DNA of 64,000 bases from assembly GCA_022843125.1 (NCBI GenBank), contig JALHOG010000018.1, positions 1 through 64,000 on the forward strand. Direction: 5' to 3'. A program made the translations under genes and the position numbers. Origin of the DNA: Ilumatobacteraceae bacterium. Lineage in GTDB: Bacteria; Actinomycetota; Acidimicrobiia; Acidimicrobiales; Ilumatobacteraceae. The notes under the pieces are model-generated. The model was not told the origin of the DNA. It made no database searches and saw only the letters and a list, made by a program, of their open reading frames with translations. This document shows, one piece after another, positions 1 to 64,000 of this stretch (position 1 is the stretch's first letter; each line of letters starts with the position of its first letter).

Positions 1-114
1 GTCCACCTCATCGCCGACCACCTCGGCACCATCGACGCCACCGCCTACACCCCCGCCCAACCCAACGGCGCACCAGCCCGCAAGATCGACACCCGCATCG
101 ATCTGCGTAGCTGA
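1..114 (+). CDS. C-terminal end of an unidentified protein (partial)
   Basis: The window opens inside a plus-strand reading frame in frame 1 that runs 37 codons to a TGA at 112-114. The visible tail (ending KIDTRIDLRS) is too short to assign to a family. The PNG-x-P-x-RK-x-D pattern loosely recalls the C-terminus of nucleotide-sugar epimerases, but that is not enough for a call. It converges with the glycosyltransferase gene that ends at 122, leaving 7 nt between the stops. It could belong to the glycan locus that follows, but nothing here proves it. Confidence 0.55.
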   Translation, partial: VHLIADHLGTIDATAYTPAQPNGAPARKIDTRIDLRS

Positions 115-121
115 CGGCCCG

Positions 122-1966
122 TCAGCGGCCGGCCAAGCGCGCCAGGTACGGAGCCAGCTGGCGAGCGAGCACGGCGCGGCCACGGTTCACGAGATGACGT
201 GCCGATGCCGCTCGGGCGCCGTCACCGGTCGACGTTGCCACCCGCGACCAGATCGCACCCTCGTCATGGTGTCGGACCGACGGGAGTGCCAGCGACGCAT
301 CGATCGCTTGCCACGTGCGCTCAGCGACGTCGGCCCATCCCTGCTGGCCGGCGGCAGCGAGCACGGCATCGACGCACGCCGTCTCCTCGGCGTCCGACGT
401 GATGAGCTGCTGGGCGCGACCGGCCCACTCGCCCGGGTCCCAGCTCCCGACGAGGGCGGGCTGCGCAGCGAGAACCTCGTGCAGACCGGTGCCGTCATAA
501 CTCAGCGACGGCGTGCCGACGCACGCCGCTTCGAAGGGCACGAGCCCGAACCCCTCGACGACCGACGGGTACAGGACGATGTCGGCGTTGCGGAGCAACC
601 ACCATTTCGTGGCAGCGTCGACATGTCCGATCGTGCAGATGCGCCTCGCGACATTGTCGGGGAGAGCGGCGACGAGCTCGGCGTCGGCGTCGGTCGAGCG
701 CCCGTAGTACGGCTCGGGACCGGCGATCACGAGTGACCCGGCGTATCCGTGCCGAGCACACAACTCACCGAAGGTGCGGATCGCGTGACCGCGATTCTTG
801 TGGCGGAATGTCGCAGACAGGCACGCGATGAACGGGCCGATATCCGCCAAGGGTGCTGGCGGAGCCGAGGACGGCTCCGGCTCGACATCCACGCCGCACC
901 CCACCACGTGCAACCGGTGCGGGTTCAGGTCGGGGCACTCGGCCACCGCGGAGTTGCGCCCGAAGTCGCTGATGAAGGTGACGCCGTCGGCTGTCCGCAT
1001 CATGTGGCGCTGCAGGTTGCGCACCGTGTGGAACAACGCCGGGCTCGGGTGGTACGACGGGTTCGAGTACCCGATCATGTCGAGCTGCCCCATGAGCGTG
1101 CGCTGCGCCGCGTCGGCGAACCATCGACCGTCGTTCGGGTCGATCGACTGATATGGCCGGTAGGCCACGTCGAACGACCCGCCTGGGCGGCGCGGCACGA
1201 CCTCGACGCCGTCGCCGCTCACGAGCCGCCTGGCGACAGCGTGGAATCGCTCGGGGACCGCGAGCGACACGGCGGCGTCGGGACGGGCGCGTGCGAGCCA
1301 TCGAGCGATGTTCACCACGACGACCTGGGTGCCGTTGTGCAGGTCGTCGCTCACACACTGCCCGTCGATCACCACCCGTACCGGCCGCTGGCGGGTGTCG
1401 GCCCACAACCGGTGTGCGTCGAGGCCGGCGTTCGTGGCTGCGACCGATGCGACGGTGGCACTGGTCCAGGCCGCCTCCTCGGCTGCGGGCACCCCGGCGC
1501 CGGTCCAGCGATAGGCGACCCCTGGAGCGATGACGTGCCGCCATCCTGCATCGGTGAGCCGCTGGGCGACTGCCATCAGGCCGTCGCGCCACGTCCCGTC
1601 GAGCCGAGGCAGTGTCCCGAGGCTGCGCAGCGCTTCGACACGCAACGCGCACAGGTCGGTAGCCGGGAGCAGAACCGTTGGCGCCGGCGGGAGCAAGGGA
1701 TGGCGTGGGATGGTGACGGCCGAGTCGGTCGGGGCGGCAGCGCTCGGTACTGGAGACGCTGACGCCGCCAGCGGATCGCGACAAGCCCCGACCAGCAGCT
1801 CTGCCACATCGCCGCTCAGGGCGACGTCGTGCGCACGCACGACGATGACAGCGATGGTCGTGTCACCGGTCGCGTCGCCGGCCAACAGCGCCTCGATCCG
1901 GCCGACGAAGTCCGCCGCGGTGCAGCCGAGTGGGGCCACGAACTCGGCGAACGCCGGTGCGGTCAC
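122..1966 (-). CDS. Glycosyltransferase family 4 protein with N-terminal extension
   Basis: A 614-aa cytosolic glycosyltransferase. The GT4 catalytic part spans about residues 196-570, with the phosphate-binding FRHKNRG at about 387-393 and the retaining-GT E-x7-E motif in EGFGLVPFEA at 471-480. Residues 1-190 are not GT4-like. Their end (DLCALRV... AGWRHVIAPG) resembles the C-terminal part of a GT2 domain, so the protein may be a degenerate GT2 fused to a GT4. The GTG start overlaps the TGA of the permease gene by 4 nt (1963-1966), so it is the last gene of the ABC-export operon. Sugar donor and acceptor cannot be read from the sequence. Confidence 0.9.
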   Translation of the reverse strand: MTAPAFAEFVAPLGCTAADFVGRIEALLAGDATGDTTIAVIVVRAHDVALSGDVAELLVGACRDPLAASASPVPSAAAPTDSAVTIPRHPLLPPAPTVLLPATDLCALRVEALRSLGTLPRLDGTWRDGLMAVAQRLTDAGWRHVIAPGVAYRWTGAGVPAAEEAAWTSATVASVAATNAGLDAHRLWADTRQRPVRVVIDGQCVSDDLHNGTQVVVVNIARWLARARPDAAVSLAVPERFHAVARRLVSGDGVEVVPRRPGGSFDVAYRPYQSIDPNDGRWFADAAQRTLMGQLDMIGYSNPSYHPSPALFHTVRNLQRHMMRTADGVTFISDFGRNSAVAECPDLNPHRLHVVGCGVDVEPEPSSAPPAPLADIGPFIACLSATFRHKNRGHAIRTFGELCARHGYAGSLVIAGPEPYYGRSTDADAELVAALPDNVARRICTIGHVDAATKWWLLRNADIVLYPSVVEGFGLVPFEAACVGTPSLSYDGTGLHEVLAAQPALVGSWDPGEWAGRAQQLITSDAEETACVDAVLAAAGQQGWADVAERTWQAIDASLALPSVRHHDEGAIWSRVATSTGDGARAASARHLVNRGRAVLARQLAPYLARLAGR

Positions 1967-2799
1967 ATCATCTCGGCGAACCGGTCGGCCCGCCGCACGA
2001 AATATCGGACCCCGCAGTAGAACGCGAGCACCGACCAGAAGACGAGCCAGAGGAAGGTCGGCAGACCAGGAAGCCGGACGTCGTAGAAGACGTTACGGAA
2101 TGCCATCGCAAAGCGGGCCATCGGATTCGCGAGTGCGACCTCGCGGAGGTCGATCCCGAACAGCAACGCTCGCTGCGGGATGAAGGTGACCGGGTAGAGC
2201 ACAGGGGTCATGTAGAAGTAGGCGAGCAGCAGTACCCCGGTCAGGTACTCGATGTCTCGGAATCGCACATTGGCTGCGGTGAGGAAGAGTGCGATCCCAG
2301 ACGCGAACATCACGAGCAAGACGACGAGCACGACCGCCACCGGAAGCAGGTGCAACAGGAACTCACCGGTGAACACGGTCACGATCACGGCAAGGATGCT
2401 GAGTTCGATGGCCAGAGAAACCGCAAGTGCGATGATCGAGGACAGGGGCAGCACGAGCCGTGGGAACCACACGCGAGTGACGAGGCCGCCTGCATTCACA
2501 ATGGTTCCCATGCCCGTGGTCAGCGCAGCGGAGAAGAAGTTGAACGGCAACATACCGGCAAGCAGGAAGAACGCGAATGAGTCGATGCCGCTCGGGTCAC
2601 CAGGCTCCGGTGTCACCTTCAGGTAGTAGCCGAGCATGATCGCGTAGACCGCGGTCATCATCGCAGGTTGCAGGAGCGACCATCCCCAGCCGAGGAAGCT
2701 GCGTCGATAACGGCTGCGCAACTCGCGCTGGGTCAGGTTGCGCATGAGATCGCGGTACTGGGCGGCGTCTCGCAGCGCAGTCAGGACTGGATCAGCCAC
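1963..2799 (-). CDS. wzm: Wzm-type polysaccharide ABC exporter, permease
   Basis: A 278-aa ABC-2 type membrane permease with about six hydrophobic segments. Near the N-terminus it has the family motif RSRYRRSFLGWGWSLL, which lies at the membrane entry of O-antigen and teichoic-acid exporters. It should form the inner-membrane channel with the adjacent Wzt-type ATPase and export a lipid-linked glycan. The open frame extends another 94 codons upstream, but that part is antisense-like and overlaps the ATPase. The GTG at 2799 gives a normal-length protein whose first 8 nt (GTGGCTGA) overlap the ATPase stop, so this start was chosen. Confidence 0.93.
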   Translation of the reverse strand: MADPVLTALRDAAQYRDLMRNLTQRELRSRYRRSFLGWGWSLLQPAMMTAVYAIMLGYYLKVTPEPGDPSGIDSFAFFLLAGMLPFNFFSAALTTGMGTIVNAGGLVTRVWFPRLVLPLSSIIALAVSLAIELSILAVIVTVFTGEFLLHLLPVAVVLVVLLVMFASGIALFLTAANVRFRDIEYLTGVLLLAYFYMTPVLYPVTFIPQRALLFGIDLREVALANPMARFAMAFRNVFYDVRLPGLPTFLWLVFWSVLAFYCGVRYFVRRADRFAEMM

Positions 2800-3979
2800 G
2801 GCTCGACCATGTGCCGCCCAACGCGACGTAGCCCGGCAGCTCGAACTCGTGCCCGCGGGGGTGAACGCTGAGCGAGGCGATGTTCGGGCTCGAGTCGTAG
2901 ACGTGGGCCGAGTGCCGGTCGCGGATCGCCGCCGAAAGGTGGTACGAGCCCGGGAGGAGTTGGACACCGGGGATCGTGTACTCGAGTTCGCCCGCTCCGG
3001 GGCCAATCGCGGCCAAGGTCTCGTCGCGGAGGTGATCGCCCGCGACGACGTGGCCGTCGGCCGAGTGGAAGAGGAAACCAACGCTCAGGTTCTGCAAGCG
3101 GTGATCGGTCTTCCACCGCACGCGGATCGTCACCTCGGCCCCCATCTCAACAGCACCGACGACCTCGTCCCCGGCGCAGACATCGAGGTCGAACTCGATC
3201 TCACCCGACCCGATGTGCTCTCGCCCGTGTGCGTCGACACGCGTCAAAGGACTGACCGACCGGAGATAGTCATTGATGACGTCCTCGGTCCGGCCGACGG
3301 CCCGCACCTGGCCGTGATCGAGCCATACCGCCGAGTCACAGATCTGCTGCACTTGGGCGAGGCCATGGCTGACGAAGATCGCGGTTCGACCGCCGGATCG
3401 GAGCTCGTTCATCCGTTCAAGCGAACGCCGCTGAAACTCCTCGTCGCCGACCGCCAGTACCTCGTCGACGATGAGGATGTCGGGTTCGATCGCCACTGCG
3501 ACAGAGAACCCGAGCCGCGCCTGCATGCCCGATGAGTACGTTTTCACGGCATTGTCGATGGCGTGGCCAAGACCCGCGAAGGCGACGATGTCATCGAATC
3601 GACGATCGAGCTCCGACTGCGACATGCCGAGGATCGTCCCGTTGAGAAAGATGTTCTCCCGCCCGCTGAGCTCCGGGTGGAAACCGGCCCCGAGTTCGAG
3701 CAGTGCCGAGACGCGACCCTCCATATGAACCCGGCCCTTGTCGGGTACCAGAATCCGAGACAGAACCTTCAGCATCGTGCTCTTGCCAGCGCCGTTGGCG
3801 CCGATGAGACCGAGTGTCGTGCCGGCCGGAACTTCGAACGAGACGTCGCGGAGCGCCCAGAACTCCTCGAACACTTCGTTGCCGCGTCGGAGAATCGCTT
3901 GCTTGAGCGTGGAACTGCGCTGCTGATAGATGCGGAACGTCTTCCAGAGATCCTCGACGACCACGTCACCCTTTGGCAC
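2792..3979 (-). CDS. wzt: Wzt-type polysaccharide ABC exporter, ATPase with C-terminal sugar-recognition domain
   Basis: A 395-aa ATPase. The N-terminal ABC domain has Walker A GANGAGKS at about 60-67, signature SSGMQARLGF near 157 and Walker B DILIVDEVLAVGD near 178. After residue 265 comes a beta-rich C-terminal domain like the carbohydrate-binding domain of E. coli O9a Wzt, which recognises a modified glycan end. That fits a locus with methyl- and acetyltransferases. The GTG at 3979 (MPKGDVVVEDL) is 20 nt after the upstream GT stop and begins just before the conserved fold. The longer frame to 4108 overlaps the GT gene and is unlikely. It is translationally coupled to the permease. Confidence 0.93.
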   Translation of the reverse strand: MPKGDVVVEDLWKTFRIYQQRSSTLKQAILRRGNEVFEEFWALRDVSFEVPAGTTLGLIGANGAGKSTMLKVLSRILVPDKGRVHMEGRVSALLELGAGFHPELSGRENIFLNGTILGMSQSELDRRFDDIVAFAGLGHAIDNAVKTYSSGMQARLGFSVAVAIEPDILIVDEVLAVGDEEFQRRSLERMNELRSGGRTAIFVSHGLAQVQQICDSAVWLDHGQVRAVGRTEDVINDYLRSVSPLTRVDAHGREHIGSGEIEFDLDVCAGDEVVGAVEMGAEVTIRVRWKTDHRLQNLSVGFLFHSADGHVVAGDHLRDETLAAIGPGAGELEYTIPGVQLLPGSYHLSAAIRDRHSAHVYDSSPNIASLSVHPRGHEFELPGYVALGGTWSSRG

Positions 3980-3999
3980 TTGAGGAACCCTACCGTCGG

Positions 4000-5265
4000 C
4001 TACAACCGACTCGGAAGCATCGCCAGGAGATCTGTGGCGACCGCAGACCAGGGACGCAGAGGAGCCGGCTCGGCACCGGACGGCGGGTTCATCATGTAGT
4101 CGGCCCACGGTCCGGCATCGTCGCTCGACAAGAACGTGGCTCCTGGAAAGCCTGCTGCAGCTTCCCGGATCGCCGGGCTGTCACCAGCGGCAACGGGGCA
4201 GCCCCGGATCGCCGCCTCCCGAACCGGTAGTCCCCAACCCTCGAAGTGGGACGGGAACAGGAGGGCGCGAGCGGTGCGGTACAGACGGTCCAGCGTGTCT
4301 TCGTCGACCGAACCGAGCAGCACCATGGCGCGGCTGGCGGCGGTCGACTGCTGCAGGATCTCGTGCAGCAGATCGTCCGTTCCCCACCCAGGGGCCCCTG
4401 CGACCACAACACGAGGGACACTGTGCCCTTCTGACTCGATGATGCGGAGAGCGTCATAGATGAGTTCCAAGTTCTTGCGCCGCTCGATCGTACCGACACA
4501 CAAGAACGCGCCAGCGCGCTCAGTCGTGTGCTCGAGCGCGGGGGCGGTCACCGTCTCACCGAGCAACAACACGGCCGTCGGCGGCATCACCAAACCCTCG
4601 GACCCGGCGAAGTCGACCAGATCGGCCCGGGAACGCTCGGAGATGCACGTGATCAGGTCACTGGTGGCGATGATCGACCGGTAGTACCTGCGGAAGAGCC
4701 CTGGATCGTTGTGAAACGCGAGATGGGTGTGGGTCAGCGGAACGAGGTCGTACACCATCGTCACCACCGAGCAACCGGTTCGCCGTTTCAGGTCGAGTAG
4801 TTGACTCGCCAGCTCACCGTCCCAGTCCGCGCCCATCGAGATGACCGTGTCGCCCGCACGGACCAGTTCGGCCAGCCGGGGAGCGCGGTCACGCGGCTGC
4901 TCGCGCCGAAGCCGGAGACCACGCTGCTTCACCGTCCGCGGCAGCTGGTAGACCGCAGACAGCAGGCGGACAATCGGATCGGCTCGCCGGCCGAGGCGGG
5001 ACCGCAGCGCAAGCCGCAGGTCGTCCCGCCACGTCGGGGGAGCGATCGACACCGGTGCGACCGCCCCGGCGCCCGACGCGTACACGGCGCCGGCAAGACC
5101 GGCGTGACGATCGATCTCGACGAGGCCACGCCGGCCGCGCAGCTCGAAGCATCGTGCATCCGGATCCCCGTCGAGGAGCGCCTGGCCGACGTGCCATTCG
5201 ACGCTCGCTATCCCGCTTCGGCCGCGGTTGCGCACCGTCGTCGTGAAGTCGTACCAGATCGTCAC
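4000..5265 (-). CDS. Glycosyltransferase family 4 protein
   Basis: A 421-aa retaining GT-B glycosyltransferase. The C-terminal half has GTIERRKNLELIYDAL (donor phosphate binding) and the E-x7-E motif in FEGWGLPVREAAIRG. The middle has VVTMVYDLVPLTH and CISERSRADL, typical of GT4 mannosyl/rhamnosyltransferase-like proteins. The GTG start at 5265 (MTIWYDFTT) shares a GTGA overlap with the stop of the upstream paralogous GT. The two GTs have the same architecture (WYDFTT/LFNITD opening, YDLxP, CISExxR, ERRKN), so they probably arose by tandem duplication and add successive sugars. Confidence 0.93.
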   Translation of the reverse strand: MTIWYDFTTTVRNRGRSGIASVEWHVGQALLDGDPDARCFELRGRRGLVEIDRHAGLAGAVYASGAGAVAPVSIAPPTWRDDLRLALRSRLGRRADPIVRLLSAVYQLPRTVKQRGLRLRREQPRDRAPRLAELVRAGDTVISMGADWDGELASQLLDLKRRTGCSVVTMVYDLVPLTHTHLAFHNDPGLFRRYYRSIIATSDLITCISERSRADLVDFAGSEGLVMPPTAVLLLGETVTAPALEHTTERAGAFLCVGTIERRKNLELIYDALRIIESEGHSVPRVVVAGAPGWGTDDLLHEILQQSTAASRAMVLLGSVDEDTLDRLYRTARALLFPSHFEGWGLPVREAAIRGCPVAAGDSPAIREAAAGFPGATFLSSDDAGPWADYMMNPPSGAEPAPLRPWSAVATDLLAMLPSRL

Positions 5266-6455
5266 CGTGCCACCACGCCGAGAATCTCGGAGGCTGCGGC
5301 TTCCCATGTCGGCAACGCCAGCGCCGGAAGGGAAGGCGTTTGGGCGAAGCACTCTGCGATCGCCTCCACCCACGGCTGCGTCCGGAGCGGTGGCAGCTCC
5401 TGGCACACCCCGAGACCGGCCTCGCCCAGCGAGGAGCCGGACGCGACGAGACAGGGCGTGCCGTGGGCGAGAGCCTCGGTGACACCGAGCCCCCATCCCT
5501 CATACAACGACGGGTACACGGCACACGCTGCGTGTCGGTAGAGCGCAGCCAAGTGAGCATCGTCGCAGTTCGTGATATGGGCGATCCTCCCGGCGATCGA
5601 ACGATCGTGCCGGAGGCAGTCGACGAGATCGCTGACACCCGATCCGAGCCGCCCGACGAAAACCATGTTGCCGCGAATGCCCGAGTTCGTCATCTCGCGC
5701 ATCGCTCTGTAGAGGACATGATGATTCTTGCGCCGGTCAACAGTCGCGCAATAGATCGCGTATGGCTCCCCGGAGAACAACGTCCGGGCGAACGCATCAT
5801 GGGCGGGTGTCAACGACACCGCTGCGTCGGCACCGAGGCGAACCACGGGCGCCCGTTCCGTGCCGAGCGACGGCAGGTGGCGCAACAGGTCACGGCGGGT
5901 GTGCTCCGAGATGCACATGATGCTCTGAGCCACGCGTTCCATGCGCTCGATATAGCGACGAAAGCCGAGCGGATCCGGCGGAAAAAGCCACTCAGGGTGG
6001 TCGATCGGGATCAGGTCGTAGCACATGCCGACGAACCGCCCGCCGGTCCCGAAGACGTGTCGTTCGGCGACATCGAGCGTGCCGTGGACCCAGTCGAGAC
6101 CGACCGAGACGAGCGTGTCCTCCGCACAGGCATGAACTGGCCGGAGGGGCAGCGCACGCGAGCGATCCCGCCGGCCGAGCCGACGACGCGCCCGCGATGC
6201 AAAGGAACCCGAGCCTGTCGTCGGCGGCGGGTCGACACCGAACCGCTCGACGTACGGTTCCGCTGAGTCGCCGGCGAGCTCGAGAAAGGGCGTGACCGCA
6301 GCGCTGTCGGCTTCCATCAGGCGCCCGTCACGCACGACGACGAAACGGACGTCTGACTGTCCGAGCATGTTGACGGCAAGTCGACGTTCGGTCCTCGTCA
6401 CGCCGTGGTTCGGCGCAGTCCCGACTGCATCGGTGATATTGAAGAGGATCGTCAT
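5262..6455 (-). CDS. Glycosyltransferase family 4 protein
   Basis: A 397-aa GT4 protein beginning MTILFNITDAVG. It has GMCYDLIPIDHPEW in the middle, CISEHTRRDLLRHL, the donor-binding TVDRRKNHHVLYRAM and E-x7-E in YEGWGLGVTEALAHG. The ATG at 6455 overlaps the stop of a 57-aa ORF by 4 nt (ATGA). The open frame continues upstream to 6773, but that part is antisense to real genes. It is a close relative of the next gene in the operon and likely works on the same glycan. Confidence 0.93.
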   Translation of the reverse strand: MTILFNITDAVGTAPNHGVTRTERRLAVNMLGQSDVRFVVVRDGRLMEADSAAVTPFLELAGDSAEPYVERFGVDPPPTTGSGSFASRARRRLGRRDRSRALPLRPVHACAEDTLVSVGLDWVHGTLDVAERHVFGTGGRFVGMCYDLIPIDHPEWLFPPDPLGFRRYIERMERVAQSIMCISEHTRRDLLRHLPSLGTERAPVVRLGADAAVSLTPAHDAFARTLFSGEPYAIYCATVDRRKNHHVLYRAMREMTNSGIRGNMVFVGRLGSGVSDLVDCLRHDRSIAGRIAHITNCDDAHLAALYRHAACAVYPSLYEGWGLGVTEALAHGTPCLVASGSSLGEAGLGVCQELPPLRTQPWVEAIAECFAQTPSLPALALPTWEAAASEILGVVAR

Positions 6456-6625
6456 GTGCCCGCGGTCGACCCGAATGCAGGCGCGGCGGCAAGCCACTCG
6501 ATGACATCGACGTTCGTGGACGGCCATGGCTGCACCACAAGCGTGGCGGGTGTAGCCCTGGCGATCAGCCTGCCACCGGGCAACGCAACGAGCAACGGTG
6601 ACATCTTGGCGACGTGCTCCGTCAC
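6452..6625 (-). CDS. Small ORF (57 aa) coupled between methyltransferase and glycosyltransferase
   Basis: A 57-codon frame that starts with the GTG at 6625, inside the GTGA overlap with the methyltransferase stop. It ends at TGA 6452-6454, inside the ATGA overlap with the next glycosyltransferase. It therefore fills exactly the 166-nt space between the two genes. The predicted peptide begins MTEHVAKMSPLLVALPGG, has a hydrophobic LLVALPGG stretch, and ends WLAAAPAFGSTAGT. No family is recognised. The double coupling argues that it is translated. It could also be the last part of a shortened larger domain. Confidence 0.6.
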   Translation of the reverse strand: MTEHVAKMSPLLVALPGGRLIARATPATLVVQPWPSTNVDVIEWLAAAPAFGSTAGT

Positions 6626-7233
6626 GGACGCGCTGTGATGACGGCGTGCGTGTATGGGATTCGAAGCATCCCCGAAACGATCGTGGTGTCGACATCATCG
6701 AACGACGACGCCAGCAAGGCCCGGTAGCCGTCCTCGTCCCGGGCGTACCGTCCACGGTCAGCCGCAATCGCAAGGCGGGCTGTCAGGCGCTGATCGGGAT
6801 CGAAGACTGGCTCCATCGCGACGAATCGCCCAGAGGGCGAGACCAGCGGCCTGATCGTTGCCGCAAGGGACAGTACGGCATCAGACGGCAGATGATGGAG
6901 CACGCCCGACATCATGATGAGGTCGTAGGGGCCGCGTTCGACGACGATCGAATCAGCTACGTCGGCTACGACGAACTCAGCCGGCGAGCCGCCGTTGAGC
7001 ACGCGTGCGCGATCGATGTAGCCCGCGTTGTGATCGATGCCGAGGTAGCTGCAGCGGTCCGCGAACAGCGCAGCGAAGTCGCCGTAGCCGCACCCCAGGT
7101 CGAGGACGCGACCGCCGGCTGCCACCACGAAGTGGTCGGCAACCAAGCGCTCGAGCGTGCCTGAAGGCAGCACAACGCGCTTGAAGGTGCGGTAGACGAT
7201 CGGCCGGGAGAGGAGACGTTCTCGAAGGTTCAT
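6622..7233 (-). CDS. Class I SAM-dependent methyltransferase
   Basis: A 203-aa methyltransferase of the UbiE/Methyltransf_11 type. SAM motif I is VLDLGCGYGDFAALF near 57-71, followed by the acidic LGIDHNAGYID and a motif with DLIMMSGVLHHLP near 110. It begins MNLRERLLSRPIVYR, an opening often seen in small methyltransferases of polysaccharide clusters. The ATG at 7233 overlaps the acetyltransferase stop by 4 nt. Probably methylates a sugar or lipid precursor of the exported glycan; the target atom cannot be inferred. Confidence 0.9.
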   Translation of the reverse strand: MNLRERLLSRPIVYRTFKRVVLPSGTLERLVADHFVVAAGGRVLDLGCGYGDFAALFADRCSYLGIDHNAGYIDRARVLNGGSPAEFVVADVADSIVVERGPYDLIMMSGVLHHLPSDAVLSLAATIRPLVSPSGRFVAMEPVFDPDQRLTARLAIAADRGRYARDEDGYRALLASSFDDVDTTIVSGMLRIPYTHAVITARP

Positions 7234-7763
7234 CGAAGGCCCTCAGGTTGATCGGCGTCGTAACGCATGACAAGAAGATCCTGCAGGGTTCCATCGAGCA
7301 GCACGGCCCGCTGGAGCCGCGCTTCGTCGACGAAGCCGCACCGGAGATAGACCGCGTGAGCCTGTTCGTTGCTCGCGGCCACCTCCAACCGAACCTGGCG
7401 AAGCCCCAGAGCGACAACGGCATGCTCGCAGGCCAGGCGTGTGGCTGCAGTAGCGAAGCCCTGTCCCCAGAACTCGGGGCCGATCCAGATCCCGAACATC
7501 GAGGTGCGGTGGATCCAGTGGATCTCACTGAGCTGAACCAAGCCGACCGCTTCGTTCCGCTGGTTGGCCACGGCCCAGACGACCTGACTCGGGAACGCTC
7601 CATGTCCGAGCTGCTCGAACCACGATCGCTCGCCCGTCTCATTGATCGGAAAACGACGGCCCAACGCCGGGCCATTGACGCGAGCGTCGTTGCGCCACCG
7701 ACGTGTCGCCGGTAGGTCAGCCGCCTCGACGGCTCGGATCGTGATCCCCGCCTCGGTGGACAT
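7230..7763 (-). CDS. GNAT family N-acetyltransferase (RimJ/RimL-like)
   Basis: A 177-aa GNAT protein. It has the strand preceding the acetyl-CoA loop (GIWIGPEFWGQGFATAATR, matching Q/R-x-x-G-x-G/A) and the C-terminal LEVAASNEQAHAVYLRCGF typical of the RimJ/RimL type. It is the first gene of the minus-strand glycan operon and probably acetylates an amino sugar, as PseH and WecD do in other clusters (inference from context). A TACACT hexamer ends 8 nt upstream of its ATG, so the transcript is nearly leaderless. It is divergent from the methyltransferase at 7827. Confidence 0.88.
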   Translation of the reverse strand: MSTEAGITIRAVEAADLPATRRWRNDARVNGPALGRRFPINETGERSWFEQLGHGAFPSQVVWAVANQRNEAVGLVQLSEIHWIHRTSMFGIWIGPEFWGQGFATAATRLACEHAVVALGLRQVRLEVAASNEQAHAVYLRCGFVDEARLQRAVLLDGTLQDLLVMRYDADQPEGLR

Positions 7764-7771
7764 CGCCGGGG

Positions 7772-7777
7772 AGTGTA
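7772..7777 (-). promoter_or_regulatory. -10 element of the minus-strand glycan operon
   Basis: TACACT on the minus strand, 8 nt before the ATG at 7763. No clear -35 is visible. It stands back-to-back with the plus-strand -10 at 7814, so both operons fire from a 63-bp space. Confidence 0.55.
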
Positions 7778-7813
7778 GCGGCGACCGTGGCGAGGCGCCC
7801 GAGACCCGACGCT

Positions 7814-7819
7814 TATACT
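7814..7819 (+). promoter_or_regulatory. -10 element, leaderless promoter of the methyltransferase-WecE operon
   Basis: TATACT ends 7 nt before the GTG at 7827, so transcription should begin at or next to the start codon. Confidence 0.6.
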
Positions 7820-7826
7820 CGTCTGC

Positions 7827-8687
7827 GTGTCAGACTCCCTCAGTGGCGGCGCCCCCGCCGTCGACGTCCGAGTGATCGAAGCGAATCAGCGCGTCCACTC
7901 TCAGCTCGCTACGCAGTACAACGAAACCGAGCCTCACTTCCGCCCGGAGAACAAGGCCAAGGTGCGTCGACGCCTCGAGTCGATCGCAACCGCCGCCCCT
8001 GGCCGCGACCGCTTGCTAGATCTCGGCTGCGGCACCGGCTTCCTGCTCGACCTTGCACACGATCTCTTCACTCGCCTCGACGGCGTGGATGCGACCCGAG
8101 CGATGCTGGATCGAGTCGATCTGAGCCCGGGCAACATCGTGCTGCACGAGGGGGTGGTCGAGCACCTGCCGTTCGAAGACGCCACGTTCGACGTCGTCAC
8201 CGCCTACTCATTCCTCGATCACCTCGCCGATCACCGCCCTGTCCTGGCCGAGGCGAGTCGCGTGCTCAAGCCGGGCGGCAAGCTCTACGTCGATCTGATT
8301 CCGAACCGCTCGTTCTGGCGAGGCATCTTCGATGCGTCCGAGAGCTCACGAAGCGAACTCGACCCGATCGTCGAGCGTGAGATTCACGAACTCGTCAATC
8401 ACGAAGCCAAGTTGCAGGAGCAGTTCGGTATCGACCCGGTCGATTGGCGTTTCGCCGAGCCGGCGAAGTCGGAGGGCAAGGGGTTCGATGCTGCGACGCT
8501 GCGCCAGGAGACGGATCAGTGCGGGTTCGACTCCGACATTCGCTTCGAGTGGTATCTCGGCCAGGCGGTGGCGATGCACGGCACCTCGATGGAAGCGGCC
8601 GAGCTCATCGACGCCCATCTGCGACGGTTGCTCCCGGTCTCGGCACACCTCTTCAAGTACCTGGTCCTGACCGCGACCAAGCGATGA
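7827..8687 (+). CDS. Class I SAM-dependent methyltransferase
   Basis: A 286-aa methyltransferase with motif I LLDLGCGTGFLLDL near 63-76, a post-I acidic GVDATRAML and LKPGGKLYVDLIPNR near 150. The C-terminal third (about 170-286) is longer than in UbiE-type enzymes and may form a substrate domain. It opens a five-gene operon in which every junction is an overlap or a very short gap. The GTG at 7827 was kept because a TATACT -10 lies 7 nt upstream and leaves no room for a Shine-Dalgarno site. Likely a sugar N-, C- or O-methyltransferase. Confidence 0.9.
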   Translation: MSDSLSGGAPAVDVRVIEANQRVHSQLATQYNETEPHFRPENKAKVRRRLESIATAAPGRDRLLDLGCGTGFLLDLAHDLFTRLDGVDATRAMLDRVDLSPGNIVLHEGVVEHLPFEDATFDVVTAYSFLDHLADHRPVLAEASRVLKPGGKLYVDLIPNRSFWRGIFDASESSRSELDPIVEREIHELVNHEAKLQEQFGIDPVDWRFAEPAKSEGKGFDAATLRQETDQCGFDSDIRFEWYLGQAVAMHGTSMEAAELIDAHLRRLLPVSAHLFKYLVLTATKR

Positions 8688-9460
8688 CCGGGCCGATTAC
8701 CGACGCGAATCGATCTGAGGTGCTCACGCGGGGCTTCTCGGTGGTGAGCGACGCCATCGATCCGGCGGTCGCGCTCGACTGGCGAGACCGCCTGGTCGAA
8801 CAGGTTGCAGCGGCGCGGACCGCCATGAACGAGCGCACCGCAATCGACGACTACATGGTGCACAATCCGATGCTCGCCGACGCGACGTTCTACGAGGTGC
8901 TCGAGAACCCCGCCGTGGTGGCGTGCCTCGACGAGTTTCTCGGCGACACGAGCATCGTGTATGCGTTCACCACCTCGTCGATGCCAGCCAAGGGCACGAA
9001 CTACTCCGCTCGCGTCCACGTCGACTGCCCTCGCGTGATCCCGGGCTACATGACGAACCTCGGTGTGATCATCGCGCTCGACGACTTCACGGACGAGAAC
9101 GGCGCGACGTACTTCCTACCCGGCTCGTTCGAGCGACTCGAAGCGCCGACCGAGTCGGAGTTCTTCGCGAGCGCTGAGCGCGTGCACCCTCGTCGCGGAG
9201 ACCTCGTCGTGTTCAACGCCCGTACGTTCCACTACGGCGGCCTGAACAACACGGAGATCGATCGGCATGCGCTCACGATCAACGCGTGCCGCTCGTACAT
9301 GCGTCAGCGGTTCGACTATCCCCGAATGATCGGCGACGCAGCCGAGACGTTCTCACCAACGCTCCGTCGAGTCCTGGGGTACGACGTTCGCGTACCGGCC
9401 AGCATGGACGAGTACTACCTCCCGGAAGCCCAGCGTCTCTACAAGGCGAACCGGGGCTGA
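8684..9460 (+). CDS. Phytanoyl-CoA dioxygenase (PhyH) family Fe(II)/2-oxoglutarate oxygenase
   Basis: A 258-aa PhyH-fold protein. The iron ligands are visible as H112-x-D114 (SARVHVDCPR) and the distal H183 (TFHYGG), with R194 (EIDRHALT) placed to bind 2-oxoglutarate. The ATG at 8684 overlaps the upstream stop by 4 nt; the frame open to 8444 is a shadow. In glycan clusters such oxygenases hydroxylate sugars, lipids or amino-acid substituents. Its place between a methyltransferase and an amino-sugar aminotransferase suggests a tailoring step on a deoxysugar, which is inference. Confidence 0.9.
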   Translation: MTGPITDANRSEVLTRGFSVVSDAIDPAVALDWRDRLVEQVAAARTAMNERTAIDDYMVHNPMLADATFYEVLENPAVVACLDEFLGDTSIVYAFTTSSMPAKGTNYSARVHVDCPRVIPGYMTNLGVIIALDDFTDENGATYFLPGSFERLEAPTESEFFASAERVHPRRGDLVVFNARTFHYGGLNNTEIDRHALTINACRSYMRQRFDYPRMIGDAAETFSPTLRRVLGYDVRVPASMDEYYLPEAQRLYKANRG

Positions 9461-9472
9461 GCGGGGGCCCAC

Positions 9473-10603
9473 GTGATTCCATTCAATCGCGCCACCGTGG
9501 CGCCGGGGCAACTCGATCTCGTAGCGGAAGCCTTCGCATCCGGGCAGCTCTCAGGTGACGGTACGTTCACGCGCCGGGCCTCGCGCACGCTCTCAGCGCT
9601 CCACGGCGGCGATAGCACGGTGCTGCTCACCACGTCGTGTACCGCAGCATTGGAGGTGGCCGCCCTGCTGCTCGAGCTCCAGCCCGGGGACGAGGTCATC
9701 GTGCCATCGTTCACCTTCGTGTCGTCTGCGAACGCGTTTGCACTCATGGGGGCCACGATCGTGTTCGTCGACATCGAGCGCAGCTCGATGAACCTGTCGG
9801 TCGACCAGGTCGCATCCGTGATCGGGCCACGCACCCGGGCGATCGTCGCCGTGAACTATGGGGGCTGGCCGTCCGTGACGCCGGAGTTGCTCGAACTCGC
9901 CGCCACGCACGATGTCGTGGTGATCGAGGACAACGCACACGGGCTGTTCGGTCACGACGGAAACGTGCCGCTCGGCACCAGGTCCGCTCTCAGCACGCTC
10001 AGCTTCCACGAGACGAAGAACGTCACGTGCGGTGAGGGCGGCGCGCTGGTGATCAATGATCTTGATCTCGTCGAGCGCGCCGAGATCATTCGGGAGAAGG
10101 GCACGAACAGAAGCCGGTTCTTCCGCGGGATGGTTGACAAGTACACCTGGATCGACGTCGGCTCGAGCTACCTGTTGTCCGACATCAACGCCGCCGTTCT
10201 TTGCGCGCAACTTGAGTTCCATGAGACGGTGCAAGCACGCCGTCGCGAGGCAGCGAAGCAGTATCTCGTCGAGCTGTGCGACTGGGCCGACTCGATTGGT
10301 GTGACGATGCCGCATCGAGACGCGCCGCCTGGGTTACCCGACCATCTCTTTCCGCTGCTCTTCGAAGGCATCGATGAGCGCACGGCGTTTCTCGCGCACA
10401 CCAGGCAGCACGGCGTCGCGACCACGTTCCACTACGTGCCACTCCACAACTCCCCGGCGGGAGAGCGCTTGGGCCGCGCCCCCCTCGGGTGTGGCAACAC
10501 GGTCAACATCTCGGAGCGACTCGTCCGCCTCCCGCTCTTCTCGGACATCACGGAAGCTGAGGTCGGGCAGATCATCGAGGTCGTGCGGAGCTACCGATCG
10601 TGA
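9473..10603 (+). CDS. wecE: dTDP-4-dehydro-6-deoxyglucose aminotransferase (WecE/RffA-like)
   Basis: A 376-aa PLP-dependent DegT/DnrJ/EryC1 aminotransferase. It matches enterobacterial WecE along its whole length, including MIPFN at the start, TSCTAALEVAALLLELQPGD, the PLP-lysine in SFHETKN (K182) and the long diagnostic EIIREKGTNRSRFFRG. WecE converts dTDP-4-keto-6-deoxyglucose to dTDP-Fuc4N using glutamate. This implies the exported glycan contains a 4-amino-4,6-dideoxyhexose. RmlA/RmlB, needed for the substrate, are not in the window. The GTG start has GAGCGGGGG about 6 nt upstream. Confidence 0.93.
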   Translation: MIPFNRATVAPGQLDLVAEAFASGQLSGDGTFTRRASRTLSALHGGDSTVLLTTSCTAALEVAALLLELQPGDEVIVPSFTFVSSANAFALMGATIVFVDIERSSMNLSVDQVASVIGPRTRAIVAVNYGGWPSVTPELLELAATHDVVVIEDNAHGLFGHDGNVPLGTRSALSTLSFHETKNVTCGEGGALVINDLDLVERAEIIREKGTNRSRFFRGMVDKYTWIDVGSSYLLSDINAAVLCAQLEFHETVQARRREAAKQYLVELCDWADSIGVTMPHRDAPPGLPDHLFPLLFEGIDERTAFLAHTRQHGVATTFHYVPLHNSPAGERLGRAPLGCGNTVNISERLVRLPLFSDITEAEVGQIIEVVRSYRS

Positions 10604-11556
10604 CGCTTCCGACCGTGTCTGTACTGATTCCCGTCTACAACAATGCGGGCAGCCTCGAGGAGTTGCACAGACGTCTCGTGGCGACGCTGGAGCAGCTGGG
10701 CCATCTTTTCGAGATCATCTTCGTCGACGACGGAAGCGTCGACGAGTCGTTCGCCATATTGCGGCGCCTCACCGTGGCAGATCCTCGTTGCTTGGCGATC
10801 ACACTCAGCCGTAACTTCGGGCAGCACCCGGCAATCAACGCGGCGCTCGCGGCCGCGACCGGCGACATCAACGTCTTGATGGACGCCGATCTTCAAGACG
10901 TACCCGAGGAGCTGCCCCGGTTGCTTGCGCCGTTCCAGGATGATCCCGACCTCGACATCGTGTACACCGTGTTCGAGTACGTCGACGGCCAGCGGTCTCG
11001 GTTCACAAGTCGGCTGTTTCACCGTACCTTCGCTCGGCTGACCGACGTCCAGATTCCCGAGAATCTGGGCACCTACCGGGCGTTCACCGCCCTCGTACGC
11101 ACTGCGCTTCTCGACTACCCGGAGCGCAACGGCGTCTACGGCCCGCTCATGTCGAGAATGGGCTACCGACACGTCTACGTGCCCGTACATCGCTCGCAGC
11201 CGGTCGGACGGAAGACGTCGTACGACTTCCGACGTCGCTTCGCGCTAGCCGTCTCGTCGGTCATCGCCTACGGCTCGGTACTACATCGCTTCGTGACCTG
11301 GGTGGGTGCTCTCCTCACGGTCGGCAGTGGCGGCTATCTCATCGTCGTGCTGATCCAGTACGTCTCGGGTTACCGCACGCTGGTCAACGGCCAGCTGTTG
11401 TTGCTGGTGATCACCGTGCTCATGTCCGGCGTGCTGTTGATGACGGTCGGCGTACTGACGGCGTACACCTACCGGATCTTCCAGGAGGTGTTGGCTCGCC
11501 CCCGTTACCACGTGGCGCGCACGTTCGGCGCAGGATTGCGTGATCCGGACGCATGA
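10600..11556 (+). CDS. GT2 family glycosyltransferase with two C-terminal membrane helices
   Basis: A 318-aa GtrB/DPM1-like inverting glycosyltransferase. The N-terminal GT-A domain has SVLIPVYNN, FVDDGSVDES (nucleotide-binding Asp) and MDADLQDVPE, which holds the DxD-like metal ligand. Two hydrophobic helices lie at about 232-255 and 267-292. Such enzymes use an undecaprenyl-phosphate or dolichyl-phosphate acceptor at the cytosolic membrane face. The GTG start overlaps the WecE stop by 4 nt (10600-10603), so it may transfer the amino sugar made by WecE to a lipid carrier. Confidence 0.92.
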   Translation: MTLPTVSVLIPVYNNAGSLEELHRRLVATLEQLGHLFEIIFVDDGSVDESFAILRRLTVADPRCLAITLSRNFGQHPAINAALAAATGDINVLMDADLQDVPEELPRLLAPFQDDPDLDIVYTVFEYVDGQRSRFTSRLFHRTFARLTDVQIPENLGTYRAFTALVRTALLDYPERNGVYGPLMSRMGYRHVYVPVHRSQPVGRKTSYDFRRRFALAVSSVIAYGSVLHRFVTWVGALLTVGSGGYLIVVLIQYVSGYRTLVNGQLLLLVITVLMSGVLLMTVGVLTAYTYRIFQEVLARPRYHVARTFGAGLRDPDA

Positions 11557-12269
11557 GACTGGCGATCCTCCAATCGAACTACATCCCGTGGAAGGGATAC
11601 TTCGATCTGATGGCGATGTCGGACCTGTTCATCGTGTACGACTCGGTGCAGTACACCAAGAACGACTGGCGGAACCGAAACCGGCTGATGTCTGAGGGGG
11701 GGCCAATCTGGTTGACGATCCCTGTGGCCACGGCGGGCCGCTCGGCCCAGGCGATCAACGAGGCCCGGATCAATGATCCGCGCTGGGCGCGCAAGCACTG
11801 GACGACCATCTCCCAGACACTCGCCCGGCGACCACACTTCGACGACTTCCGATCAGAGTGGCAAGCCCACTACGACGCCGCCGAACGCTTCGAACTCCTG
11901 CATGACGTCAACGTCCACTTCATGCGCATGCTCGCCCGGCAGCTCGGCGTCACCACGGAGGTCGTTGACGACCGCACATTCTCGCTGAGGGACGACAGTC
12001 CGACCGGCAAGCTGGTGCAGCTCTGCGTGGCCGTTGGAGCGACGAGCTACGTCACCGGGCCTGCTGGGCTGAACTATCTCGATGTCGACCGCTTTCATGA
12101 AGCCGGCGTTCAGCTCGAGGTGATCGATTACGGCCACTACGCCGAGTATCTCCAAGGAGACCACGACTTCCGGCACGACGTGAGCGTGCTCGATCTCATG
12201 GCCTCCGTCGGAGTCGATGCCGCTGGCCATCTCCTCGGGCGCATTCGCCAATCGTCAGCGAACGGTTGA
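11553..12269 (+). CDS. WbqC-like family protein
   Basis: A 238-aa protein of the WbqC family, recognised by the opening MRLAILQSNYIPWKGYFDLM, then YDSVQYTKNDWRNRN and WLTIPV, and the later TSYVTGPAGLNYLD. The family is common in O-antigen and exopolysaccharide clusters with amino-deoxysugars. Its biochemical role is unsettled; several members are thought to attach amino acids or acyl groups to amino sugars. The ATG overlaps the GT2 stop by 4 nt. With WecE in the same operon, a role in N-acylation of the 4-amino sugar is plausible. Confidence 0.92.
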   Translation: MRLAILQSNYIPWKGYFDLMAMSDLFIVYDSVQYTKNDWRNRNRLMSEGGPIWLTIPVATAGRSAQAINEARINDPRWARKHWTTISQTLARRPHFDDFRSEWQAHYDAAERFELLHDVNVHFMRMLARQLGVTTEVVDDRTFSLRDDSPTGKLVQLCVAVGATSYVTGPAGLNYLDVDRFHEAGVQLEVIDYGHYAEYLQGDHDFRHDVSVLDLMASVGVDAAGHLLGRIRQSSANG

Positions 12270-12279
12270 CCGGGGACGT

Positions 12280-12309
12280 GGGTCGGCGCGTTTCGCCCTC
12301 GTGACCCAC
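12280..12309 (+). terminator. Hairpin after the wecE-wbqC operon
   Basis: Arms GTGGGTC (12280-12286) and GACCCAC (12303-12309), with an inner GGCG/CGCC pair around a CGTTT loop. There is no U-tract. It sits 10 nt after the WbqC stop, so it may be a terminator or an mRNA 3' end. Confidence 0.45.
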
Positions 12310-12336
12310 ACCGTCGAGCGTCGACATCGAGCGGGA

Positions 12337-12342
12337 TAGTCT
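12337..12342 (+). promoter_or_regulatory. -10 element, leaderless promoter
   Basis: TAGTCT ends 6 nt before the ATG at 12349, marking a new transcription unit after the hairpin. Confidence 0.5.
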
Positions 12343-12348
12343 CGGACC

Positions 12349-12783
12349 ATGTCCCTGTCACGTGCCGCGTCGAATCGTGCGAGCGCTGATTCGGTGCTCC
12401 ATCCCGCCTTCGTCCGCGACCGTGTCGTCGAAGTGCTCGACCATGAGCGGTTCATCGAGCGCACCGACGACACCGAGCTGTTCAATCGGCTGAGGTCCCT
12501 CTCGCACGCAGCTGCGGCGTCCGTCGGCCCCGTCCATGACGGCACCAAAGGGCAGGCGGTCGGGCACATGAAGGAAGCGATCCAACGTGGTCTGTATTGG
12601 TACGTCGATCCGCCAATCAATGCGCTGAAGGCCACGTGCTTGGCGCTGATCGATACGACCGAGTCGCTCGCCCGGGAAGTGACGATGCTTCGCGACGAGG
12701 TCGCAGCGCTCCGCCGCGACCACGAGAGCGAGCACGTCGCCCGACCTCGCGTGATCGATCATTCGGCAACCGGCGCGCAATGA
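12349..12783 (+). CDS. Small coiled-coil protein of glycosyltransferase clusters
   Basis: A 144-aa cytosolic protein with no recognised enzymatic motif. The N-terminal half reads VRDRVVEVLDHERFIERTDD, followed by PVHDGTKGQAVGHMKEAIQRG. About residues 95-128 form a short coiled coil (DTTESLAREVTMLRDEVAAL). Similar small proteins precede large multi-domain glycosyltransferases in actinobacteria, where they may act as chaperones or length-control partners; that is inference. Its stop overlaps the ATG of the three-domain glycosyltransferase (ATGA at 12780-12783), so the two are almost certainly co-translated. A TAGTCT -10 lies 6 nt upstream of the start. Confidence 0.8.
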   Translation: MSLSRAASNRASADSVLHPAFVRDRVVEVLDHERFIERTDDTELFNRLRSLSHAAAASVGPVHDGTKGQAVGHMKEAIQRGLYWYVDPPINALKATCLALIDTTESLAREVTMLRDEVAALRRDHESEHVARPRVIDHSATGAQ

Positions 12784-15700
12784 CGATCTACGCAGTTCAC
12801 CAGTTCCATTCGGGCACCGCCACTGGCGACGCAATCACCCACCAGATGCTGCGCCTGAACGACGATCTGAGACGCCTCGGCTTCCTCTCGAACATCTACG
12901 CCCAGCACATTCATCCGGACCTTGCCGGCCGGATCGCTCCCCTGGAGACCTTCGAAAGCAGGCCCGGCTCGCTCCTCTTGGTCCACCACTCGATGGGCCA
13001 CACGTCGTTCGAGCAACTCATGACGCTCGACGTCCCCTTCGTCACGGTTTTCCACAACATCACGCCGCCCGAGTTCTTCGACGACGAGGTGACCCGATCA
13101 TTCGCCCTCCTCGGCTTCGAGCAGCTCCACCGACTGGCCGAGCGATCGCTCTTCGGCGTCGCCGACTCCAACCACAACCGTGGTCTGATGTTCGACGCCG
13201 GCTTCGAAGAGGTGGAGGTGCTGCCGGTCCGATCCGACTTCGGAGAGTTTCGGCACCTGAGCAACGGTGGTCTCAACGGTCCCGATTGGCTCTTCGTCGG
13301 CCGCGTGGTCCCGAACAAGCGCCAACGCGATCTCGTCGAGTCCTTCGCGCTGTACCGGAACCGATTCGGTGTCGGCCATCTGCACCTCGTGGGCGATCTG
13401 ACCTATGGGCCCTACGTCGAGGAGGTGCGCCGAAGCATCGAGCGAAACGACCTCGGCTCGCATGTCAGCATGCACGGCAAGGTGAGCGCCGAGGCACTCA
13501 CCGACCGGTATCGCGAGGCGGGCGTTTTCGTGTGCCTGAGCGACCACGAGGGATTCGGTATTCCATTGCTGGAGGCCATGGCGGCGGGCCTACCCGTCAT
13601 CGCTGCTCGCTCCTCGGCCGTCGCAGAAACGCTCGGCGGTGGGGGCGTCCTCCTCGATCCACCTCATGCCGAGGTCGTCAGCCACGTTGCGCACCTACTC
13701 ACCACGGATGCTGAGCTCCGGGAGCGAGTGGTCACCACGCAGGCCCAGCGGATCGGCTGGCTGGAGCGGTTCGACGTACCCGGCATGCTCGCGAAGATCG
13801 TCGGTCGCGCCTCCGGCAGACCTCGTCGGCCGCGGTCGATCCAGATTGAGGGGCCATTCGAGACGTCGTACAGCCTTGCGATCGTGAACAGAGAGCTCGC
13901 GCTCATGTTGCACCAGCGAGGTGAGCACGTCACGATCCACGCCACCGAGGGTCCCGGCGATTACGTCCCTCATGAGCGCGACCTCGCCAAACACCCGACG
14001 GCAGCGAAGCTGTACCGCGAAGGCTTCGAGATCCACTATCCCGACGTCACGATCCGCAACATGTATCCACCTCGGGTACACGACTCCCGGGGCGGGCTGA
14101 CGTTCGCGAACTTCGCTTGGGAGGAGACTGGCCTCCCCGAGCGCTACGTGACCGACTTCAACGCTCACGTCGACGGCATCGGAGCGACCTCGACCTTCGT
14201 CAAGAACGTGCTGCGCACCAACGGCGTGACGGTGCCCATCTGCGTCACCGGTAACGGCGTCGATCGTCCCGATCCCGGCGCCCGGTTCGCCGGACCTGAG
14301 CGTTCGGAGATCCTCGGCCACCGTTTCCTCAACATCAGCTCCGGGTTCCCGCGCAAGGGCATCGACGTACTCCTCCGGGCGTACTTCGCCGCATTCACCG
14401 CCGACGATGACGTGACCCTGGTCCTCAAGACGTTCCCGAACCCGCACAACCTCGTCGACCGAGAACTGGCGACCCGCCGAGCACTCCACACGCGCCCGCC
14501 TCGCGTCGTGTGGGTCGATCGCGATCTCGACCAGGCGCAGATCGACGGCCTGTACGCACTCGCCGACACGTATGTCCACCCCGCCCGAGGCGAGGGCTTC
14601 GGGCTGCCGGTCGCCGAAGCGATGCTCGCGGGCATTCCCGTGATCGCCACCGCTGCAACCGGTCTCGCCGACCTGGTCGACGAGAGCACCGCCGCGGTGG
14701 TTTCGCACGAGATGCGGGCGGCGCGAACACATCTCACGACGAAGGCGTCCAGTTGGGCGGAGCCGGACCACGACTCGCTGGTCGCTCATCTGCGCGCTGC
14801 CGTCGATCCGGCCGCTGCCGGCGAGCGAGCTCGCCGTGCGAAAGTCGCGCGCGACCGCATCGAGCACACGTACTCGTGGAGCGCCGTTGCGGCTCGCTGG
14901 TGCGGATTCATCGACGAGGTCCAGCGAGATCGCACGGGCATCGCAGTCGCTGCGATCTCGACGTACAACTCCCGGTGCGGCATCGCCGAGTACTCAGCAA
15001 GTCTGTATCGCCAGATGCGAGGAGTCGGTCGCGTCCGCTTCCTCGCTGACCGCCACGCGACGCCGGTGTCGGCCAACGCCGAGGTGGGTGTCGAACGGGT
15101 GTGGAACCACCGCGAACACGGCGTCGCCGATCTGCTGGCCGCGATCGAGGCCGGCAGCGCAGACGTGATCCACATCCAATACAACTTCGGCTTCTTCACG
15201 TTGTCCGATCTCGCCGAACTCATCGAATCGGCGAGCCGCTTCGCTCCGGTGGTGCTCACCACGCACCGGACGTCGCAGCTTCAGCTGCCGACCGGCGGTG
15301 TCGACCGGTTCGAGTCGATCGCATCGTCGCTCGACCGATGCGCTTCGATCATCGTGCATCAGGCCTTCGACCACGATGCGCTCAGACAGGCCGGTGTGAC
15401 GACAGACATCCAAGTCATCCCGATCGGCTGCGATCCGCCTACCCGACCGGATCGCGATGCCGCACGCCGGCGGAACCGCCTCCCGATGACTCCATGGATC
15501 GTGGCGACGTACGGCTTTCTGCTCCCGCACAAAGGGTTCATCACCCTGCTCGAGGCAGTTGCCGAACTCCGTCGGCGAGGCATTGACGCCTATTGCCTCG
15601 GCGTCTGCGCGCTTCACACAGATCCCGTGTCCCAGATGTTCCTCACCGAGGTGGAACGATGCATCGAAGAGCTCGGCCTGGAGGACAGCGTGCGACTCGA

Positions 15701-16088
15701 GACTCGCTACCTCGACGACACCGATTCCAAGGACCTGCTCCGAGCCGCCGACGCCATCGTGCTCCCCTATGCCCAGACTGCCGAGTCGTCGAGTGCCGCA
15801 GCGCGCTCCGTCCTCCCCCTGTGCGTGCCGATCGTGACGAGCACGGCGCGGATCTTCGACGATATTCGTACAGCGGTGACACAGGTGGACACGCCGGTGA
15901 ACGCCGCTGACCTCGCCGACGAGCTCGAGCGGATCTGGCGTGATGGGGATGCCAGACAAAGGTCGGCCGCAGCGCTCCAGGCACTCTGCCTCGAGTACTC
16001 CTGGGCTGATGTGAGCCGCCGCACGCGTGACGTCTACGTCAACGCAATCGCCGCACGACGTCGATCCCTCGACGAAGGGGCGCTGTGA
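12780..16088 (+). CDS. Three-domain glycosyltransferase (GT4-GT4-GT4)
   Basis: A 1102-aa protein holding three successive GT-B modules. Domain 1 (about 1-350) has LFVGRVVPNKRQRDLV and E-x7-E in HEGFGIPLLEAMAAG (E257). Domain 2 (about 357-700) has NISSGFPRKGIDVLLRA and GEGFGLPVAEAMLAG (E605). Domain 3 (about 719-1090) starts GIAVAAISTYNSRCGIAEYS, has TYGFLLPHKGFITLLEAV and lacks EGFG, having QTAESSSAAARSVL at about 997 instead. Multi-module GTs such as WbdA build short repeating units processively. The ATG at 12780 overlaps the upstream small ORF by 4 nt. The last 50 nt overlap the convergent FkbM gene. Confidence 0.93.
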   Translation: MTIYAVHQFHSGTATGDAITHQMLRLNDDLRRLGFLSNIYAQHIHPDLAGRIAPLETFESRPGSLLLVHHSMGHTSFEQLMTLDVPFVTVFHNITPPEFFDDEVTRSFALLGFEQLHRLAERSLFGVADSNHNRGLMFDAGFEEVEVLPVRSDFGEFRHLSNGGLNGPDWLFVGRVVPNKRQRDLVESFALYRNRFGVGHLHLVGDLTYGPYVEEVRRSIERNDLGSHVSMHGKVSAEALTDRYREAGVFVCLSDHEGFGIPLLEAMAAGLPVIAARSSAVAETLGGGGVLLDPPHAEVVSHVAHLLTTDAELRERVVTTQAQRIGWLERFDVPGMLAKIVGRASGRPRRPRSIQIEGPFETSYSLAIVNRELALMLHQRGEHVTIHATEGPGDYVPHERDLAKHPTAAKLYREGFEIHYPDVTIRNMYPPRVHDSRGGLTFANFAWEETGLPERYVTDFNAHVDGIGATSTFVKNVLRTNGVTVPICVTGNGVDRPDPGARFAGPERSEILGHRFLNISSGFPRKGIDVLLRAYFAAFTADDDVTLVLKTFPNPHNLVDRELATRRALHTRPPRVVWVDRDLDQAQIDGLYALADTYVHPARGEGFGLPVAEAMLAGIPVIATAATGLADLVDESTAAVVSHEMRAARTHLTTKASSWAEPDHDSLVAHLRAAVDPAAAGERARRAKVARDRIEHTYSWSAVAARWCGFIDEVQRDRTGIAVAAISTYNSRCGIAEYSASLYRQMRGVGRVRFLADRHATPVSANAEVGVERVWNHREHGVADLLAAIEAGSADVIHIQYNFGFFTLSDLAELIESASRFAPVVLTTHRTSQLQLPTGGVDRFESIASSLDRCASIIVHQAFDHDALRQAGVTTDIQVIPIGCDPPTRPDRDAARRRNRLPMTPWIVATYGFLLPHKGFITLLEAVAELRRRGIDAYCLGVCALHTDPVSQMFLTEVERCIEELGLEDSVRLETRYLDDTDSKDLLRAADAIVLPYAQTAESSSAAARSVLPLCVPIVTSTARIFDDIRTAVTQVDTPVNAADLADELERIWRDGDARQRSAAALQALCLEYSWADVSRRTRDVYVNAIAARRRSLDEGAL

Positions 16089-17175
16089 TCTTCCAGCTGG
16101 TCGACGTGGTGACCTCGTGGAGCGCCCGCTCGGCCGCCCTCGTGACGTCGACGGCGTGCCGCAACCCCTCGACCTCACGCTGCATCTCGCGCACGCCCTG
16201 ACGCAGTGTCTCCGACGCTCGCTCGAGACTCTCGTGCTTGGCGGTCACGCTGGCGAGCTCTTCGTCGACACGTTCGTACGACGCCACCGTTCGCGTCAGT
16301 TCGGCCTCGAGCCTCCCATACGAGCGCAGCGCCTCGGCATGTGTCTCCTCGAGCCGCCCATACGAGAGGAGCGCCTCGGCATGTGTCTCCTCTAGCTGAG
16401 CGTATCCCGCCAACACCCGGGCGAGCTCGGCCTGCAGGTAGTCGGCCGATGCCTGCAGTTCGAGATGGTCGGCGAGCAACTGACCGTGCGGAGCAGATAC
16501 GAACGGGTGGTCGAGTACGCATGCCGGGTACGAGAGTTGCTCCGCCAGATCGTCATGGTCGAGCGACAGATAGAAGCGATTCAAGCCATCGAAAAGGCAT
16601 GCGATGTACCCCGATGCCAGGACGCCCGCCTCCCATGCGGTATGGGTCGGAGTCGCCGAGCGAGGATGCGTCGCCTCGACCACCAGCACCCAGGGTCGCC
16701 ATCGAGTCAGGTCGAGACCTTCGAGAACTTCCTGCTCGAAGCCTTCGACGTCGATCTTGAGGAAGTGAATCTCCCGCCCTTCGAAGCCCGCTTCCACGAG
16801 CAAGTCATCCAGCGTCTCGACCCTGGTCTCGATCGTCTCGATGGTATACCCATCGCGCTCCAGCTCAGCTCGGATCGGGCTCGACAACGTCGACAGACCG
16901 GTATCGGCGACCGCAGTCAATTCGAGGCGACCCGATTGGTTCCCTGCACACGCATCGATCGTGATGTCTCGGGGTCTGTCACTCCGGAGCCGAGCCACGT
17001 ACTGAGGAAGTGGCTCGATGTTGAGACCGCTCCAACCACGGTCGTAGAAGTTGCGGGTCACGCTGTCGACGTCCGGATCCGCGGCACCTACATCGACGTA
17101 CGTGCCGCCCTCGACATGGCCGAGGACTCGCCATAGGACGATGTCCTCGAGGTTCTGTGCGCACGACACCATCAC
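16039..17175 (-). CDS. FkbM family methyltransferase with coiled-coil tail
   Basis: A 378-aa protein. Residues about 1-230 are an FkbM-type SAM methyltransferase (CAQNLEDIVLWRVL, GTYVDVGAADPDVDSVT, FLKIDVEGFEQEVLEGL). About 250-350 form a long coiled coil containing a 14-residue repeat (LEETHAEALLSYGR, then LEETHAEALRSYGR). The end, TSWKITAPLRRGIDVV, is the short motif seen at the C-terminus of many cell-envelope glycosyltransferases. Likely O-methylates a sugar while being tethered by the coil. The GTG at 17175 is preferred because TACAGT ends 7 nt upstream; ATG 17172 is the alternative. It overlaps the convergent GT gene by 50 nt. Confidence 0.9.
   Translation of the reverse strand: MMVSCAQNLEDIVLWRVLGHVEGGTYVDVGAADPDVDSVTRNFYDRGWSGLNIEPLPQYVARLRSDRPRDITIDACAGNQSGRLELTAVADTGLSTLSSPIRAELERDGYTIETIETRVETLDDLLVEAGFEGREIHFLKIDVEGFEQEVLEGLDLTRWRPWVLVVEATHPRSATPTHTAWEAGVLASGYIACLFDGLNRFYLSLDHDDLAEQLSYPACVLDHPFVSAPHGQLLADHLELQASADYLQAELARVLAGYAQLEETHAEALLSYGRLEETHAEALRSYGRLEAELTRTVASYERVDEELASVTAKHESLERASETLRQGVREMQREVEGLRHAVDVTRAAERALHEVTTSTSWKITAPLRRGIDVVRRLR
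16315..16398 (-). repeat. Two 42-bp direct repeats inside the FkbM gene
   Basis: Two nearly identical 42-nt units (16315-16356 and 16357-16398) encode the 14-residue coiled-coil repeat. The first 39 nt of the units differ at only a few positions. A third, diverged half-unit follows on either side. It is a recent in-frame duplication in the coil. Confidence 0.75.
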
Positions 17176-17182
17176 GGCGCGA

Positions 17183-17188
17183 ACTGTA
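17183..17188 (-). promoter_or_regulatory. -10 element, leaderless promoter of the FkbM gene
   Basis: TACAGT on the minus strand ends 7 nt before the GTG at 17175. Confidence 0.5.
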
Positions 17189-17251
17189 CCGTGCGAGGCT
17201 CGCAGACCAGACGTGATCACCGATCCAGCGGCGGGAAGCTACCGTGTCACA

Positions 17252-18640
17252 GTGCTTCGCTTGCGGGCATCCCAGTTGGCCAGACGCCTCGCACGTTCCG
17301 CGCGCGTGCGCTCGGAGGCCAGGAGGAACGTGCCCGGCGGCGGGAACGTGGCGTCCGCTTGCCCACAAGCCGATCAAGACGTCGGGGCTGCGGCTGACGA
17401 GGTGCAGACCATCACCACGCTCGACGAACTCGATACCTGGCTCGAGCTCGTCGACCGGGCGGCGGCGGTGTCCGACGACGAGATGCGGCGCGTGTTCAGC
17501 GGCTTCCGGATGGAGCTCGAAGATCGTGCAATCGACGAACCGTTCTCAGATTCCTATCGAGCCCATCAGTTCGAGCTCTACCGCCGCATCGCCAACTCCA
17601 CCTACACGGTCGAGAACGAACACTCGGGGTTCGAAGTCGATCCGAAACGCCCGTTTCCGTACTACACGGAGAGCTGGCAGACCGTGTCGAACCAGCTCCT
17701 CGCGATCGGCTTCCTCATCCAAACGATGGCGTTGCCGAGTCGAGCGTCTGTTCTGGAGTTCGGTCCTGGTTGGGGAAACACCACGATCCAGTTGGCGCGC
17801 ATGGGTTACGACGTCGAGGCGGTCGACATCGACCCGACCTTCGTTCAACTCATTGCCGACCGAGCGGCGCTGATCGACGTGCCCGTCAACGTCCGCACCG
17901 GGACATTCCTCGATGTCGGTCTGCTCGACAAGGAGTACGACGCCGTGCTCTTCTTCGAGTGCTTTCACCACTGCTCCGATCATCGTGCGCTGCTGACTGA
18001 CCTGCAGGACCGACTCAAGCCAGGTGGACGGGTCTTCCTCGCATCCGAGCCGATCTACGACGGCTTCCACGCGCCTTGGGGACTGAGGCTCGACGGAGAG
18101 TCACTCTGGGCCATCCGGCGGCACGGCTGGCTCGAGCTCGGCTTCCAGGAGTCGTACTTCATCGAGGCGTGCATGCGCCTCGGCTGGAGCGTGCACAAGC
18201 ACAGCACGGACGTGACCCCACTCGGAACGATCTTCGAGTTGCGCCTGCTCGGCGAGGTGATCGAGCCCGGCTCGGTGCGATTGCCACCGAAGGATGACGC
18301 CGGATGGGCGCTTCCCGACACGCCCCCGTCGGCGCACCGGTTCACCTCGGCGAAGTCTCGACTCGTCGTCCCGGTCGATCGGGACTGGGACACGATCACC
18401 ATCGAGGTCGTCAACCCGTCGGTGCGCGATCTCCCGCTCACCGTCCGGCACGGCGGCCACACCGTCTCCGAGGTCGTCACGGCGACGACGCAGCGCCCGA
18501 TCCGGATTCCCTACGCCCCGGACGCGGGCGACATCTGGTTCGAGACCGACGAGTGGCTCCCCACCGAGCACCTCCCAGGATCTGCCGATGCCCGCCGGCT
18601 CGGGGTAGCCGTCCGTTCCGTAGCGTTCGGGCGCAGTTGA
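17252..18640 (+). CDS. SAM-dependent methyltransferase with C-terminal beta domain
   Basis: About 462 aa. The N-terminus is Arg-rich (LRLRASQLARRLARSARVR). The methyltransferase core lies at about 150-300 with VLEFGPGWGNTTIQLARMG (motif I), AVDIDPTF, LFFECFHHCSD and RLKPGGRVFLASEP. The last 100 residues (VPVDRDWDTITIEVV... IWFETDEWLPTE) are beta-rich and resemble a glycan-interaction module. The start is uncertain: GTG 17252 gives this length, GTG 17213 or GTG 17351 are possible, and anything further upstream is antisense to FkbM. It lies divergent to FkbM in the glycan locus and probably methylates a sugar. Confidence 0.85.
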   Translation: MLRLRASQLARRLARSARVRSEARRNVPGGGNVASACPQADQDVGAAADEVQTITTLDELDTWLELVDRAAAVSDDEMRRVFSGFRMELEDRAIDEPFSDSYRAHQFELYRRIANSTYTVENEHSGFEVDPKRPFPYYTESWQTVSNQLLAIGFLIQTMALPSRASVLEFGPGWGNTTIQLARMGYDVEAVDIDPTFVQLIADRAALIDVPVNVRTGTFLDVGLLDKEYDAVLFFECFHHCSDHRALLTDLQDRLKPGGRVFLASEPIYDGFHAPWGLRLDGESLWAIRRHGWLELGFQESYFIEACMRLGWSVHKHSTDVTPLGTIFELRLLGEVIEPGSVRLPPKDDAGWALPDTPPSAHRFTSAKSRLVVPVDRDWDTITIEVVNPSVRDLPLTVRHGGHTVSEVVTATTQRPIRIPYAPDAGDIWFETDEWLPTEHLPGSADARRLGVAVRSVAFGRS

Positions 18641-18653
18641 AACTCGTACGACG

Positions 18654-20471
18654 ATGACCCAGCAGCTCGTCCATGACGTCGAGGCGCACGACCCGGACGA
18701 TCAACCGGCGAGGCGCCGGTGGCGGTTCACACCGTCGCGAGCCGCAGTGTTCGTCCTCCCGACCGTGTTGTTCCTCGCGCTCGGCGTGCGGCCGCTTGAG
18801 CCGCTCAACGGACAGGATGGCTACCTCTACACGGCCATGGTGCCCCGGATGTACGACTTCATGAATCGCTTCCCGGACGCCTACTACGGCGTTCGGTTCG
18901 GCTACACCCTGCCGACATGGCTCGCGACGAAGCTGTTGGGATTCGAGGGCGGCTACCTGATCGTGCGCTGGGTTGCCATCGGCGCCATTTGCACCGTCTT
19001 GACCAGATCTGTTCGCCCTCGAGCTGCACTTCTCGCGACCACGCTCCTCGCCACTTCTCCGATCCTCCTCGTCGCAGCGTTCAACACCTACACCCTGTCG
19101 ATCGGAGTGCTGAGCTTCGTCGCAGCGGCGACGTTGCTGGCGACGGCGCGGAGTGAGCACCCGCGGCTCTTGCTACGAGTTGGCTGCGCAGGGGCCCTCC
19201 TGGCGACGACGTGGAACTCGCACCTCGTCGCTGTGCCGATTTCCCTCGTGGTCGGCCTGCTCTTCGTGATCGATCACGTCGCTCATGGTTGTGAACGCCG
19301 CGGGAGGATGGCAGTCCGGCTCGCCGCTGCGCTCGCCGTCGGTGCCGTCCTCGTCACCTCCATCGGCATCGTCGTCTACGGCACGCAGTTCGGCGTGTGG
19401 GATCTGTACGGGCCATCGTTGGACCAAGCTCGCCGCCCGGCGGATTCGTTCTACCTCGACCCAGGATGGAACTGGATCAGTTGGCGGCACTACCTCTGGG
19501 TCGGGCCGATCGCGACGATTGCCGGAGTGCTTGCATGGCGAACGGAGACCGAGCCGACGGTGCGTGATGTGGCACGTCGGCTCACCGTCTTCAGCACCGT
19601 GTGCTTCGGCATCTTCGTCTGCTTCCAGTTTCTGTTGGACAGCCCGTTGCTCGCGATCTACTTCTACTCGGCCCTCCCGCTCGCGCTGGCAGTCACGTGT
19701 GTTGCGTTCTCATGCGCCGCAGTCGTGAACCGTCCGCTCCCGATGGCCAACCTCCAGACTGCATCGATCGGCATCGCGGCTCTCCTCGCGCTCGTGACCG
19801 CGGCGCGAGTCGGGGGCCAGTTCGCCGTCGTGACGCTTCTCGCCGTTACCGCGTCGGTTCTGGCTGTCGTGTGCGTCGTCCGATCGAGCCAGACCGCCGC
19901 GATCGGCATGGGCCTCATCGTGCTCGCAATGTCCTGGACCACGGTGTCATCGCCACACGACTTCCCAGGTACCCCTGGTGGCTTCCGCACCGACCCCTAC
20001 TACGACACCGTGCTGTTCTCATACGACTGGACGATGATGGATCGCGCTCAACTCGTCGACGAGTTCGCGCGAGCACTCCCGAGCCTTCCCGACGAGCGCG
20101 GAGCCATGAGTGTGTGGTTCGACCCGGCACAACCCTACGACCAGTTGTCGGCTCCGCTCGCATGGCGACGGAGTGCGCTCAACACGGCAACAGACCCTGG
20201 GCCGCCGGAGGTCACCGAGTCGATTCGTTCTGCGCTCGCGGTTGAGCGACCCCGATACATCGTCATCATCGACGGGCAGCAGACCGACGCGACGCTCGGC
20301 GCCGCCGGGATCATCGAGGTGGCCCCCTACGCCGTGGCATGGCAGCGACAATTCACCGAGGGTGACCTCGTCGCGCACGTGGTGTTGCTCGAACGAGCAC
20401 CCGGCACGTGGCCGGACTTCCCCTGTCGATCGCCCGAGGGCCTTGCAGGGGTCTGCCCCTTGGGCAGCTGA
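18654..20471 (+). CDS. Polytopic membrane protein, probable GT-C glycosyltransferase
   Basis: A 605-aa integral membrane protein with about ten hydrophobic segments between residues 30 and 430 and a soluble C-terminal domain (about 440-605). The first extracytoplasmic loop carries NGQDGYLYTAM, where the acidic residue sits as in the catalytic loop of the ArnT/PMT-like GT-C fold. The external domain has a Tyr/Asp-rich FRTDPYYDTVLFSYDWTMMD. GT-C enzymes transfer sugars from polyprenyl phosphates outside the membrane. This fits the GT2/DPM-type enzyme of the locus, which would make such a donor. Family assignment is from topology and motif, so moderate. Confidence 0.75.
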   Translation: MTQQLVHDVEAHDPDDQPARRRWRFTPSRAAVFVLPTVLFLALGVRPLEPLNGQDGYLYTAMVPRMYDFMNRFPDAYYGVRFGYTLPTWLATKLLGFEGGYLIVRWVAIGAICTVLTRSVRPRAALLATTLLATSPILLVAAFNTYTLSIGVLSFVAAATLLATARSEHPRLLLRVGCAGALLATTWNSHLVAVPISLVVGLLFVIDHVAHGCERRGRMAVRLAAALAVGAVLVTSIGIVVYGTQFGVWDLYGPSLDQARRPADSFYLDPGWNWISWRHYLWVGPIATIAGVLAWRTETEPTVRDVARRLTVFSTVCFGIFVCFQFLLDSPLLAIYFYSALPLALAVTCVAFSCAAVVNRPLPMANLQTASIGIAALLALVTAARVGGQFAVVTLLAVTASVLAVVCVVRSSQTAAIGMGLIVLAMSWTTVSSPHDFPGTPGGFRTDPYYDTVLFSYDWTMMDRAQLVDEFARALPSLPDERGAMSVWFDPAQPYDQLSAPLAWRRSALNTATDPGPPEVTESIRSALAVERPRYIVIIDGQQTDATLGAAGIIEVAPYAVAWQRQFTEGDLVAHVVLLERAPGTWPDFPCRSPEGLAGVCPLGS

Positions 20472-20555
20472 AACTCGACGACCGACGCGAGTCCCGCAGG
20501 GGCTCCCGTGGTGACCGGACTTCGACGCTCGGCGCAACGTTCGCAGATCGGCGGA

Positions 20556-21341
20556 CTAGGTGAGGCCGAGGTTCGCCCTCAGCTCACGCAGATGCGCAAT
20601 GCCCGCGTCGTAGGCGACCCGGTCGATCGCCGTGAATTCCAGGAGCACACCCATCTCCTCGTCGGTCAGCTCGGCGACGGTCTTCTGGGTCGATTGCGCC
20701 AGGTTCAGGCGGGGCGGTGCTTCGTCCCACGTCGTACCGAGCACTGCGGCGAAGGTCGAGAACGTCGAGGGCAGGTCTTCGACGATGCCGACCGCATCGA
20801 TCGACGACAAGGCGTCCAGCACCGCCGACTCCAGCCCCACCTGAGCGTCGAGAGAGTACAACGCTCGCTCGAATCCGACGCTCATGCCGTCCGGCGGCCG
20901 CTCCGACAAACCCGGCTTCAGAAGGACGCGAGCAAAGCTCAATGATGCGAGGTATCGGGCCTGGAAGTTCTCCACCGTGGTTCGCAGAACGGGATCGTCG
21001 CAGTACTGAGTCACCGATTTCCCGAACGCCCGGTCGTGCAACGGATGACTCGGCTCGCGCTGTACATGGTTGATGTGCGAGAGCGCTCTTGCCACAGGCT
21101 CACGGAGCACAGTCAAGATCGTGGGCCATTCCCCGAGCCGCAGCACAAACAGCCCGCCAAAGTGGCCCGAGACGATGCGGGTGTCACTCGTCATCGCATC
21201 GTTTGAGCGCATGAGGTCATCCCAGAGCAGCTGCCGAGACACTCTCTCGGGTCCGGCGATGGCGACGAAGAACGCGTGCACGCTGGTGCCGGCCGTCTTC
21301 GGAATGTGCAAGAAGTAGACGAGGTCCGACACACCACCCAT
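20556..21341 (-). CDS. Sulfotransferase family protein
   Basis: A 261-aa PAPS-dependent sulfotransferase. The 5'-phosphosulfate loop is FLHIPKTAGTSVHAFF at about 10-25, and the 3'-phosphate-binding segment is TVLREPVARALSHINH at about 76-91, both diagnostic of the Sulfotransfer_2 type. It probably sulfates a sugar hydroxyl of the glycan made by the neighbouring genes (inference from location). The ATG at 21341 is supported by a TACCGT hexamer ending 6 nt upstream. It converges with the membrane protein gene ending at 20471. Confidence 0.88.
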   Translation of the reverse strand: MGGVSDLVYFLHIPKTAGTSVHAFFVAIAGPERVSRQLLWDDLMRSNDAMTSDTRIVSGHFGGLFVLRLGEWPTILTVLREPVARALSHINHVQREPSHPLHDRAFGKSVTQYCDDPVLRTTVENFQARYLASLSFARVLLKPGLSERPPDGMSVGFERALYSLDAQVGLESAVLDALSSIDAVGIVEDLPSTFSTFAAVLGTTWDEAPPRLNLAQSTQKTVAELTDEEMGVLLEFTAIDRVAYDAGIAHLRELRANLGLT

Positions 21342-21347
21342 CAGAAC

Positions 21348-21353
21348 ACGGTA
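21348..21353 (-). promoter_or_regulatory. -10 element, leaderless promoter of the sulfotransferase
   Basis: TACCGT on the minus strand, 6 nt before the ATG at 21341. Confidence 0.5.
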
Positions 21354-21374
21354 CCGGCCGGCCCGCGGCTGAGA

Positions 21375-22130
21375 TCAGGCGGCGCGGACCCGGTCGAGCC
21401 AACCGAGGAGGATCGCAACCGCCCTCGGGTCGTGGCGGAGGCGATGGCCGGCGCCGGAGAGCAGGCACAGCTCGGCGGAGCCATGAGCCTGGGCGAGCTG
21501 ACGGCCGTCGGAGGTGGGCACGCTGTCATCGTCCTCGCCGTGCATCACCAGCATCGGGCGCGGCGCGAATCGGCGGGCCGCGGCCGTGGGACGGAAGCGC
21601 CGGAACGCCCGCGACCAATCATCCATCGAGGATGGGAATCCAGGGGTTCGCACCGCGCCGATCTCGCGAGCGTGGTCGAGGAACCGACGCGGATGATCGG
21701 CCCAGTCGTCGAAGTCGGCACGTGGCGAGAGCAGGCCCGCCGCGTGGACACGCGGATCGTCCGCGCCCACGCACACCGCGAGCGAGCCGCCCGTGTTCGT
21801 GCCGACGAGCACGACCCGGTCGACGCCGGCGGTGCGCATGAGGTGGTCGATCGCTGCCCGCAAGTCGTCGATCCAGCCCTGCAGCGAGAAGTCACCGGTG
21901 CTCGTGCCGCACCCCCGGAACGTGAACGTCATCGCGATGTAGCCGACCTCGTAGGCGATGCGATCGACCAGCTGCGGGAACGTGCCGGCCGAGCGGCGCG
22001 CATCGATCGGGCCGATCGGGAACCCGTGGCACAAGATCATGCCCGGCGGGTTGGGGCCAGCCGTGCCGACCGCCGGGTGCTTGATGTAGCAGGCGAGCGT
22101 CTGGCCACCGCTCTGGAAGGTGTCGTCCAC
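21375..22130 (-). CDS. Alpha/beta hydrolase with atypical nucleophile position
   Basis: A 251-aa alpha/beta-hydrolase fold protein. The oxyanion HGFPIG lies near 35, the elbow strand is RVVLVGTNTGGSLAV at about 105-119, the acid is in VMHGEDDDSVP and the His is in GAGHRLRHD. In the nucleophile elbow (G-x-Nuc-x-G) the residue at the Ser position is N112, not Ser, Asp or Cys, so normal serine esterase chemistry looks impossible. A sequencing or assembly error is less likely because the flanks are intact. The start (GTG 22130) lies 17 nt after the upstream small gene. Confidence 0.85.
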   Translation of the reverse strand: MDDTFQSGGQTLACYIKHPAVGTAGPNPPGMILCHGFPIGPIDARRSAGTFPQLVDRIAYEVGYIAMTFTFRGCGTSTGDFSLQGWIDDLRAAIDHLMRTAGVDRVVLVGTNTGGSLAVCVGADDPRVHAAGLLSPRADFDDWADHPRRFLDHAREIGAVRTPGFPSSMDDWSRAFRRFRPTAAARRFAPRPMLVMHGEDDDSVPTSDGRQLAQAHGSAELCLLSGAGHRLRHDPRAVAILLGWLDRVRAA

Positions 22131-22147
22131 GGTGGCGGCGGTGGCGG

Positions 22148-22378
22148 TCAGGCGCGCGGCTTGCGATGCAGCCGGCGAGTGCCCGGCGTGGCCAACGTGT
22201 AGCCACGGTTCCGGGCCTCCGCCAGGGTGTCGGGACCGAACTGGATGCCGACGCCGGCATCGGCAATCTCGTGGATCACGCTCGCATCTGCGTCGTCGAC
22301 CGTGTCGAGGTCGTAGACGAGTTGTGTGCGCTTGTCGCCGAGGAACCGGGCGTGCTCGAACCGAGAGGGCCGCTGCAT
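22148..22378 (-). CDS. Conserved hypothetical protein, 76 aa
   Basis: Short cytosolic protein beginning MQRPSRFEHARFLGDKRTQ, with VYDLDTVDD and EIADAGVGIQFGPDTLAEARNRGY. No family is recognised with certainty. It looks like a small actinobacterial protein with a mixed alpha/beta fold. The ATG at 22378 is fixed by a TAACCT hexamer ending 7 nt upstream; the frame open to 22489 is leader sequence. It lies 17 nt ahead of the alpha/beta hydrolase and is probably co-transcribed with it. Confidence 0.75.
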   Translation of the reverse strand: MQRPSRFEHARFLGDKRTQLVYDLDTVDDADASVIHEIADAGVGIQFGPDTLAEARNRGYTLATPGTRRLHRKPRA

Positions 22379-22385
22379 GCCCGCC

Positions 22386-22391
22386 AGGTTA
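22386..22391 (-). promoter_or_regulatory. -10 element, leaderless promoter of the 76-aa gene
   Basis: TAACCT on the minus strand, 7 nt before the ATG at 22378. Confidence 0.5.
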
Positions 22392-22427
22392 CGCGTCGGA
22401 CGCCCGAAAAGGCAGTCCACACGCGGA

Positions 22428-22457
22428 ACGAGGGAGCGCCCGCAGGCACTCCCTCGT
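22428..22457 (-). terminator. Hairpin between the 14-codon ORF and the 76-aa gene
   Basis: Perfect 9-bp stem (ACGAGGGAG at 22428-22436 with CTCCCTCGT at 22449-22457) around a 12-nt loop. A CCTTTTC run follows about 17 nt later on the minus strand. It could end the short upstream transcript just before the next promoter. Confidence 0.45.
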
Positions 22458-22570
22458 CCGTGTTTCGACTGATTGGGACCGGACACCACCTGTATTCGCC
22501 GACGGGACGAGCTCCGGCATGGTGTACGGCGGGGTTGGCGGGATTTCGCCAGGCCGTCCAGCCTGTTGAC

Positions 22571-22615
22571 CTAGCGGCCAACCACCTCCAGGGTCCCGAA
22601 AGAACTGTCTGACAT
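22571..22615 (-). CDS. 14-codon ORF behind a strong Shine-Dalgarno site
   Basis: ATG at 22615 reads MSDSSFGTLEVVGR and stops at TAG 22571. GAGAGGAGGTGG lies about 8 nt upstream, one of the strongest ribosome-binding sites in the window. Just before it is a perfect 6-bp hairpin (TCTCTC/GAGAGA) at 22632-22647. The 190 nt downstream hold no continuing frame but can fold (TGGCG/CGCCA at 22536-22551, and the 22428 hairpin). It may be a leader peptide, the coding part of a small regulatory RNA, or a short peptide gene. Confidence 0.4.
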   Translation of the reverse strand: MSDSSFGTLEVVGR

Positions 22616-22737
22616 CGTGTGGACCACCTCCTCTCTCTGGTGAGAGAAAGTCAAGCACATGCGTCGGCACGTGTCTCGGTCAGATTTCGAAACGCTGTGT
22701 TACGGCACGCGATCGGCCGATGGTTCGAACATGCTCG

Positions 22738-23199
22738 TCAGATCACGTCGTCGAGCGGGGCCTGCGGGCCGACCGCTCCGATCGCTTCGAAGTACGCGAG
22801 GTGGGCGTCGACCACGTTCACCGCGTCGACGTCGTCGAGCAGCTCGACACCGATCTCCTCGGCGACGCCGAGCAGGTGCGCGACGAGCGCATCCTCGCTG
22901 ATGACCACCTGTTCGGAGATCGTCTGGCGAGCATCGACCGCACGGTCGGGCTGGAGACCGTGGGCGTGCAGCCAGTTGATGTGGGCGACCAACAACGACT
23001 GCACCTCTTCGGGCGTGAGCCGCGCCTGGCTCTCGACAGGCAACCGGTCGGCCACGAAGTCGACCGCCTCGTCGAGCTCGTAGACGGCCCGCGGTGCGAT
23101 CGTGTCGAGCCGATGCGCCTCACGCCCGATCGTCCCAGCGGCGATGGCGAACACCAGCACCGCCGAGATCGCCACGAACACCCACACGATCGCATCCAT
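22738..23199 (-). CDS. Membrane-anchored hypothetical protein, 153 aa
   Basis: One N-terminal transmembrane helix (residues about 3-24, WVFVAISAVLVFAIAAGTI) is followed by a soluble, acidic, mostly helical domain. That domain includes RAVYELDEAVDFVADRLP, LTPEEVQSLLVAHINWLHAHG, VISEDALVAHLLGVAEE and DAHLAYFEAIGAVGP. Proteins of this layout occur widely in actinobacteria without a known role. The ATG at 23199 is supported by TAGGCT ending 6 nt upstream, with a long dyad over the -35 area. Confidence 0.75.
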   Translation of the reverse strand: MDAIVWVFVAISAVLVFAIAAGTIGREAHRLDTIAPRAVYELDEAVDFVADRLPVESQARLTPEEVQSLLVAHINWLHAHGLQPDRAVDARQTISEQVVISEDALVAHLLGVAEEIGVELLDDVDAVNVVDAHLAYFEAIGAVGPQAPLDDVI

Positions 23200-23205
23200 G
23201 GCGCC

Positions 23206-23211
23206 AGCCTA
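23206..23211 (-). promoter_or_regulatory. -10 element, leaderless promoter of the 153-aa membrane protein
   Basis: TAGGCT on the minus strand, 6 nt before the ATG at 23199. Confidence 0.5.
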
Positions 23212-23217
23212 CGAACA

Positions 23218-23250
23218 CCGTTCACGTCGTGTCGGACACAACGTGAACGG
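23218..23250. promoter_or_regulatory. Dyad upstream of the 153-aa membrane protein
   Basis: Perfect 10-bp arms CCGTTCACGT (23218-23227) and ACGTGAACGG (23241-23250) around 13 nt that contain a smaller TGT/ACA dyad. It covers about -20 to -52 of the predicted promoter and lies 24 nt after the acyl-CoA dehydrogenase stop. It could be an operator or a terminator. Confidence 0.45.
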
Positions 23251-23273
23251 CCCCGATGTCGAGGGCGTTCGGC

Positions 23274-24389
23274 TCAGATGCCGATGCGCTGGGCGAGGAG
23301 CTCGCGGTGGTAGGTGGGGTCGCCGAACATGAGCTCGGACGACTTCGCACGCTTGAAGTACAGGTGCGCCGGGTGCTCCCAGGTGAAGCCGATGCCGCCG
23401 TGGATCTGGATGTTCTCGGCGGTGGCGTGGAAGTACGCCTCGGAGCAGTACGCCTTGGCGAGCGAGGCCACCGACGGCAGCTCGTCGTTCATCTCGGCGG
23501 CGCACCACAGGCCGTAGTAGGCGGCCGACTTGGCCGACTCGACCTCGAGCAGCATGTCGGCGCACTTGTGCTTGATCGCCTGGAACGAGCCGATCGGCCG
23601 GCCGAACTGGACGCGGTCCTTGGCGTACTGGACGGCCATCTCGAGCACGAACTGCGCACCGCCCACCTGCTCGGCGGCGAGGCCGACGGCGGCGAGGTCG
23701 AGCACCGTGCCGAGCACGTCCCACCCGGCGCCCTCGGTGCCGAGCAGCGTCGCCGGGGTGTTGTCGAAGTCGAGCTTGGCCTGCTTGCGGGTCTGGTCCA
23801 TGGTCGACAGCGGGGTCTTGGTGAGCCCGGCAGCGTCACCGGCGACGGTGAACAGGCTGACGCCGGCGGCCGTGCGGGCGGCGACGATGATCAGGCTCGC
23901 GGTGTGGCCGTCGAGCACGAAGCTCTTCGTGCCCGACAGGGTGTAGCCGTCACCCGAAGCGGTGGCCTCCATCGTGATGCCGGCCTCGTCCCACTTGCCC
24001 GAGGGCTCGGTGAACGCCAGCGTGGCGACGGTCTCGCCGCTCGCGATGCCGGGCAGGTGCGCTGCCTTCGCGGCGTCGTCACCGGAGTGGATCAGCGTGT
24101 TCGCTGCGAGCACGACCGACGAGAAGAACGGCGCACACAGCAGTGCGCGGCCCATCTCCTCGAGGACGATGCCGAGCTCGACGTACGAGAAGCCCGAGCC
24201 GCCGTACTCCTCCGGGATGTGCAGGCCCTGCAGACCCATCTGCTCGGCCATCTGCGACCAGACAGCCTGGTCGTACCCGGCCTCGGTCTCCATCTGCTCG
24301 CGCACGGCGCTCTCGGGGCTCTTGGCCTCCAGGAAGGCGCGGATGGTGGAGCGGAGCTCCTCTTGTTCCTCGGTGAAGGCGAAGTTCAT
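23274..24389 (-). CDS. Acyl-CoA dehydrogenase
   Basis: A 371-aa FAD-dependent acyl-CoA dehydrogenase with the three usual domains. The helical N-domain (1-110) holds HIPEEYGGSGFSYVELG. The beta middle domain has VATLAFTEPSGKWD and DGYTLSGTKSFVLDG. The C-domain has QYAKDRVQFGRPIGSFQAIKH and QIHGGIGFTWEHPAHLYFKRA. It oxidises acyl-CoA thioesters at the alpha-beta bond and passes electrons to ETF. The sequence (bulky GFTWEHP, short length) is like the actinobacterial FadE family used for steroid or branched acyl-CoA. It is a stand-alone gene here; no ETF genes are nearby. Confidence 0.93.
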   Translation of the reverse strand: MNFAFTEEQEELRSTIRAFLEAKSPESAVREQMETEAGYDQAVWSQMAEQMGLQGLHIPEEYGGSGFSYVELGIVLEEMGRALLCAPFFSSVVLAANTLIHSGDDAAKAAHLPGIASGETVATLAFTEPSGKWDEAGITMEATASGDGYTLSGTKSFVLDGHTASLIIVAARTAAGVSLFTVAGDAAGLTKTPLSTMDQTRKQAKLDFDNTPATLLGTEGAGWDVLGTVLDLAAVGLAAEQVGGAQFVLEMAVQYAKDRVQFGRPIGSFQAIKHKCADMLLEVESAKSAAYYGLWCAAEMNDELPSVASLAKAYCSEAYFHATAENIQIHGGIGFTWEHPAHLYFKRAKSSELMFGDPTYHRELLAQRIGI

Positions 24390-24432
24390 GCGCAGCAGTG
24401 TTCACCGGCTTGCCGCACGCCGGCAAATCTGA

Positions 24433-24454
24433 TTGTGTACACGCGTGCACACAA
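24433..24454. promoter_or_regulatory. Palindromic operator at the antitoxin start
   Basis: A 22-bp inverted repeat (TTGTGT-a-CACGCGTG-c-ACACAA, 20 of 22 positions symmetric) lies over the antitoxin start codon. Phd/YefM antitoxins bind such sites to repress their own operon. Confidence 0.6.
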
Positions 24455-24714
24455 CAGGGGTTCGTGAACTACGGTCCGGGCTGGCCGACGCCGTCCGCCG
24501 GGCAGCCGCCGGCCAACGCACCGTCATCACCGCTCACGGCCGACCGGTCGCCCAGCTCGCCCCGCTCGACGAGGCGTCGCCCGACATCGAACGGCTCGTG
24601 GCCGCAGGCGCGCTCGTGCCCCCTCGGCGTGCCGGCCACTGGCGGCCACCCGCGCCGGTCGCCGTGTGGTCGGGTGTCCGCATCGACCGCGCCCTGCGCG
24701 AACTGCGGGGTTGA
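24445..24714 (+). CDS. Type II antitoxin, Phd/YefM family
   Basis: About 89 aa. The N-terminal Phd/YefM DNA-binding part is clear (TTGVRELRSGLADAVRRAAA, then GQRTVITAHGRPVAQLAPL). The C-terminal tail (VWSGVRIDRALRELRG) should wrap the toxin. GTG 24445 lies inside a 22-bp palindrome and matches the usual family start two residues before TGVREL; TTG 24433 would add four residues. The toxin start follows 1 nt after this stop, the usual antitoxin-first order. Antitoxin and toxin should form a complex that binds the palindrome. Confidence 0.88.
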   Translation: MHTTGVRELRSGLADAVRRAAAGQRTVITAHGRPVAQLAPLDEASPDIERLVAAGALVPPRRAGHWRPPAPVAVWSGVRIDRALRELRG

Positions 24715-24715
24715 C

Positions 24716-25120
24716 GTGACGCTCGCGCTCGATACCAGCGCGCTCCTCGCGGTCGCCGTCGACGGGCCGCAGCGAGCGATCGTGCTGGCGGCACTCGACG
24801 ACGACCCGGTGTGGTGCGCCTCCGCGCTCGCGCTCACCGAAGCACTCCCCGCGATCGACCGGCTCACCGACGAACCGATCCTGCGCGCCGACCTCGAAGA
24901 CGCGGTGCGCCTGGTCTGGGACCGGCTCCACGTCGTCCCGGTCGACCAGCGATGCCTCGACCGCGCCGCCCGCCTGTCGCGCGATCAGCCGGTGCGGCTC
25001 ACCGACGCGATCCACCTCGCCGCGGCCGAGCGGCTGCCAGGACCGGTGCGGTTCGTCACATTCGACCCCGCACAGATCGGTGTCGCTCTCGGCCTCGGCC
25101 TCGACGTCGTGTCGGCGTGA
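24716..25120 (+). CDS. vapC: PIN-domain ribonuclease toxin (VapC family)
   Basis: A 134-aa PIN-domain protein. The metal-binding acidic residues are all present: D6 in LALDTSALLA, E42 in ALTEAL, D97 in RLTDAIHLAA and D117 in FVTFDPAQ. VapC toxins cut tRNA or rRNA and are held by a cognate antitoxin, here the Phd/YefM-type protein just upstream. The GTG at 24716 was chosen because it comes right after the antitoxin stop; the frame open to 24398 overlaps the antitoxin. Confidence 0.9.
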   Translation: MTLALDTSALLAVAVDGPQRAIVLAALDDDPVWCASALALTEALPAIDRLTDEPILRADLEDAVRLVWDRLHVVPVDQRCLDRAARLSRDQPVRLTDAIHLAAAERLPGPVRFVTFDPAQIGVALGLGLDVVSA

Positions 25121-25141
25121 GGCGCATCGGCGTCATGGGGC

Positions 25142-25837
25142 TCATACCCAAGCGAGATAGCACACCCGATTCGTGTGGTCGACTGCCCACACGCGCCCGT
25201 TCGTGACGACCTCGGGGTCGATCCGACCGACACGCGAGAAGCCTGCGGCACGCAGCATGCCGACGAGGTCGTCCTCGGTGGGCCACGACGACGCGGCTCC
25301 CGGGCCGGCGACGTGGGTATCGACCAGCGCGACGCGGGTGCAGGCACGCGCGATCGCGTCCAGCACGGCCGCCGCATCGGACGGAGGGTGGAGCGCTCCT
25401 GACGCGAACACCACGTCGAAACGGCCCAAGCGTTCGAGCTCGGCGACCACATCTCCGTGGAGCAACTCGACGTGATCGAGGCCGAGCAACGAGCGCGCCA
25501 ACTCGGCACGGCGGAACTCGGTGGCACCAGCCTCGATGCCGACCACGCGCTCGGCCCCGAGACGCGCGAACGCAAACGCAAAGCCTCCCTCGCCGACCGC
25601 GACATCGACCACCGACCGGCCGCTCAGGTCGCCACCCAGACACTGCAGGATCAGCATCGTGCGCGCATCCGCGACCGGCGGCGTGCGCTCGTCGTCGATC
25701 GTCCACACGCCGGGTGCGAGCTCGATCCGGTGCGTGGCGAACGGCAGCAGGTCCCACCACCCGGTCGGATGGGAGCGTACGCCCGCGGGCTGCGGCCGTG
25801 GCCGGCGCAACGCGCTCAAACGGTCGCCGATGCCCAT
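25142..25837 (-). CDS. SAM-dependent methyltransferase
   Basis: A 231-aa class I methyltransferase. The SAM site is SVVDVAVGEGGFAFAFARLG near 74-93 (variant motif I with VAVGEG in place of DLGCG), with VVGIEAGATEF and later FDVVFASGALHPPSD. N-terminal GWWDLLPFATHRIELAPGVWT resembles the CmoB/DUF1698 group entry segment. The ATG at 25837 is supported by TACGCT ending 6 nt upstream. It is divergent from the MBL hydrolase at 25885. The substrate is unknown. Confidence 0.82.
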   Translation of the reverse strand: MGIGDRLSALRRPRPQPAGVRSHPTGWWDLLPFATHRIELAPGVWTIDDERTPPVADARTMLILQCLGGDLSGRSVVDVAVGEGGFAFAFARLGAERVVGIEAGATEFRRAELARSLLGLDHVELLHGDVVAELERLGRFDVVFASGALHPPSDAAAVLDAIARACTRVALVDTHVAGPGAASSWPTEDDLVGMLRAAGFSRVGRIDPEVVTNGRVWAVDHTNRVCYLAWV

Positions 25838-25843
25838 GCGCCG

Positions 25844-25849
25844 AGCGTA
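25844..25849 (-). promoter_or_regulatory. -10 element, leaderless promoter of the methyltransferase
   Basis: TACGCT on the minus strand, 6 nt before the ATG at 25837. Confidence 0.5.
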
Positions 25850-25872
25850 CGGGGCGGCGGCGCCGCACGCCG

Positions 25873-25878
25873 TACGAT
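25873..25878 (+). promoter_or_regulatory. -10 element, leaderless promoter of the MBL hydrolase
   Basis: TACGAT ends 6 nt before the ATG at 25885. Confidence 0.5.
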
Positions 25879-25884
25879 CGGCCC

Positions 25885-26511
25885 ATGCCGGCTCCGTCCA
25901 CGACGCTCCACTGGTCCAACGCCGATGTCGAGGTGCACCGCGTGGTCGTCGGTTCCTACGACAACAACGTGTTCATCGTTCGCTGCCGCCAGACCGGCGA
26001 GTCGGTGCTGATCGACGCCGCCAACGAGCACGAGTTGCTGCTCGAGCTCTGCCAGCGGCTCGGCGTTCGGCGCGTCCTCGAGACGCACGGCCACTGGGAC
26101 CACATCGGCGCCGTCGCCCAGCTCCGCGAGGCGGGGTACGAGGTCGCCGTCACCGCCGCCGATGCGCCGATGCTGCGCGACGTCGGCTACGACGTCTTCC
26201 TCGACGACGCCGAGGTGATCGAAGTCGGCCGGCTCCGCCTCGATGCGATCCACAACCCCGGTCACACGCCCGGTTCGATCTCGTTCGCGCTCGCCGGAAC
26301 ACCGCTGCTGTTCACCGGCGACACCCTCTTCCCCGGTGGCCCGGGCGCCACGAAGTTCGAGGGTGGCGACTTCGCCACGATCATCGACTCGATCGACACC
26401 AAGTTGTTCACGTTCCCGGCCACCACCGTCGTGCTGCCGGGCCATGGTGTCGACACCACCATCGGCCGTGAGCGCCCCCACCTCCACGAGTGGGTCACCC
26501 GCGGCTGGTGA
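25885..26511 (+). CDS. MBL-fold metallo-hydrolase (glyoxalase II-like)
   Basis: A 208-aa metallo-beta-lactamase fold enzyme. The zinc ligands are ETHGHWDHIGAV (HxHxDH), the second-site His in NPGHTPGS, the bridging Asp in FTGDTLFPGG and the last His in VVLPGHGVDTTIG. That set, together with the TLFPGGPGATKF segment, is typical of hydroxyacylglutathione-hydrolase-like enzymes that use other thiols in actinobacteria. The ATG at 25885 is chosen because TACGAT lies 6 nt upstream; the longer frame from 25714 is a shadow of the divergent methyltransferase. Confidence 0.92.
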   Translation: MPAPSTTLHWSNADVEVHRVVVGSYDNNVFIVRCRQTGESVLIDAANEHELLLELCQRLGVRRVLETHGHWDHIGAVAQLREAGYEVAVTAADAPMLRDVGYDVFLDDAEVIEVGRLRLDAIHNPGHTPGSISFALAGTPLLFTGDTLFPGGPGATKFEGGDFATIIDSIDTKLFTFPATTVVLPGHGVDTTIGRERPHLHEWVTRGW

Positions 26512-26586
26512 TGTGACGAATTGGGTCAGACCCATTCCGTCACGGCCGGGGCGTGGCGGTATGGGGGTGTCGCAGTTCGTCACATC
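26510..26586. repeat. Degenerate copy of the GTGACGGAAT palindromic repeat
   Basis: Outer arms GATGTGACGAA (26510-26520) and TTCGTCACATC (26576-26586) are a perfect 11-bp inverted repeat. The left half contains the 31-nt unit (26513-26543) that recurs at 33.9 and 35.7 kb, and the right half is diverged. It lies between two convergent genes and starts at the MBL stop codon. Confidence 0.75.
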
Positions 26587-26620
26587 GCGGGCGTGCGCAT
26601 GAGGCGGCAGTGCTGGTCGA

Positions 26621-27604
26621 TCAGCGGTCGGCGAGCTCACGCTCGCGGTCGCGCACGCGCGCTTCGGCGAGGAGTCGCCGCGCTGCCGCCTGCAGGTCGG
26701 CGAGGAACGCGAAGATCCAGATCTGCACGGCGACGATCACGAGCACGGCACCGATGATCAGGCTCGGCACGCGGCTGCGATACACCTCGTCGATGAAGAG
26801 CCAGTACACGACCCAGCGACCGAGCAGGAACGCACCGACGGCGAACGGCACGAGCCCGACCCGGAAGAAGAACCGGAATGGGTAGTACAGCGCAAAGCTC
26901 CGCACGATCGTCTCGGTCGACCGGCGCAGGTACTGGAACATGCTCTTGGCGAGACGCGACTCCCGGGTCTGCGGATTGACGCGGATCGGCACACCGACCA
27001 CGGCCAGCCCTTCGGCGCGCGCCTGGACGAGCGTCTCCATCGTGTAGCTGAACTTGCCGAACACCTGGAGCCGCAGCGCGGCGTTGCGGCTCATCGCCCG
27101 GAACCCGCTCGGCGCGTCGCGGACCGTGGTGCCCGACAGGGTGCGCACCACCCGCGAACCGACGCGCTGCAGCCGCTTCTTGAGCGGCGAGAAGTGCTCG
27201 ATCGCCTCGATCGGGCGTTCACCGACGACGATGTCGATCCCGTCGTCGAGCACCGGCTGCACCAGCAGCGCGATGTCACGGGCGTCGTACTGATTGTCGG
27301 CATCGGTGTTGACGATCACGTCGGCACCGGCCTTGAGAGCAGCGTCGAGACCCGTCATGAACGCGGCGGCGAGGCCGCGATTGCGTCGGTGGCTGACCAC
27401 GTGGTCGACACCGAGTTCGCGTGCCAGGTCGGCGGTGCGGTCGGCGCTCCCGTCGTCGATCACGAGCCACTCCACGATGTCGATGCCTGGCACCTCACGT
27501 GGCAGGTCGGCGATCGTCGCCGGCAGGGTCTCCTCCTCGTTGAAGCACGGGATCTGAATGACCAACTTGACCGGGCGGCGGGTGGACGAAGCCTGTTCCG
27601 ACAT
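26621..27604 (-). CDS. GT2 family glycosyltransferase (DPM1/polyprenyl-phosphate type)
   Basis: A 327-aa membrane-linked glycosyltransferase. The GT-A domain (about 10-225) has IQIPCFNEEETLPATI, LVIDDGSADRTADLA and VNTDADNQYDARDI (DxD-like). It is followed by the family APSGFRAMSRNAAL and two transmembrane helices at about 243-262 and 276-305. Members make polyprenyl-phosphate sugars or extend glycolipids at the membrane. It is encoded alone and divergent from a methyltransferase with only 37 bp between the starts. A TAAGCT -10 lies 9 nt before its ATG. Confidence 0.92.
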   Translation of the reverse strand: MSEQASSTRRPVKLVIQIPCFNEEETLPATIADLPREVPGIDIVEWLVIDDGSADRTADLARELGVDHVVSHRRNRGLAAAFMTGLDAALKAGADVIVNTDADNQYDARDIALLVQPVLDDGIDIVVGERPIEAIEHFSPLKKRLQRVGSRVVRTLSGTTVRDAPSGFRAMSRNAALRLQVFGKFSYTMETLVQARAEGLAVVGVPIRVNPQTRESRLAKSMFQYLRRSTETIVRSFALYYPFRFFFRVGLVPFAVGAFLLGRWVVYWLFIDEVYRSRVPSLIIGAVLVIVAVQIWIFAFLADLQAAARRLLAEARVRDRERELADR

Positions 27605-27628
27605 GACCCGTCGAGCTTACGGCTCCGG

Positions 27629-27634
27629 TACGGT
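27629..27634 (+). promoter_or_regulatory. -10 element, leaderless promoter of the methyltransferase at 27642
   Basis: TACGGT ends 7 nt before the GTG at 27642. Confidence 0.5.
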
Positions 27635-27641
27635 CTTGCCC

Positions 27642-28250
27642 GTGAACGCCACCCAGCCGGGCAACGTCGCCGGGAACAACTACGACAAGTACGCCTCGAA
27701 GAACCCCATCGAGCAGAAGATGATGGCGGGCTTCTTCGCGGCGCTCGACCAGATGCTCACCGGGCTCACGCCTCACGTCGTCGTCGAGATCGGCGCCGGC
27801 GAAGGCCGCATCACCGAGCGTCTCGTCGAGCGATTCCCCCGTGCCACCGTGGTGGGTCTCGACCTGCCCGACACCAACCTCGCCGAGGAGTGGGACGACA
27901 TCGACGTCCCGATGTTCTTCGGTGACGCCACCCGCATGCCGTTCGTCGATCGCAGCATCGACCTCGTCGTCGGACTCGAGGTGCTCGAGCACGTCCCCAA
28001 CCCCGAGCGTGCTCTCGCCGACATCGCCCGGGTGTGCCGTGGCACGGCCGTGCTGTCGGTCCCCCGCGAGCCCATCTGGCGCGCCGGGAACATGGCCAGG
28101 GGCCGCTACCTGCGTGACCTCGGCAACACCCCAGGCCACGTCAACCACTGGTCGGCCAAGGGCTTCGAGCGTTTCGTCGGGTCCCGCCTCCAGGTCACCG
28201 ACACCGCCAAGCCGCTCCCCTGGACGATGGTGCGGGCACGTGCGGCGTGA
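27642..28250 (+). CDS. Class I SAM-dependent methyltransferase
   Basis: A 202-aa methyltransferase with VVVEIGAGEGRITERLVERF (motif I, about 46-65), TVVGLDLPDTN (post-I), FGDATRMPFVDRSIDLVVGLEVLEHV and AVLSVPREPIWRAGN. This UbiE/Methyltransf_11 layout, with the NYDKYASKNPIEQKMM opening, resembles small methyltransferases found next to GT2 polyprenyl glycosyltransferases. The GTG at 27642 is fixed by the -10 element; the frame open to 27558 runs into the divergent GT2 gene. It is convergent with the LCP gene (3 nt apart). Confidence 0.9.
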   Translation: MNATQPGNVAGNNYDKYASKNPIEQKMMAGFFAALDQMLTGLTPHVVVEIGAGEGRITERLVERFPRATVVGLDLPDTNLAEEWDDIDVPMFFGDATRMPFVDRSIDLVVGLEVLEHVPNPERALADIARVCRGTAVLSVPREPIWRAGNMARGRYLRDLGNTPGHVNHWSAKGFERFVGSRLQVTDTAKPLPWTMVRARAA

Positions 28251-28253
28251 CGA

Positions 28254-29642
28254 CTACGCGTAGCCGGACGGTTGGCCGGTGCGGACGTACTGCTCGACGG
28301 CGGCCATGATCACCTTGATCTGGTCATAGTCGGGGCGACCCGGGTCGATGAGCGGTGGGGTGAGCCCGATCGACTCCCCGATCGACGAGTTGTCTCCGAG
28401 GCGATCGAGGAGATCACTGAACTCGCCGCCCGACATCGAGGTCCGCATCGCATCGTCGAGGGCACCGGTGACCTGCCCGAACCCGGCGGCCGCCTCGCTG
28501 GGAGACACCTGCGCTCCAAGCGCTGCGAGCAGCTGACGCTGGCGTCCCATCCGGCCGTAGTCGGAGTCGGCCGTGCGGCTGCGCACGTAGGCGATCGCCA
28601 TCGCGCCGTCCATCGCGACCGGCCCGGGTCCGATCGCGTCGGGAAGCGGACGCTCTCCCGGCAGGCTCGGGGGCAGCGGCACCTGCGCGGACAGATCGAG
28701 GGTGACACCGCCGACGGCGTCGATGATCTCGGTGAAGCCCTGCATGTTGACGAGCGAGTAGTCGTCGATCTCGATGTCGAGTGAGTATCCGATGCCTTCG
28801 GCAAGTGCGACGGCTTGACCCTGGCGACCGTCCCGGCCGTAGTAGCCCAGCAGCATCTCATCGCCGGTGACGTACGTGAACACGGCGTTGGTCAGACCGT
28901 CGTAGGCGTCGAAGCCGTTGGGGAACCGCTCGCCCATCGGTGTGCCCGGCGGGAACCGGAGCAAACGGAGATTGCGCGGGATCGACACCAGCGCAGTGCG
29001 CCCGGTCGGCTCGTGCATGCTCACGAGGATCATCGTGTCGGTACGCATCCCCCAGCGACCAGGGCCCTCGTCGCCGCCGAGCAGGAGCACGTTGACGACC
29101 TCGTCACCGGTACCTGCGCCGGCAGCGGTCGGCACGAAGATCGAGGGGCCGCCGCTGCCGAACACGCTCGCCACCGCGCTCCGCGCCTCGTTGGCGCGAG
29201 CGACCATCAGCAGCACCGGCGCCGCCATGGCGAACACGATCAGGGTGGCAACCACGGTGCGGGCCCAGTTGCCACGTCGCCGCCGGAACGCGTGCGCCAC
29301 CTCGGCGACCGCGAACAGGCGTGCCAGCACGATCCCGACCCCGATCGCAGCGCTCGCAGTCAAGAACGTCGGGTCGAGCGCGATGCCGACGAGATCGTCG
29401 CGGCGCGACACGACCCATGCAACGGCGACGATCGGCAGCGCGACACCGAGCGAGAACAGCAGGATGCCGAGCAGCGGGTGGCGGCGAATGCTCGCGAGCC
29501 CGGGCAGGACGATCGACGTGAACAGCTGCAGGCCCGGCGACCCGGCGGGTGCGCCAGCACGCGATCGCGTAGCGGCTGCGTGCGCATCGGCCTCGAGCGC
29601 GGCGAGCCGGTCGAGCGATCGGGTGGTGTTCGGGTCGGACAT
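28254..29642 (-). CDS. LCP (LytR-CpsA-Psr) family cell-wall glycopolymer transferase
   Basis: A 462-aa protein with four hydrophobic segments before residue 155 and an extracytoplasmic LCP domain at about 190-440. The pyrophosphate-lipid-binding features are MRTDTMILVSMHEPTGRTALVSI with PRNLRL, and AYVRSRTADSDYGRMGRQRQLL near 355-377. LCP proteins move polyprenyl-linked glycopolymers onto peptidoglycan. The extra N-terminal helices exceed the usual single anchor. A paralogue follows upstream on the same strand. A TAGAGT hexamer ends 9 nt before the ATG. Confidence 0.92.
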   Translation of the reverse strand: MSDPNTTRSLDRLAALEADAHAAATRSRAGAPAGSPGLQLFTSIVLPGLASIRRHPLLGILLFSLGVALPIVAVAWVVSRRDDLVGIALDPTFLTASAAIGVGIVLARLFAVAEVAHAFRRRRGNWARTVVATLIVFAMAAPVLLMVARANEARSAVASVFGSGGPSIFVPTAAGAGTGDEVVNVLLLGGDEGPGRWGMRTDTMILVSMHEPTGRTALVSIPRNLRLLRFPPGTPMGERFPNGFDAYDGLTNAVFTYVTGDEMLLGYYGRDGRQGQAVALAEGIGYSLDIEIDDYSLVNMQGFTEIIDAVGGVTLDLSAQVPLPPSLPGERPLPDAIGPGPVAMDGAMAIAYVRSRTADSDYGRMGRQRQLLAALGAQVSPSEAAAGFGQVTGALDDAMRTSMSGGEFSDLLDRLGDNSSIGESIGLTPPLIDPGRPDYDQIKVIMAAVEQYVRTGQPSGYA

Positions 29643-29704
29643 GGCCCCACGACTCTAGAAGGGGTGTAGAACGGGTTGCCGTCGGGTGCCCGATGGCACC
29701 GTGG

Positions 29705-31186
29705 TCAGTAACCGGACGGTTGGCCGGCAACCAGCGCCAGCTGAACACGACCGACGATCTGGGCCATCTCGTAGTAGTTGGGTCGCTCCGGGTTGACGAG
29801 CGGAGGCGCCAGGCCGACCGACTCGACGATCGCCGTCTCACCACCGAGGAGCGCGATGAGGTTTGCGAACTCCTCGGCAGAGAGCGACGTGTGCAGCGAG
29901 TTCCCGACCGCCGAGGTGATGCTCATGTAGCCCGTCACGGCGTCCGCGACCGAGAGCTGCGATGCCAGCGCGCCGAGCAACTGGCGTTGGCGGCGCATGC
30001 GCGAGTAGTCGGAGTCGCCCTTGCGGCTGCGCACGTACGACAGCGCCAGCGTGCCGTCCATGTGCTGCACGCCGGCCTGGATCATGTCGGGCACGTCACG
30101 CTTCGCACCCGGCGGGTTGCCGGGCGAGGGCACCGCCTTGGGGACGTCGATCGTGACCCCGCCGAGAGCGTCGACCACCTCGAGGAAGCCGATCATGTCG
30201 ATCAGCACGTAGTCGTCGATCCGCACGTCGAGCGAGTAGCCCATCGCCTGAGAGATCGCGACTGCGCCGGGCTTCATGCCAGGCGTCTCGTAGGCGGCGC
30301 GCCAGTTGTCGTGGTGCGACACCAACGGGTAGACCGCGTTCGCGATCTCGTTGAACCCGTTCGGGAACTTCTCCGCGAGGAAGGTGCCGGGTGGAAACAG
30401 GATCCGCTCCGCATTGCGCGGGAACGAGATCAGCGCTGCCCGACCCGACGGCCGGTGGATCGACACCAGGATCATCGAGTCGGTGCGCAGCCCGGAGCGC
30501 CCTGGCCCGGCGTCGCCACCGAGCAGGAGGATCGTGCTCACGTCCGCCAGCAGTGCAGGATCGACACCGGCATCCGGCGGCCCTGGGGGAGGCGGTGCGA
30601 CGGTCGGCGCGGCCGCCGGTTGCAGTTCGACGGGCTCCCAGACGGGGGGAACAGTCTCACCCGGCACGGTAACTGCGGGCGTGGCGACCGGTGGGGCGAT
30701 GGTGCCGGGCACCGTGCCGGGCGGCACCGCAGCGGGGTCGAACAGCGGGCCGGCATCCTCGACGGTGAACGCTCGGTCGAGGTTCGCACGAGCATCGGCG
30801 ACGGCGGCGACACCGACGGCCGACGGCAGCGTGACGGCGAGCAGCACCGCAAAGGCGGTGCCGCTGCGAACGCGACGACCGGGATGGCGAGCAGTCGCGG
30901 CAACGACCTCGCCGACAGCGGCGAGCCGGGCGATCACCGCGATGACGATCACCAGGATCAGCTGGCCGAGGAACTCGCCGTCGAGTCCGAGCTCGATCCA
31001 GCTCCCGTGGCTCATCACCGTGGTCGCGAGCCACAGGATCGGCCCGACGAGCCCGACGACCAGCAGGACCGCTCCGTGCAGCGGACGGCGACGCAGCGTG
31101 GGAACCCCAGGAGCGATCGCGGCAACGAGGACGTCGACGATGCCCGAACGGCTCACCGGCCGCGCCGTCATGTCGATCTGACCCAT
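29705..31186 (-). CDS. LCP (LytR-CpsA-Psr) family protein, paralogue
   Basis: About 493 aa, with four N-terminal hydrophobic segments, a Pro/Val-rich linker at about 150-205 (PPGTVPGTIAPPVATPAV) and an LCP domain at about 215-470. That domain carries LRTDSMILVSIHRPSGRAAL, FPRNAERI and SYVRSRKGDSDYSRMRRQRQLL. It is closely similar to the next gene downstream, down to the closing GQPSGY, so the two arose by tandem duplication. The ATG at 31186 has GGAG 8 nt upstream (31195-31198), better than the GTG at 31195. Probable role: linking the glycan made in the 0-21 kb locus to the wall. Confidence 0.92.
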   Translation of the reverse strand: MGQIDMTARPVSRSGIVDVLVAAIAPGVPTLRRRPLHGAVLLVVGLVGPILWLATTVMSHGSWIELGLDGEFLGQLILVIVIAVIARLAAVGEVVAATARHPGRRVRSGTAFAVLLAVTLPSAVGVAAVADARANLDRAFTVEDAGPLFDPAAVPPGTVPGTIAPPVATPAVTVPGETVPPVWEPVELQPAAAPTVAPPPPGPPDAGVDPALLADVSTILLLGGDAGPGRSGLRTDSMILVSIHRPSGRAALISFPRNAERILFPPGTFLAEKFPNGFNEIANAVYPLVSHHDNWRAAYETPGMKPGAVAISQAMGYSLDVRIDDYVLIDMIGFLEVVDALGGVTIDVPKAVPSPGNPPGAKRDVPDMIQAGVQHMDGTLALSYVRSRKGDSDYSRMRRQRQLLGALASQLSVADAVTGYMSITSAVGNSLHTSLSAEEFANLIALLGGETAIVESVGLAPPLVNPERPNYYEMAQIVGRVQLALVAGQPSGY

Positions 31187-31357
31187 CCGTTGCACTCCAC
31201 TTCATCGGCCACCCTAGAACCGATCTTCAGACGCTGTTCGAGACGCCGCAGTTCCCGAGATCACGCCGACAGGGCGAGACGCCGGTTCGGGGCTTCGATC
31301 GGATCACCCGAGGCCATTTCTCCTATCTGGACAGTGATAATCCCCGACACGGTCCCG

Positions 31358-31363
31358 TACAAT
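31358..31363 (+). promoter_or_regulatory. -10 element, leaderless promoter of sufC-sufS-sufU
   Basis: TACAAT ends 7 nt before the ATG at 31371. A weak relative of the suf dyad (CCTATCTGGACAGT) lies at 31322-31335. Confidence 0.55.
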
Positions 31364-31370
31364 CGGACCC

Positions 31371-32180
31371 ATGAGCGAGCCCCGCAGCGAGCCGACCAAC
31401 GCCGCCGACCAGCCCGAGCTGTTCCGGGTCGACGGCCTGCACGTGAGGCCCGCCGTCGAGCAGGGCGCGACCCCCGTCGACGAGATCCTCCGAGGTCTCG
31501 ATCTCGTGGTCCGCGCCGGCGAGGTCCACGCGATCATGGGCCCCAACGGATCGGGCAAGAGCACCCTCGGGCACACCCTGCTCGGGTCACCCGAGTACGA
31601 GGTCACCGCCGGCTCAGTCGTGTTCCGTGGCGACGACGTCACCGAGTGGCCGACCGACGAGCGCGCCAAGGCCGGCATGTTCCTGGCGTTCCAGTACCCC
31701 CAGGAGATCCCGGGCGTCTCGGTCATCCAGTTCCTGCGCCAAGCGCTGTCGGCCCGCAAGGGCATCGACCTGTCGGTGCTCGAGCTCCGGCTCGCCACCA
31801 TGGAGTGGATGAAGCGACTCGACATGGACAGCTCGTTCGTCGACCGCTACCTCAACGAAGGGTTCTCGGGCGGCGAGAAGAAGCGCAACGAGGTGATGCA
31901 GATGGCCATCCTCGAACCCGAGCTCGCGATCCTCGACGAGACCGACTCCGGCCTCGACATCGACGCCCTGCGTGTGGTCGCCAAGGGCATCCGCGAGGTG
32001 CGAGCCGCTCGCCCGTCGATGGGCGTCGTGCTGATCACCCACTACCAGCGTCTGCTCGACGAGGTCCAGCCCGATCACATCCACATCCTCGTCGGCGGTC
32101 GCATCGTGCAGAGCGGCGGCATGGAACTCGCCGAGCAACTCGAGCGCGAGGGGTACGAGTCGTTCAAGGTGGGCGTGTGA
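31371..32180 (+). CDS. sufC: SufC-type Fe-S assembly ATPase (copy 1)
   Basis: A 269-aa soluble ABC ATPase. Walker A is IMGPNGSGKST near 56-66, the SufC-specific FLAFQYPQEIPGVSVIQFL follows, the signature is NEGFSGGEKKRNEVMQMA and Walker B is ELAILDETDSGLDIDALR. SufC powers the SufBCD scaffold that builds Fe-S clusters. Here it opens an operon with sufS and sufU and is separated by about 13 kb from sufD and by 20 kb from sufB. A second SufC follows sufD. The N-terminus is about 15 residues longer than usual and includes an insert (AVEQGATPVDE). Confidence 0.93.
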   Translation: MSEPRSEPTNAADQPELFRVDGLHVRPAVEQGATPVDEILRGLDLVVRAGEVHAIMGPNGSGKSTLGHTLLGSPEYEVTAGSVVFRGDDVTEWPTDERAKAGMFLAFQYPQEIPGVSVIQFLRQALSARKGIDLSVLELRLATMEWMKRLDMDSSFVDRYLNEGFSGGEKKRNEVMQMAILEPELAILDETDSGLDIDALRVVAKGIREVRAARPSMGVVLITHYQRLLDEVQPDHIHILVGGRIVQSGGMELAEQLEREGYESFKVGV

Positions 32181-33412
32181 CCGTCGACTGGGCGGCCGTG
32201 CGCGCCGACTTCCCGATCCTCCAGCGCGAGATCGACGGCCGGCCGCTCGTCTACCTCGACTCGGGCAACACATCGCAGAAGCCGACCCAGGTGATCGAGG
32301 CGATGAACGAGTTCCAGCGCACCTCGTACGCGCCGATCAACCGCAGCGCCTACCGCATTGCCGCCGAGGCCACCGAGCGGTTCGAGGGCGCCCGCTCCGC
32401 CGTCGCCCGGTTCATCAACGCTCCGAGCGCCGACGAGATCGTGTTCACCAAGAACGCGACCGAGGCGCTCAACCTGATCGCCACCTCGTGGGGCGGCGCC
32501 AACCTCCGCGCCGGCGACACCGTGCTGCTCACACACATGGAGCACCACGCCAACATCGTGCCCTGGCACATGCTCGCCCAGTCGGCCGGCATCGAGCTGC
32601 GGTGGGTCCCGCTCACCGCCGACGGCCAACTCGACGTCGGCGACCTCGACCGGCTCCTCGACGGCGTCAAGGCGTTCTCGTTCACCGCGATGAGCAACGT
32701 GCTCGGGACGATCACACCGGTCGCGATGCTGTGCGACGCGGCCCGGCGCGCCGGCGCGATCTCGATCGTCGACGCGTGCCAGTTCGTGCCGCACAACGTC
32801 ACCGACGTGCAGGCGTGGGGCGCCGACTTCGCAGTGTTCTCGAGCCACAAGATGTGCGGGCCCTCCGGGATCGGCGCCGTGTGGGGCCGCATGGAGCTGC
32901 TCGATGCGATGCCGCCGTACATCGGTGGCGGCAACATGATCGCCGACGTACGCCTCGACGGGTTCACCTGCGCGCCGGTGCCGGCCAAGTTCGAGGCCGG
33001 CACACCGCCGATCACCGAGGCGATCGGGTTCGGCGCCGCCGTCGAGTACCTCGAGTCGATCGGCATGCACGAGGTCCGCCGCCACGAGATGGAACTCACC
33101 CGCTACGCCCTCGACACCCTGAACGAACGGTACGGCGACGACATCACGATTCACGGCCCCGACAACATCGAGGTCCGCGGCGGGGTGATGAGCTTCGCGT
33201 TCCGGGATATCCATCCGCACGACATCAGCCAGGTGCTCGACGAGCGCAACGTGTGCGTGCGTGCCGGGCACCACTGCGCCAAGCCGCTGATGCGGCTCCT
33301 CGGTGTCAACGCCACCGCTCGCGCCAGCGTGTACCTCTACAACGACCGCTCGGACATCGACGAGTTGGCTGATGCCCTCGACGGCGCCAGCGATATCTTC
33401 GGTGTGCTGTAA
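32177..33412 (+). CDS. sufS: Cysteine desulfurase SufS
   Basis: A 411-aa PLP-dependent group II cysteine desulfurase. The PLP-lysine is K225 in SSHKMCGPSG, the PLP-stacking His lies in THMEHHANIVPW (about 119-130), and the sulfur-accepting C367 lies in RAGHHCAKPLMR, the short loop of SufS. It takes sulfur from cysteine and gives it to SufU, encoded 10 nt downstream. The GTG at 32177 overlaps the sufC stop by 4 nt; the very long frame reaching back to 29693 is an artefact. Confidence 0.95.
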   Translation: MTVDWAAVRADFPILQREIDGRPLVYLDSGNTSQKPTQVIEAMNEFQRTSYAPINRSAYRIAAEATERFEGARSAVARFINAPSADEIVFTKNATEALNLIATSWGGANLRAGDTVLLTHMEHHANIVPWHMLAQSAGIELRWVPLTADGQLDVGDLDRLLDGVKAFSFTAMSNVLGTITPVAMLCDAARRAGAISIVDACQFVPHNVTDVQAWGADFAVFSSHKMCGPSGIGAVWGRMELLDAMPPYIGGGNMIADVRLDGFTCAPVPAKFEAGTPPITEAIGFGAAVEYLESIGMHEVRRHEMELTRYALDTLNERYGDDITIHGPDNIEVRGGVMSFAFRDIHPHDISQVLDERNVCVRAGHHCAKPLMRLLGVNATARASVYLYNDRSDIDELADALDGASDIFGVL

Positions 33413-33422
33413 GGAGTGACCG

Positions 33423-33875
33423 ATGCCCGGGCTTGAAGACCTCTATCGCGAGATCATCCTCGACCACTACCGCACCCCGCGGAACCGTGGCGAGCTGCCG
33501 GTTCCCCCGGCGCGCCACGCCGAGGGCCACAACCCGCTCTGCGGCGACGAGATCACCGTGTTCCTCGACGTCCAGCAGGTCGACGGGGTCGACGTGGTCA
33601 GCGACGTCAAGGTGAGCGGCCAGGGCTGCTCGATCTCGCAGTCGTCGGCATCGATGATGAGTCAGGCCGTGAAGGGCAAGCCGGTCGCCGAGGTGCGTGC
33701 TCTGGTTCGCAAGTTCAAGGGCCTGATGTCGATCGAGGTCGACGACGCCGGCGCAGCCGACGTCGACGTCCCGCTCGGCGACCTCGAGGCGCTGCAGGGC
33801 GTCGTGAAGTTCCCCGTGCGCATCAAGTGCGCCACCTTGGCCTGGAACACCCTCACCCAAGCCCTCGACTCGTGA
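33423..33875 (+). CDS. sufU: SufU zinc-dependent sulfurtransferase
   Basis: A 150-aa IscU-like SufU. The three conserved cysteines are C40 (NPLCGD, with D42 as the extra zinc ligand), C69 (GQGCSIS) and C136 (IKCATL). The insertion before C136 relative to IscU (LMSIEVDDAGAADVDVPLGDLEAL) is typical of SufU. It accepts the persulfide from SufS and passes sulfur to SufB. GGAG (AAGGAGTGACCG) precedes the ATG. Its TGA (33873-33875) lies inside the first bases of a 72-bp palindrome. Confidence 0.94.
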   Translation: MPGLEDLYREIILDHYRTPRNRGELPVPPARHAEGHNPLCGDEITVFLDVQQVDGVDVVSDVKVSGQGCSISQSSASMMSQAVKGKPVAEVRALVRKFKGLMSIEVDDAGAADVDVPLGDLEALQGVVKFPVRIKCATLAWNTLTQALDS

Positions 33876-33943
33876 CGGAATGGGTCAGACCAACTCCGTC
33901 ACGGCTCGAGCGGTGACGGAGTTGGTCTGACCCATTCCGTCAC
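33872..33943. repeat. 72-bp palindromic repeat, copy A
   Basis: GTGACGGAATGGGTCAGACC at the left end is mirrored at the right end. The whole 72 nt is a palindrome with one mismatched pair near the CTCGAG centre. Each 31-nt half is itself an imperfect palindrome. It is nearly identical to the copy at 35716. The left end supplies the sufU stop codon. Confidence 0.9.
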
Positions 33944-33955
33944 CGCCGACGTCGG

Positions 33956-33961
33956 TACGCT
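33956..33961 (+). promoter_or_regulatory. -10 element, near-leaderless promoter of the thioesterase
   Basis: TACGCT ends 8 nt before the ATG at 33970 and lies just after the palindromic repeat. Confidence 0.45.
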
Positions 33962-33969
33962 CGGTCGCG

Positions 33970-34650
33970 ATGAGCGACGGCGACGCGATCCTCGAGGCGC
34001 GAGCCCGGGCGGGGAAGGCGATTCGCGACATCGGGCACGCCTTCGTCGGCCGACACGCCACGCTCGAGCAGATCGAGCGGCTCGCCCAGACGCTCGAAGA
34101 CATCGGCGACGAGCTCTGGCCGGCCGATCCCCGATCACGCGATGCACGTCCGTTCGCCGAGCAGCAGATCGGGGACTACCCGCAGGGCCGCTTCGAACCC
34201 CGGTTCGACGACCGCCCGGTGTCAGGCCGATCATCGCCGTGGGGGCTCGACATCGCGCTCCACCGGCACCGCGATGAGATCGACGCACGCGTCACCCTCC
34301 GAGCGGCGCACGAGGGCGCACCCAACCGCAGCCACGGAGGCATCATCTCGGCCCTCTTCGACGACGTGTTCGGCTACGTGCTCGGCGTCATCCACCAGGC
34401 TGCGTTCACTGGTGACCTCACCGTGCGGTACCACGCCCCGACCCCGCTCCATCGCGAACTGTCGTGCCGTGTCCGGCTCGACGAACAGGTCGGGCGCAAG
34501 CTGCTGATGGTGGGCACCCTCACCGCCGTCGAGACCGGCCAGCTGTGCGCATCGGCAACCGCGACGTTCATCGCGGTCGACCCCGAGAGGTTCGCCCGGC
34601 TCACCGCCGAGCGCCCGGCCCCTCCCGACGAGGACGCACCGGTCGCGTGA
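33970..34650 (+). CDS. Hotdog-fold thioesterase (PaaI-like)
   Basis: A 226-aa protein. The C-terminal half (about 95-210) is a PaaI/4HBT hotdog domain, with APNRSHGGIISALFDDVFGYVL as the catalytic helix region (the Asp in ALFDDV) and TGDLTVRYHAPTPLHRELSC. The N-terminal 90 residues are helical and not part of the usual domain. Such enzymes hydrolyse acyl-CoA thioesters. With the DNA methylase it forms a two-gene block between the two 72-bp palindromes. The start is supported by a TACGCT -10 element 8 nt upstream. Confidence 0.87.
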   Translation: MSDGDAILEARARAGKAIRDIGHAFVGRHATLEQIERLAQTLEDIGDELWPADPRSRDARPFAEQQIGDYPQGRFEPRFDDRPVSGRSSPWGLDIALHRHRDEIDARVTLRAAHEGAPNRSHGGIISALFDDVFGYVLGVIHQAAFTGDLTVRYHAPTPLHRELSCRVRLDEQVGRKLLMVGTLTAVETGQLCASATATFIAVDPERFARLTAERPAPPDEDAPVA

Positions 34651-34660
34651 TCGATCACCA

Positions 34661-35719
34661 GTGATCAAGTACCTCGGCTCGAAACGCCGGCTCGTCCCGG
34701 TGCTCACCGAGCTCTTCGAGCGATCGGGCGCGCACGCCGCGCTCGACTTGTTCACCGGCACCACGCGCGTGGCGCAGGCACTCAAGCACGCTGGTGGTCA
34801 CGTCACCGCAGTCGACACCGCCCGCTACGCCGAAGTGTTCGCCACGACCTGGATCGAGACCGACGCCGACGCCGTCGACCGCGCAGCGCTGGCAGATGCG
34901 ATCGACGAGCTCAACGCCCTGCCGGGCGAACCGGGCTACGTGACCGAGACGTTCTGCGAACGCTCCCGATTCTTCCAGCCCTTCAACGGCGAGCGGATCG
35001 ACGCGATCAGGGATGCGATCGAGCGCGACCACGCCGGCACGACGCTCCATCCGATCCTGCTCACGGCACTCCTGCTCGCCGCTGACCGCGTCGACTCGAC
35101 CACCGGCGTCCAGATGGCGTACGTCAAGCAGTGGGCGCCGCGCTCCTCCAAGCCGCTCACGCTCGTCGCTCCGGCACTCCTCCCCGGCACCGGCCGCGCC
35201 GTACGCGGCGACGCCGTGGAGCTCGCCGCGTCGCTCGGGTCGTTCGACCTCGCGTACCTCGACCCGCCCTACAACCAGCACCGCTACTTCACGAACTACC
35301 ACGTCTGGGAGACGATCGTCGCGTGGGACCACCCCGAGCACTACGGCGTGGCGTGCAAGCGCATCGACGCACGCGACGACGCGACGAAGAGCGTGTTCAA
35401 CCGCAAGCGCGAGATGCCGGCAGCGCTCGCGGCCACCATCGCAGCCGTCGACGCCGAGGTGACCGTGGTGTCGTACAACGACGAGTCGTGGGTGCCGCTC
35501 GAGGAGCTGCGCGACATGTGCTCGGCCCGCGGTGACGTGGTGGCGCTGGCGTTCGACTCGAAGCGATACGTCGGCGCGCAGATCGGCATCCACAACCCGT
35601 CGGGCGAGAAGGTGGGCGAGGTCGGCCGCCTGCGCAACCTCGAGTACGTGGTGGTCGCCGGCCCGCCGGCGACGGTCGCCCGGATGACCGAACCGTTCGC
35701 CGACCACCGCAGACCGTGA
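34661..35719 (+). CDS. D12-class DNA adenine N6-methyltransferase
   Basis: A 352-aa methyltransferase of the Dam/D12 class. It opens with MIKYLGSKRRLVPVL (family MxKYxGSK box), has the SAM-binding ALDLFTGTTRVAQAL at about 27-41 and the catalytic DPPYN at 201-205 followed by QHRYFTNYHVWETI. It transfers a methyl group to adenine N6 in a DNA motif that cannot be told from sequence. No restriction endonuclease is visible nearby, so it looks like an orphan. The GTG start is 10 nt after the thioesterase stop; three GATC sites lie at the start. Its stop lies in the end of a 72-bp palindrome. Confidence 0.9.
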   Translation: MIKYLGSKRRLVPVLTELFERSGAHAALDLFTGTTRVAQALKHAGGHVTAVDTARYAEVFATTWIETDADAVDRAALADAIDELNALPGEPGYVTETFCERSRFFQPFNGERIDAIRDAIERDHAGTTLHPILLTALLLAADRVDSTTGVQMAYVKQWAPRSSKPLTLVAPALLPGTGRAVRGDAVELAASLGSFDLAYLDPPYNQHRYFTNYHVWETIVAWDHPEHYGVACKRIDARDDATKSVFNRKREMPAALAATIAAVDAEVTVVSYNDESWVPLEELRDMCSARGDVVALAFDSKRYVGAQIGIHNPSGEKVGEVGRLRNLEYVVVAGPPATVARMTEPFADHRRP

Positions 35720-35787
35720 CGGAATGGGTCAGACCAACTCCGTCACGGCTCGAGCCGTGACGGAGTTGGTCTGACCCATTCCGTCAC
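35716..35787. repeat. 72-bp perfect palindrome, copy B
   Basis: A perfect 72-bp palindrome starting GTGACGGAATGGGTCAGACC, with centre GGCTCGAGCC. Its two ends supply the TGA stops of both convergent genes (35717-35719 plus, 35784-35786 minus). As RNA either strand folds into a 36-bp stem or two smaller hairpins. There is no U-tract. Confidence 0.92.
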
Positions 35788-36137
35788 ATGTCGGCGAGCT
35801 CGTCGAGGCGGAGCCGCACGAGGCGCTTCACGAGCACCTTCGGCAATGGGCGGTCGGGGGCGAAGCGCAGCCCACCCTTCGACGTCTCGTACGCGGCGAC
35901 GGCGTCGCCCGCCCGCTCGATCACGGCGCTGCTGTGCGGGAAGTAGCTGCAGTGTCCCTTGAACGCCGCGTACCCGGCGACCGCCTTGCCGCGAACGATG
36001 AACGCCGGCATGCCGTACTTCATCGCCTCGTCCGCGTCCGGCAGGATCGACCGCAACATCGCCCGCATCGCGATCAAGGTCGACCGATGTGGTTCGACGA
36101 CCGCGTCCAGATAGGCGTCGATCGCAGGCGTGCTCAT
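35784..36137 (-). CDS. DUF1801 family protein
   Basis: A 117-aa YdhG-like DUF1801 protein. Diagnostic segments are IDAYLDAVVEPHRSTLIAMRAML, DEAMKYGMPAFIVRGKAVAGYAAFKGHCSYFPH and KGGLRFAPDRPLPKVLVKRLVRLR. The family (related to the Fra/YdhG iron-handling proteins) has no firm function. The ATG at 36137 overlaps the carboxylase stop by 4 nt, so the gene is probably co-translated with it. The frame open to 36671 is a shadow. Confidence 0.87.
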   Translation of the reverse strand: MSTPAIDAYLDAVVEPHRSTLIAMRAMLRSILPDADEAMKYGMPAFIVRGKAVAGYAAFKGHCSYFPHSSAVIERAGDAVAAYETSKGGLRFAPDRPLPKVLVKRLVRLRLDELADM

Positions 36138-37684
36138 GGTCGGTATCCCCAGCTGGGCGGGCCGGGCCGGAGGGTGCGGCGGGCGAGGCGCACCCAATCG
36201 CACAGCATCGGACGTGTGTCGCGCGGGTCGATGATCTGCTCCACCTCGTAGAACTCCGCCGACCGGTGCGGTGACCGCACACGATTGAGCCGCTCCGTGA
36301 TCTCCGCCTTCAGCTGATCGGGTGCATCGCTGGCGGCGAGCTCGGCCTTGTAGGCGACCTCGAGGCCGCCCTCCAGCGGCAGCGATCCCCAGTCCCCCGA
36401 CGGCCAGGCGAGGCGCAGCGATTCGCTCCCCGGCTTGCGGTTCGCGGCGCCGGCGATGCCGAAGGCCTTGCGGACCACCACCGTGCAGTACGGCATCTGC
36501 GCCTCGCGCAACGCCACGAGCACCTCGGTGCCGTAGCGCACGGTGGCGTCCTGCTCGGACTCCTTGCCGATCAGGAAGCCGGGGCAGTCCTCGAGGTGGA
36601 TCATCGGCAGCTTGAACAGCGAGGCGAGGTCGATGAGGCGGGTGAGCTTGCGACACGACGCGGCGGTCCAACCGCCGCCGTACATCGCCGGGTTCTCGCC
36701 ATACACCGCGACCGGGACGCCGTCGAGGCGGGCGAGGCCGCCGATGATCGACGTCCCCCAGTCGCGCCCGATCTCGAAGAAGCTGCCGTCATCGACGATC
36801 GCTGCGATCACGCGCCGCATGTCGTACGACTGGCGCGGATTGCGCGGCACTGCATCGAGGAGCCACTCGTCGCGGCGACCCGGATCATCACCCCAGTCCT
36901 CGACCGGCGGGAGCTCGTCGATGCTCGTCGGCAGGTACGACAGGAAGTGCAGCGCCCGCTCGAACGCCTCGGCCTCGGTGTCGACCGCGTCGTCGATCGC
37001 ACCGTTGCGGGTGTGGATGTCGGCGTGGCCGAGCTCCTCCTTGGAGACCGAGCCGAGGCCCGCCTGCTCCACCAGCGCCGGTCCGGCGATCATCATCTGC
37101 GACGTGCCGCGCACCATCACCGAGTAGTGCGACGCCACCGCACGGGCAGCTCCGAACCCGGCGACCGAGCCGAGCACGAGCGACACCGACGGCGCGACGT
37201 TGAGGTGGTCGACCACGATGTGCCAGCCGGGCAGGATCGGGATGTAGGTGCGGCCGGCCTGCTCGATCGTCTTCACCGAGCCGCCGCCCGACATGCCGTC
37301 GAGCAGGCGGACGTGCGGCAACCGCATCTCGAACGCGATCGCCTCGGACGCCTCGCGCTTGGCCGAGATCGACGCGTCGTTCGATCCACCGCGCACGGTG
37401 AAGTCGTCGCCCGACACCACCGCCGGCCGGCCGTCGAGCTCGGCGATGCCGAACACGAAGTTCGACGGCGTGAAGTCGACCAGGTTGCCCTGCTCGTCGT
37501 AGCGGGCGACGCCGGCGGTCTTGCCGAGCTCCCAGAAGCTGCCGCTGTCGACGATCTCGTCGATCCGCTCGCGCACCGTGAGCTTGCCGAAGTGGTGCTG
37601 CCGATCGACCTTGTCGGCACCCCCGAGCTGCTCGGCGAGCGCCTCCCGCCGCCGCAGCTCCTCCAGTTCCGGCCCCCACGTCAT
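36134..37684 (-). CDS. Acyl-CoA carboxylase, carboxyltransferase (beta) subunit
   Basis: A 516-aa carboxyltransferase of the AccD/PccB/MccB type, with crotonase-like N- and C-domains. The N-domain has HFGKLTVRERIDEIVDSGSFWELG, FTVRGGSNDASISAKREASE and LLDGMSGGGSVKT. The C-domain has YGENPAMYGGGWTAASCRKLTRLIDLA, LPMIHLEDCPGFLIGKESEQ and VVVRKAFGIAGAAN. It transfers carboxyl from biotin to an acyl-CoA. No biotinylated alpha subunit is in the window, so it must pair with one elsewhere. The relatively unusual GESLRLAWPSGDWGSLPLEGG region suggests a methylcrotonyl- or geranyl-like branch, which is uncertain. Confidence 0.93.
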   Translation of the reverse strand: MTWGPELEELRRREALAEQLGGADKVDRQHHFGKLTVRERIDEIVDSGSFWELGKTAGVARYDEQGNLVDFTPSNFVFGIAELDGRPAVVSGDDFTVRGGSNDASISAKREASEAIAFEMRLPHVRLLDGMSGGGSVKTIEQAGRTYIPILPGWHIVVDHLNVAPSVSLVLGSVAGFGAARAVASHYSVMVRGTSQMMIAGPALVEQAGLGSVSKEELGHADIHTRNGAIDDAVDTEAEAFERALHFLSYLPTSIDELPPVEDWGDDPGRRDEWLLDAVPRNPRQSYDMRRVIAAIVDDGSFFEIGRDWGTSIIGGLARLDGVPVAVYGENPAMYGGGWTAASCRKLTRLIDLASLFKLPMIHLEDCPGFLIGKESEQDATVRYGTEVLVALREAQMPYCTVVVRKAFGIAGAANRKPGSESLRLAWPSGDWGSLPLEGGLEVAYKAELAASDAPDQLKAEITERLNRVRSPHRSAEFYEVEQIIDPRDTRPMLCDWVRLARRTLRPGPPSWGYRP

Positions 37685-37730
37685 GCGGGCATGTTCGCGG
37701 ACACACCTCGGTCATTCGGTGTCAGCCGGT

Positions 37731-37754
37731 GAACCCGGCGCCACAAGCGGGTTC
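37731..37754 (-). terminator. Hairpin after the SUKH-like gene
   Basis: GAACCCG (37731-37737) pairs with CGGGTTC (37748-37754) around 10 nt. It starts 6 nt after the stop at 37761 on the minus strand. There is no clear U-run. Confidence 0.4.
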
Positions 37755-37760
37755 GGCGAA

Positions 37761-38297
37761 CTACGTGAAGTCCGCAGTCCACGGAAGAGGTATGTCAGTG
37801 CGGGCCAGTTCGGCGTCCCATGCGAGAGCAGTCCGTTCGTCGAAGGGCCAGCCTTCAGTCCGCAGGTTGGGGATCAAGAACGGCACGAGGAACTCACCCA
37901 AGCCCGAGGCGACGGCGTAGGCGAGCGCTGTGGAGTCGGAGGAGCAGTCGACGAAGGCAACTCCTCCGTCACCGTGCAGCACCCAGTGGTTGCCGCATCC
38001 ATCGTCAGCGATCGGAAGCCACGAGCGCTCGACGAACACCGGATAGCTCTCGAGGACGGACTCGATTCGCAACGACTCCGGGCCGCCAGTCGCCCCGAGG
38101 AGGCACTGACCGTCGGGCAACACGAGACCGGGACAAGCCAACAGCCACCGCATGATCTGGTCCCGCGGCAAACCCCCGCCGTCGATGACTCCGCGTGTTA
38201 GCGGTCGCTCGACGTAACGCGCCGAGCTGCCTGAAGCGAACGCAAGCAGACGGACCGCGACGTCGATCATGTCGGCGCTCACCTGGCCAACCACCAT
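37761..38297 (-). CDS. SMI1/KNR4 (SUKH)-like protein
   Basis: A 178-aa protein. The central stretch VFVERSWLPIADDGCGNHWVLHGDGGVAFVD has the SUKH pattern (P-x-A-x-DGCGN followed by a short beta hairpin). SUKH proteins often act as immunity proteins against polymorphic toxins or as regulatory partners. No toxin gene is adjacent. The preceding residues (GSSARYVERPLTRGVIDGGGLPRDQI) are helical. The start could also be the ATG ten residues in (MIDVAVRL). The gene lies alone between the carboxylase and a 270-nt gene-free stretch. Confidence 0.7.
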   Translation of the reverse strand: MVVGQVSADMIDVAVRLLAFASGSSARYVERPLTRGVIDGGGLPRDQIMRWLLACPGLVLPDGQCLLGATGGPESLRIESVLESYPVFVERSWLPIADDGCGNHWVLHGDGGVAFVDCSSDSTALAYAVASGLGEFLVPFLIPNLRTEGWPFDERTALAWDAELARTDIPLPWTADFT

Positions 38298-38571
38298 TCG
38301 TTCACAGGAGCCGCCTCCGCCACCACGTCGAACTTACGCAGGATGTCGAGTGCCCCAACCCGGCAACGTTCGGGGGTGGGCGTCCACCGCTGAGATCGTG
38401 CGCCCCTGAGATCCCTCGACGGCCCGCTGGTCAACGAAACCTCCTCGATCCACGACCGTAGTGCGCGGAGCGATCATGGCGTAGTAGATCGGACACGGCG
38501 CCAGCGCAGCACTGGAGCCTCATCGGCGATGCGCTCCGGAGTTCTGTGCCGGCTCACCCGGACGCTTCAGG
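38298..38571. other. Gene-free stretch, nothing recognised
   Basis: About 270 nt between the SUKH-like gene and the NUDIX gene. The frames open here have unusual composition and no motif. No repeat, terminator or RNA gene was recognised. It could hold the promoter of the SUKH-like gene. Confidence 0.5.
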
Positions 38572-39105
38572 TCACCAGCGTTCGAAGCGCCAGGCGGTGG
38601 GGTGGCCGGAGCTGTAGGGCATCACACCGTGGAAGGCGCTGGGGTCGTCGTCGAAGACGAGCGGGAGGAACCAGCGATCACCCTCCCACATCGGCAAGGC
38701 CGCCGCGGATCGCACCACCTCGCCATCGTCGCACGCCTGCAGCAGACGGGAGCGGGGCACCCAGCTCAGCGGACCCTCGGCGTTCGAGTCGGGGATCTCG
38801 CCGGTCCAGCCCTCGATCACGAAGACGAAGCCGAGCCAGTCCTCACCGTTCGGGCCGAAGCCCGGCCACGAGATCGTGCCGCGCAGGCGCATCGACGTGA
38901 CCTCGATCGACGCCTCCTCGCGCAGCTCGCGACGCATCCCGGCGGCGACGTCCTCGTCGGGTTCGAGCTTGCCGCCGAGGCCGTTGTACTTGCCGAACTG
39001 CTCGTCGTGGTCACGCCCGACCCGGTGCACGAGCAGCACCGTGTCGGCCGCCCGATCCCACACGTACCCGAGCGTGCCGACGATCGGCGTGTACGGCGCG
39101 CTCAC
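38572..39105 (-). CDS. NUDIX hydrolase
   Basis: A 177-aa NUDIX hydrolase similar to MutT/8-oxo-dGTPase-like enzymes. The Nudix box is GGKLEPDEDVAAGMRRELRE-EASI at about 39-62; the usual final EEXGU Gly is Ala here. The following WLGFVFVIEGWTGEIPDSNAEG and GDRWFLPLVFDDDPSAFHGV are like bacterial YtkD/MTH1-type enzymes. The GTG at 39105 overlaps the nucleotidyltransferase stop by 4 nt (39102-39105); the longer frame is a shadow. It is the last gene of a three-gene operon with a 57-aa ORF and the nucleotidyltransferase. Confidence 0.9.
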   Translation of the reverse strand: MSAPYTPIVGTLGYVWDRAADTVLLVHRVGRDHDEQFGKYNGLGGKLEPDEDVAAGMRRELREEASIEVTSMRLRGTISWPGFGPNGEDWLGFVFVIEGWTGEIPDSNAEGPLSWVPRSRLLQACDDGEVVRSAAALPMWEGDRWFLPLVFDDDPSAFHGVMPYSSGHPTAWRFERW

Positions 39106-39599
39106 GCCCTGCGTTCGATCTCGTCGCGGAGCGACTCGAGGTACGGCAACGCCATCAGATCCTTGGGCCGGTTCGCGGCGCGCTTCGAGTCGATGATGTC
39201 GTCGAGCGACGCAACCAGCACCGTCAGACCGTCTGCGACGAGCTCCTCGGTCGCGTTCGAACGCCACCCTGCGTACGGGCCCGCGCTTCCTGCGGGCGTG
39301 AACGTGATGTCCATCTCACCGACGTCGGTCACCAGGTTGAGCATGTGCGGCATGTTGACCAAGAACGCCCCATCGATCCTCGTGGGGACCGACCCGCCCT
39401 CGATCCTGATTCGGGCGTTCAGTCGCGTCAGCGCTCGACCCAGTCGCTCGAGGTTCTCGTGGTCTCGGTCGGGAATGACGTCGAGGTCCCGGGTCGTGAT
39501 CGGGGATCCTCGGAGAATCGCAGCGAACCCACCGAGCACGACGTAGTCGACACCCTCGTCGTTCAGGACGCGGCACATTGCGAACGGATCGAACGTCAC
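39102..39599 (-). CDS. Nucleotidyltransferase-fold protein (AbiEii/MNT-like)
   Basis: A 165-aa protein with the minimal nucleotidyltransferase core: VDYVVLGGFAAILRGSPITTRDLDVIP at about 17-43 (GG...S then D-x-D), a third acidic residue near DVGEMDITFTP, and a C-terminal helix with DIIDSKRAANRPKDLMALPYL, typical of the AbiEii/NTP_transf group. Such proteins modify RNA or act as toxins or defence factors together with a small partner. The GTG start overlaps the stop of a 57-aa ORF by 4 nt and its own stop overlaps the NUDIX start. Confidence 0.85.
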   Translation of the reverse strand: MTFDPFAMCRVLNDEGVDYVVLGGFAAILRGSPITTRDLDVIPDRDHENLERLGRALTRLNARIRIEGGSVPTRIDGAFLVNMPHMLNLVTDVGEMDITFTPAGSAGPYAGWRSNATEELVADGLTVLVASLDDIIDSKRAANRPKDLMALPYLESLRDEIERRA

Positions 39600-39769
39600 G
39601 CCGAGTCCATACCCCGCGCCGCAATGACCCGGTGCTGCGCCTCGATCACGAGGTTGGAGACACGGACCATCTCCGCAGCCCGATCGGCGACTGTCAGTTC
39701 CAGGAGCTCCCGGATCTGGCCGATGTCGACACCTCGCCAGTCCTCGAGGTTCGACGCGGGCGGCTCCAC
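39596..39769 (-). CDS. 57-aa ORF, probable partner of the nucleotidyltransferase
   Basis: A short gene starting at GTG 39769 and ending at TGA 39596-39598. The peptide opens MEPPASNLEDWRGVDIGQIRE, then LLELTVADRAAEMVRVSNLVIEA, and is highly helical. TAAGCT ends 6 nt before the GTG, so the operon promoter is leaderless, and the stop overlaps the nucleotidyltransferase GTG by 4 nt. Small helical proteins ahead of an NTase are common in MNT/HEPN- and AbiE-type pairs, where one is the antitoxin. Here that is an inference. Confidence 0.75.
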   Translation of the reverse strand: MEPPASNLEDWRGVDIGQIRELLELTVADRAAEMVRVSNLVIEAQHRVIAARGMDSA

Positions 39770-39775
39770 ATCACC

Positions 39776-39781
39776 AGCTTA
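39776..39781 (-). promoter_or_regulatory. -10 element, leaderless promoter of the NTase-NUDIX operon
   Basis: TAAGCT on the minus strand, 6 nt before the GTG at 39769. Confidence 0.5.
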
Positions 39782-39792
39782 CGACCGGTCGA

Positions 39793-40275
39793 TCAGCCGC
39801 GCTTGAGGTCGGTCACCGCGCCCTCGCTCGCCGCTACCAGCTGCTGCGGGGCGATGGGGAAGACGTCGTGCCAGGTGCCGGCTGCGGCCCACACCTCGTC
39901 GTACTGGAGGAGGTCGGGGTCGATGAACACCCGCAGGTGCGTGGTGTGGCCGAACGGTGGGACGCCGCCGATCGGGAAGCCGGTCGCATCGCGGACCACG
40001 TCGGCGTCGACGCGTTGACACTTGAGGCCGCCGGCGGCGAGCGCGAGCTTCTTCTCGTCGAGCTGGTTGGCGCCGCTCACGTAGGCCAGGACGATCTCAC
40101 CGTCGACACCGAAGATGAGGCTCTTCACGATCTGGCCGACCTCGACCCCGATCGCGTTGGCGGCATCGATCGCCGTCTTGGCGCCTTCCGGGAAGCGCTT
40201 CGGACGCACATCGAGGCCGCGCTCGCGGCCGGCGTCGATGACGCGCTGGACGTTCTTGTGGACGGGCTCACTCAC
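39793..40275 (-). CDS. YbaK/EbsC aminoacyl-tRNA deacylase-like protein
   Basis: A 160-aa YbaK-fold protein. Diagnostic segments are AANAIGVEVGQIVKSLIFGVDGEIVLAYVSG, with the lysine in IVKSL that contacts the aminoacyl-tRNA, NQLDEKKLA and RDATGFPIGGVPPFGH (the GGxxPxG motif of the fold). Such enzymes remove mischarged amino acids (Cys, Ala or Ser) from tRNA-Pro. The GTG at 40275 overlaps the amidase stop by 8 nt. It is the last gene of the dioxygenase-MFS-amidase operon, perhaps by chance of coupling rather than function. Confidence 0.9.
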   Translation of the reverse strand: MSEPVHKNVQRVIDAGRERGLDVRPKRFPEGAKTAIDAANAIGVEVGQIVKSLIFGVDGEIVLAYVSGANQLDEKKLALAAGGLKCQRVDADVVRDATGFPIGGVPPFGHTTHLRVFIDPDLLQYDEVWAAAGTWHDVFPIAPQQLVAASEGAVTDLKRG

Positions 40276-41683
40276 GGTCGAGGACCGTAGCGCGCCGCTC
40301 CCCCACATCGGTCGCCCGCTCCCACGCCCGCGCGAACTGCAACAGCTCGACGTCGCCGCCGGGCCGGCCGACGAACTGCACGCCGACCGGCAGCCCGTCG
40401 GGTGTGAACCCGGCCGGCATCGAGATCGCCGGACACCCCATGAGCGTGATGTCGGAGCACGACCGCATCCAGTCGATGTAGGTCTCCATCTCGACCCCGT
40501 CGATCGACCGTGGCCAGTCGAGATCGACGTCGAACGGCACGACCTGCGCGGTGGGCAGCACCAGGACGTCGTGCCGCTCGAAGAAGCGATCGACGCGGGT
40601 GAGCAGCTGTGCGTGGAGCACCGTGGCCCGGGCGTGGTCGGCGAGGGTGCGCCGGCGCGCCTCCTCGATGTTCCACCGCACCGTGTCCTTGAGCTGATCG
40701 GCAGCGCGGTCATACAGCGCGCCGGCAGTGATCTCGAAGTGCCATGCCCGCAGGGTCTGGAAGATCTCGCGCGCGACTGCGAGGTCGGGCATCGCCTCCT
40801 CGACGATGCAGCCCAGCTCGGCGAGGCGTCCGGGCACGTGCGTCAGAGCCGTTCGAACGGCTGGTTCGACCGGCAGGCCGAGGTCGGGTGTCCAGGCGAC
40901 GCGGGTGCCGTCGACGTCGCGATCGAGCGGCACGTCGAAGATCGAGCCGGGGTCGGGCAGCGACAGCGGCGACCGCGGATCGGGCCCCGCAACGGCGGAC
41001 ATCTGCAGGGCGAGATCGCCGACGGTGCGTGCCATCACGCCGGAGGTGCCGAGCCCGGAGAACGGGGTCTGCGTCGGCCACGACGGCACACGCCCGGGCG
41101 TCGGGCGCAGGCCCACGACGTTGCAGAACGACGCCGGGTTGCGCAGCGAGCCGCCCATGTCCGACCCGTCTGCGATCGGGATCATCCCGGCCGCGAGCGC
41201 GACCGCCGCACCGCCGCTCGACCCTCCGCAGGTGCGGCCCGGGTCGTACGGGTTGCGGGTCGCGCCGAACACCGTGTTGAAGGTCTGCGACCCGGCGCCG
41301 AACTCGGGCGTGTTGGTCTTGCCGATCATGATCGCCCCAGCGACGTGCAACCGCCGGACGATCAGGTCGTCCTCTGTGGGTACGAAGTCGGCGAACAGCG
41401 GCGATCCGAACGTGGTGCGGATGCCGGCGGTGAGCGCGAGGTCCTTGTGGGCGATCGGCAACCCGTGGAGCGGGCCGAGCTCGTGCCCGTGGGCCTGGTA
41501 CTCGTCGGCCTCGTACGCCCAACGGCGAGCGTCGTCGAGGCACATGGTGACGATCGCGTTGACGCGCGGATTCACCCAGTCGATGCGGGCGATGCATGCC
41601 TCGAGCAGTTCGCGGGCCGACAGCTCGCCGCTCCGGATCATCACCGCGAGTTCCACTGCCGGACGATCGACCAGGCTCGTCAT
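40268..41683 (-). CDS. Amidase signature family hydrolase
   Basis: A 471-aa amidase-signature enzyme. The catalytic triad is K80 (GLPIAHKDLAL), cis-Ser within CGGSSGG (155-156) and the nucleophile S179 (GSDMGGSLRNPASF). The C-terminal DWMRSCSDITLMGCPAISMPAGF closes the substrate pocket. It hydrolyses an amide or carbamoyl bond of a small molecule. It is not GatA, because GatB/GatC are absent and the C-terminus differs. The ATG overlaps the MFS stop by 4 nt (ATGA at 41680), so a transported substrate is likely to be its target. Confidence 0.92.
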   Translation of the reverse strand: MTSLVDRPAVELAVMIRSGELSARELLEACIARIDWVNPRVNAIVTMCLDDARRWAYEADEYQAHGHELGPLHGLPIAHKDLALTAGIRTTFGSPLFADFVPTEDDLIVRRLHVAGAIMIGKTNTPEFGAGSQTFNTVFGATRNPYDPGRTCGGSSGGAAVALAAGMIPIADGSDMGGSLRNPASFCNVVGLRPTPGRVPSWPTQTPFSGLGTSGVMARTVGDLALQMSAVAGPDPRSPLSLPDPGSIFDVPLDRDVDGTRVAWTPDLGLPVEPAVRTALTHVPGRLAELGCIVEEAMPDLAVAREIFQTLRAWHFEITAGALYDRAADQLKDTVRWNIEEARRRTLADHARATVLHAQLLTRVDRFFERHDVLVLPTAQVVPFDVDLDWPRSIDGVEMETYIDWMRSCSDITLMGCPAISMPAGFTPDGLPVGVQFVGRPGGDVELLQFARAWERATDVGERRATVLDRE

Positions 41684-42930
41684 GACACACCGACCTGCGA
41701 CGACACGTGGTCGTGATCATCCTCCGCCGATCCGCCGGCGCGGAGCACGAGTGCGCCCGCCAGCGACAGCGCGGCGGCGACGAGGTAGGCCGTGCGGTAC
41801 CCGCCGGCGTGGTCGCGCAGCACCCCGAGCAGCAGTGGGCCACCCGCTGTGCCGGAGATGCTGTACAGCTGGGTTCGGCTGAAGACCCGGGGGTAGTCGC
41901 GCACGCCGAAGCGCTGGACGATCAGGAGCGGCTGCAGCATCAGGATGTTGCCGATCGTGGCTCCGAACAGCACGATCATCGCCAAGAGCTGGAACGAGCT
42001 CTCCGCGAACGCGATTCCGACCATCGCTGCGGCCTGGACCACGCTCAGCACGGTGGTCACCGTCATCAGCGGGAACTTCGTCATCACACGCCCGCCGACG
42101 AGCCGGGCGACGATCGACGTCGCGGCCATCGTCGAGATCGCGAAGCTCGCGGTGCGGGCGTCGATGCGCTCTTCGGCGAGCTTGACGATCTGCTGGATCG
42201 CGCCCACCTGGGACGCGAGCGTGAGCGTGTAGCCGATCGTCACGCAGAGGAAGAAGCGAGAAGCGACGGCCGCGTCGTACGGCACCCCCACGATCGCCCG
42301 CGGCGCGGCGTCGGCGACGGTGCGCTCACCGTCGGGGTCCCAACCGAGCGGCGCCGGATCGGGACGGATCAGGAACCAGGCGAACGGCACGGTGCCGAGC
42401 ACGTACAGCAGGCCGAGCCAGGGCGTCCCGGCCGCCATCCCCTGCCGGTCGAGCAACTCCTTCGCGAACGGCGTGATGAGGATGCCGCCGGCCGACAGGC
42501 CGGTCGACGCCACCGACAGCGCCACCGAGCGCTTCCGCAGGTACCACCGCGTGATCACCGTGGTGACGGGAACGAGACCACCGGCAGCCCAGCCGACGGC
42601 GAACAGCGAGTACACGATGTAGAGCTGCCACTGCTCACGAACCTGGCCGAGCAGGGCGAGCATCCCACCGGCGAGCAACCCGCCGACGACCATCACGTAG
42701 CGCAGGTCGTGGCTGGCGATGAGGCGTGCGATCCACACCCCGCTGATGCCGCCGACGAGGAAGAAGACCGTCGTGGCGAGCGAGACCGACGAGACGTCCC
42801 ACCCGCGCTCGTTGCTCAGCGAGTTGAGGTAGACCGCCAGGCCGTAGAACCCGAGCCCCGAGGCGGTGGTGAGCACCACGAACCCGCCCGTGATCACCTG
42901 CCAACCGGGAAAGCGCGGCTCGGTCGTCAC
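41680..42930 (-). CDS. Major facilitator superfamily transporter
   Basis: A 416-aa membrane protein with about twelve transmembrane helices in two halves. In the N-half, GGISGVWIARLIASHDLRYVMVVGG holds the loop-2/3 MFS motif (ARLIASHDLR in place of GxLaDrxGrR), with SLSNERGWDVSSVSLATTV before it as in the OFA/MCT-like group. It likely takes up a carboxylate or amide. The GTG at 42930 overlaps the dioxygenase stop by 4 nt. The frame open to 43122 is antisense-like. Confidence 0.92.
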   Translation of the reverse strand: MTTEPRFPGWQVITGGFVVLTTASGLGFYGLAVYLNSLSNERGWDVSSVSLATTVFFLVGGISGVWIARLIASHDLRYVMVVGGLLAGGMLALLGQVREQWQLYIVYSLFAVGWAAGGLVPVTTVITRWYLRKRSVALSVASTGLSAGGILITPFAKELLDRQGMAAGTPWLGLLYVLGTVPFAWFLIRPDPAPLGWDPDGERTVADAAPRAIVGVPYDAAVASRFFLCVTIGYTLTLASQVGAIQQIVKLAEERIDARTASFAISTMAATSIVARLVGGRVMTKFPLMTVTTVLSVVQAAAMVGIAFAESSFQLLAMIVLFGATIGNILMLQPLLIVQRFGVRDYPRVFSRTQLYSISGTAGGPLLLGVLRDHAGGYRTAYLVAAALSLAGALVLRAGGSAEDDHDHVSSQVGVS

Positions 42931-43823
42931 GCCTCCGATCTTGTCGCACGAACACCCGTGATGGCGGATTCGGTCAACGGGTCGCCCGCGATCCTCGTGT
43001 GCCACATCCGTCTGGGCTGGGCGGGATCGTGGGGCGTCGCCCGGTGCATGAGGCGCCGGTTGTCCCACAGCAGCGCATCCCCCACCGTCCATCGGTGGTG
43101 GTAGGTGCGCGGAACGGCGCACGCCTCGGCGTCGAGTCGGTCGAGCAGCGCCTCGGACTCGTCGGCAGCGAGGCCGGGGATCGCATGCGCGTGCTGGCCG
43201 ATCAGCAGGTTGGGTCGACCGGTGACCGGATGCACCTTGACCAGCGGGCGGAGCTGTGGGTCGAGGTCGGCGGCGTACCCGTAGAGCTGGTACCGGTCGG
43301 CGTTCTCGGCGCTCACGTGGAGGCCGGCGCGGTCCATGCTGTAGCGACGCGAGTGGTACGCCGAGAGCGTGCCGACCCGCTCTCGGGTGGCGTCGTCGAG
43401 CGCCTCGTACGCGGCGCGCATGTCGGCGAAGCCGGTATCACCACCCTCGTCCGGCACGATCTCCGCGGTGAACACCGCGCCCGCCGCCATCACCGGCATG
43501 AACGTGCTGTCGTGGTGCCACCGCTCGTTCGCGGACAGCGACTTGGACAGATCGTGCTCGACCAGGCGGAGCTCGCCGCCCGGCCCGACGTTCGTCAGTG
43601 CGGTCGCCGTGAACTCGAGCGCACCGAAGCGACGGGCGAACTCGTCCTGCTGCGGCCGCGTCAGGTGCTGCCCGGGGAACACGAGCAGCGCACGGTCGAT
43701 CCACAACTCGGTCAGCTGGGCGATGACCGCGTCGCTCGCACCAGCGAGCACGACGTCGTGGACGATCGCCCCGAACGTGGCGTCGAGCGGCTCCACCGAA
43801 ACGGCCGCAGCATCTCTGCCCAT
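42927..43823 (-). CDS. TauD/TfdA family Fe(II)/2-oxoglutarate dioxygenase
   Basis: A 298-aa dioxygenase. The HxD iron ligands are H103 and D105 (ERWHHDSTFMPVM), the distal His is in LLWDNRRLMHRATPHDP, and the 2-oxoglutarate-binding Arg is in PRRMWHTRIAG. The family oxidises small sulfonates, phenoxyalkanoates or other acids next to a heteroatom. It is the first gene of the operon with the MFS transporter and the amidase, so all three may degrade one compound. The ATG at 43823 is supported by TACGCT ending 6 nt upstream. Confidence 0.92.
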   Translation of the reverse strand: MGRDAAAVSVEPLDATFGAIVHDVVLAGASDAVIAQLTELWIDRALLVFPGQHLTRPQQDEFARRFGALEFTATALTNVGPGGELRLVEHDLSKSLSANERWHHDSTFMPVMAAGAVFTAEIVPDEGGDTGFADMRAAYEALDDATRERVGTLSAYHSRRYSMDRAGLHVSAENADRYQLYGYAADLDPQLRPLVKVHPVTGRPNLLIGQHAHAIPGLAADESEALLDRLDAEACAVPRTYHHRWTVGDALLWDNRRLMHRATPHDPAQPRRMWHTRIAGDPLTESAITGVRATRSEA

Positions 43824-43829
43824 CCGTCC

Positions 43830-43835
43830 AGCGTA
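43830..43835 (-). promoter_or_regulatory. -10 element, leaderless promoter of the dioxygenase operon
   Basis: TACGCT on the minus strand, 6 nt before the ATG at 43823. Confidence 0.55.
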
Positions 43836-43898
43836 CGCACGTGCCGTCGCGGTCTCGGCACAGTCGGACTGTCGCGACGCACGTGCTTCACTGTCGAC

Positions 43899-44126
43899 AT
43901 GGGATCGGACACGGATGAGCACGACGGCCTCCCTCGAACCCGTGCGTCGCTCTACGACCGGAGCCCGCTGCTCCAAACGCTGGGCGACGTCGCGAGGGGT
44001 GACTTGGGCCTCAGGCGTTGGCCCATTCGACGCAAGTACACGCGGGTCTACATCCGACCATGGTGGGCACTCGTGCCACCGGCGGTGTTCTTGGTCGTCG
44101 TCAGCGTTGTCGGGTGGCTTCGATGA
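43899..44126 (+). CDS. Small membrane protein, 75 aa
   Basis: A 75-aa protein with a polar N-terminus (MGSDTDEHDGLPRTRASLYD), a basic middle (RRWPIRRKYTRVYIRPWW) and one C-terminal helix (ALVPPAVFLVVVSVVGWLR). It would be anchored with the N-terminus in the cytosol. No family is recognised. It is divergent from the dioxygenase operon and convergent with sufC copy 2. The basic stretch before the helix fits a real membrane protein, but the gene is not confirmed by a clear promoter or ribosome site. Confidence 0.5.
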   Translation: MGSDTDEHDGLPRTRASLYDRSPLLQTLGDVARGDLGLRRWPIRRKYTRVYIRPWWALVPPAVFLVVVSVVGWLR

Positions 44127-44153
44127 CGCCAACGTCCGGCTTGTGAGCCGCTG

Positions 44154-44963
44154 CTACATGGCGAAGAGGTCGTCGAGGCTGCCGGGGCGGACGGGGGCCT
44201 TCTCGGCGGCGGGCTCGGCGAGCTCCTCGGCCGGGACGAACGCGGCGTAGCCGTCGGTCTCGAGCACATCGGCGAGCTCGGGGCCGCCGCTCGTGACGAT
44301 GCGGCCCTTCACGAGGATGTGCACGTGGTCGCAGCGCAACTCGGTGAGCAGGCGCGAGTAGTGCGTGATCGCCAGCACACCGAGCGGGCTGTCGGGGTCG
44401 TTGCTCATCGCCTCGACCCGCCGCGAGCAGTCGCGCAGGGCGTCGATGTCGAGACCCGAGTCGAGCTCGTCGAGGATCGCGATCTTCGGTTGCAGCACCG
44501 CGAGCTGGAGCGTCTCGTTGCGCTTCTTCTCGCCGCCCGACAGGTCGACGTTGAGGGGCCGGTCGAGGAACCGCTCCTCGAAACCGATCGACGCCGCCTC
44601 GGAGCGCAGCAGGGCATCGAGCCCGTCGGTGCTGCGACCTCGCGTGGTGAGCGCCTCGCCGAGCACGTCGTCGAGCATCACGCCCGGGACCTCGGTCGGG
44701 TACTGCATCACCAGGTGCAGGCCGGCGGCGGCGCGCTCCCAGGTGGGCAGGGCGAGCACGTCGACGCCGTCGAGCGTGACCGAACCGGCGAGCACCTCGT
44801 ACCCCGGCTTGCCCATCACGACGGCCGAGAGCGTGCTCTTGCCGGCACCGTTGGGGCCCATGATCGCGTGCACCTCACCCGACGACACCGTGAGGTCGAT
44901 GCCGCGCAGGATCTCGGTCCCGTTGACGGCGGCGCGCAGGCCGCGGATCTCGAGCGTGCTCAT
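44154..44963 (-). CDS. sufC: SufC-type Fe-S assembly ATPase (copy 2)
   Basis: A 269-aa SufC. It has IMGPNGAGKSTLSAV (Walker A, about 35-45), MQYPTEVPGVMLDDVL in place of the usual FQYP-E-P segment, LSGGEKKRNETLQLA (signature) and IAILDELDSGLDIDALR (Walker B). The C-terminal tail (AEELAEPAAEKAPVRPGSLD) is longer than usual. It is transcribed after sufD and the Rieske gene with ATGA overlaps, the normal suf order. It is diverged from copy 1 at 31371, with E in place of T in the DETDSG/DELDSG box. Confidence 0.93.
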   Translation of the reverse strand: MSTLEIRGLRAAVNGTEILRGIDLTVSSGEVHAIMGPNGAGKSTLSAVVMGKPGYEVLAGSVTLDGVDVLALPTWERAAAGLHLVMQYPTEVPGVMLDDVLGEALTTRGRSTDGLDALLRSEAASIGFEERFLDRPLNVDLSGGEKKRNETLQLAVLQPKIAILDELDSGLDIDALRDCSRRVEAMSNDPDSPLGVLAITHYSRLLTELRCDHVHILVKGRIVTSGGPELADVLETDGYAAFVPAEELAEPAAEKAPVRPGSLDDLFAM

Positions 44964-45313
44964 GACGCTGCCTCCGTGCTGGTCGATTCGTCGGTCGTCA
45001 CCGTCACCACGACTTGGCCGTCGACGACGGCCGCGTCGAACACCGGCACCGGCTGGGTCGCCGGGAGCGTGCCCGGCTCGCCGCTGACGAGGCTGAATGC
45101 GCTGCCGTGTTTCGGGCACTCGAGCTCACGCTCGTCGCACCACACCTCGCCCTCGCTCAGCGACACGTTGGCGTGGCTGCACACATCGCCGATCGCGTAC
45201 ACGTCGTCACCGATGCGGACCACCGCCACGGGGATGCCGGCGACCTCGGCCTTGCGCGCGGCGCCCGACGGCAGGTCGGACAACGCGAACACGGTCTCGG
45301 TGACGGCGCTCAT
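44960..45313 (-). CDS. Rieske [2Fe-2S] ferredoxin of the suf operon
   Basis: A 117-aa soluble Rieske protein. The cluster ligands are C-x-H (DVCSHANVSLSEG) and C-x-x-H (LECPKHGSAF). This NirD/biphenyl-dioxygenase-ferredoxin-like protein commonly sits between sufD and sufC in actinobacteria. A role as electron donor or cluster-assembly helper is suspected but unproven. ATG 45313 overlaps the sufD stop by 4 nt and its own stop overlaps the sufC ATG by 4 nt. Confidence 0.92.
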   Translation of the reverse strand: MSAVTETVFALSDLPSGAARKAEVAGIPVAVVRIGDDVYAIGDVCSHANVSLSEGEVWCDERELECPKHGSAFSLVSGEPGTLPATQPVPVFDAAVVDGQVVVTVTTDESTSTEAAS

Positions 45314-46440
45314 GATGCGACCTCCGCACCCGCGGCATGATCGGCACCGATGTTGAGCTTGGCGGCGACGCTGGCGCGCACCGCCGCCGTGATGTCGCTC
45401 GCAGGGAGCTGGCTCAGCACCTCGTCGAAGAAGCCGAGCACGACGAGCCGCTCGGCCACCTCGGGCCGAACGCCGCGGCTCTCGAGATAGAAGCGCTGGT
45501 CTTCATCGATCGGGCCGACCGTGGACGCGTGGCTGCACTTGACGTCGTTGGTCTGGATGTCGAGGTTGGGCACGCTCTCGGCCCACGCACCGTCGCTCAG
45601 GGTGAGGTTGCGGTTGGTCTGGTAGGCCACCGTGCCCTTGGCGTTCTCGCGGATGCGGATCAGACCGGTGTAGACGCTGCGCGACCGGTCCTGGACGGCA
45701 CCTTTGAAGAGCAGATCGCTCGACGTGTACGGCGCAGCATGATCCTGGATGGTGCGGAAGTCGTGCATCTGATCGCCGCCGGCGAAGTAGAGCGCCACCT
45801 GCCGGGTCGATCCGCCCGGGCCGACGAGCCGCGCCTCGGTGCGCACCCGGGCGTAGTCGCCACCGAGCGTCACGGTGGCGAGCAGGGTCGACGAGTCGCG
45901 ATCGCCCTCGGCCTGCTGGTGGCCGATCGACCAGGCGGCGTCGGACAGTTCGTTGACGGCGAGGTACTGGACCCGAGCTGCGGCGTCGGCTCTGATCTGC
46001 ACGACGGGGAGCACGAGGGCGCGGCCGTCGCCATCGGAGACGAACCGCTCGACCACGGTGACCTGGGAGTCGCGGCCGGCCTCGACCACGAGTCGGGGGG
46101 CCACGAGGGCCCCCGAACCGGGGACGGTGTGGGTGATCACGATCGGCGCCTCGACCACCGTGCCGGCCGGGACCCGCACGTGCACCTGGGCAGCGAAGGT
46201 GCGGTTGAGCAGGGCGAACACGTCGGGTGCCTCGCCGAACAGGTCGACGGTGACGCCACCGATCGTCACACCCTGGGGCAGCTGACCGTCACCGTCGACG
46301 TTCGGTGCGTGCGGGACGGGCTCGTACGCCGAGAGGTCGAGGTCGGTGATCCGGCTGTAGCGCCAGATCTCCTCGTCGGGCGTGGGCAGGGTCACGTCGC
46401 GCCAGGCGTCGATCGTCACGGTGTCGTTCATCACGGGCAC
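45310..46440 (-). CDS. sufD: SufD Fe-S scaffold subunit
   Basis: A 376-aa SufD with the beta-helix core of the SufBD family. It includes ARVQYLAVNELSD, GDYARVRTEARLVGPGG, YFAGGDQMHDFRTIQDHAAPYTSSDLLFKG and DVKCSHASTVGPIDEDQRFYLESRG, whose Cys/His pair (KCSHA) is the SufB-facing site. It forms SufBC2D with SufB and SufC. The GTG at 46440 (MPVMNDTVT) is preferred since TAGAAT ends 7 nt upstream, with a 14-bp dyad over that -10. ATG 46431 is the alternative. Confidence 0.94.
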   Translation of the reverse strand: MPVMNDTVTIDAWRDVTLPTPDEEIWRYSRITDLDLSAYEPVPHAPNVDGDGQLPQGVTIGGVTVDLFGEAPDVFALLNRTFAAQVHVRVPAGTVVEAPIVITHTVPGSGALVAPRLVVEAGRDSQVTVVERFVSDGDGRALVLPVVQIRADAAARVQYLAVNELSDAAWSIGHQQAEGDRDSSTLLATVTLGGDYARVRTEARLVGPGGSTRQVALYFAGGDQMHDFRTIQDHAAPYTSSDLLFKGAVQDRSRSVYTGLIRIRENAKGTVAYQTNRNLTLSDGAWAESVPNLDIQTNDVKCSHASTVGPIDEDQRFYLESRGVRPEVAERLVVLGFFDEVLSQLPASDITAAVRASVAAKLNIGADHAAGAEVAS

Positions 46441-46447
46441 GGGCCGA

Positions 46448-46453
46448 ATTCTA
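46448..46453 (-). promoter_or_regulatory. -10 element, leaderless sufD promoter
   Basis: TAGAAT on the minus strand, 7 nt before the GTG at 46440. Confidence 0.6.
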
Positions 46454-46466
46454 CTACCGGCGTAGT
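46453..46466. promoter_or_regulatory. Suf dyad (candidate operator) at the sufD promoter
   Basis: ACTACCGGCGTAGT (ACTAC-N4-GTAGT, fully symmetric outer arms) starts at the last base of the -10 and fills the -10/-35 spacer. Its inverse, ACTACGCCGGTAGT, matches the sufB site ACTACGACCATAGT at 11 of 14 positions. Confidence 0.6.
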
Positions 46467-46511
46467 GGTAATTCCGATGGCGTGATGCGAAGAACCCGGG
46501 TCAGCCGGTGG

Positions 46512-46862
46512 TCAGCGGCGGCGCCGGAGGAAGCGCCGCCATCCGCTACGGGCTGCCGCCTCGCGATCGGCGTCGACCTCGGCGCGAATGCGTGGGCCGG
46601 CGAGGTTCAGGATCGCTTCGGCTTCATCGAGCAGGCGCGCCGCCGAGCCGTCATCGAGGCCGGCGGGCTCGGGCGGCGTGGGTGGCGTGGTGAGCGTGCC
46701 GTACGTCCAGGCCACGTCGGCGAGCCGACGCTCGTACTTCGGGCACTGCTCGGGGCACCGCCAGGGCGCGTCGGGCGCGAGGTCGAGATTGCACTTCCGC
46801 ACCGTGTCCCCATTGGGGTAGGTACGACTCTCGAAGTGCTTGCACTCCGTCCGCATCGGCAT
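46512..46862 (-). CDS. Cys-rich conserved hypothetical protein, 116 aa
   Basis: The N-terminal half carries four cysteines in the pattern CKHF-x14-KCNL-x8-RCPEQCPKYERRL (about residues 7, 24, 36 and 40), suited to bind zinc or an Fe-S cluster. The C-terminal half is acidic and helical, ending with the basic GWRRFLRRRR. Cys-rich proteins of this length are found beside sufD in actinobacteria; no role is known. TAGTGT ends 7 nt before the ATG, so it has its own leaderless promoter. It lies 71 bp upstream of sufD on the same strand. Confidence 0.75.
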   Translation of the reverse strand: MPMRTECKHFESRTYPNGDTVRKCNLDLAPDAPWRCPEQCPKYERRLADVAWTYGTLTTPPTPPEPAGLDDGSAARLLDEAEAILNLAGPRIRAEVDADREAAARSGWRRFLRRRR

Positions 46863-46869
46863 GCCACCG

Positions 46870-46875
46870 ACACTA
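46870..46875 (-). promoter_or_regulatory. -10 element, leaderless promoter of the Cys-rich protein
   Basis: TAGTGT on the minus strand, 7 nt before the ATG at 46862. Confidence 0.5.
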
Positions 46876-46920
46876 GCGACGCATCGGCGCCCGGATGACG
46901 GCAGCCGGCGACCCGCTGGA

Positions 46921-48837
46921 TCAGAGGCCGTAGAGACCGACGATGTCGGGATGCCCGATCGTCGCCGGGAGCTGGTCTGGGTTCAGGCACGGATCATCGA
47001 TCGGTGCTCCGGGGCGCCACGGTTGTGCGCACGGTCGGTCGTCGAACGCCCGCACGTGCCGCGAGATCCAGTCGGCGACTCCCCACGACCCGAGTGGGCG
47101 CTGGTGGATGCCGTCGTTGTACAGCCAGCCACGGGTGCCACGCAGATAGCCGTCGAGATCCCAGATCCGCACCTCGGGATACCGGCCGGTCGCGACCTTG
47201 GCATCGAGGACCGCGTTCATCGCCACGTAGTTCGGTGCCAGCGAACCCGGCTGGAGGTAGTTGTTGCTGACCACGAAGTTCGGCCAGGCGATGTGGCGGA
47301 ATCCGACCGCCCGAGCAGTTGCGACCACGACGTCGAAGTCGGAGGAGAATCGGCCGTACCAGTCGTCGTAGCCGGCGCCGATCACCAGGATGTCCTCGGG
47401 GGTCACGCCGGAGAGTCGGCGCAACTCGGCGACGAGGCTCGGCGGCGTGTATCCCTCCCGCCCGCGACACGACGGAGCGACGAGGCGCCGGCACGACTCG
47501 AGGTCGGTGATCGCCTCGAAACCCTGCAACCCGGCCAGCGTCCGGTTCCACCGCATCCCGGCCATCGTCGAGTCGGCGATGATGAACACGCGCCGGTCGG
47601 GCGAGGGTTGGTTCTGCGCTGCCGCACCATTGGCGGCTGCGGGTGCGCCGGTGAACCATCCGGTGACGTCGACGACCACCTCGGTCGCCTGCAACGTCGA
47701 CACGCGGATCCCGGCAGTGGAGACGCCGATGATCGCGGCGTTGGCAACGGTTCGCTGCGCCGCTCCGGCATTCACCGACGAGGTGGTCGGGGGCCGGGTC
47801 CGCGCCGCAGATGCCACCAGGAACCCGGCGTCCTCGGTGTCGGTCATGGTGACGTTCGCGGCGACGGCGGCGACCGGACCTCCGGTGAGGGCGGTGACGT
47901 CGAACTCTCGGCTGCCGCCGTCCCACAGCCGCGGGCCACCCCGTGACCCGTACGGCTGGCGGGTGTCGACCAGACGAACAGGGTCGGCGGCGACGAACAA
48001 TCCGTCCTGCGACGGGGACGCCGACTCGCCGGTGAAGTACCCGGTGACGTCGACCACGACATGGTCCCCGGCTGATGTGAACACGTCGAACGCCGCTGCG
48101 GCGACGGGCACGATCGCGAACACCGACCGCGTCTGGCGAGCTGCATCGGTGTTCACGACCGACGCGGTCGGACGAGCGACGCCCGTCGCGTACGCGGTGA
48201 AGAACCCTGGCCCGGTGGAGTCGGTGGTCGTGATGTTGACCGTGACCGCGAGCGCATCGGCGGGCACCCCGGTGACGACCCGGACCGAACCGCCGGGAGC
48301 GGGCCGGCCACCGTTGCGGGTGTCGAGTGCGCGCACCGGCTCGACCGGGACGAAGCGGCCAGCGGAAACTGGCGCCCCGCTCGGCACGAAGTACCCCATC
48401 ACGTCGACGACGAGGTCGGTGGTCGCCAACGAGAGCATCGACAGGCGGCCATCGGCGCCGAGCGGCACGATCTGCGAGTTGGCCACCACCTGGCCTACCC
48501 CGTAGTTGAGCACCGACGTCGGCGGCTGCGGCGTGCCCGCCGGCCAGACCGCCACGAAACCCGGTCCGTCCGGTTCGACGGCGGTGACGACGATCGCCGC
48601 AGCGCTGGCCTCGGCCGGCACCCCGCACGACCCTCCGACGACGTCGAGGCCGACTGCGACGCCGGCGCGCAACCGGCCACCGGCGCCCGACGACGCGTCG
48701 CGGGTGTCGAGCAGTCGACATGGTTCGAGCGGGACGAAGCGAGCGGGCCCCGGGTCGGCGGCCGCGGCGGGTGACGGGCGCACCTCGGGTACGACCGAGA
48801 CGACGATCGCACCGAGGACGCCGAGTACGGCGAGCAC
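46921..48837 (-). CDS. Secreted repeat protein with C-terminal SGNH-like domain (copy 2)
   Basis: A 638-aa protein with a hydrophobic signal-like N-terminus (LAVLGVLGAIVVSVV then AAAADPG). Three repeats of about 120 aa follow, each opening like RFVPLEPCRLLDTRD and closing like VVDVMGYF. From about 425 there is an SGNH-type domain with IADSTMAGMRW (nucleophile Ser) and DGIHQRPLG (Asp/His). The block III Asn is replaced by Asp (GAGYDDWYGRF), unlike copy 1 (VGYNDW). The GTG start lacks a basic n-region; an in-frame Arg-rich stretch (RIRRARRPAA) continues upstream without a normal start codon, so the true start is uncertain. Confidence 0.85.
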   Translation of the reverse strand: MLAVLGVLGAIVVSVVPEVRPSPAAAADPGPARFVPLEPCRLLDTRDASSGAGGRLRAGVAVGLDVVGGSCGVPAEASAAAIVVTAVEPDGPGFVAVWPAGTPQPPTSVLNYGVGQVVANSQIVPLGADGRLSMLSLATTDLVVDVMGYFVPSGAPVSAGRFVPVEPVRALDTRNGGRPAPGGSVRVVTGVPADALAVTVNITTTDSTGPGFFTAYATGVARPTASVVNTDAARQTRSVFAIVPVAAAAFDVFTSAGDHVVVDVTGYFTGESASPSQDGLFVAADPVRLVDTRQPYGSRGGPRLWDGGSREFDVTALTGGPVAAVAANVTMTDTEDAGFLVASAARTRPPTTSSVNAGAAQRTVANAAIIGVSTAGIRVSTLQATEVVVDVTGWFTGAPAAANGAAAQNQPSPDRRVFIIADSTMAGMRWNRTLAGLQGFEAITDLESCRRLVAPSCRGREGYTPPSLVAELRRLSGVTPEDILVIGAGYDDWYGRFSSDFDVVVATARAVGFRHIAWPNFVVSNNYLQPGSLAPNYVAMNAVLDAKVATGRYPEVRIWDLDGYLRGTRGWLYNDGIHQRPLGSWGVADWISRHVRAFDDRPCAQPWRPGAPIDDPCLNPDQLPATIGHPDIVGLYGL

Positions 48838-48973
48838 CGCTGCCGGTCTGCGAGCCCGGCGGATGCGCGAGGGCGGGGCGAGGGCGGTGGCGGTGGCGGT
48901 GTGGAGCTCGATCGCGACAGCTTGTCAGCAGGGCGCAGGTCAGAGGCGTATCGCGGCTCAGCGCCAGCGACGC

Positions 48974-50941
48974 TCAGACGCCGTAGATCGCGGCGATGTC
49001 GGGCAGCCCGATCGTCGCCGGCAGCAGATCGGGGTCCGGGCACACATCTGCTGGCCGTTCGCCAACCCGCCACGGCTGCACGCACGGGCGGTCGTCGAAC
49101 GCTCGCACGTGGCGGGAGAGCCAGTCGGCGACACCCCACGATCCGAGACGCGTCTCGTGCACCCCGTCGCTCGCGAACCACCCGGCGGGAGTGGGCCAGG
49201 TGTAGGCGTCGAAATCCCAGACGCGCACCTCGGGGAACTCACCGGACGCGACCTTGCTCTGCAGGATGCGGTTCATCTCGCCGTAGTTGGAGATCGAGCC
49301 GCCACCGCCGGGCAGCGCGTACCCGACCCGGGACCGGTAGTTCACCCATGCGATGTGATGGAAACCGCGAGTGCGGGCCGCTGCGACCACCTGATCGAAG
49401 TCGGACGAGAAGCGGCTGTGCCAGTCGTTGTAGCCGACCGACATGACGAGCATGTCCTCCGGGCCGGCGGCCGGCAGAGCGAGGATCTCGTCGCGCGCGG
49501 TGAGGGGCGTGTACCCCTCCCGGCCGCGGCACGACCACTGCACGAGGCGCCGGCACGACTCCAGTCGAGCCTCGGGCACGAAACCCTGGAGTCCGCCGAG
49601 CGCACCGTTCCACCGGACGCCGGCCATCGCCGAATCGGAGATGATCACGACACGCCGATCGGGCGGGGGCGAGTTCGCCGGCGCCGGGCCGCTTGCCGCG
49701 GCAGGCTCACCGGTGAACCATCCGGTGATGTCGACGATGAGATGGGTCGCCTCGAGCGTGCGCACCGAGATGCCGGCCGACGACGTGTTGATGATCGCCG
49801 CGTTGGCGACGGTCGCCTGTGCCGACGAGGCGTTGACCGTGGATGTCGCGGGCCGCACGACCCTGGCCGGACCTGCCACGACGAAACCGGGATCCTCGGT
49901 CGCTGTCATCGTGACGTTCGCAGCGACCGCTGCGACCGGCCCGCCGGTGATGGCGGTGACGGCGAACTCGCGCTCACCTCGGTCCCACAGGCGGGGTCCG
50001 CCTGCTGCGCCCACGGCCAGGCGGGTATCGACGAGACGTTCCGGTGTCGAACCGACGAACAGACCAGCGCTGGACCGCGCCGCGTCCGCGCCGGTGAAGT
50101 AGCCGACGATGTCGACGATCACGTGGTCGCCGAGCGACGTGTACACGTCGAACGCGCCGTCCTCGAGGGGCACGATCGCGGCCGCCGCTCGCGTCTGCCC
50201 CGCGTCGTCGGTGTTGAGCACCGACGCAACGGGGCGGGCGGTGCCTTCGGCATACGCGGTGAAGAAGCCAGGTCCCGACGACTGCGTGGTCGTGATGTTG
50301 ACCGCCACTGCGATCGATCCGGCCGGCACGGGAGCCTCGACACGAACGACACCACCGCGCACCGGGCGCCCCGACTCGCGAGTGTCGACGAGGCGTTCCT
50401 GCTCGACCGGGACGAACCGGCCGGCGCGTACGGCTCCCCCTGACGGTTCGAAGTACCCGGTGACATCGACGATCAGGTCGGCGGCTGCGTGGGTGTAGAT
50501 CCGGGCGCGACCGGCGGCATCGAGCCGGACGATCTGCGAGTTCGGGACCACTTGACGCGGCCCGTAGTTGAGCACCGAGGTACCGGGACGTGTTTCGTCG
50601 GCCGGCCACAGGGTGACGAAACCCGGCCCGTCCGGATCGACGACGGTCACGGAGAGCGCGGCTGCGGTTGCGCCTGACGGAACCCCGCAACGATCGCCGA
50701 CGACGTCGATCTGCATGCTCCCACCGGCGCCGACTCCGGCCGGGCGCGAGTCGAGCACACGGCACGGGGTGACGGCCACGAACCTCGCCGGCGCCGTCGT
50801 GGCGGCCTCGGCCAGGCCGACCCCGAGGGGCGCCGTGACCGCTGCTGCGGTGGCGAACGGAACCAGCGCAGCCATGGCGACGATCGCGGCGAGCGATCGC
50901 GGGCGTCGCATCGCGGTGTGGGAGCGGATGTGTGAGGTCAT
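48974..50941 (-). CDS. Secreted repeat protein with C-terminal SGNH-like domain (copy 1)
   Basis: A 655-aa exported protein. A typical signal peptide (MRRPRSLAAIVAMAALVPFA then AEAAT) is followed by three repeats of about 120 aa (about 52-168, 177-293, 302-420). Each has the frame RFVxVxPxRLVDTR... VNITTTxSxGPGFFTAY... SVLNTD... VDIVGYF and is likely a beta-sandwich. From about 433 an SGNH-like hydrolase domain holds ISDSAMAGVRW (Ser), VGYNDWHSRF (Asn) and SDGVHETRLG (Asp, His). It may bind the cell surface and de-esterify a glycan or lipid, but the reaction is unknown. It shares about the same order and motifs with copy 2, so it is a tandem duplicate. Confidence 0.87.
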   Translation of the reverse strand: MTSHIRSHTAMRRPRSLAAIVAMAALVPFATAAAVTAPLGVGLAEAATTAPARFVAVTPCRVLDSRPAGVGAGGSMQIDVVGDRCGVPSGATAAALSVTVVDPDGPGFVTLWPADETRPGTSVLNYGPRQVVPNSQIVRLDAAGRARIYTHAAADLIVDVTGYFEPSGGAVRAGRFVPVEQERLVDTRESGRPVRGGVVRVEAPVPAGSIAVAVNITTTQSSGPGFFTAYAEGTARPVASVLNTDDAGQTRAAAAIVPLEDGAFDVYTSLGDHVIVDIVGYFTGADAARSSAGLFVGSTPERLVDTRLAVGAAGGPRLWDRGEREFAVTAITGGPVAAVAANVTMTATEDPGFVVAGPARVVRPATSTVNASSAQATVANAAIINTSSAGISVRTLEATHLIVDITGWFTGEPAAASGPAPANSPPPDRRVVIISDSAMAGVRWNGALGGLQGFVPEARLESCRRLVQWSCRGREGYTPLTARDEILALPAAGPEDMLVMSVGYNDWHSRFSSDFDQVVAAARTRGFHHIAWVNYRSRVGYALPGGGGSISNYGEMNRILQSKVASGEFPEVRVWDFDAYTWPTPAGWFASDGVHETRLGSWGVADWLSRHVRAFDDRPCVQPWRVGERPADVCPDPDLLPATIGLPDIAAIYGV

Positions 50942-51065
50942 GGGAACGTCGCCGCCCGCGCGTCAGGAACCTTCATAGCATCGGATGCATCGGCCGACGT
51001 CGCGGGAACTTGAGGATTCCTACCACCAGTCGCGCCGAAGCAACCACCCGACGTGAGATTCGGAT

Positions 51066-51090
51066 GCGTCGCGCCACGTTGGCGCGACGC
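51066..51090 (-). terminator. Hairpin after sufB
   Basis: Perfect 11-bp stem GCGTCGCGCCA (51066-51076) / TGGCGCGACGC (51080-51090) with a 3-nt loop, 8 nt after the sufB stop. It suggests sufB ends as a monocistronic mRNA. Confidence 0.6.
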
Positions 51091-51097
51091 CACTGCG

Positions 51098-52498
<1,401 letters not shown>

Positions 52499-52541
52499 GC
52501 GTGGCGCTCCTGTTCATGAGGCGAAGGCCTCGTGGATTTGC

Positions 52542-52555
52542 ACTACGACCATAGT
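52542..52555. promoter_or_regulatory. Suf dyad (candidate operator) at the sufB promoter
   Basis: ACTACGACCATAGT overlaps the TACTAT -10 of sufB on the minus strand (52551-52556). It is closely similar to the dyad at the sufD promoter (46453-46466). Confidence 0.6.
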
Positions 52556-52621
52556 AACAATCCCTCGCCGTCACGGCTCCCCTCGAGCCGGAAATCTGAT
52601 CGAAAACGCGCCCGGACGCGA

Positions 52622-52657
52622 CGACGCCCGCAGGAGGTTTCGCTCCTGCGGGCGTCG
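52622..52657 (-). terminator. Strong intrinsic-type hairpin
   Basis: Perfect 15-bp stem CGACGCCCGCAGGAG (52622-52636) / CTCCTGCGGGCGTCG (52643-52657) with a 6-nt GTTTCG loop. It is 33 nt after the 36-aa ORF on the minus strand, so it probably ends that transcript. There is no U-run. Confidence 0.6.
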
Positions 52658-52690
52658 GTCGTTACACGGACGGGGTTGAACGGATGCGTG

Positions 52691-52801
52691 TCAGGCAGCG
52701 GACGGCGACATGGTGCCGATGGACAGCGTCGCGACGAGCGCTACGAACGCTGCTGCACAGCACAGGCCGCTGAGCCTCATCAGCCGAAAGGCGGTCGACA
52801 T
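52691..52801 (-). CDS. 36-aa hydrophobic small ORF
   Basis: ATG 52801 reads MSTAFRLMRLSGLCCAAAFV, then ALVATLSIGTMSPSAA, stop 52691-52693. It looks like a signal peptide (basic n-region, hydrophobic core, SPSAA end) with no mature protein, or a one-helix membrane peptide. It has a weak purine-rich site upstream (GGAAACGAGACC), a possible CATACT -10 near 52913-52918 giving a leader of about 100 nt, and is followed by a strong hairpin. Downstream of the ferredoxin on the same strand. Confidence 0.5.
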   Translation of the reverse strand: MSTAFRLMRLSGLCCAAAFVALVATLSIGTMSPSAA

Positions 52802-52943
52802 GGTGGTCTCGTTTCCAGTGGGTGGGGGTACACCCGCAATGCAAGCACTCGCCCGTGACCGGGGCGCCAACGGCTCGCGAAATCGAGTTGAAGCTTGTGT
52901 TGCGTAGGCCCAGTATGTGACCCGGTGCGCTCAGACGGGTGCG

Positions 52944-53264
52944 CTACGCGGCAGCTTCATCGTCGCGGATCTCGATACGCGCCGCGATCCGGTGATCGAC
53001 GTGCACATCGAGCGCAGCATCGACCGGCACGTCGATCTCGATGAAGATGCACTCACCGGGGCACACCTCGGCGGCCCGGATGACCGATTCGACGTGGCGG
53101 CGGGGCACCTCGGCGAGGCTGCCCGACCCACCGGGATCATTGAGCGGTTGACCGTCCTCGGCCACGTAGGCGATGCCGTCCTCCAACAGGGTGAAGACGT
53201 CGTGACAGTGGTCGACGCAGAGGCCGTCTCCCGTACAGAGGTCCTGGTCGATCCAGACACGCAT
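52944..53264 (-). CDS. Small ferredoxin ([3Fe-4S]/[4Fe-4S] type)
   Basis: A 106-aa ferredoxin. The N-terminal half has DQDLCTGDGLCVDHCHDVFTL with C-x5-C-x3-C spacing and the middle has EVCPGECIFIE, the cysteine that completes the cluster. This is the single-cluster family that serves P450 and other oxygenases in actinobacteria. The last 20 residues are an acidic tail. The ATG at 53264 is chosen from the MRVWIDQD opening; the frame open to 53276 adds four residues. Its likely redox partners, the Rieske oxygenases at 58-61 kb, are not adjacent. Confidence 0.88.
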   Translation of the reverse strand: MRVWIDQDLCTGDGLCVDHCHDVFTLLEDGIAYVAEDGQPLNDPGGSGSLAEVPRRHVESVIRAAEVCPGECIFIEIDVPVDAALDVHVDHRIAARIEIRDDEAAA

Positions 53265-53341
53265 GGTGCGGAGCACGATATCCGGGCGCCCAGGACTACG
53301 CCTGTGGAGCCGCGAATCTGTTCACGGCCGTCGCCGTCTCG

Positions 53342-53347
53342 TACCCT
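53342..53347 (+). promoter_or_regulatory. -10 element, leaderless promoter of the prolyl oligopeptidase
   Basis: TACCCT ends 7 nt before the GTG at 53355. Confidence 0.5.
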
Positions 53348-53354
53348 TCGGGAC

Positions 53355-55382
53355 GTGATTCCGCCCGAGGCGCCCCGCGCCAAACAGGTCCCCCACGTCC
53401 ACCACCGGCCGACAGGCGACGTCGCCGACGCCTATCACTGGCTGCGCGATCGCGACGATCCCGACACCATTGCCTACCTCGAGGCCGAGAATGCCCACAC
53501 GACCGCCTGGTTCGACGCCAACGGCGAGTTGGTGGAGGGCGTGTTCGCCGAGATCCGCTCACGCATCCAGGAGACCGACACCTCGGCTCCGGTCCCGGTC
53601 GACGAGTGGTTCTACGTCGCCCGCACCGAAGAAGGTCAGTCGTACCCGATCCACTGCCGCGGCAGGTCGGCCGACACGGCGAGCGACGACGTGCTCCTCG
53701 ACCAGAACGTCGAAGCGGCCGCGCACGAGTTCTTCGACCTCCACGCGTTCGAGATGAGCCTCGATCACCGCCTGCTCGCATGGTCGGCCGACACACGCGG
53801 CGACGAGCACTACACGCTGCGCATCCGCGACGTCGCCCACGGGGTCGATCTCGACGACCAGATCGAGGACACCACGTGGGGCGGGGTGGCCTGGACGAGC
53901 GACGGCACCCACGTCTACTACGTCGAGGCCGACGCGCAGGAGCGCCCGTACCGGGTGATGCGACACCGGCTCGGCACCGCGCAGGTCGATGACGTCGAGG
54001 TGTACGTCGACCACGACGAGCGGTACTTCGTGGGGATCGGCCTCACCCGCAGCCGCGAACTGATCGTGATCCACTCGGGCAGCAAGATGTCGTCGGAGAA
54101 CTGGCTGCTGTCGGCCGGCGACCCCACTGCCGCACCCGCGTGCGTCCGCCCACGTGAGGCCGAGCTCGAGTACCAGGTCGACCACTGGGGCGATCGTCTC
54201 GTGATCCTCACCAACGACGACGCCGTCGACTTCCGCGTGATGACCGCACCGCTCGACCGTCCCGGCGAGTGGAGCGAGCTCATCAGGCACGAGCCGGGCA
54301 GGCGCATCACCGCGGTCGAACCGTTCGCCGACTTCCTCGCCCTGCACGAGTGGCAGCACGCCCAGCCCCAGATCCGCATCGTCAACCGCGACGGCTCCGA
54401 GCACGTGCTCGCGATCGACCCCGAACCACACGACCTCGAACTCGGCGCCAACGAGATGTGGGACACCAATGTCATCCGGCTCACCCACCAGTCCCTCGCG
54501 ACACCCGCTCGGGTCATCGACGTCGACGTCACCACCGGTGCGATCACGGTGATCAAGCAGACCCCGACCCCCAACGTCGACCTGTCGCAGTACGTCTCCG
54601 AGCGGCAGTGGGCAACGGCGCCCGACGGCACCCAGGTCCCCGTCGACATCGTGCGCCACGTCGACACGCCGCTCGACGGAACCGCAGCGTGCTGCGTCTA
54701 CGGGTACGGGTCGTACGAGATCTCGATGCCTCCGTGGTTCTCGGTGGCTCGACTGTCGCTGCTCGACCGGGGGATGGTCTGGGCGCTGGTGCACCCGCGC
54801 GGTGGCGGCGAGCTCGGCCGGCAGTGGTACCTCGACGGCAAGCTGCTCCAGAAGCGCAACACGTTCGCCGACACCCTCGCGTCCTGCGAGCACCTGGTGG
54901 CGACGGGTGTGGCCGCGCGCGACCGGATCGCGATCCGCGGCGGGAGCGCCGGCGGCCTGCTCGTCGGGGCGTGCATCACGATGGAACCCGGACGCTTCCG
55001 GTCGGCCGTCGCCGAGGTGCCGTTCGTCGACATCGTCTCCACCATGAGCGATCCGACGCTGCCCCTCACCGTCACCGAATGGGAGGAGTGGGGTGACCCG
55101 CGCGACGAGCCGTACGCGTCGTACATGCTGTCGTACTCGCCGTACGACCACACCGTCGCTGCCGACTACCCGGCAGTCCTGGTCACCGCCGGCTTGAACG
55201 ACCCGCGCGTCAGCTACCACGAGCCGGCGAAGTGGACCGCCAAGCTGCGCGCCGTGCGCACCAACGACGCCCCGCTGCTGCTGCGCACCGAGATGGGCGC
55301 CGGCCATGCCGGGCCGAGCGGGCGCTACGACGCGTGGCGCGACGAAGCGCGAGTACTCACGTTCCTGCTCGTCACCACCTGA
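53355..55382 (+). CDS. Prolyl oligopeptidase family peptidase (S9A, oligopeptidase B-like)
   Basis: A 675-aa S9A peptidase. The N-terminal segment (VPHVHHRPTGDVADAYHWLRD) and the seven-bladed propeller (about 70-395) precede the alpha/beta-hydrolase domain. The catalytic triad is S531 (RGGSAGGLL), D616 (GLNDPRVSYHEP) and H651 (GAGHAGPSG). VDIVRHVDTPLDGTAACCVYGYGSYEI is typical of oligopeptidase B (PtrB). It cleaves short peptides after basic or proline residues in the cytosol. The GTG at 53355 is preferred because TACCCT ends 7 nt upstream and matches the usual family start; the frame open to 52917 overlaps the ferredoxin. Confidence 0.93.
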   Translation: MIPPEAPRAKQVPHVHHRPTGDVADAYHWLRDRDDPDTIAYLEAENAHTTAWFDANGELVEGVFAEIRSRIQETDTSAPVPVDEWFYVARTEEGQSYPIHCRGRSADTASDDVLLDQNVEAAAHEFFDLHAFEMSLDHRLLAWSADTRGDEHYTLRIRDVAHGVDLDDQIEDTTWGGVAWTSDGTHVYYVEADAQERPYRVMRHRLGTAQVDDVEVYVDHDERYFVGIGLTRSRELIVIHSGSKMSSENWLLSAGDPTAAPACVRPREAELEYQVDHWGDRLVILTNDDAVDFRVMTAPLDRPGEWSELIRHEPGRRITAVEPFADFLALHEWQHAQPQIRIVNRDGSEHVLAIDPEPHDLELGANEMWDTNVIRLTHQSLATPARVIDVDVTTGAITVIKQTPTPNVDLSQYVSERQWATAPDGTQVPVDIVRHVDTPLDGTAACCVYGYGSYEISMPPWFSVARLSLLDRGMVWALVHPRGGGELGRQWYLDGKLLQKRNTFADTLASCEHLVATGVAARDRIAIRGGSAGGLLVGACITMEPGRFRSAVAEVPFVDIVSTMSDPTLPLTVTEWEEWGDPRDEPYASYMLSYSPYDHTVAADYPAVLVTAGLNDPRVSYHEPAKWTAKLRAVRTNDAPLLLRTEMGAGHAGPSGRYDAWRDEARVLTFLLVTT

Positions 55383-55388
55383 ACGGGT

Positions 55389-55772
55389 TCACGCCCACAG
55401 CGCGAGCACGGCGAGTGCGAGCAGCGCGCTGTTGCGCACCAGATGGCCGACGCCGATCGGCTTCGCCGACCACGCGCCGAAGCACGCGCATTCGGGGCGC
55501 CGCCCGGCCGCGAGATGACGGGCGATCAACGCGGTGAACAGCAGCAGCACCGCAACCGCTCCGACGGCCGGCCACGGTTGCGCCACCTGCACCACGAGCG
55601 TCGCCCCCAGCACGAGCTCGACCCACGGGACGACGGGAGCGACCCAGCCGGGAGCGCCGAAGCCCCGGGCCTGTTGCGGCCATGCCGGACCGAGGGCCAG
55701 CTTCGACGCACCGGCGAGCACGAACATCAGCCCGACCACGACCGAGGCGACGATTGCGACGACCGTCATCAC
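55389..55772 (-). CDS. MauE/DoxX-like membrane protein
   Basis: A 127-aa membrane protein with four hydrophobic helices. The C-terminal RRPECACFGAWSAKPIGVGHLVRNS is the MauE signature (CxCFG). MauE family proteins help form disulfides or mature redox proteins with thioredoxin-like partners. Such a partner is not adjacent. It lies 6 nt after the convergent peptidase stop and 11 nt after the MBL gene stop on the same strand, so it may be co-transcribed with the MBL hydrolase. ATG start at 55769 or GTG 55772. Confidence 0.85.
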   Translation of the reverse strand: MMTVVAIVASVVVGLMFVLAGASKLALGPAWPQQARGFGAPGWVAPVVPWVELVLGATLVVQVAQPWPAVGAVAVLLLFTALIARHLAAGRRPECACFGAWSAKPIGVGHLVRNSALLALAVLALWA

Positions 55773-55782
55773 GATCGACGCA

Positions 55783-56640
55783 TCACGCGCCGACGCGCAT
55801 CACGAGCCCCTCGCGGGCGGCGACCACGCGGACGTCGTCGGACACGGCCTGCGCAGCCTCGGTGAGCGCGTCGACCAACTCGTCGTCGTGCATCGGATCG
55901 TGATGGAACAGCACGAGTGTGCGCACGCCGCACTCCTGCGCGACCCACAGCGCGTAATCGACGGTGCAGTGACCCCAGTCGGCTTTGCGGACGAACTCGT
56001 CGTGCGTGTACTGAGCGTCGTGGATGAGAACGTCGACCCCGTCGCACAGCTCGCGAGCGCCGGCAGAGATCTCGTACTTGGTGACGCCGGTCTGCTGATG
56101 ATCACTCAGATAGGCGACCGACGCACCGTGCCACGTGACCCGATAGCCGAGCGTGTGCCCGACGTGCGGGATCAATCGCGAGCGAACGGTGATGTCCCCG
56201 GCGATCGTCCAGTCGTCGTCGGCGACGCCGTGCACATCGACGCTGCCGGGCAGCGCCTTGAGGCCGATCGGGAACAGCGGGGGCCCGATGCTGTCGTGCA
56301 GCGGCCCACTCGGAGAGCTGCCGTCCTCCTGGACGGGTGCGTAGATGTCGAGGTGTGCGCCCTGGCGCAACAGCGGGCTGAAGAACGGCAGGCCCTGCAC
56401 GTGGTCCCAGTGGAGGTGGCTCAGCAGGCACGTGCCGCGGAACACGCACTCGGGATCCAGTGCGACACCGAAGTAACGCAGGCCCGTCCCGAGATCGAAC
56501 AGGATCGGATCGTGCCCGGGAATGGACGCGGACACGCACGACGTGTTGCCTCCGTAGCGCGCCGTGGCGTCGCCGTGACACGGCGTCGACCCACGGACAC
56601 CGTGGAACGTGATCTCGAATCCACCCCCGATGGGCGCCAA
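55783..56640 (-). CDS. MBL-fold metallo-hydrolase
   Basis: A 285-aa MBL-fold protein. It begins EITFHGVRGSTPCHGD with GNTSCVSASI, and has LLSHLHWDHVQGLPFF (HxHxDH), HVGHTLGYRV, YLSDHQQTG and IHDAQYTHDEF with a C-terminal HHDPMHDDEL, a set typical of the phosphorylcholine/cyclic-phosphodiesterase-like group of MBL proteins (CpdA-like, class III). It probably cleaves a phosphodiester. The start is uncertain: TTG 56640 is the only upstream candidate in frame and a TAGCTT hexamer overlaps it. Confidence 0.87.
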   Translation of the reverse strand: MAPIGGGFEITFHGVRGSTPCHGDATARYGGNTSCVSASIPGHDPILFDLGTGLRYFGVALDPECVFRGTCLLSHLHWDHVQGLPFFSPLLRQGAHLDIYAPVQEDGSSPSGPLHDSIGPPLFPIGLKALPGSVDVHGVADDDWTIAGDITVRSRLIPHVGHTLGYRVTWHGASVAYLSDHQQTGVTKYEISAGARELCDGVDVLIHDAQYTHDEFVRKADWGHCTVDYALWVAQECGVRTLVLFHHDPMHDDELVDALTEAAQAVSDDVRVVAAREGLVMRVGA

Positions 56641-56712
56641 GCTAGCGGCACGCGCGAGCGGGGTGAAGAGGTGGCGACGGGTGTCACAGCGCGCCGGCGG
56701 GGCGGTTGCGGA

Positions 56713-57840
56713 TCAGCGCGCAAGCACCCGCAGCGCATCGGTCGGCACGTCGACACCGACGTGCGTACCCGGCGCCGGGATCCACGCCGCGCCGTCGTTC
56801 GGCACGACGATCTGTAGTGAGCGATCGGCGACCGCCACCCGAATGTGGGTCGTCGAGCCGACGAACACGACGTCGGTCACGGGGCCGCTCACCAACCCGT
56901 CGCCGTCGGCCACGACCCGCAGCCGCTCCGGCCGCACGAACACGGTGCACGCACCCGTCACCCCACCGGTGGACGCGGCGACGGAGCGACCGTCGATCTC
57001 GACGGTGCCAGGCGCAGGCACATGTGCCGGCACGAGGTTCGCGAGACCGAGGAAGTCGGCGACGTAGGTGGTCGCCGGCGCGTCGTACACGTCGCGCGGC
57101 GCGCCGATCTGCTCGATCTCGCCCTCGCGCATCACCGCGAGGCGGTCGCTCATCGTGAGCGCCTCCTCCTGGTCGTGCGTCACGTAGACGAACGTGATGC
57201 CGACCTCGCGGTGGAGCTCCTTGAGCTCGAACTGGAGGGCACGCCGGAGCTTCGCGTCGAGCGCGCCGAGCGGCTCGTCGAGCAGGAGCACCCGCGGACG
57301 CAGCACCAGTGCCCGCGCGAGCGCGACGCGCTGCTGCTGACCGCCCGACATCTGGTGCGGTTTGCGACCGGCGTACTCGGACAACCGGACGAGCTCGAGT
57401 GCCTCGCCCACACGTCGCCGGCGCTCGTCCTTCGTGCAGTTCTGGAAGCGCAGCCCGAATGCCACGTTGTCGAACACGCTGAGGTGCGGGAACAGGGCGT
57501 ACGACTGGAACACCGTGTTGACCGGGCGCTTCTCCGGAGGCACGCCGGCGATGTCGGTGCCGTCGATCAGGATCTTGCCGGACTGGTTCTCCTCGAAGCC
57601 GCCGATGAGGCGCAGCGTCGTGGTCTTGCCGCAGCCGGAGGGGCCGAGCAGCGAGAAGAACTCGCCCGACTCGACGACGAGATCGATGCCCTTGAGGACC
57701 AGCTGCGAGCCGTAGGACTTCTCGAGCGCGACGAGTTCGATGCGTCCACCGCCACCGCCCCCCTGCTGGTTGCCCCCGCCCATCGAGCGTTGTTCTAGCG
57801 CATCGCCGATGACCGCAGTGTCACGGGTGCGTGCGCTCAC
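56713..57840 (-). CDS. potA: PotA-like ATPase of a spermidine/putrescine-type ABC importer
   Basis: A 375-aa ATPase. Walker A is LLGPSGCGKTTTLRLI, the signature is QMSGGQQQRVALARAL and Walker B is RVLLLDEPLGALD, followed by the TOBE-type C-terminus (VFVRPERLRVVADGDG). It matches PotA in SVFQSYALFPHLSVFDN-like and FEENQSGKILIDG segments. It powers the PotBCD importer encoded divergently at 61.8-64 kb. The GTG at 57840 overlaps the Rieske stop by 4 nt. A TAGAAC hexamer 8 nt before ATG 57783 suggests an alternative shorter start. Confidence 0.93.
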   Translation of the reverse strand: MSARTRDTAVIGDALEQRSMGGGNQQGGGGGGRIELVALEKSYGSQLVLKGIDLVVESGEFFSLLGPSGCGKTTTLRLIGGFEENQSGKILIDGTDIAGVPPEKRPVNTVFQSYALFPHLSVFDNVAFGLRFQNCTKDERRRRVGEALELVRLSEYAGRKPHQMSGGQQQRVALARALVLRPRVLLLDEPLGALDAKLRRALQFELKELHREVGITFVYVTHDQEEALTMSDRLAVMREGEIEQIGAPRDVYDAPATTYVADFLGLANLVPAHVPAPGTVEIDGRSVAASTGGVTGACTVFVRPERLRVVADGDGLVSGPVTDVVFVGSTTHIRVAVADRSLQIVVPNDGAAWIPAPGTHVGVDVPTDALRVLAR

Positions 57841-58979
57841 GCGAGCGCTGCCCGCAGTCGCTCGTGGACGAAGTGGACGCCGCGCTCCTCGAACGTCGCC
57901 AGCACCCCGTCCGCGTCGAGGCCCGCCGAGTGCGAGCGTTGCACGGCGACGCAGATGTCGATGTCCTGATCGTGGACGAGGCGATGGGCGTCGACGATCG
58001 CAGCGCGCTGCGTGTCGCTACGCCCGGGGGCGAGGTACATGCGGCGCTCGACGCGCGTGGTGACGGCGTCGACCGGCTCCATCCACATCGCGAGCATCGC
58101 GTCGGGGAACAGGTTGACCATCAGGTTCGGCCACACGGTGAGGTACGAGCCGACGTCGTACGGGCGCTCGGTGCCCGCTGCGAAGAGACGCTCCCAGCCG
58201 GGCTCACCCGGCAGCAGCGTGGACCGGATCCGCTCGTCGTCGTCGGCCCCGGGCCGGAGGTGACGGTCCCACGCGTACAGCACCGGGCCGCTGCTCACCA
58301 TCGGGTAGTCCTCGGATGACGAGGTGTCGATCTCGGGGTGCACGAACGGCGTGTGGTAGTTCTCCGAGTAGTTCTCGAGCAGCACCTTCCAGTTGAAGGC
58401 GCGCTCGTTCGACTCCGAGATGGTCGGCTCCATCGACTCGATCGGGCAGGCGTCGACGGCGGCGGCGAGCGGGCCGAGTTCGAGCGTCGCATCCGGGTCG
58501 GCGACATTGGTGAACACGAAGCGGCGCCACTGGGCGATCGCGACCGGCTTCAGCGAGTAGTCGGCGACGTCGAATCCGACGGGGTGCCCGACGCCCTGCG
58601 CCTTCGCGAGTGAGCCGTCGTGCCGGTACAGCCAGGCGTGATACGGGCAGCGGATGAGCGAACCCGAACCGGTGGCTCCCTCGTCGCACAGTGGTGCAGC
58701 GCGATGACGGCACACGTTCTGGAAGGCGCGAACGATGCCGTCGCGATCGCGCACGATGAGCAGCGGCACGCCGCCGACCGTGCGCGCCGTCCACGAGCCG
58801 GGTGCGGGCAACTCGTCGGTGACGCCGGCACACACCCAACCGCCCCGGAACACGCGACGGCGCTCGTGCTCGTGGAACGCAGGGTCGGCGTACCACGCGG
58901 CCGGGAGCGTGCGCGCCGTGGCGATGCCGGGAGGGTCGGGGATGTGGCGGAGGTCGACGGGTGAGTTGTTGAGGCTCAT
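57837..58979 (-). CDS. Rieske non-heme iron oxygenase alpha subunit (A)
   Basis: A 380-aa oxygenase. The Rieske ligands are C90/H92 (NVCRHRAAPLC) and C111/H114 (RCPYHAWLYRHDG). The catalytic mononuclear iron site is NYSENYHTPFVHPE with H209 and H214, and the Asp lies in MVNLFPDAM. It resembles the GbcA/choline-carnitine oxygenase group of small alpha-only enzymes that hydroxylate N-methyl or quaternary amines, so the substrate may be an amine; this is inference. The ATG at 58979 overlaps the aminotransferase stop by 4 nt. No reductase gene is next to it. Confidence 0.92.
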   Translation of the reverse strand: MSLNNSPVDLRHIPDPPGIATARTLPAAWYADPAFHEHERRRVFRGGWVCAGVTDELPAPGSWTARTVGGVPLLIVRDRDGIVRAFQNVCRHRAAPLCDEGATGSGSLIRCPYHAWLYRHDGSLAKAQGVGHPVGFDVADYSLKPVAIAQWRRFVFTNVADPDATLELGPLAAAVDACPIESMEPTISESNERAFNWKVLLENYSENYHTPFVHPEIDTSSSEDYPMVSSGPVLYAWDRHLRPGADDDERIRSTLLPGEPGWERLFAAGTERPYDVGSYLTVWPNLMVNLFPDAMLAMWMEPVDAVTTRVERRMYLAPGRSDTQRAAIVDAHRLVHDQDIDICVAVQRSHSAGLDADGVLATFEERGVHFVHERLRAALA

Positions 58980-60412
58980 GTGACGGAGCCGACCTCGAAC
59001 AACTCGGAATGACGATCGGTGATGCTGGCGACGAGTTCTGCGGAGCGCCGCATGTTGCGGACGAACAGGTCGACATCGGCGTCGGTGTGCATCGTCGACA
59101 GCGTCCACGACTCGGTCTTCGCCCACGGCGCCATGAAGACCCCGCCGTTGTGCTGGACGAGGTAGCGCAGGTGGCTGACCGCCGTATCGATCTGGAGGAA
59201 CTCGCGGTAGTTGGTCGCAGGGCGGTCATGGAAGACGACCGACCCCTTGAACGCGTACACGCAGCCATAGGCCGGGACGCCGAACTCTCCGAGGATCGCC
59301 ATCGACCGGTCGAACATGCTGCGGCCGAGCCGCTCGGCCTCGACGTAGGACTCGGGCGTGAGGATCTCGCCGAGCACCGCGCGCGCCGAGGCCATCGTGA
59401 GCGGGTTGCCGTTGAACGTGCCGACCTGGTCGTAGCGGCCGTCGCTGATCGCGCTCATCACCTCGCTGGTGCCGCCCACGGCGCCGCACGGGATGCCGCC
59501 GCCGAGTGCCTTCGCGAGGCACACGATGTCGGGCCGGACACCGAACAGCTCGGTGGCACCGCCCCACGCGACGACGAGCCCCGTCTTCACCTCGTCGAAG
59601 GTGAGCAGCGCGCCGTGGTGGTGACAGATCTCCTTCAGCCCGGCGAGGTAGCCGGGGTGCGGCGGGATGATGCCGGCATTCATCATCATCGGCTCGAGGA
59701 TCATCCCGGCGATGCGACCCGGGTGGGCGGCGAACACCCGCTCGACCGCGGCGAGATCGTTGAACGGGACGATCCGGACCAGATCGGCGATCGCCTTCGG
59801 GATGCCGGACCCCGGTTCGCGGACCGGGTCGTCGACGGGACCGAGATCGCCACTCGACCGCCACAGCGACACGTTCACGAGGTCGTGGTGACCGTGGTAC
59901 GAGCCCTCGACCTTGATGATGAGGTCACGGCCGGTGATCGCCCGCATCAGGTGGATCGCGTCCATGGTGGCCTCGGTGCCCGAATTGGTGAAACGCCACT
60001 GGGGCAGGCCGAAGCGCTCGCCGAGCATCGACGCCACGGCGATCGAGTCGGGGGTGGGCTGGGCGAAGTGGGTCCCCATCGTGACGCGCCGCTGCACCGC
60101 CTCGACGATCGCTGGGTGCGCATGCCCGACGACGTTCACGCCGTAGCCGGCGTGGAGGTCGACGTACTCGTTGCCGTCGACGTCCCACACGTGCCCGCCG
60201 TGACCGCGCTCGACCCACAGTGGGATCGGACGTGTGCTCGCCCAGCTCGAGGTGACACCGCCCGGCATCACCTCGTGGGCGCGCTCGAACATCTCACGGG
60301 CGACGGGCATGCGCTCGAGCATGGCCGCCTCCTCGGCTTCGATCAGCTGATCGATCGTGGTGCCGGGGGCCGCAGGGGCGGCGGTGGGCAGGTCGGTCGG
60401 TGTGGTGGCCAT
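58976..60412 (-). CDS. Class III aminotransferase, GSA-2,1-aminomutase-like
   Basis: A 478-aa PLP enzyme of the glutamate-1-semialdehyde aminomutase/omega-aminotransferase group. PLP-Lys is K301 in CLAKALGGGIPCG, the PLP phosphate site is NSGTEATMDAIHLMRAITGRD (143-163), and LTFDEVKTGLV holds the PLP-pyridine Asp (D273). It lacks heme-biosynthesis neighbours and is linked to Rieske and Pot genes, so it likely transaminates or rearranges an amine rather than serving heme synthesis. AAGGAG precedes the ATG; the -10 is TAGACT at 60445-60450, overlapping a 16-bp palindrome. Confidence 0.9.
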   Translation of the reverse strand: MATTPTDLPTAAPAAPGTTIDQLIEAEEAAMLERMPVAREMFERAHEVMPGGVTSSWASTRPIPLWVERGHGGHVWDVDGNEYVDLHAGYGVNVVGHAHPAIVEAVQRRVTMGTHFAQPTPDSIAVASMLGERFGLPQWRFTNSGTEATMDAIHLMRAITGRDLIIKVEGSYHGHHDLVNVSLWRSSGDLGPVDDPVREPGSGIPKAIADLVRIVPFNDLAAVERVFAAHPGRIAGMILEPMMMNAGIIPPHPGYLAGLKEICHHHGALLTFDEVKTGLVVAWGGATELFGVRPDIVCLAKALGGGIPCGAVGGTSEVMSAISDGRYDQVGTFNGNPLTMASARAVLGEILTPESYVEAERLGRSMFDRSMAILGEFGVPAYGCVYAFKGSVVFHDRPATNYREFLQIDTAVSHLRYLVQHNGGVFMAPWAKTESWTLSTMHTDADVDLFVRNMRRSAELVASITDRHSELFEVGSVT

Positions 60413-60432
60413 GGTCGGCGGCTCCTTGTCCT

Positions 60433-60448
60433 GACTGACCGGTCAGTC
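60433..60448. promoter_or_regulatory. Perfect 16-bp palindrome, probable TetR-type operator
   Basis: GACTGACCGGTCAGTC is a perfect dyad with a TGACCGGTCA core, common for TetR-family regulators. It overlaps the minus -10 (TAGACT, 60445-60450) and ends just before a plus-strand TAGGCT (60449-60454). One regulator could control both divergent operons. The regulator gene is not in the window. Confidence 0.7.
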
Positions 60449-60454
60449 TAGGCT
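60449..60454 (+). promoter_or_regulatory. -10 element of the plus-strand Rieske-potDBC operon
   Basis: TAGGCT directly after the palindrome. The implied transcript has a leader of about 120 nt before the ATG at 60584. The leader holds no recognised riboswitch. Confidence 0.5.
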
Positions 60455-60583
60455 GTGACCGACGGCACGGACAAGGGACGACTCCCACTCGCGCCGAATC
60501 GCCATCACGCCGGAACCGCCGATGCACATGCCCGCAACGTCCACCCGCGACCGTCACGCCCACCACCCCACACGGAACCGAAC

Positions 60584-61705
60584 ATGACGCCCACCGCCCG
60601 ACCCGCCCGACTCCGTCCGACGCTGTCGTCGGCCGACTACTGCTCGGCCGAGGTGTTCGAGGTCGAGCGCGAGCGGATCTTCCATCGTGGCTGGATGTAC
60701 GTGTGTCACGTCGACGGCATCCCGCCGGGCACCAAGCGCGTGTTCGACATCGCCGGCGAATCGGTGATCGTCACCCGCGACCTCGACGGTGGCCTCCACG
60801 CCTTCGCCAACGTGTGCCGCCACCGTGGCGCACAGCTGTGCGACGCAGCGATGACCGAGGCCACGAAGGGGGCGATCCGCTGTCAGTACCACTCGTGGAC
60901 GTACGGGCTCGACGGCGCTCTGGTGGCGACGCCGCGGGTCGACGACGAGTTCGACAGCTCCGAATACGGGCTGTGGACGTACCGCATCGACACGTGGAAC
61001 GGGATGGTGTTCGTGTCGCTCGACGGCCGCTCGACCGACGCGGTCGATCTCGCCGCCTGGATCGCATCGGCCACCCCGCACGCCGCCCAGTTCGCGGACC
61101 TCCCGGTGGCGTCGTACCGCATCGGCGCCCGGTCCGAGACGCTGGTCGCCGCCAACTGGAAGATCATCGTCGAGAACTACGCCGAGTGCCTGCACTGCGC
61201 GGTGGTGCACCCCGAGCTCGCCGAGCTGATCCCGCTCTACAAGTCGGGCAACGTGGTGCACCCCGACGACCCGCTCGCGCCCGTCACGTTCGCCGAGGGC
61301 CGGGTCGCGTTCACCACCTCGGGACGCACCACCCTCTCGGTGCTGCCCGGGCTCGACGGCGCGCCCGAGTACGACGGCGTGGCGATCTTCCCGAACGTGT
61401 TCTTCGACCTCACCCCCACCGTGCTGTCGCTCACCGCGATCTTCCCGCTCGGCCCCGATCGCTCGCTGGTCGTCGGCGAGTACCTGTTCCACCCCGACGA
61501 CGTCGCCCGCGACGACTTCGACCCCACACCGGAGGTCGAGTTCAACGAGCTCGTCGGCGCCCAGGACTACGTCGTCTGCGAGATGGTCCAGCGAGGGGTG
61601 GCGTCGCGAGCGTTCACGACCGGCGGGCTCACCGTCAAGGACGAGTACGTCGCCGATCTCGTGCAGCGGTATCTCGACATCCGGGGACCGGTCGCGCCAG
61701 ACTGA
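60584..61705 (+). CDS. Rieske non-heme iron oxygenase alpha subunit (B)
   Basis: A 373-aa oxygenase. Rieske ligands are C78/H80 (ANVCRHRGAQLC) and C100/H103 (RCQYHSWTYGLDG). The iron site is NYAECLHCAVVHPE (H204, H209) with the Asp in VFFDLTPTV. It is homologous to the divergent Rieske at 57837 but clearly not a recent duplicate. Two alpha subunits in one locus suggest successive oxidations of one substrate or two related ones. The ATG at 60584 follows the family start; the frame open to 60455 runs into the promoter region. Confidence 0.92.
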   Translation: MTPTARPARLRPTLSSADYCSAEVFEVERERIFHRGWMYVCHVDGIPPGTKRVFDIAGESVIVTRDLDGGLHAFANVCRHRGAQLCDAAMTEATKGAIRCQYHSWTYGLDGALVATPRVDDEFDSSEYGLWTYRIDTWNGMVFVSLDGRSTDAVDLAAWIASATPHAAQFADLPVASYRIGARSETLVAANWKIIVENYAECLHCAVVHPELAELIPLYKSGNVVHPDDPLAPVTFAEGRVAFTTSGRTTLSVLPGLDGAPEYDGVAIFPNVFFDLTPTVLSLTAIFPLGPDRSLVVGEYLFHPDDVARDDFDPTPEVEFNELVGAQDYVVCEMVQRGVASRAFTTGGLTVKDEYVADLVQRYLDIRGPVAPD

Positions 61706-61753
61706 TCCCGGCCCGCCGCCAACCGGGCCACACACCATCAAGGGGGAGCAACG

Positions 61754-62923
61754 ATGGGAACTTCACGCCGACGATTTCTCGGCCAGTCGATCGGGTTCGG
61801 TGCCATGCTCGGCACCGGCATCCCGATCCTCAGCTCGTGCGGCGGGGGTGACGAGAGCGGTGACGGGCCCGTCACCGAGGGCATCGGCGACCGGCGCGGA
61901 CCCCCGGCCGGCCCGCTCAAGGTCTTCAACTACCCCGACTACGTGAGCCCGGACGTGCTCGCCAAGTTCGAGGAGCAGTACGGCGTCACCGTCGAGGTCA
62001 CCACATTCGACGTCGATTCCGAGGCGATCAGCAAGCTGGCGAGCGGCGCGGTCGAGGTCGACGTCCACCACTCGTGCGCACCGTCCACACTCGACAGGTT
62101 GATCCAGGGCGGGCTCCTCCAGCCGCTCAACACCAGCTACCTCTCCAACCGGTCGAACGTGCTGGCGGCGTTCGACGACCCGTGGTACGACCCCGGTTCG
62201 CGGTACACCGTTCCGTACACCGTGTACTCGAGCGGCCTCGGCTACCGGGCCGACATCATCGACCCGGCCGAGGTCAACGAGCGCGGCTGGGACATGATCT
62301 GGGACGAGCGCTTCAAGGGCGTCACGTCGATCCTCGACGACTACCGCGAGGGCATCGCGCTGGCGCTGCTGCGACAGGGGATCACCGACATCAACACCAC
62401 CGACGTCGACGCGATCAACCTCGCGGGTGAAGATCTCCAGAAGCTGGTCGATCTCGTCAACGTCAAGGTCAACATCACCGGCTACACCGACGTCCCCGAG
62501 GGTGCGACGCACCTCGCCCACACCTGGAGCGGCGACATGCTCGCCGGCGCCGCCAACTACCTCCCCGAGGGCACCGATGCATCGGTGCTCGGCTGGTGGT
62601 ACCCCGCCGACAACAAGGGTCCGGTCGGCAACGACCTGTTGGCGATCACCGCCAACGCGAAGAACCCGGTGCTCGCCCACCTCTACATCAACTTCCTCCT
62701 CGACGCCGCGATCGCCGAGGAGAACTGGTACTGGAACGGCTACCTGCCGCCGATCAAGGGCATCGACGCCCCGTATCTCATCGGGCAGGGGCTCACGCCG
62801 CCGAACCTCGAGTCTGCGGTGCTGACCAACGACGTGATCGCGGACGGGCTCGTGTTCAAGCCACTGCCGCTCGACGCCGACCAGGCCTGGGAGGCGGCCT
62901 GGTCACGGTTCACCGCCGGCTGA
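61754..62923 (+). CDS. potD: PotD-like substrate-binding lipoprotein
   Basis: A 389-aa extracytoplasmic binding protein. It has a Tat signal (TSRRRFLGQS) and a lipobox (ILSSC), so it should be exported folded and lipid-anchored. It is similar to spermidine/putrescine binding proteins (PLKVFNYPDYVSPDVLAKFE, AHTWSGDMLAGAANYLPEGT, YWNGYLPPIKGIDAPYL). Putrescine/spermidine-type amines are the family's substrates, but the locus suggests a different amine. GGGGGAG precedes the ATG (AAGGGGGAGCAACG). Confidence 0.93.
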   Translation: MGTSRRRFLGQSIGFGAMLGTGIPILSSCGGGDESGDGPVTEGIGDRRGPPAGPLKVFNYPDYVSPDVLAKFEEQYGVTVEVTTFDVDSEAISKLASGAVEVDVHHSCAPSTLDRLIQGGLLQPLNTSYLSNRSNVLAAFDDPWYDPGSRYTVPYTVYSSGLGYRADIIDPAEVNERGWDMIWDERFKGVTSILDDYREGIALALLRQGITDINTTDVDAINLAGEDLQKLVDLVNVKVNITGYTDVPEGATHLAHTWSGDMLAGAANYLPEGTDASVLGWWYPADNKGPVGNDLLAITANAKNPVLAHLYINFLLDAAIAEENWYWNGYLPPIKGIDAPYLIGQGLTPPNLESAVLTNDVIADGLVFKPLPLDADQAWEAAWSRFTAG

Positions 62924-62933
62924 GCCGGGCATC

Positions 62934-63893
62934 GTGACCGCCACGCTCCCCGTCACGCCGCCAACCGGCCCGACGCCCGGCCCCGACTCCTCGTCGCGCC
63001 ACCGCACGCGTTCGGGCATCTGGGCGGCGATGGCGACGCCGGGCACGGTGTGGCTGGTGCTGCTGTTCGTCGTTCCCGTCTACGCGATCCTCGCCGTCGC
63101 GTTCGGCAACATCGACCCCGTCCTGCGCACTACGGCGCCGCAGTGGAACCCGCTCGCGTGGGACTTCACGGCGTTCGGCAACATCCTCGAACGGGTCCTC
63201 GACCGAGACGATCTCGGCAAGGTCTTCATCCGCACGGGGACGTTCGCACTGCTCGCGCTGCTCGGCTGCTGCATCATCGGGTACCCGGTGGCGTACTACG
63301 TCGCCCGGTCGGCGAAGCGCTCGCGCGGGCTCCTGCTCGCCCTGCTGGTGCTCCCGTTCTGGATCAGCTACCTGATGCGGATGCTGGCATGGGTCAACCT
63401 GCTCCAGACCGACGGGTACATCAACCGGATCCTCGGCTGGTTCCAGCTGCCCGACAACCGCAACTGGCTCGACGGCGACTGGCCGACGGTCGTGATGGGT
63501 CTGATCTACGGCTACATCCCGTTCTTCATCCTGCCGCTGTACGCCGCTCTCGAACGGCTCGACGGCCGATGGCTGGAGGCGGCGCGCGACCTGGGCGCCT
63601 CGCGGTTCTGGACGTTCATCCGCGTCACGCTCCCGCTGTCGGTCCCGGGGTTGCTCGCCGCGTCGGTGATCGTGGTGCTGCCGATGTGCGGCGACTACTT
63701 CACGAACACCTACCTCACGGGCGGGTCGCCGCGCACCGAGATGGTCGGGAACCAGATCGAGCAATTCCTCCGTGGCAGCAGCCAGCCGCAGTCGGGCGCC
63801 TCGCTGGTGATCGTGCTGATGTCGCTGCTGCTCGTGCTGATGGCGTACTACCTCGTCACGATCGCCCGCTCACAGCGCGAAGACGTCCGATGA
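62934..63893 (+). CDS. potB: PotB-like ABC transporter permease
   Basis: A 319-aa permease with six transmembrane helices. The ABC-ATPase contact loop is ALERLDGRWLEAARDLGASRFWTF (EAA motif). It pairs with PotC, encoded next, and with PotA and PotD. The GTG start lies 10 nt after the potD stop. The stop overlaps the potC ATG by 4 nt. Confidence 0.92.
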   Translation: MTATLPVTPPTGPTPGPDSSSRHRTRSGIWAAMATPGTVWLVLLFVVPVYAILAVAFGNIDPVLRTTAPQWNPLAWDFTAFGNILERVLDRDDLGKVFIRTGTFALLALLGCCIIGYPVAYYVARSAKRSRGLLLALLVLPFWISYLMRMLAWVNLLQTDGYINRILGWFQLPDNRNWLDGDWPTVVMGLIYGYIPFFILPLYAALERLDGRWLEAARDLGASRFWTFIRVTLPLSVPGLLAASVIVVLPMCGDYFTNTYLTGGSPRTEMVGNQIEQFLRGSSQPQSGASLVIVLMSLLLVLMAYYLVTIARSQREDVR

Positions 63894-64000
63894 GCCGCCC
63901 GCTGAGCCGCCTCGTGCGCAAGCGGTTCGGGCCGCTCGCGATCCTCACGTGGCTGTACGTGCTGTGGTCGCTGGTGCCGGTGCTCGTGGCCGTGCGGATC
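63890..64000 (+). CDS. potC: PotC-like ABC transporter permease (partial)
   Basis: N-terminal 37 codons of the second permease, cut by the window end. It begins MSRPLSRLVRKRFGPLAI, followed by a first transmembrane helix (LTWLYVLWSLVPVLVAVRI). Its ATG overlaps the potB stop by 4 nt. Confidence 0.85.
   Translation, partial: MSRPLSRLVRKRFGPLAILTWLYVLWSLVPVLVAVRI

Follow-up and report, generated by a model that had tools for sequence, protein, structure and literature searches.

Two nearly identical 72-bp palindromes in the genome of an Ilumatobacteraceae bacterium bracket exactly two genes, and their ends provide stop codons for the genes that border them. This arrangement lies in the 64,000-nucleotide stretch of DNA that was analysed (the window), and it raises the question of whether the palindromes form the borders of a mobile cassette or belong to a dispersed family whose members settle, one by one, at the ends of genes.

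Palindromes and genes of the window

The first palindrome (33872–33943) has arms at 33872–33907 and 33908–33943 that are 97% complementary. It consists of two inverted 31-nt REPs (GTGACGGAATGGGTCAGACCAACTCCGTCAC) with a 10-nt spacer between them, and the one mismatch lies in this spacer. The second (35716–35787) is a perfect 72-bp palindrome whose arms (35716–35751 and 35752–35787, 36 nt each) are 100% complementary and adjoin without any intervening sequence. The two palindromes are 99% identical over 73 nt. With up to 3 mismatches allowed, GTGACGGAATGGGTCAGACC occurs 10 times in the window, while 100 dinucleotide shuffles gave 0.00 matches on average, and the second palindrome has a predicted RNA folding energy of −73.2 kcal/mol (z −14.4). 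The two palindromes thus lie where the initial annotation placed them, and they go far beyond chance expectation. A third, degenerate copy is located at 26513–26543, where a single REP (GTGACGAATTGGGTCAGACCCATTCCGTCAC) is recognisable, with a decayed partner at 26549–26586. This copy had been thought to begin at a stop codon, at 26510; in fact the TGA (26509–26511) lies one base ahead of the GTGAC and outside it.

Three of the four genes at this locus end inside a palindrome. On the forward strand, sufU (33423–33875; Fe-S scaffold, TIGR01994, 147.6 bits) stops at the TGA at 33873–33875 within the first copy. It is followed by a gene for a hotdog-fold thioesterase-like protein (33970–34650, forward strand; PF03061, 23.2 bits) and by one for a D12-class DNA adenine methylase (34661–35719, forward strand; PF02086, 117.8 bits), whose stop at 35717–35719 falls inside the second copy. 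The DUF1801 gene (35784–36137, reverse strand; PF08818, 46.5 bits) converges with the methylase gene on this second copy and takes its stop (35784–35786) from the other end. All three stops are the TGA of a GTGAC end, as had been claimed. The hairpins were also considered as classical intrinsic terminators, a possibility that was rejected as no terminator with a U-run was found between 33700 and 36200.

The initial annotation had further suggested that the palindrome pair could move the thioesterase and methylase genes as a cassette, and had named the same gene order without repeats as evidence against this. The order sufS-sufU-thioesterase-methylase is kept in five congeners (G002, G003, G006, G008 and G009) with the palindrome absent from the locus; four of these genomes have no match to the palindrome pattern, and in G003 the pattern is present, but on another contig. 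A sixth congener (G001) has the same genes with ~6.4 kb of extra DNA between sufU and the thioesterase gene. The spacing of 1.77 kb would suit a composite element, and six other close pairs of copies, 0.66–2.5 kb apart, occur in the genome. However, the genes between the repeats are not missing from palindrome-free loci, and the composite transposon was rejected as next to impossible. Most likely the thioesterase and methylase genes were already neighbours before the hairpins came, and the palindromes came later, one to the end of sufU and one to the end of the methylase gene.

The gene ends themselves have changed little. In six congeners sufU is 0–6 codons longer than in the window genome, and the extrapolated start of the thioesterase gene follows it by 33–81 bp in five; in the window genome the thioesterase gene begins 26 bp after the palindrome. 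In all 8 orthologues the end of the methylase gene is shifted by at most one codon. In G003 a stretch of the DNA 3' of the methylase gene matches the repeat beside the RAYT (REP-associated tyrosine transposase) gene of that genome, which suggests two independent occupations of the end of the methylase gene, one in the window genome and one in G003.

A repeat family across the draft genome

The genome that contains the window is a draft of 5.49 Mb in 183 contigs (93% complete), and five of the contigs end no more than about 215 bp from a copy of the repeat. A search with the 19-nt start of the REP (up to 3 mismatches) gave 98 forward and 93 reverse matches, 191 in all, while the reversed control gave 0. 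From these, at least 56 elements were extracted, consisting of 45 inverted doublets and 11 singlets, one of which is truncated near a contig end. The count misses more divergent copies and excludes two weak clusters of pattern matches in locus L072. The repeat family is thus wider than the window, as had been anticipated. The usual doublet is a 31-nt REP (GGCTCGAGCC) followed by its inverse, and the element ends read GTGAC in 109 of 112 cases. Thirty of the 45 doublets have identical arms. Of 80 arm positions that deviate from the consensus, 54 are matched in the partner arm, against a mean of 7.2 and a maximum of 24 when arms are shuffled, which indicates that the two arms spread, or are corrected, together as a single hairpin.

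Docking on stop codons

Gene ends were called with a coding model trained on the window genome, and those with a score above 10 are referred to as scored. (An earlier model, contaminated by antisense frames, had given 46 docked genes and 9 that ended deeper; it has since been retrained.) A scored gene end points at the element within 150 nt in 49 of the 56 elements, the other 7 not being placed, and in 26 of the 56 elements scored genes end towards the element from both sides. Altogether 75 scored gene ends face elements. Forty of them lie at the terminal TGA and 2 inside the element; the remaining 33 precede it, 26 of them by 1–6 nt and 7 by more. Where the reading frame reaches the element, the terminal TGA is used by 40 of 42 genes (binomial P 3.2e-17 against an expectation of 1/3), and stricter coding cut-offs leave 37 of 39 and 35 of 37. 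Copies therefore often sit at stop codons, as the initial annotation had supposed.

A pyrimidine stands immediately before the element in 105 of 110 ends (two ends with less than 20 nt of flank were left out); for all GTGACs in this DNA, those of the elements among them, the figure is 660 of 1237. All 40 docked ends have a G before the TGA, but of 60 orthologues whose stop occupies the same codon only 17 do; this G therefore probably belongs to the element. At the gene level, native codons with a pyrimidine in the middle position are only weakly preferred (9/14 versus 4/16, P=0.06).

The cognate transposase

In the draft genome one gene of the Y1_Tnp type was found, a RAYT of 265 amino acids on contig 45 (G000:C45). 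A full copy of the repeat follows its 3' end, and the TGA of this copy is the stop codon of the RAYT gene. Its 5' side, near the contig end, carries the start of a REP only. The protein scores 44.5 bits against Pfam Y1_Tnp (PF01797), above the cut-off, and 59.4 bits against NCBIfam REP_Tyr_transpos (NF047646), below the cut-off of 80. Its HUH motif and a column holding a candidate tyrosine, which we take to be the catalytic one, are invariant in 8 of 8 aligned RAYTs of the lineage. A search of PDB sequences returned weak IS200-type matches only (best E 0.027).

The closest relative among the named records returned is from Ilumatobacter sp. MO_167.B34 (53% identity). Its RAYT protein and flanks are the same as those of congener G006, from which we infer the genus label Ilumatobacter. 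The fold evidence comes from this 53% identical homologue (L084) and not from the RAYT of the window genome: its AlphaFold model has a mean pLDDT of 79, with a poor C-terminal part, and its best match in the PDB is the E. coli RAYT-REP complex 4er8 (E 4.5e-7).

Among 61 genomes, the window genome included, 14 contain a match to the RAYT. At 10 or more other RAYT loci of the lineage, examined by eye, an inverted repeat private to the locus lies on both sides of the gene, and several of these private repeats are centred on GTGTCWGACAC or GTGCCWGGCAC. The palindromes and the transposase constitute a REPIN/RAYT system whose ends read GTGAC in place of GTAG. For the window pair, the better reading is that a RAYT-linked REPIN arrived twice, separately, at two neighbouring gene ends.

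Native state of the occupied sites

Orthologous gene ends were sought in 8 congeners with a chimeric query of 28 C-terminal pieces; G007 (1.3 Mb) was excluded. From the matches listed, 110 orthologous loci (L164–L273) were chosen, and the sets of congeners are therefore samples. Element-free sites exist in these relatives, in which the same genes occur without the element. This observation, together with at least 56 copies and the 40 of 42 docked genes, supports the initial view of a REP-like, putatively mobile family tied to stop codons.

For 30 docked genes, the median distance of the congener stop was 0 codons in 14, at most 2 in 22, at most 5 in 29 and at most 7 in all 30. These distances are medians, and single congeners may be far off (at L059 one lies at 149 codons). 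In a control that compared single congeners with the others, 112 of 136 stops agreed within 2 codons and 129 of 136 within 5, so the stops of docked genes have scarcely shifted more than is usual among orthologues.

At six convergent sites in the window genome the residue between the element and the gene stops is 0–2 nt (2 nt at L036). The corresponding convergent pairs at 23 element-free congener loci have native gaps of −4 to 498 nt, 21 of the 23 being positive; pairs with gaps of up to 600 nt were covered. Three of the gaps (L173, L175 and L179) are, by eye, small hairpins with stops at both feet.

When the flanks of the elements were joined in silico, the frames of the docked genes ran on for a median of 25.5 further codons and other frames for 38.5. 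Stops within 6 codons of the junction were found in 7 of 40 cases, compared with 9 of 80 in other frames, without clear excess. If a single GTGAC target is kept, the frame of the opposite gene continues for at least 13 codons in 8 of the 9 sites docked on both sides. Of 16 convergent pairs without an element in the window genome itself, 4 overlap and one has a gap of 0, so that 5 of 16 touch or overlap. One site (L048) does fit plain insertion, with extensions of 1 and 6 codons.

Clean insertion thus gives implausible ancestors at doubly docked sites, where the native stops and the intergenic DNA seem to have been replaced. At many sites, to go by the stops and gaps, the native segment from stop to stop has probably given way to the element. 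As the congeners are distant, stops and gaps are the only basis on which this replacement is inferred; its two-sided, stop-to-stop form is the new part of the reading and is unproven.

Proposed mechanism and alternative explanations

The reading favoured here, with a probability of about 0.8, is that the palindromes are REPINs, non-autonomous units of one RAYT, that have docked at or near native stops and replaced stop-to-stop segments between convergent genes. The RAYT would act on DNA in single-stranded form, probably that of the lagging strand, where it would recognise the hairpin and join its foot (G-TGAC) to the pyrimidine just before a stop codon. In convergent pairs the REPIN would replace the native segment from stop to stop, and both genes would consequently end in a TGA of the REPIN. 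The two copies in the window would have arrived separately at neighbouring gene ends, with nothing carried between them.

Insertion without any loss at a stop-codon target (YGTGAC or TGAC), equivalent to the stop-targeted MITE of the initial annotation, would account for the uniform GTGAC ends (109 of 112) and for the pyrimidine before 105 of 110 of them. One-sided sites could arise in this way, as 14 of 159 undocked genes end in NYG-TGAC, and both L048 and a singlet (L062:3064) fit. The unoccupied convergent pairs that touch or overlap (5 of 16) would make insertion between touching genes possible site by site. However, with one GTGAC retained, 8 of the 9 doubly docked pairs would have had an opposite gene without a nearby stop, and orthologues that stop at the same codon rarely have the required target (G before the stop in 17 of 60, YGTGAC in 5 of 60), and such clean insertion is considered unlikely. 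Somewhat unlikely, too, is random insertion near the 3' ends of genes, followed by selection for an immediate in-frame stop and later deletion of the leftover intergenic DNA. It would be in keeping with the 49 of 56 copies that a scored gene end faces within 150 nt and with the small changes in the length of docked genes. It does not readily predict median agreement with the native stop that is exact in 14 of 30 genes and within 2 codons in 22, and two-sided docking would need two later deletions exactly at the edges of the element.

The hairpins may instead be bidirectional terminators of the host that are homogenised by gene conversion, with the RAYT as a bystander. Copies on which scored genes end from both sides (26 of 56), co-varying arms, a very stable RNA hairpin and the three stop-footed hairpins in congener gaps are all compatible with such a role. 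Yet 7 of 9 congeners lack the pattern and the other two match only a variant of it (1 and 2 matches), the repeat brackets the RAYT gene, other RAYTs of the lineage have repeats of their own, and no terminator with a U-run was found around the window hairpins (33700–36200). A host terminator is accordingly regarded as improbable, and docking of RAYT-linked REPINs with replacement of native segments is retained as the preferred reading.

Relation to known systems

Comparisons with published systems draw on the available parts of the papers cited. As described there, the REPIN/RAYT systems of Pseudomonas and the BIMEs of E. coli (PMC3116915) resemble the present family in having dispersed inverted REP doublets that form hairpins, and a RAYT gene flanked by the same REPs; REPINs are characterised there as replicating doublets. 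The present elements differ in having GTGAC/GTCAC at both feet, where the Pseudomonas and E. coli REPINs have a 5' GTAG, and in being near-perfect 72-bp palindromes in an Ilumatobacter-like actinobacterium. The unpaired GTAG or GGAG at the 5' foot of the canonical GTAG REP is absent here, the ends being paired as GTGAC/GTCAC. IS200/IS605 elements (IS608, ISDra2) share the HUH/Y1 transposase fold, but here the repeats are dispersed without the gene, of which one copy was found.

The closest parallels are in PMC3733652, to judge from its available text. GTAG- and CGTC-tagged REPs are likewise found where genes converge, in most cases no more than 20 bp from either 3' end, and the ends of GTAG REPs often supply TAG stops, so REP ends as stop codons are already published for that group. 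In the present family it is the TGA of GTGAC that is used, at one or both ends and at the position of the native stop, and that text contains no comparison of 3' stops with those of relatives free of REPs. Related transposases flanked by non-GTAG inverted repeats are described in the same text, among them the TIRtrons (TIRYTs), in which a tyrosine transposase gene likewise lies between inverted repeats lacking GTAG. Some TIRtrons form dispersed families with dimers; the family described here is docked on stops and has at least 56 copies. Its TGGGTCAG agrees with the TIRtron motif GGGGWSAS, common to some TIRs only, at 7 of 8 positions. The class, RAYT-linked REPINs, is known, and the present case is distinguished by non-canonical GTGAC feet and by docking on stops from one or both sides.

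Further reports, again as far as their available text goes, concern cleavage and position. The E. coli TnpA-REP cleaves at C|T, and the tetranucleotide at the foot was found to set the cleavage site in one Marinomonas system but failed to do so for two others (PMC8266576). REPs occur close 3' of RAYT stop codons (PMC2817692), stalling of ribosomes by E. coli REPs within 15 nt of the stop is cited in PMC12306157, and for the RAYT-like subclasses 2.1 and 2.3 no REPs were found (PMC6006769). Among the literature matches listed for GGGTCAGACC (title and start of abstract), none was a paper on this repeat family. Limited literature searches likewise gave no match for REPs, stop codons and convergent genes in combination, or for a REP-associated tyrosine transposase in Actinobacteria.

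The family bears on the entry of REPs into compact genomes and on their persistence there. Its ends are not GTAG, it has a single cognate RAYT, and congeners preserve the native state of dozens of its sites, which makes insertion versus replacement at stop codons directly testable. It also carries a warning for annotation, since many gene ends in such genomes may be sequence of a mobile element, and it draws attention to neighbouring species, which have other RAYTs and other hairpins.

Distribution among congeners and other hairpin families

When 61 genomes were searched with the repeat pattern (up to 2 mismatches), 5 had matches. The window genome has 110, congeners G003 and G004 have 1 and 2, all to a variant of the repeat with GGGGTCAG at the position of TGGGTCAG, and two more distant genomes have one match each; 7 of 9 congeners have none at this threshold. 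The family looks young and nearly confined to the species of the window.

A broader proposal, put forward tentatively and at less than even odds, is that a RAYT lineage whose hairpins have stop codons as feet swaps hairpin for hairpin with native stop-to-stop segments (terminators), and that a gene end can be taken again by another of the RAYT families in the genus. If true, a selfish element would spread almost free of cost while taking over stops and 3' ends throughout the genome. Odd palindromes were found in the 100 nt after orthologous stops in 6 of 137 cases, against 90 of 3000 random windows, so one REP family does not generally succeed another at a given site. By eye, a repeat of another family was seen in two cases, at the L048 site in G006 and 3' of the methylase gene in G003.

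A family with GTAAC ends occurs in G002; its 16 matches, spread over 11 places, do not suffice for statistics. At three places, one of them the RAYT gene itself, the TAA of the element is the stop of the gene; one of these three genes has a coding score of only 11. A second hairpin family is present in the window genome and in G006, G002 and G009, where stops are often near the hairpin and docking is looser.

Distribution of the main family

Copies of the main family, the 72-bp REPIN with GTGAC ends, lie 0.66–2.5 kb apart in seven pairs (loci L033, L045, L053, L056, L062 and L071, and the window copies at 33872–33943 and 35716–35787), versus about 1.5 such pairs expected by our own arithmetic for 56 evenly spaced copies in 5.5 Mb. 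This surplus of close pairs is perhaps due to local hopping. Five contigs of the draft genome (C23, C45, C68, C103 and C143) end within about 215 bp of a main-family copy, and the copy number is therefore a lower bound. At the window pair, the D12 adenine methylase gene (34661–35719, forward strand) is a close neighbour of sufU, and this proximity is kept in five congeners.

Just outside the element its own end is partly repeated in tandem, for example as GTGACGGAT preceding GTGACGGATTGG. Partial repeats of this kind are found at positions 3155–3170 of locus L043, 2410–2417 of L045, 2685–2700 of L064 and 2920–2933 of L068. They look as if a new copy had been joined to the end of an older one.

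A second REP family and RAYT diversity

The genome also harbours a second REP family, CGTTCACGTTGTGTCAGACACAACGTGAACG (loci L296, L300, L304, L308, L312, L316, L320 and L324), of which a variant copy lies at 23220–23250 in the window. With matches on both strands summed, its core pattern occurs 29 times in this genome, 109 times in the congener G006 and 86 times in the congener G002. A search of the draft for Y1_Tnp genes returned no second gene beyond the main-family RAYT (REP-associated tyrosine transposase). In G006, a RAYT gene (L289) has the second-family core on either side.

A GTTGTGCCAGGCACAAC-type core is present at 19 places in another congener, G009 (one contig; loci L298–L322), and several of the seven places read are close to gene ends. 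The RAYT search across 61 genomes gave no match in G009, and these cores may represent a family that survived the loss of its own transposase.

Across the bacterial family, RAYT genes (L275–L295) are numerous and diverse. At least 10 of these loci, judged by eye, carry private inverted repeats flanking the gene on both sides. The match in the congener G004 (L280) contains a TAG inside the gene, and that in a further genome, G026, is split into two pieces.
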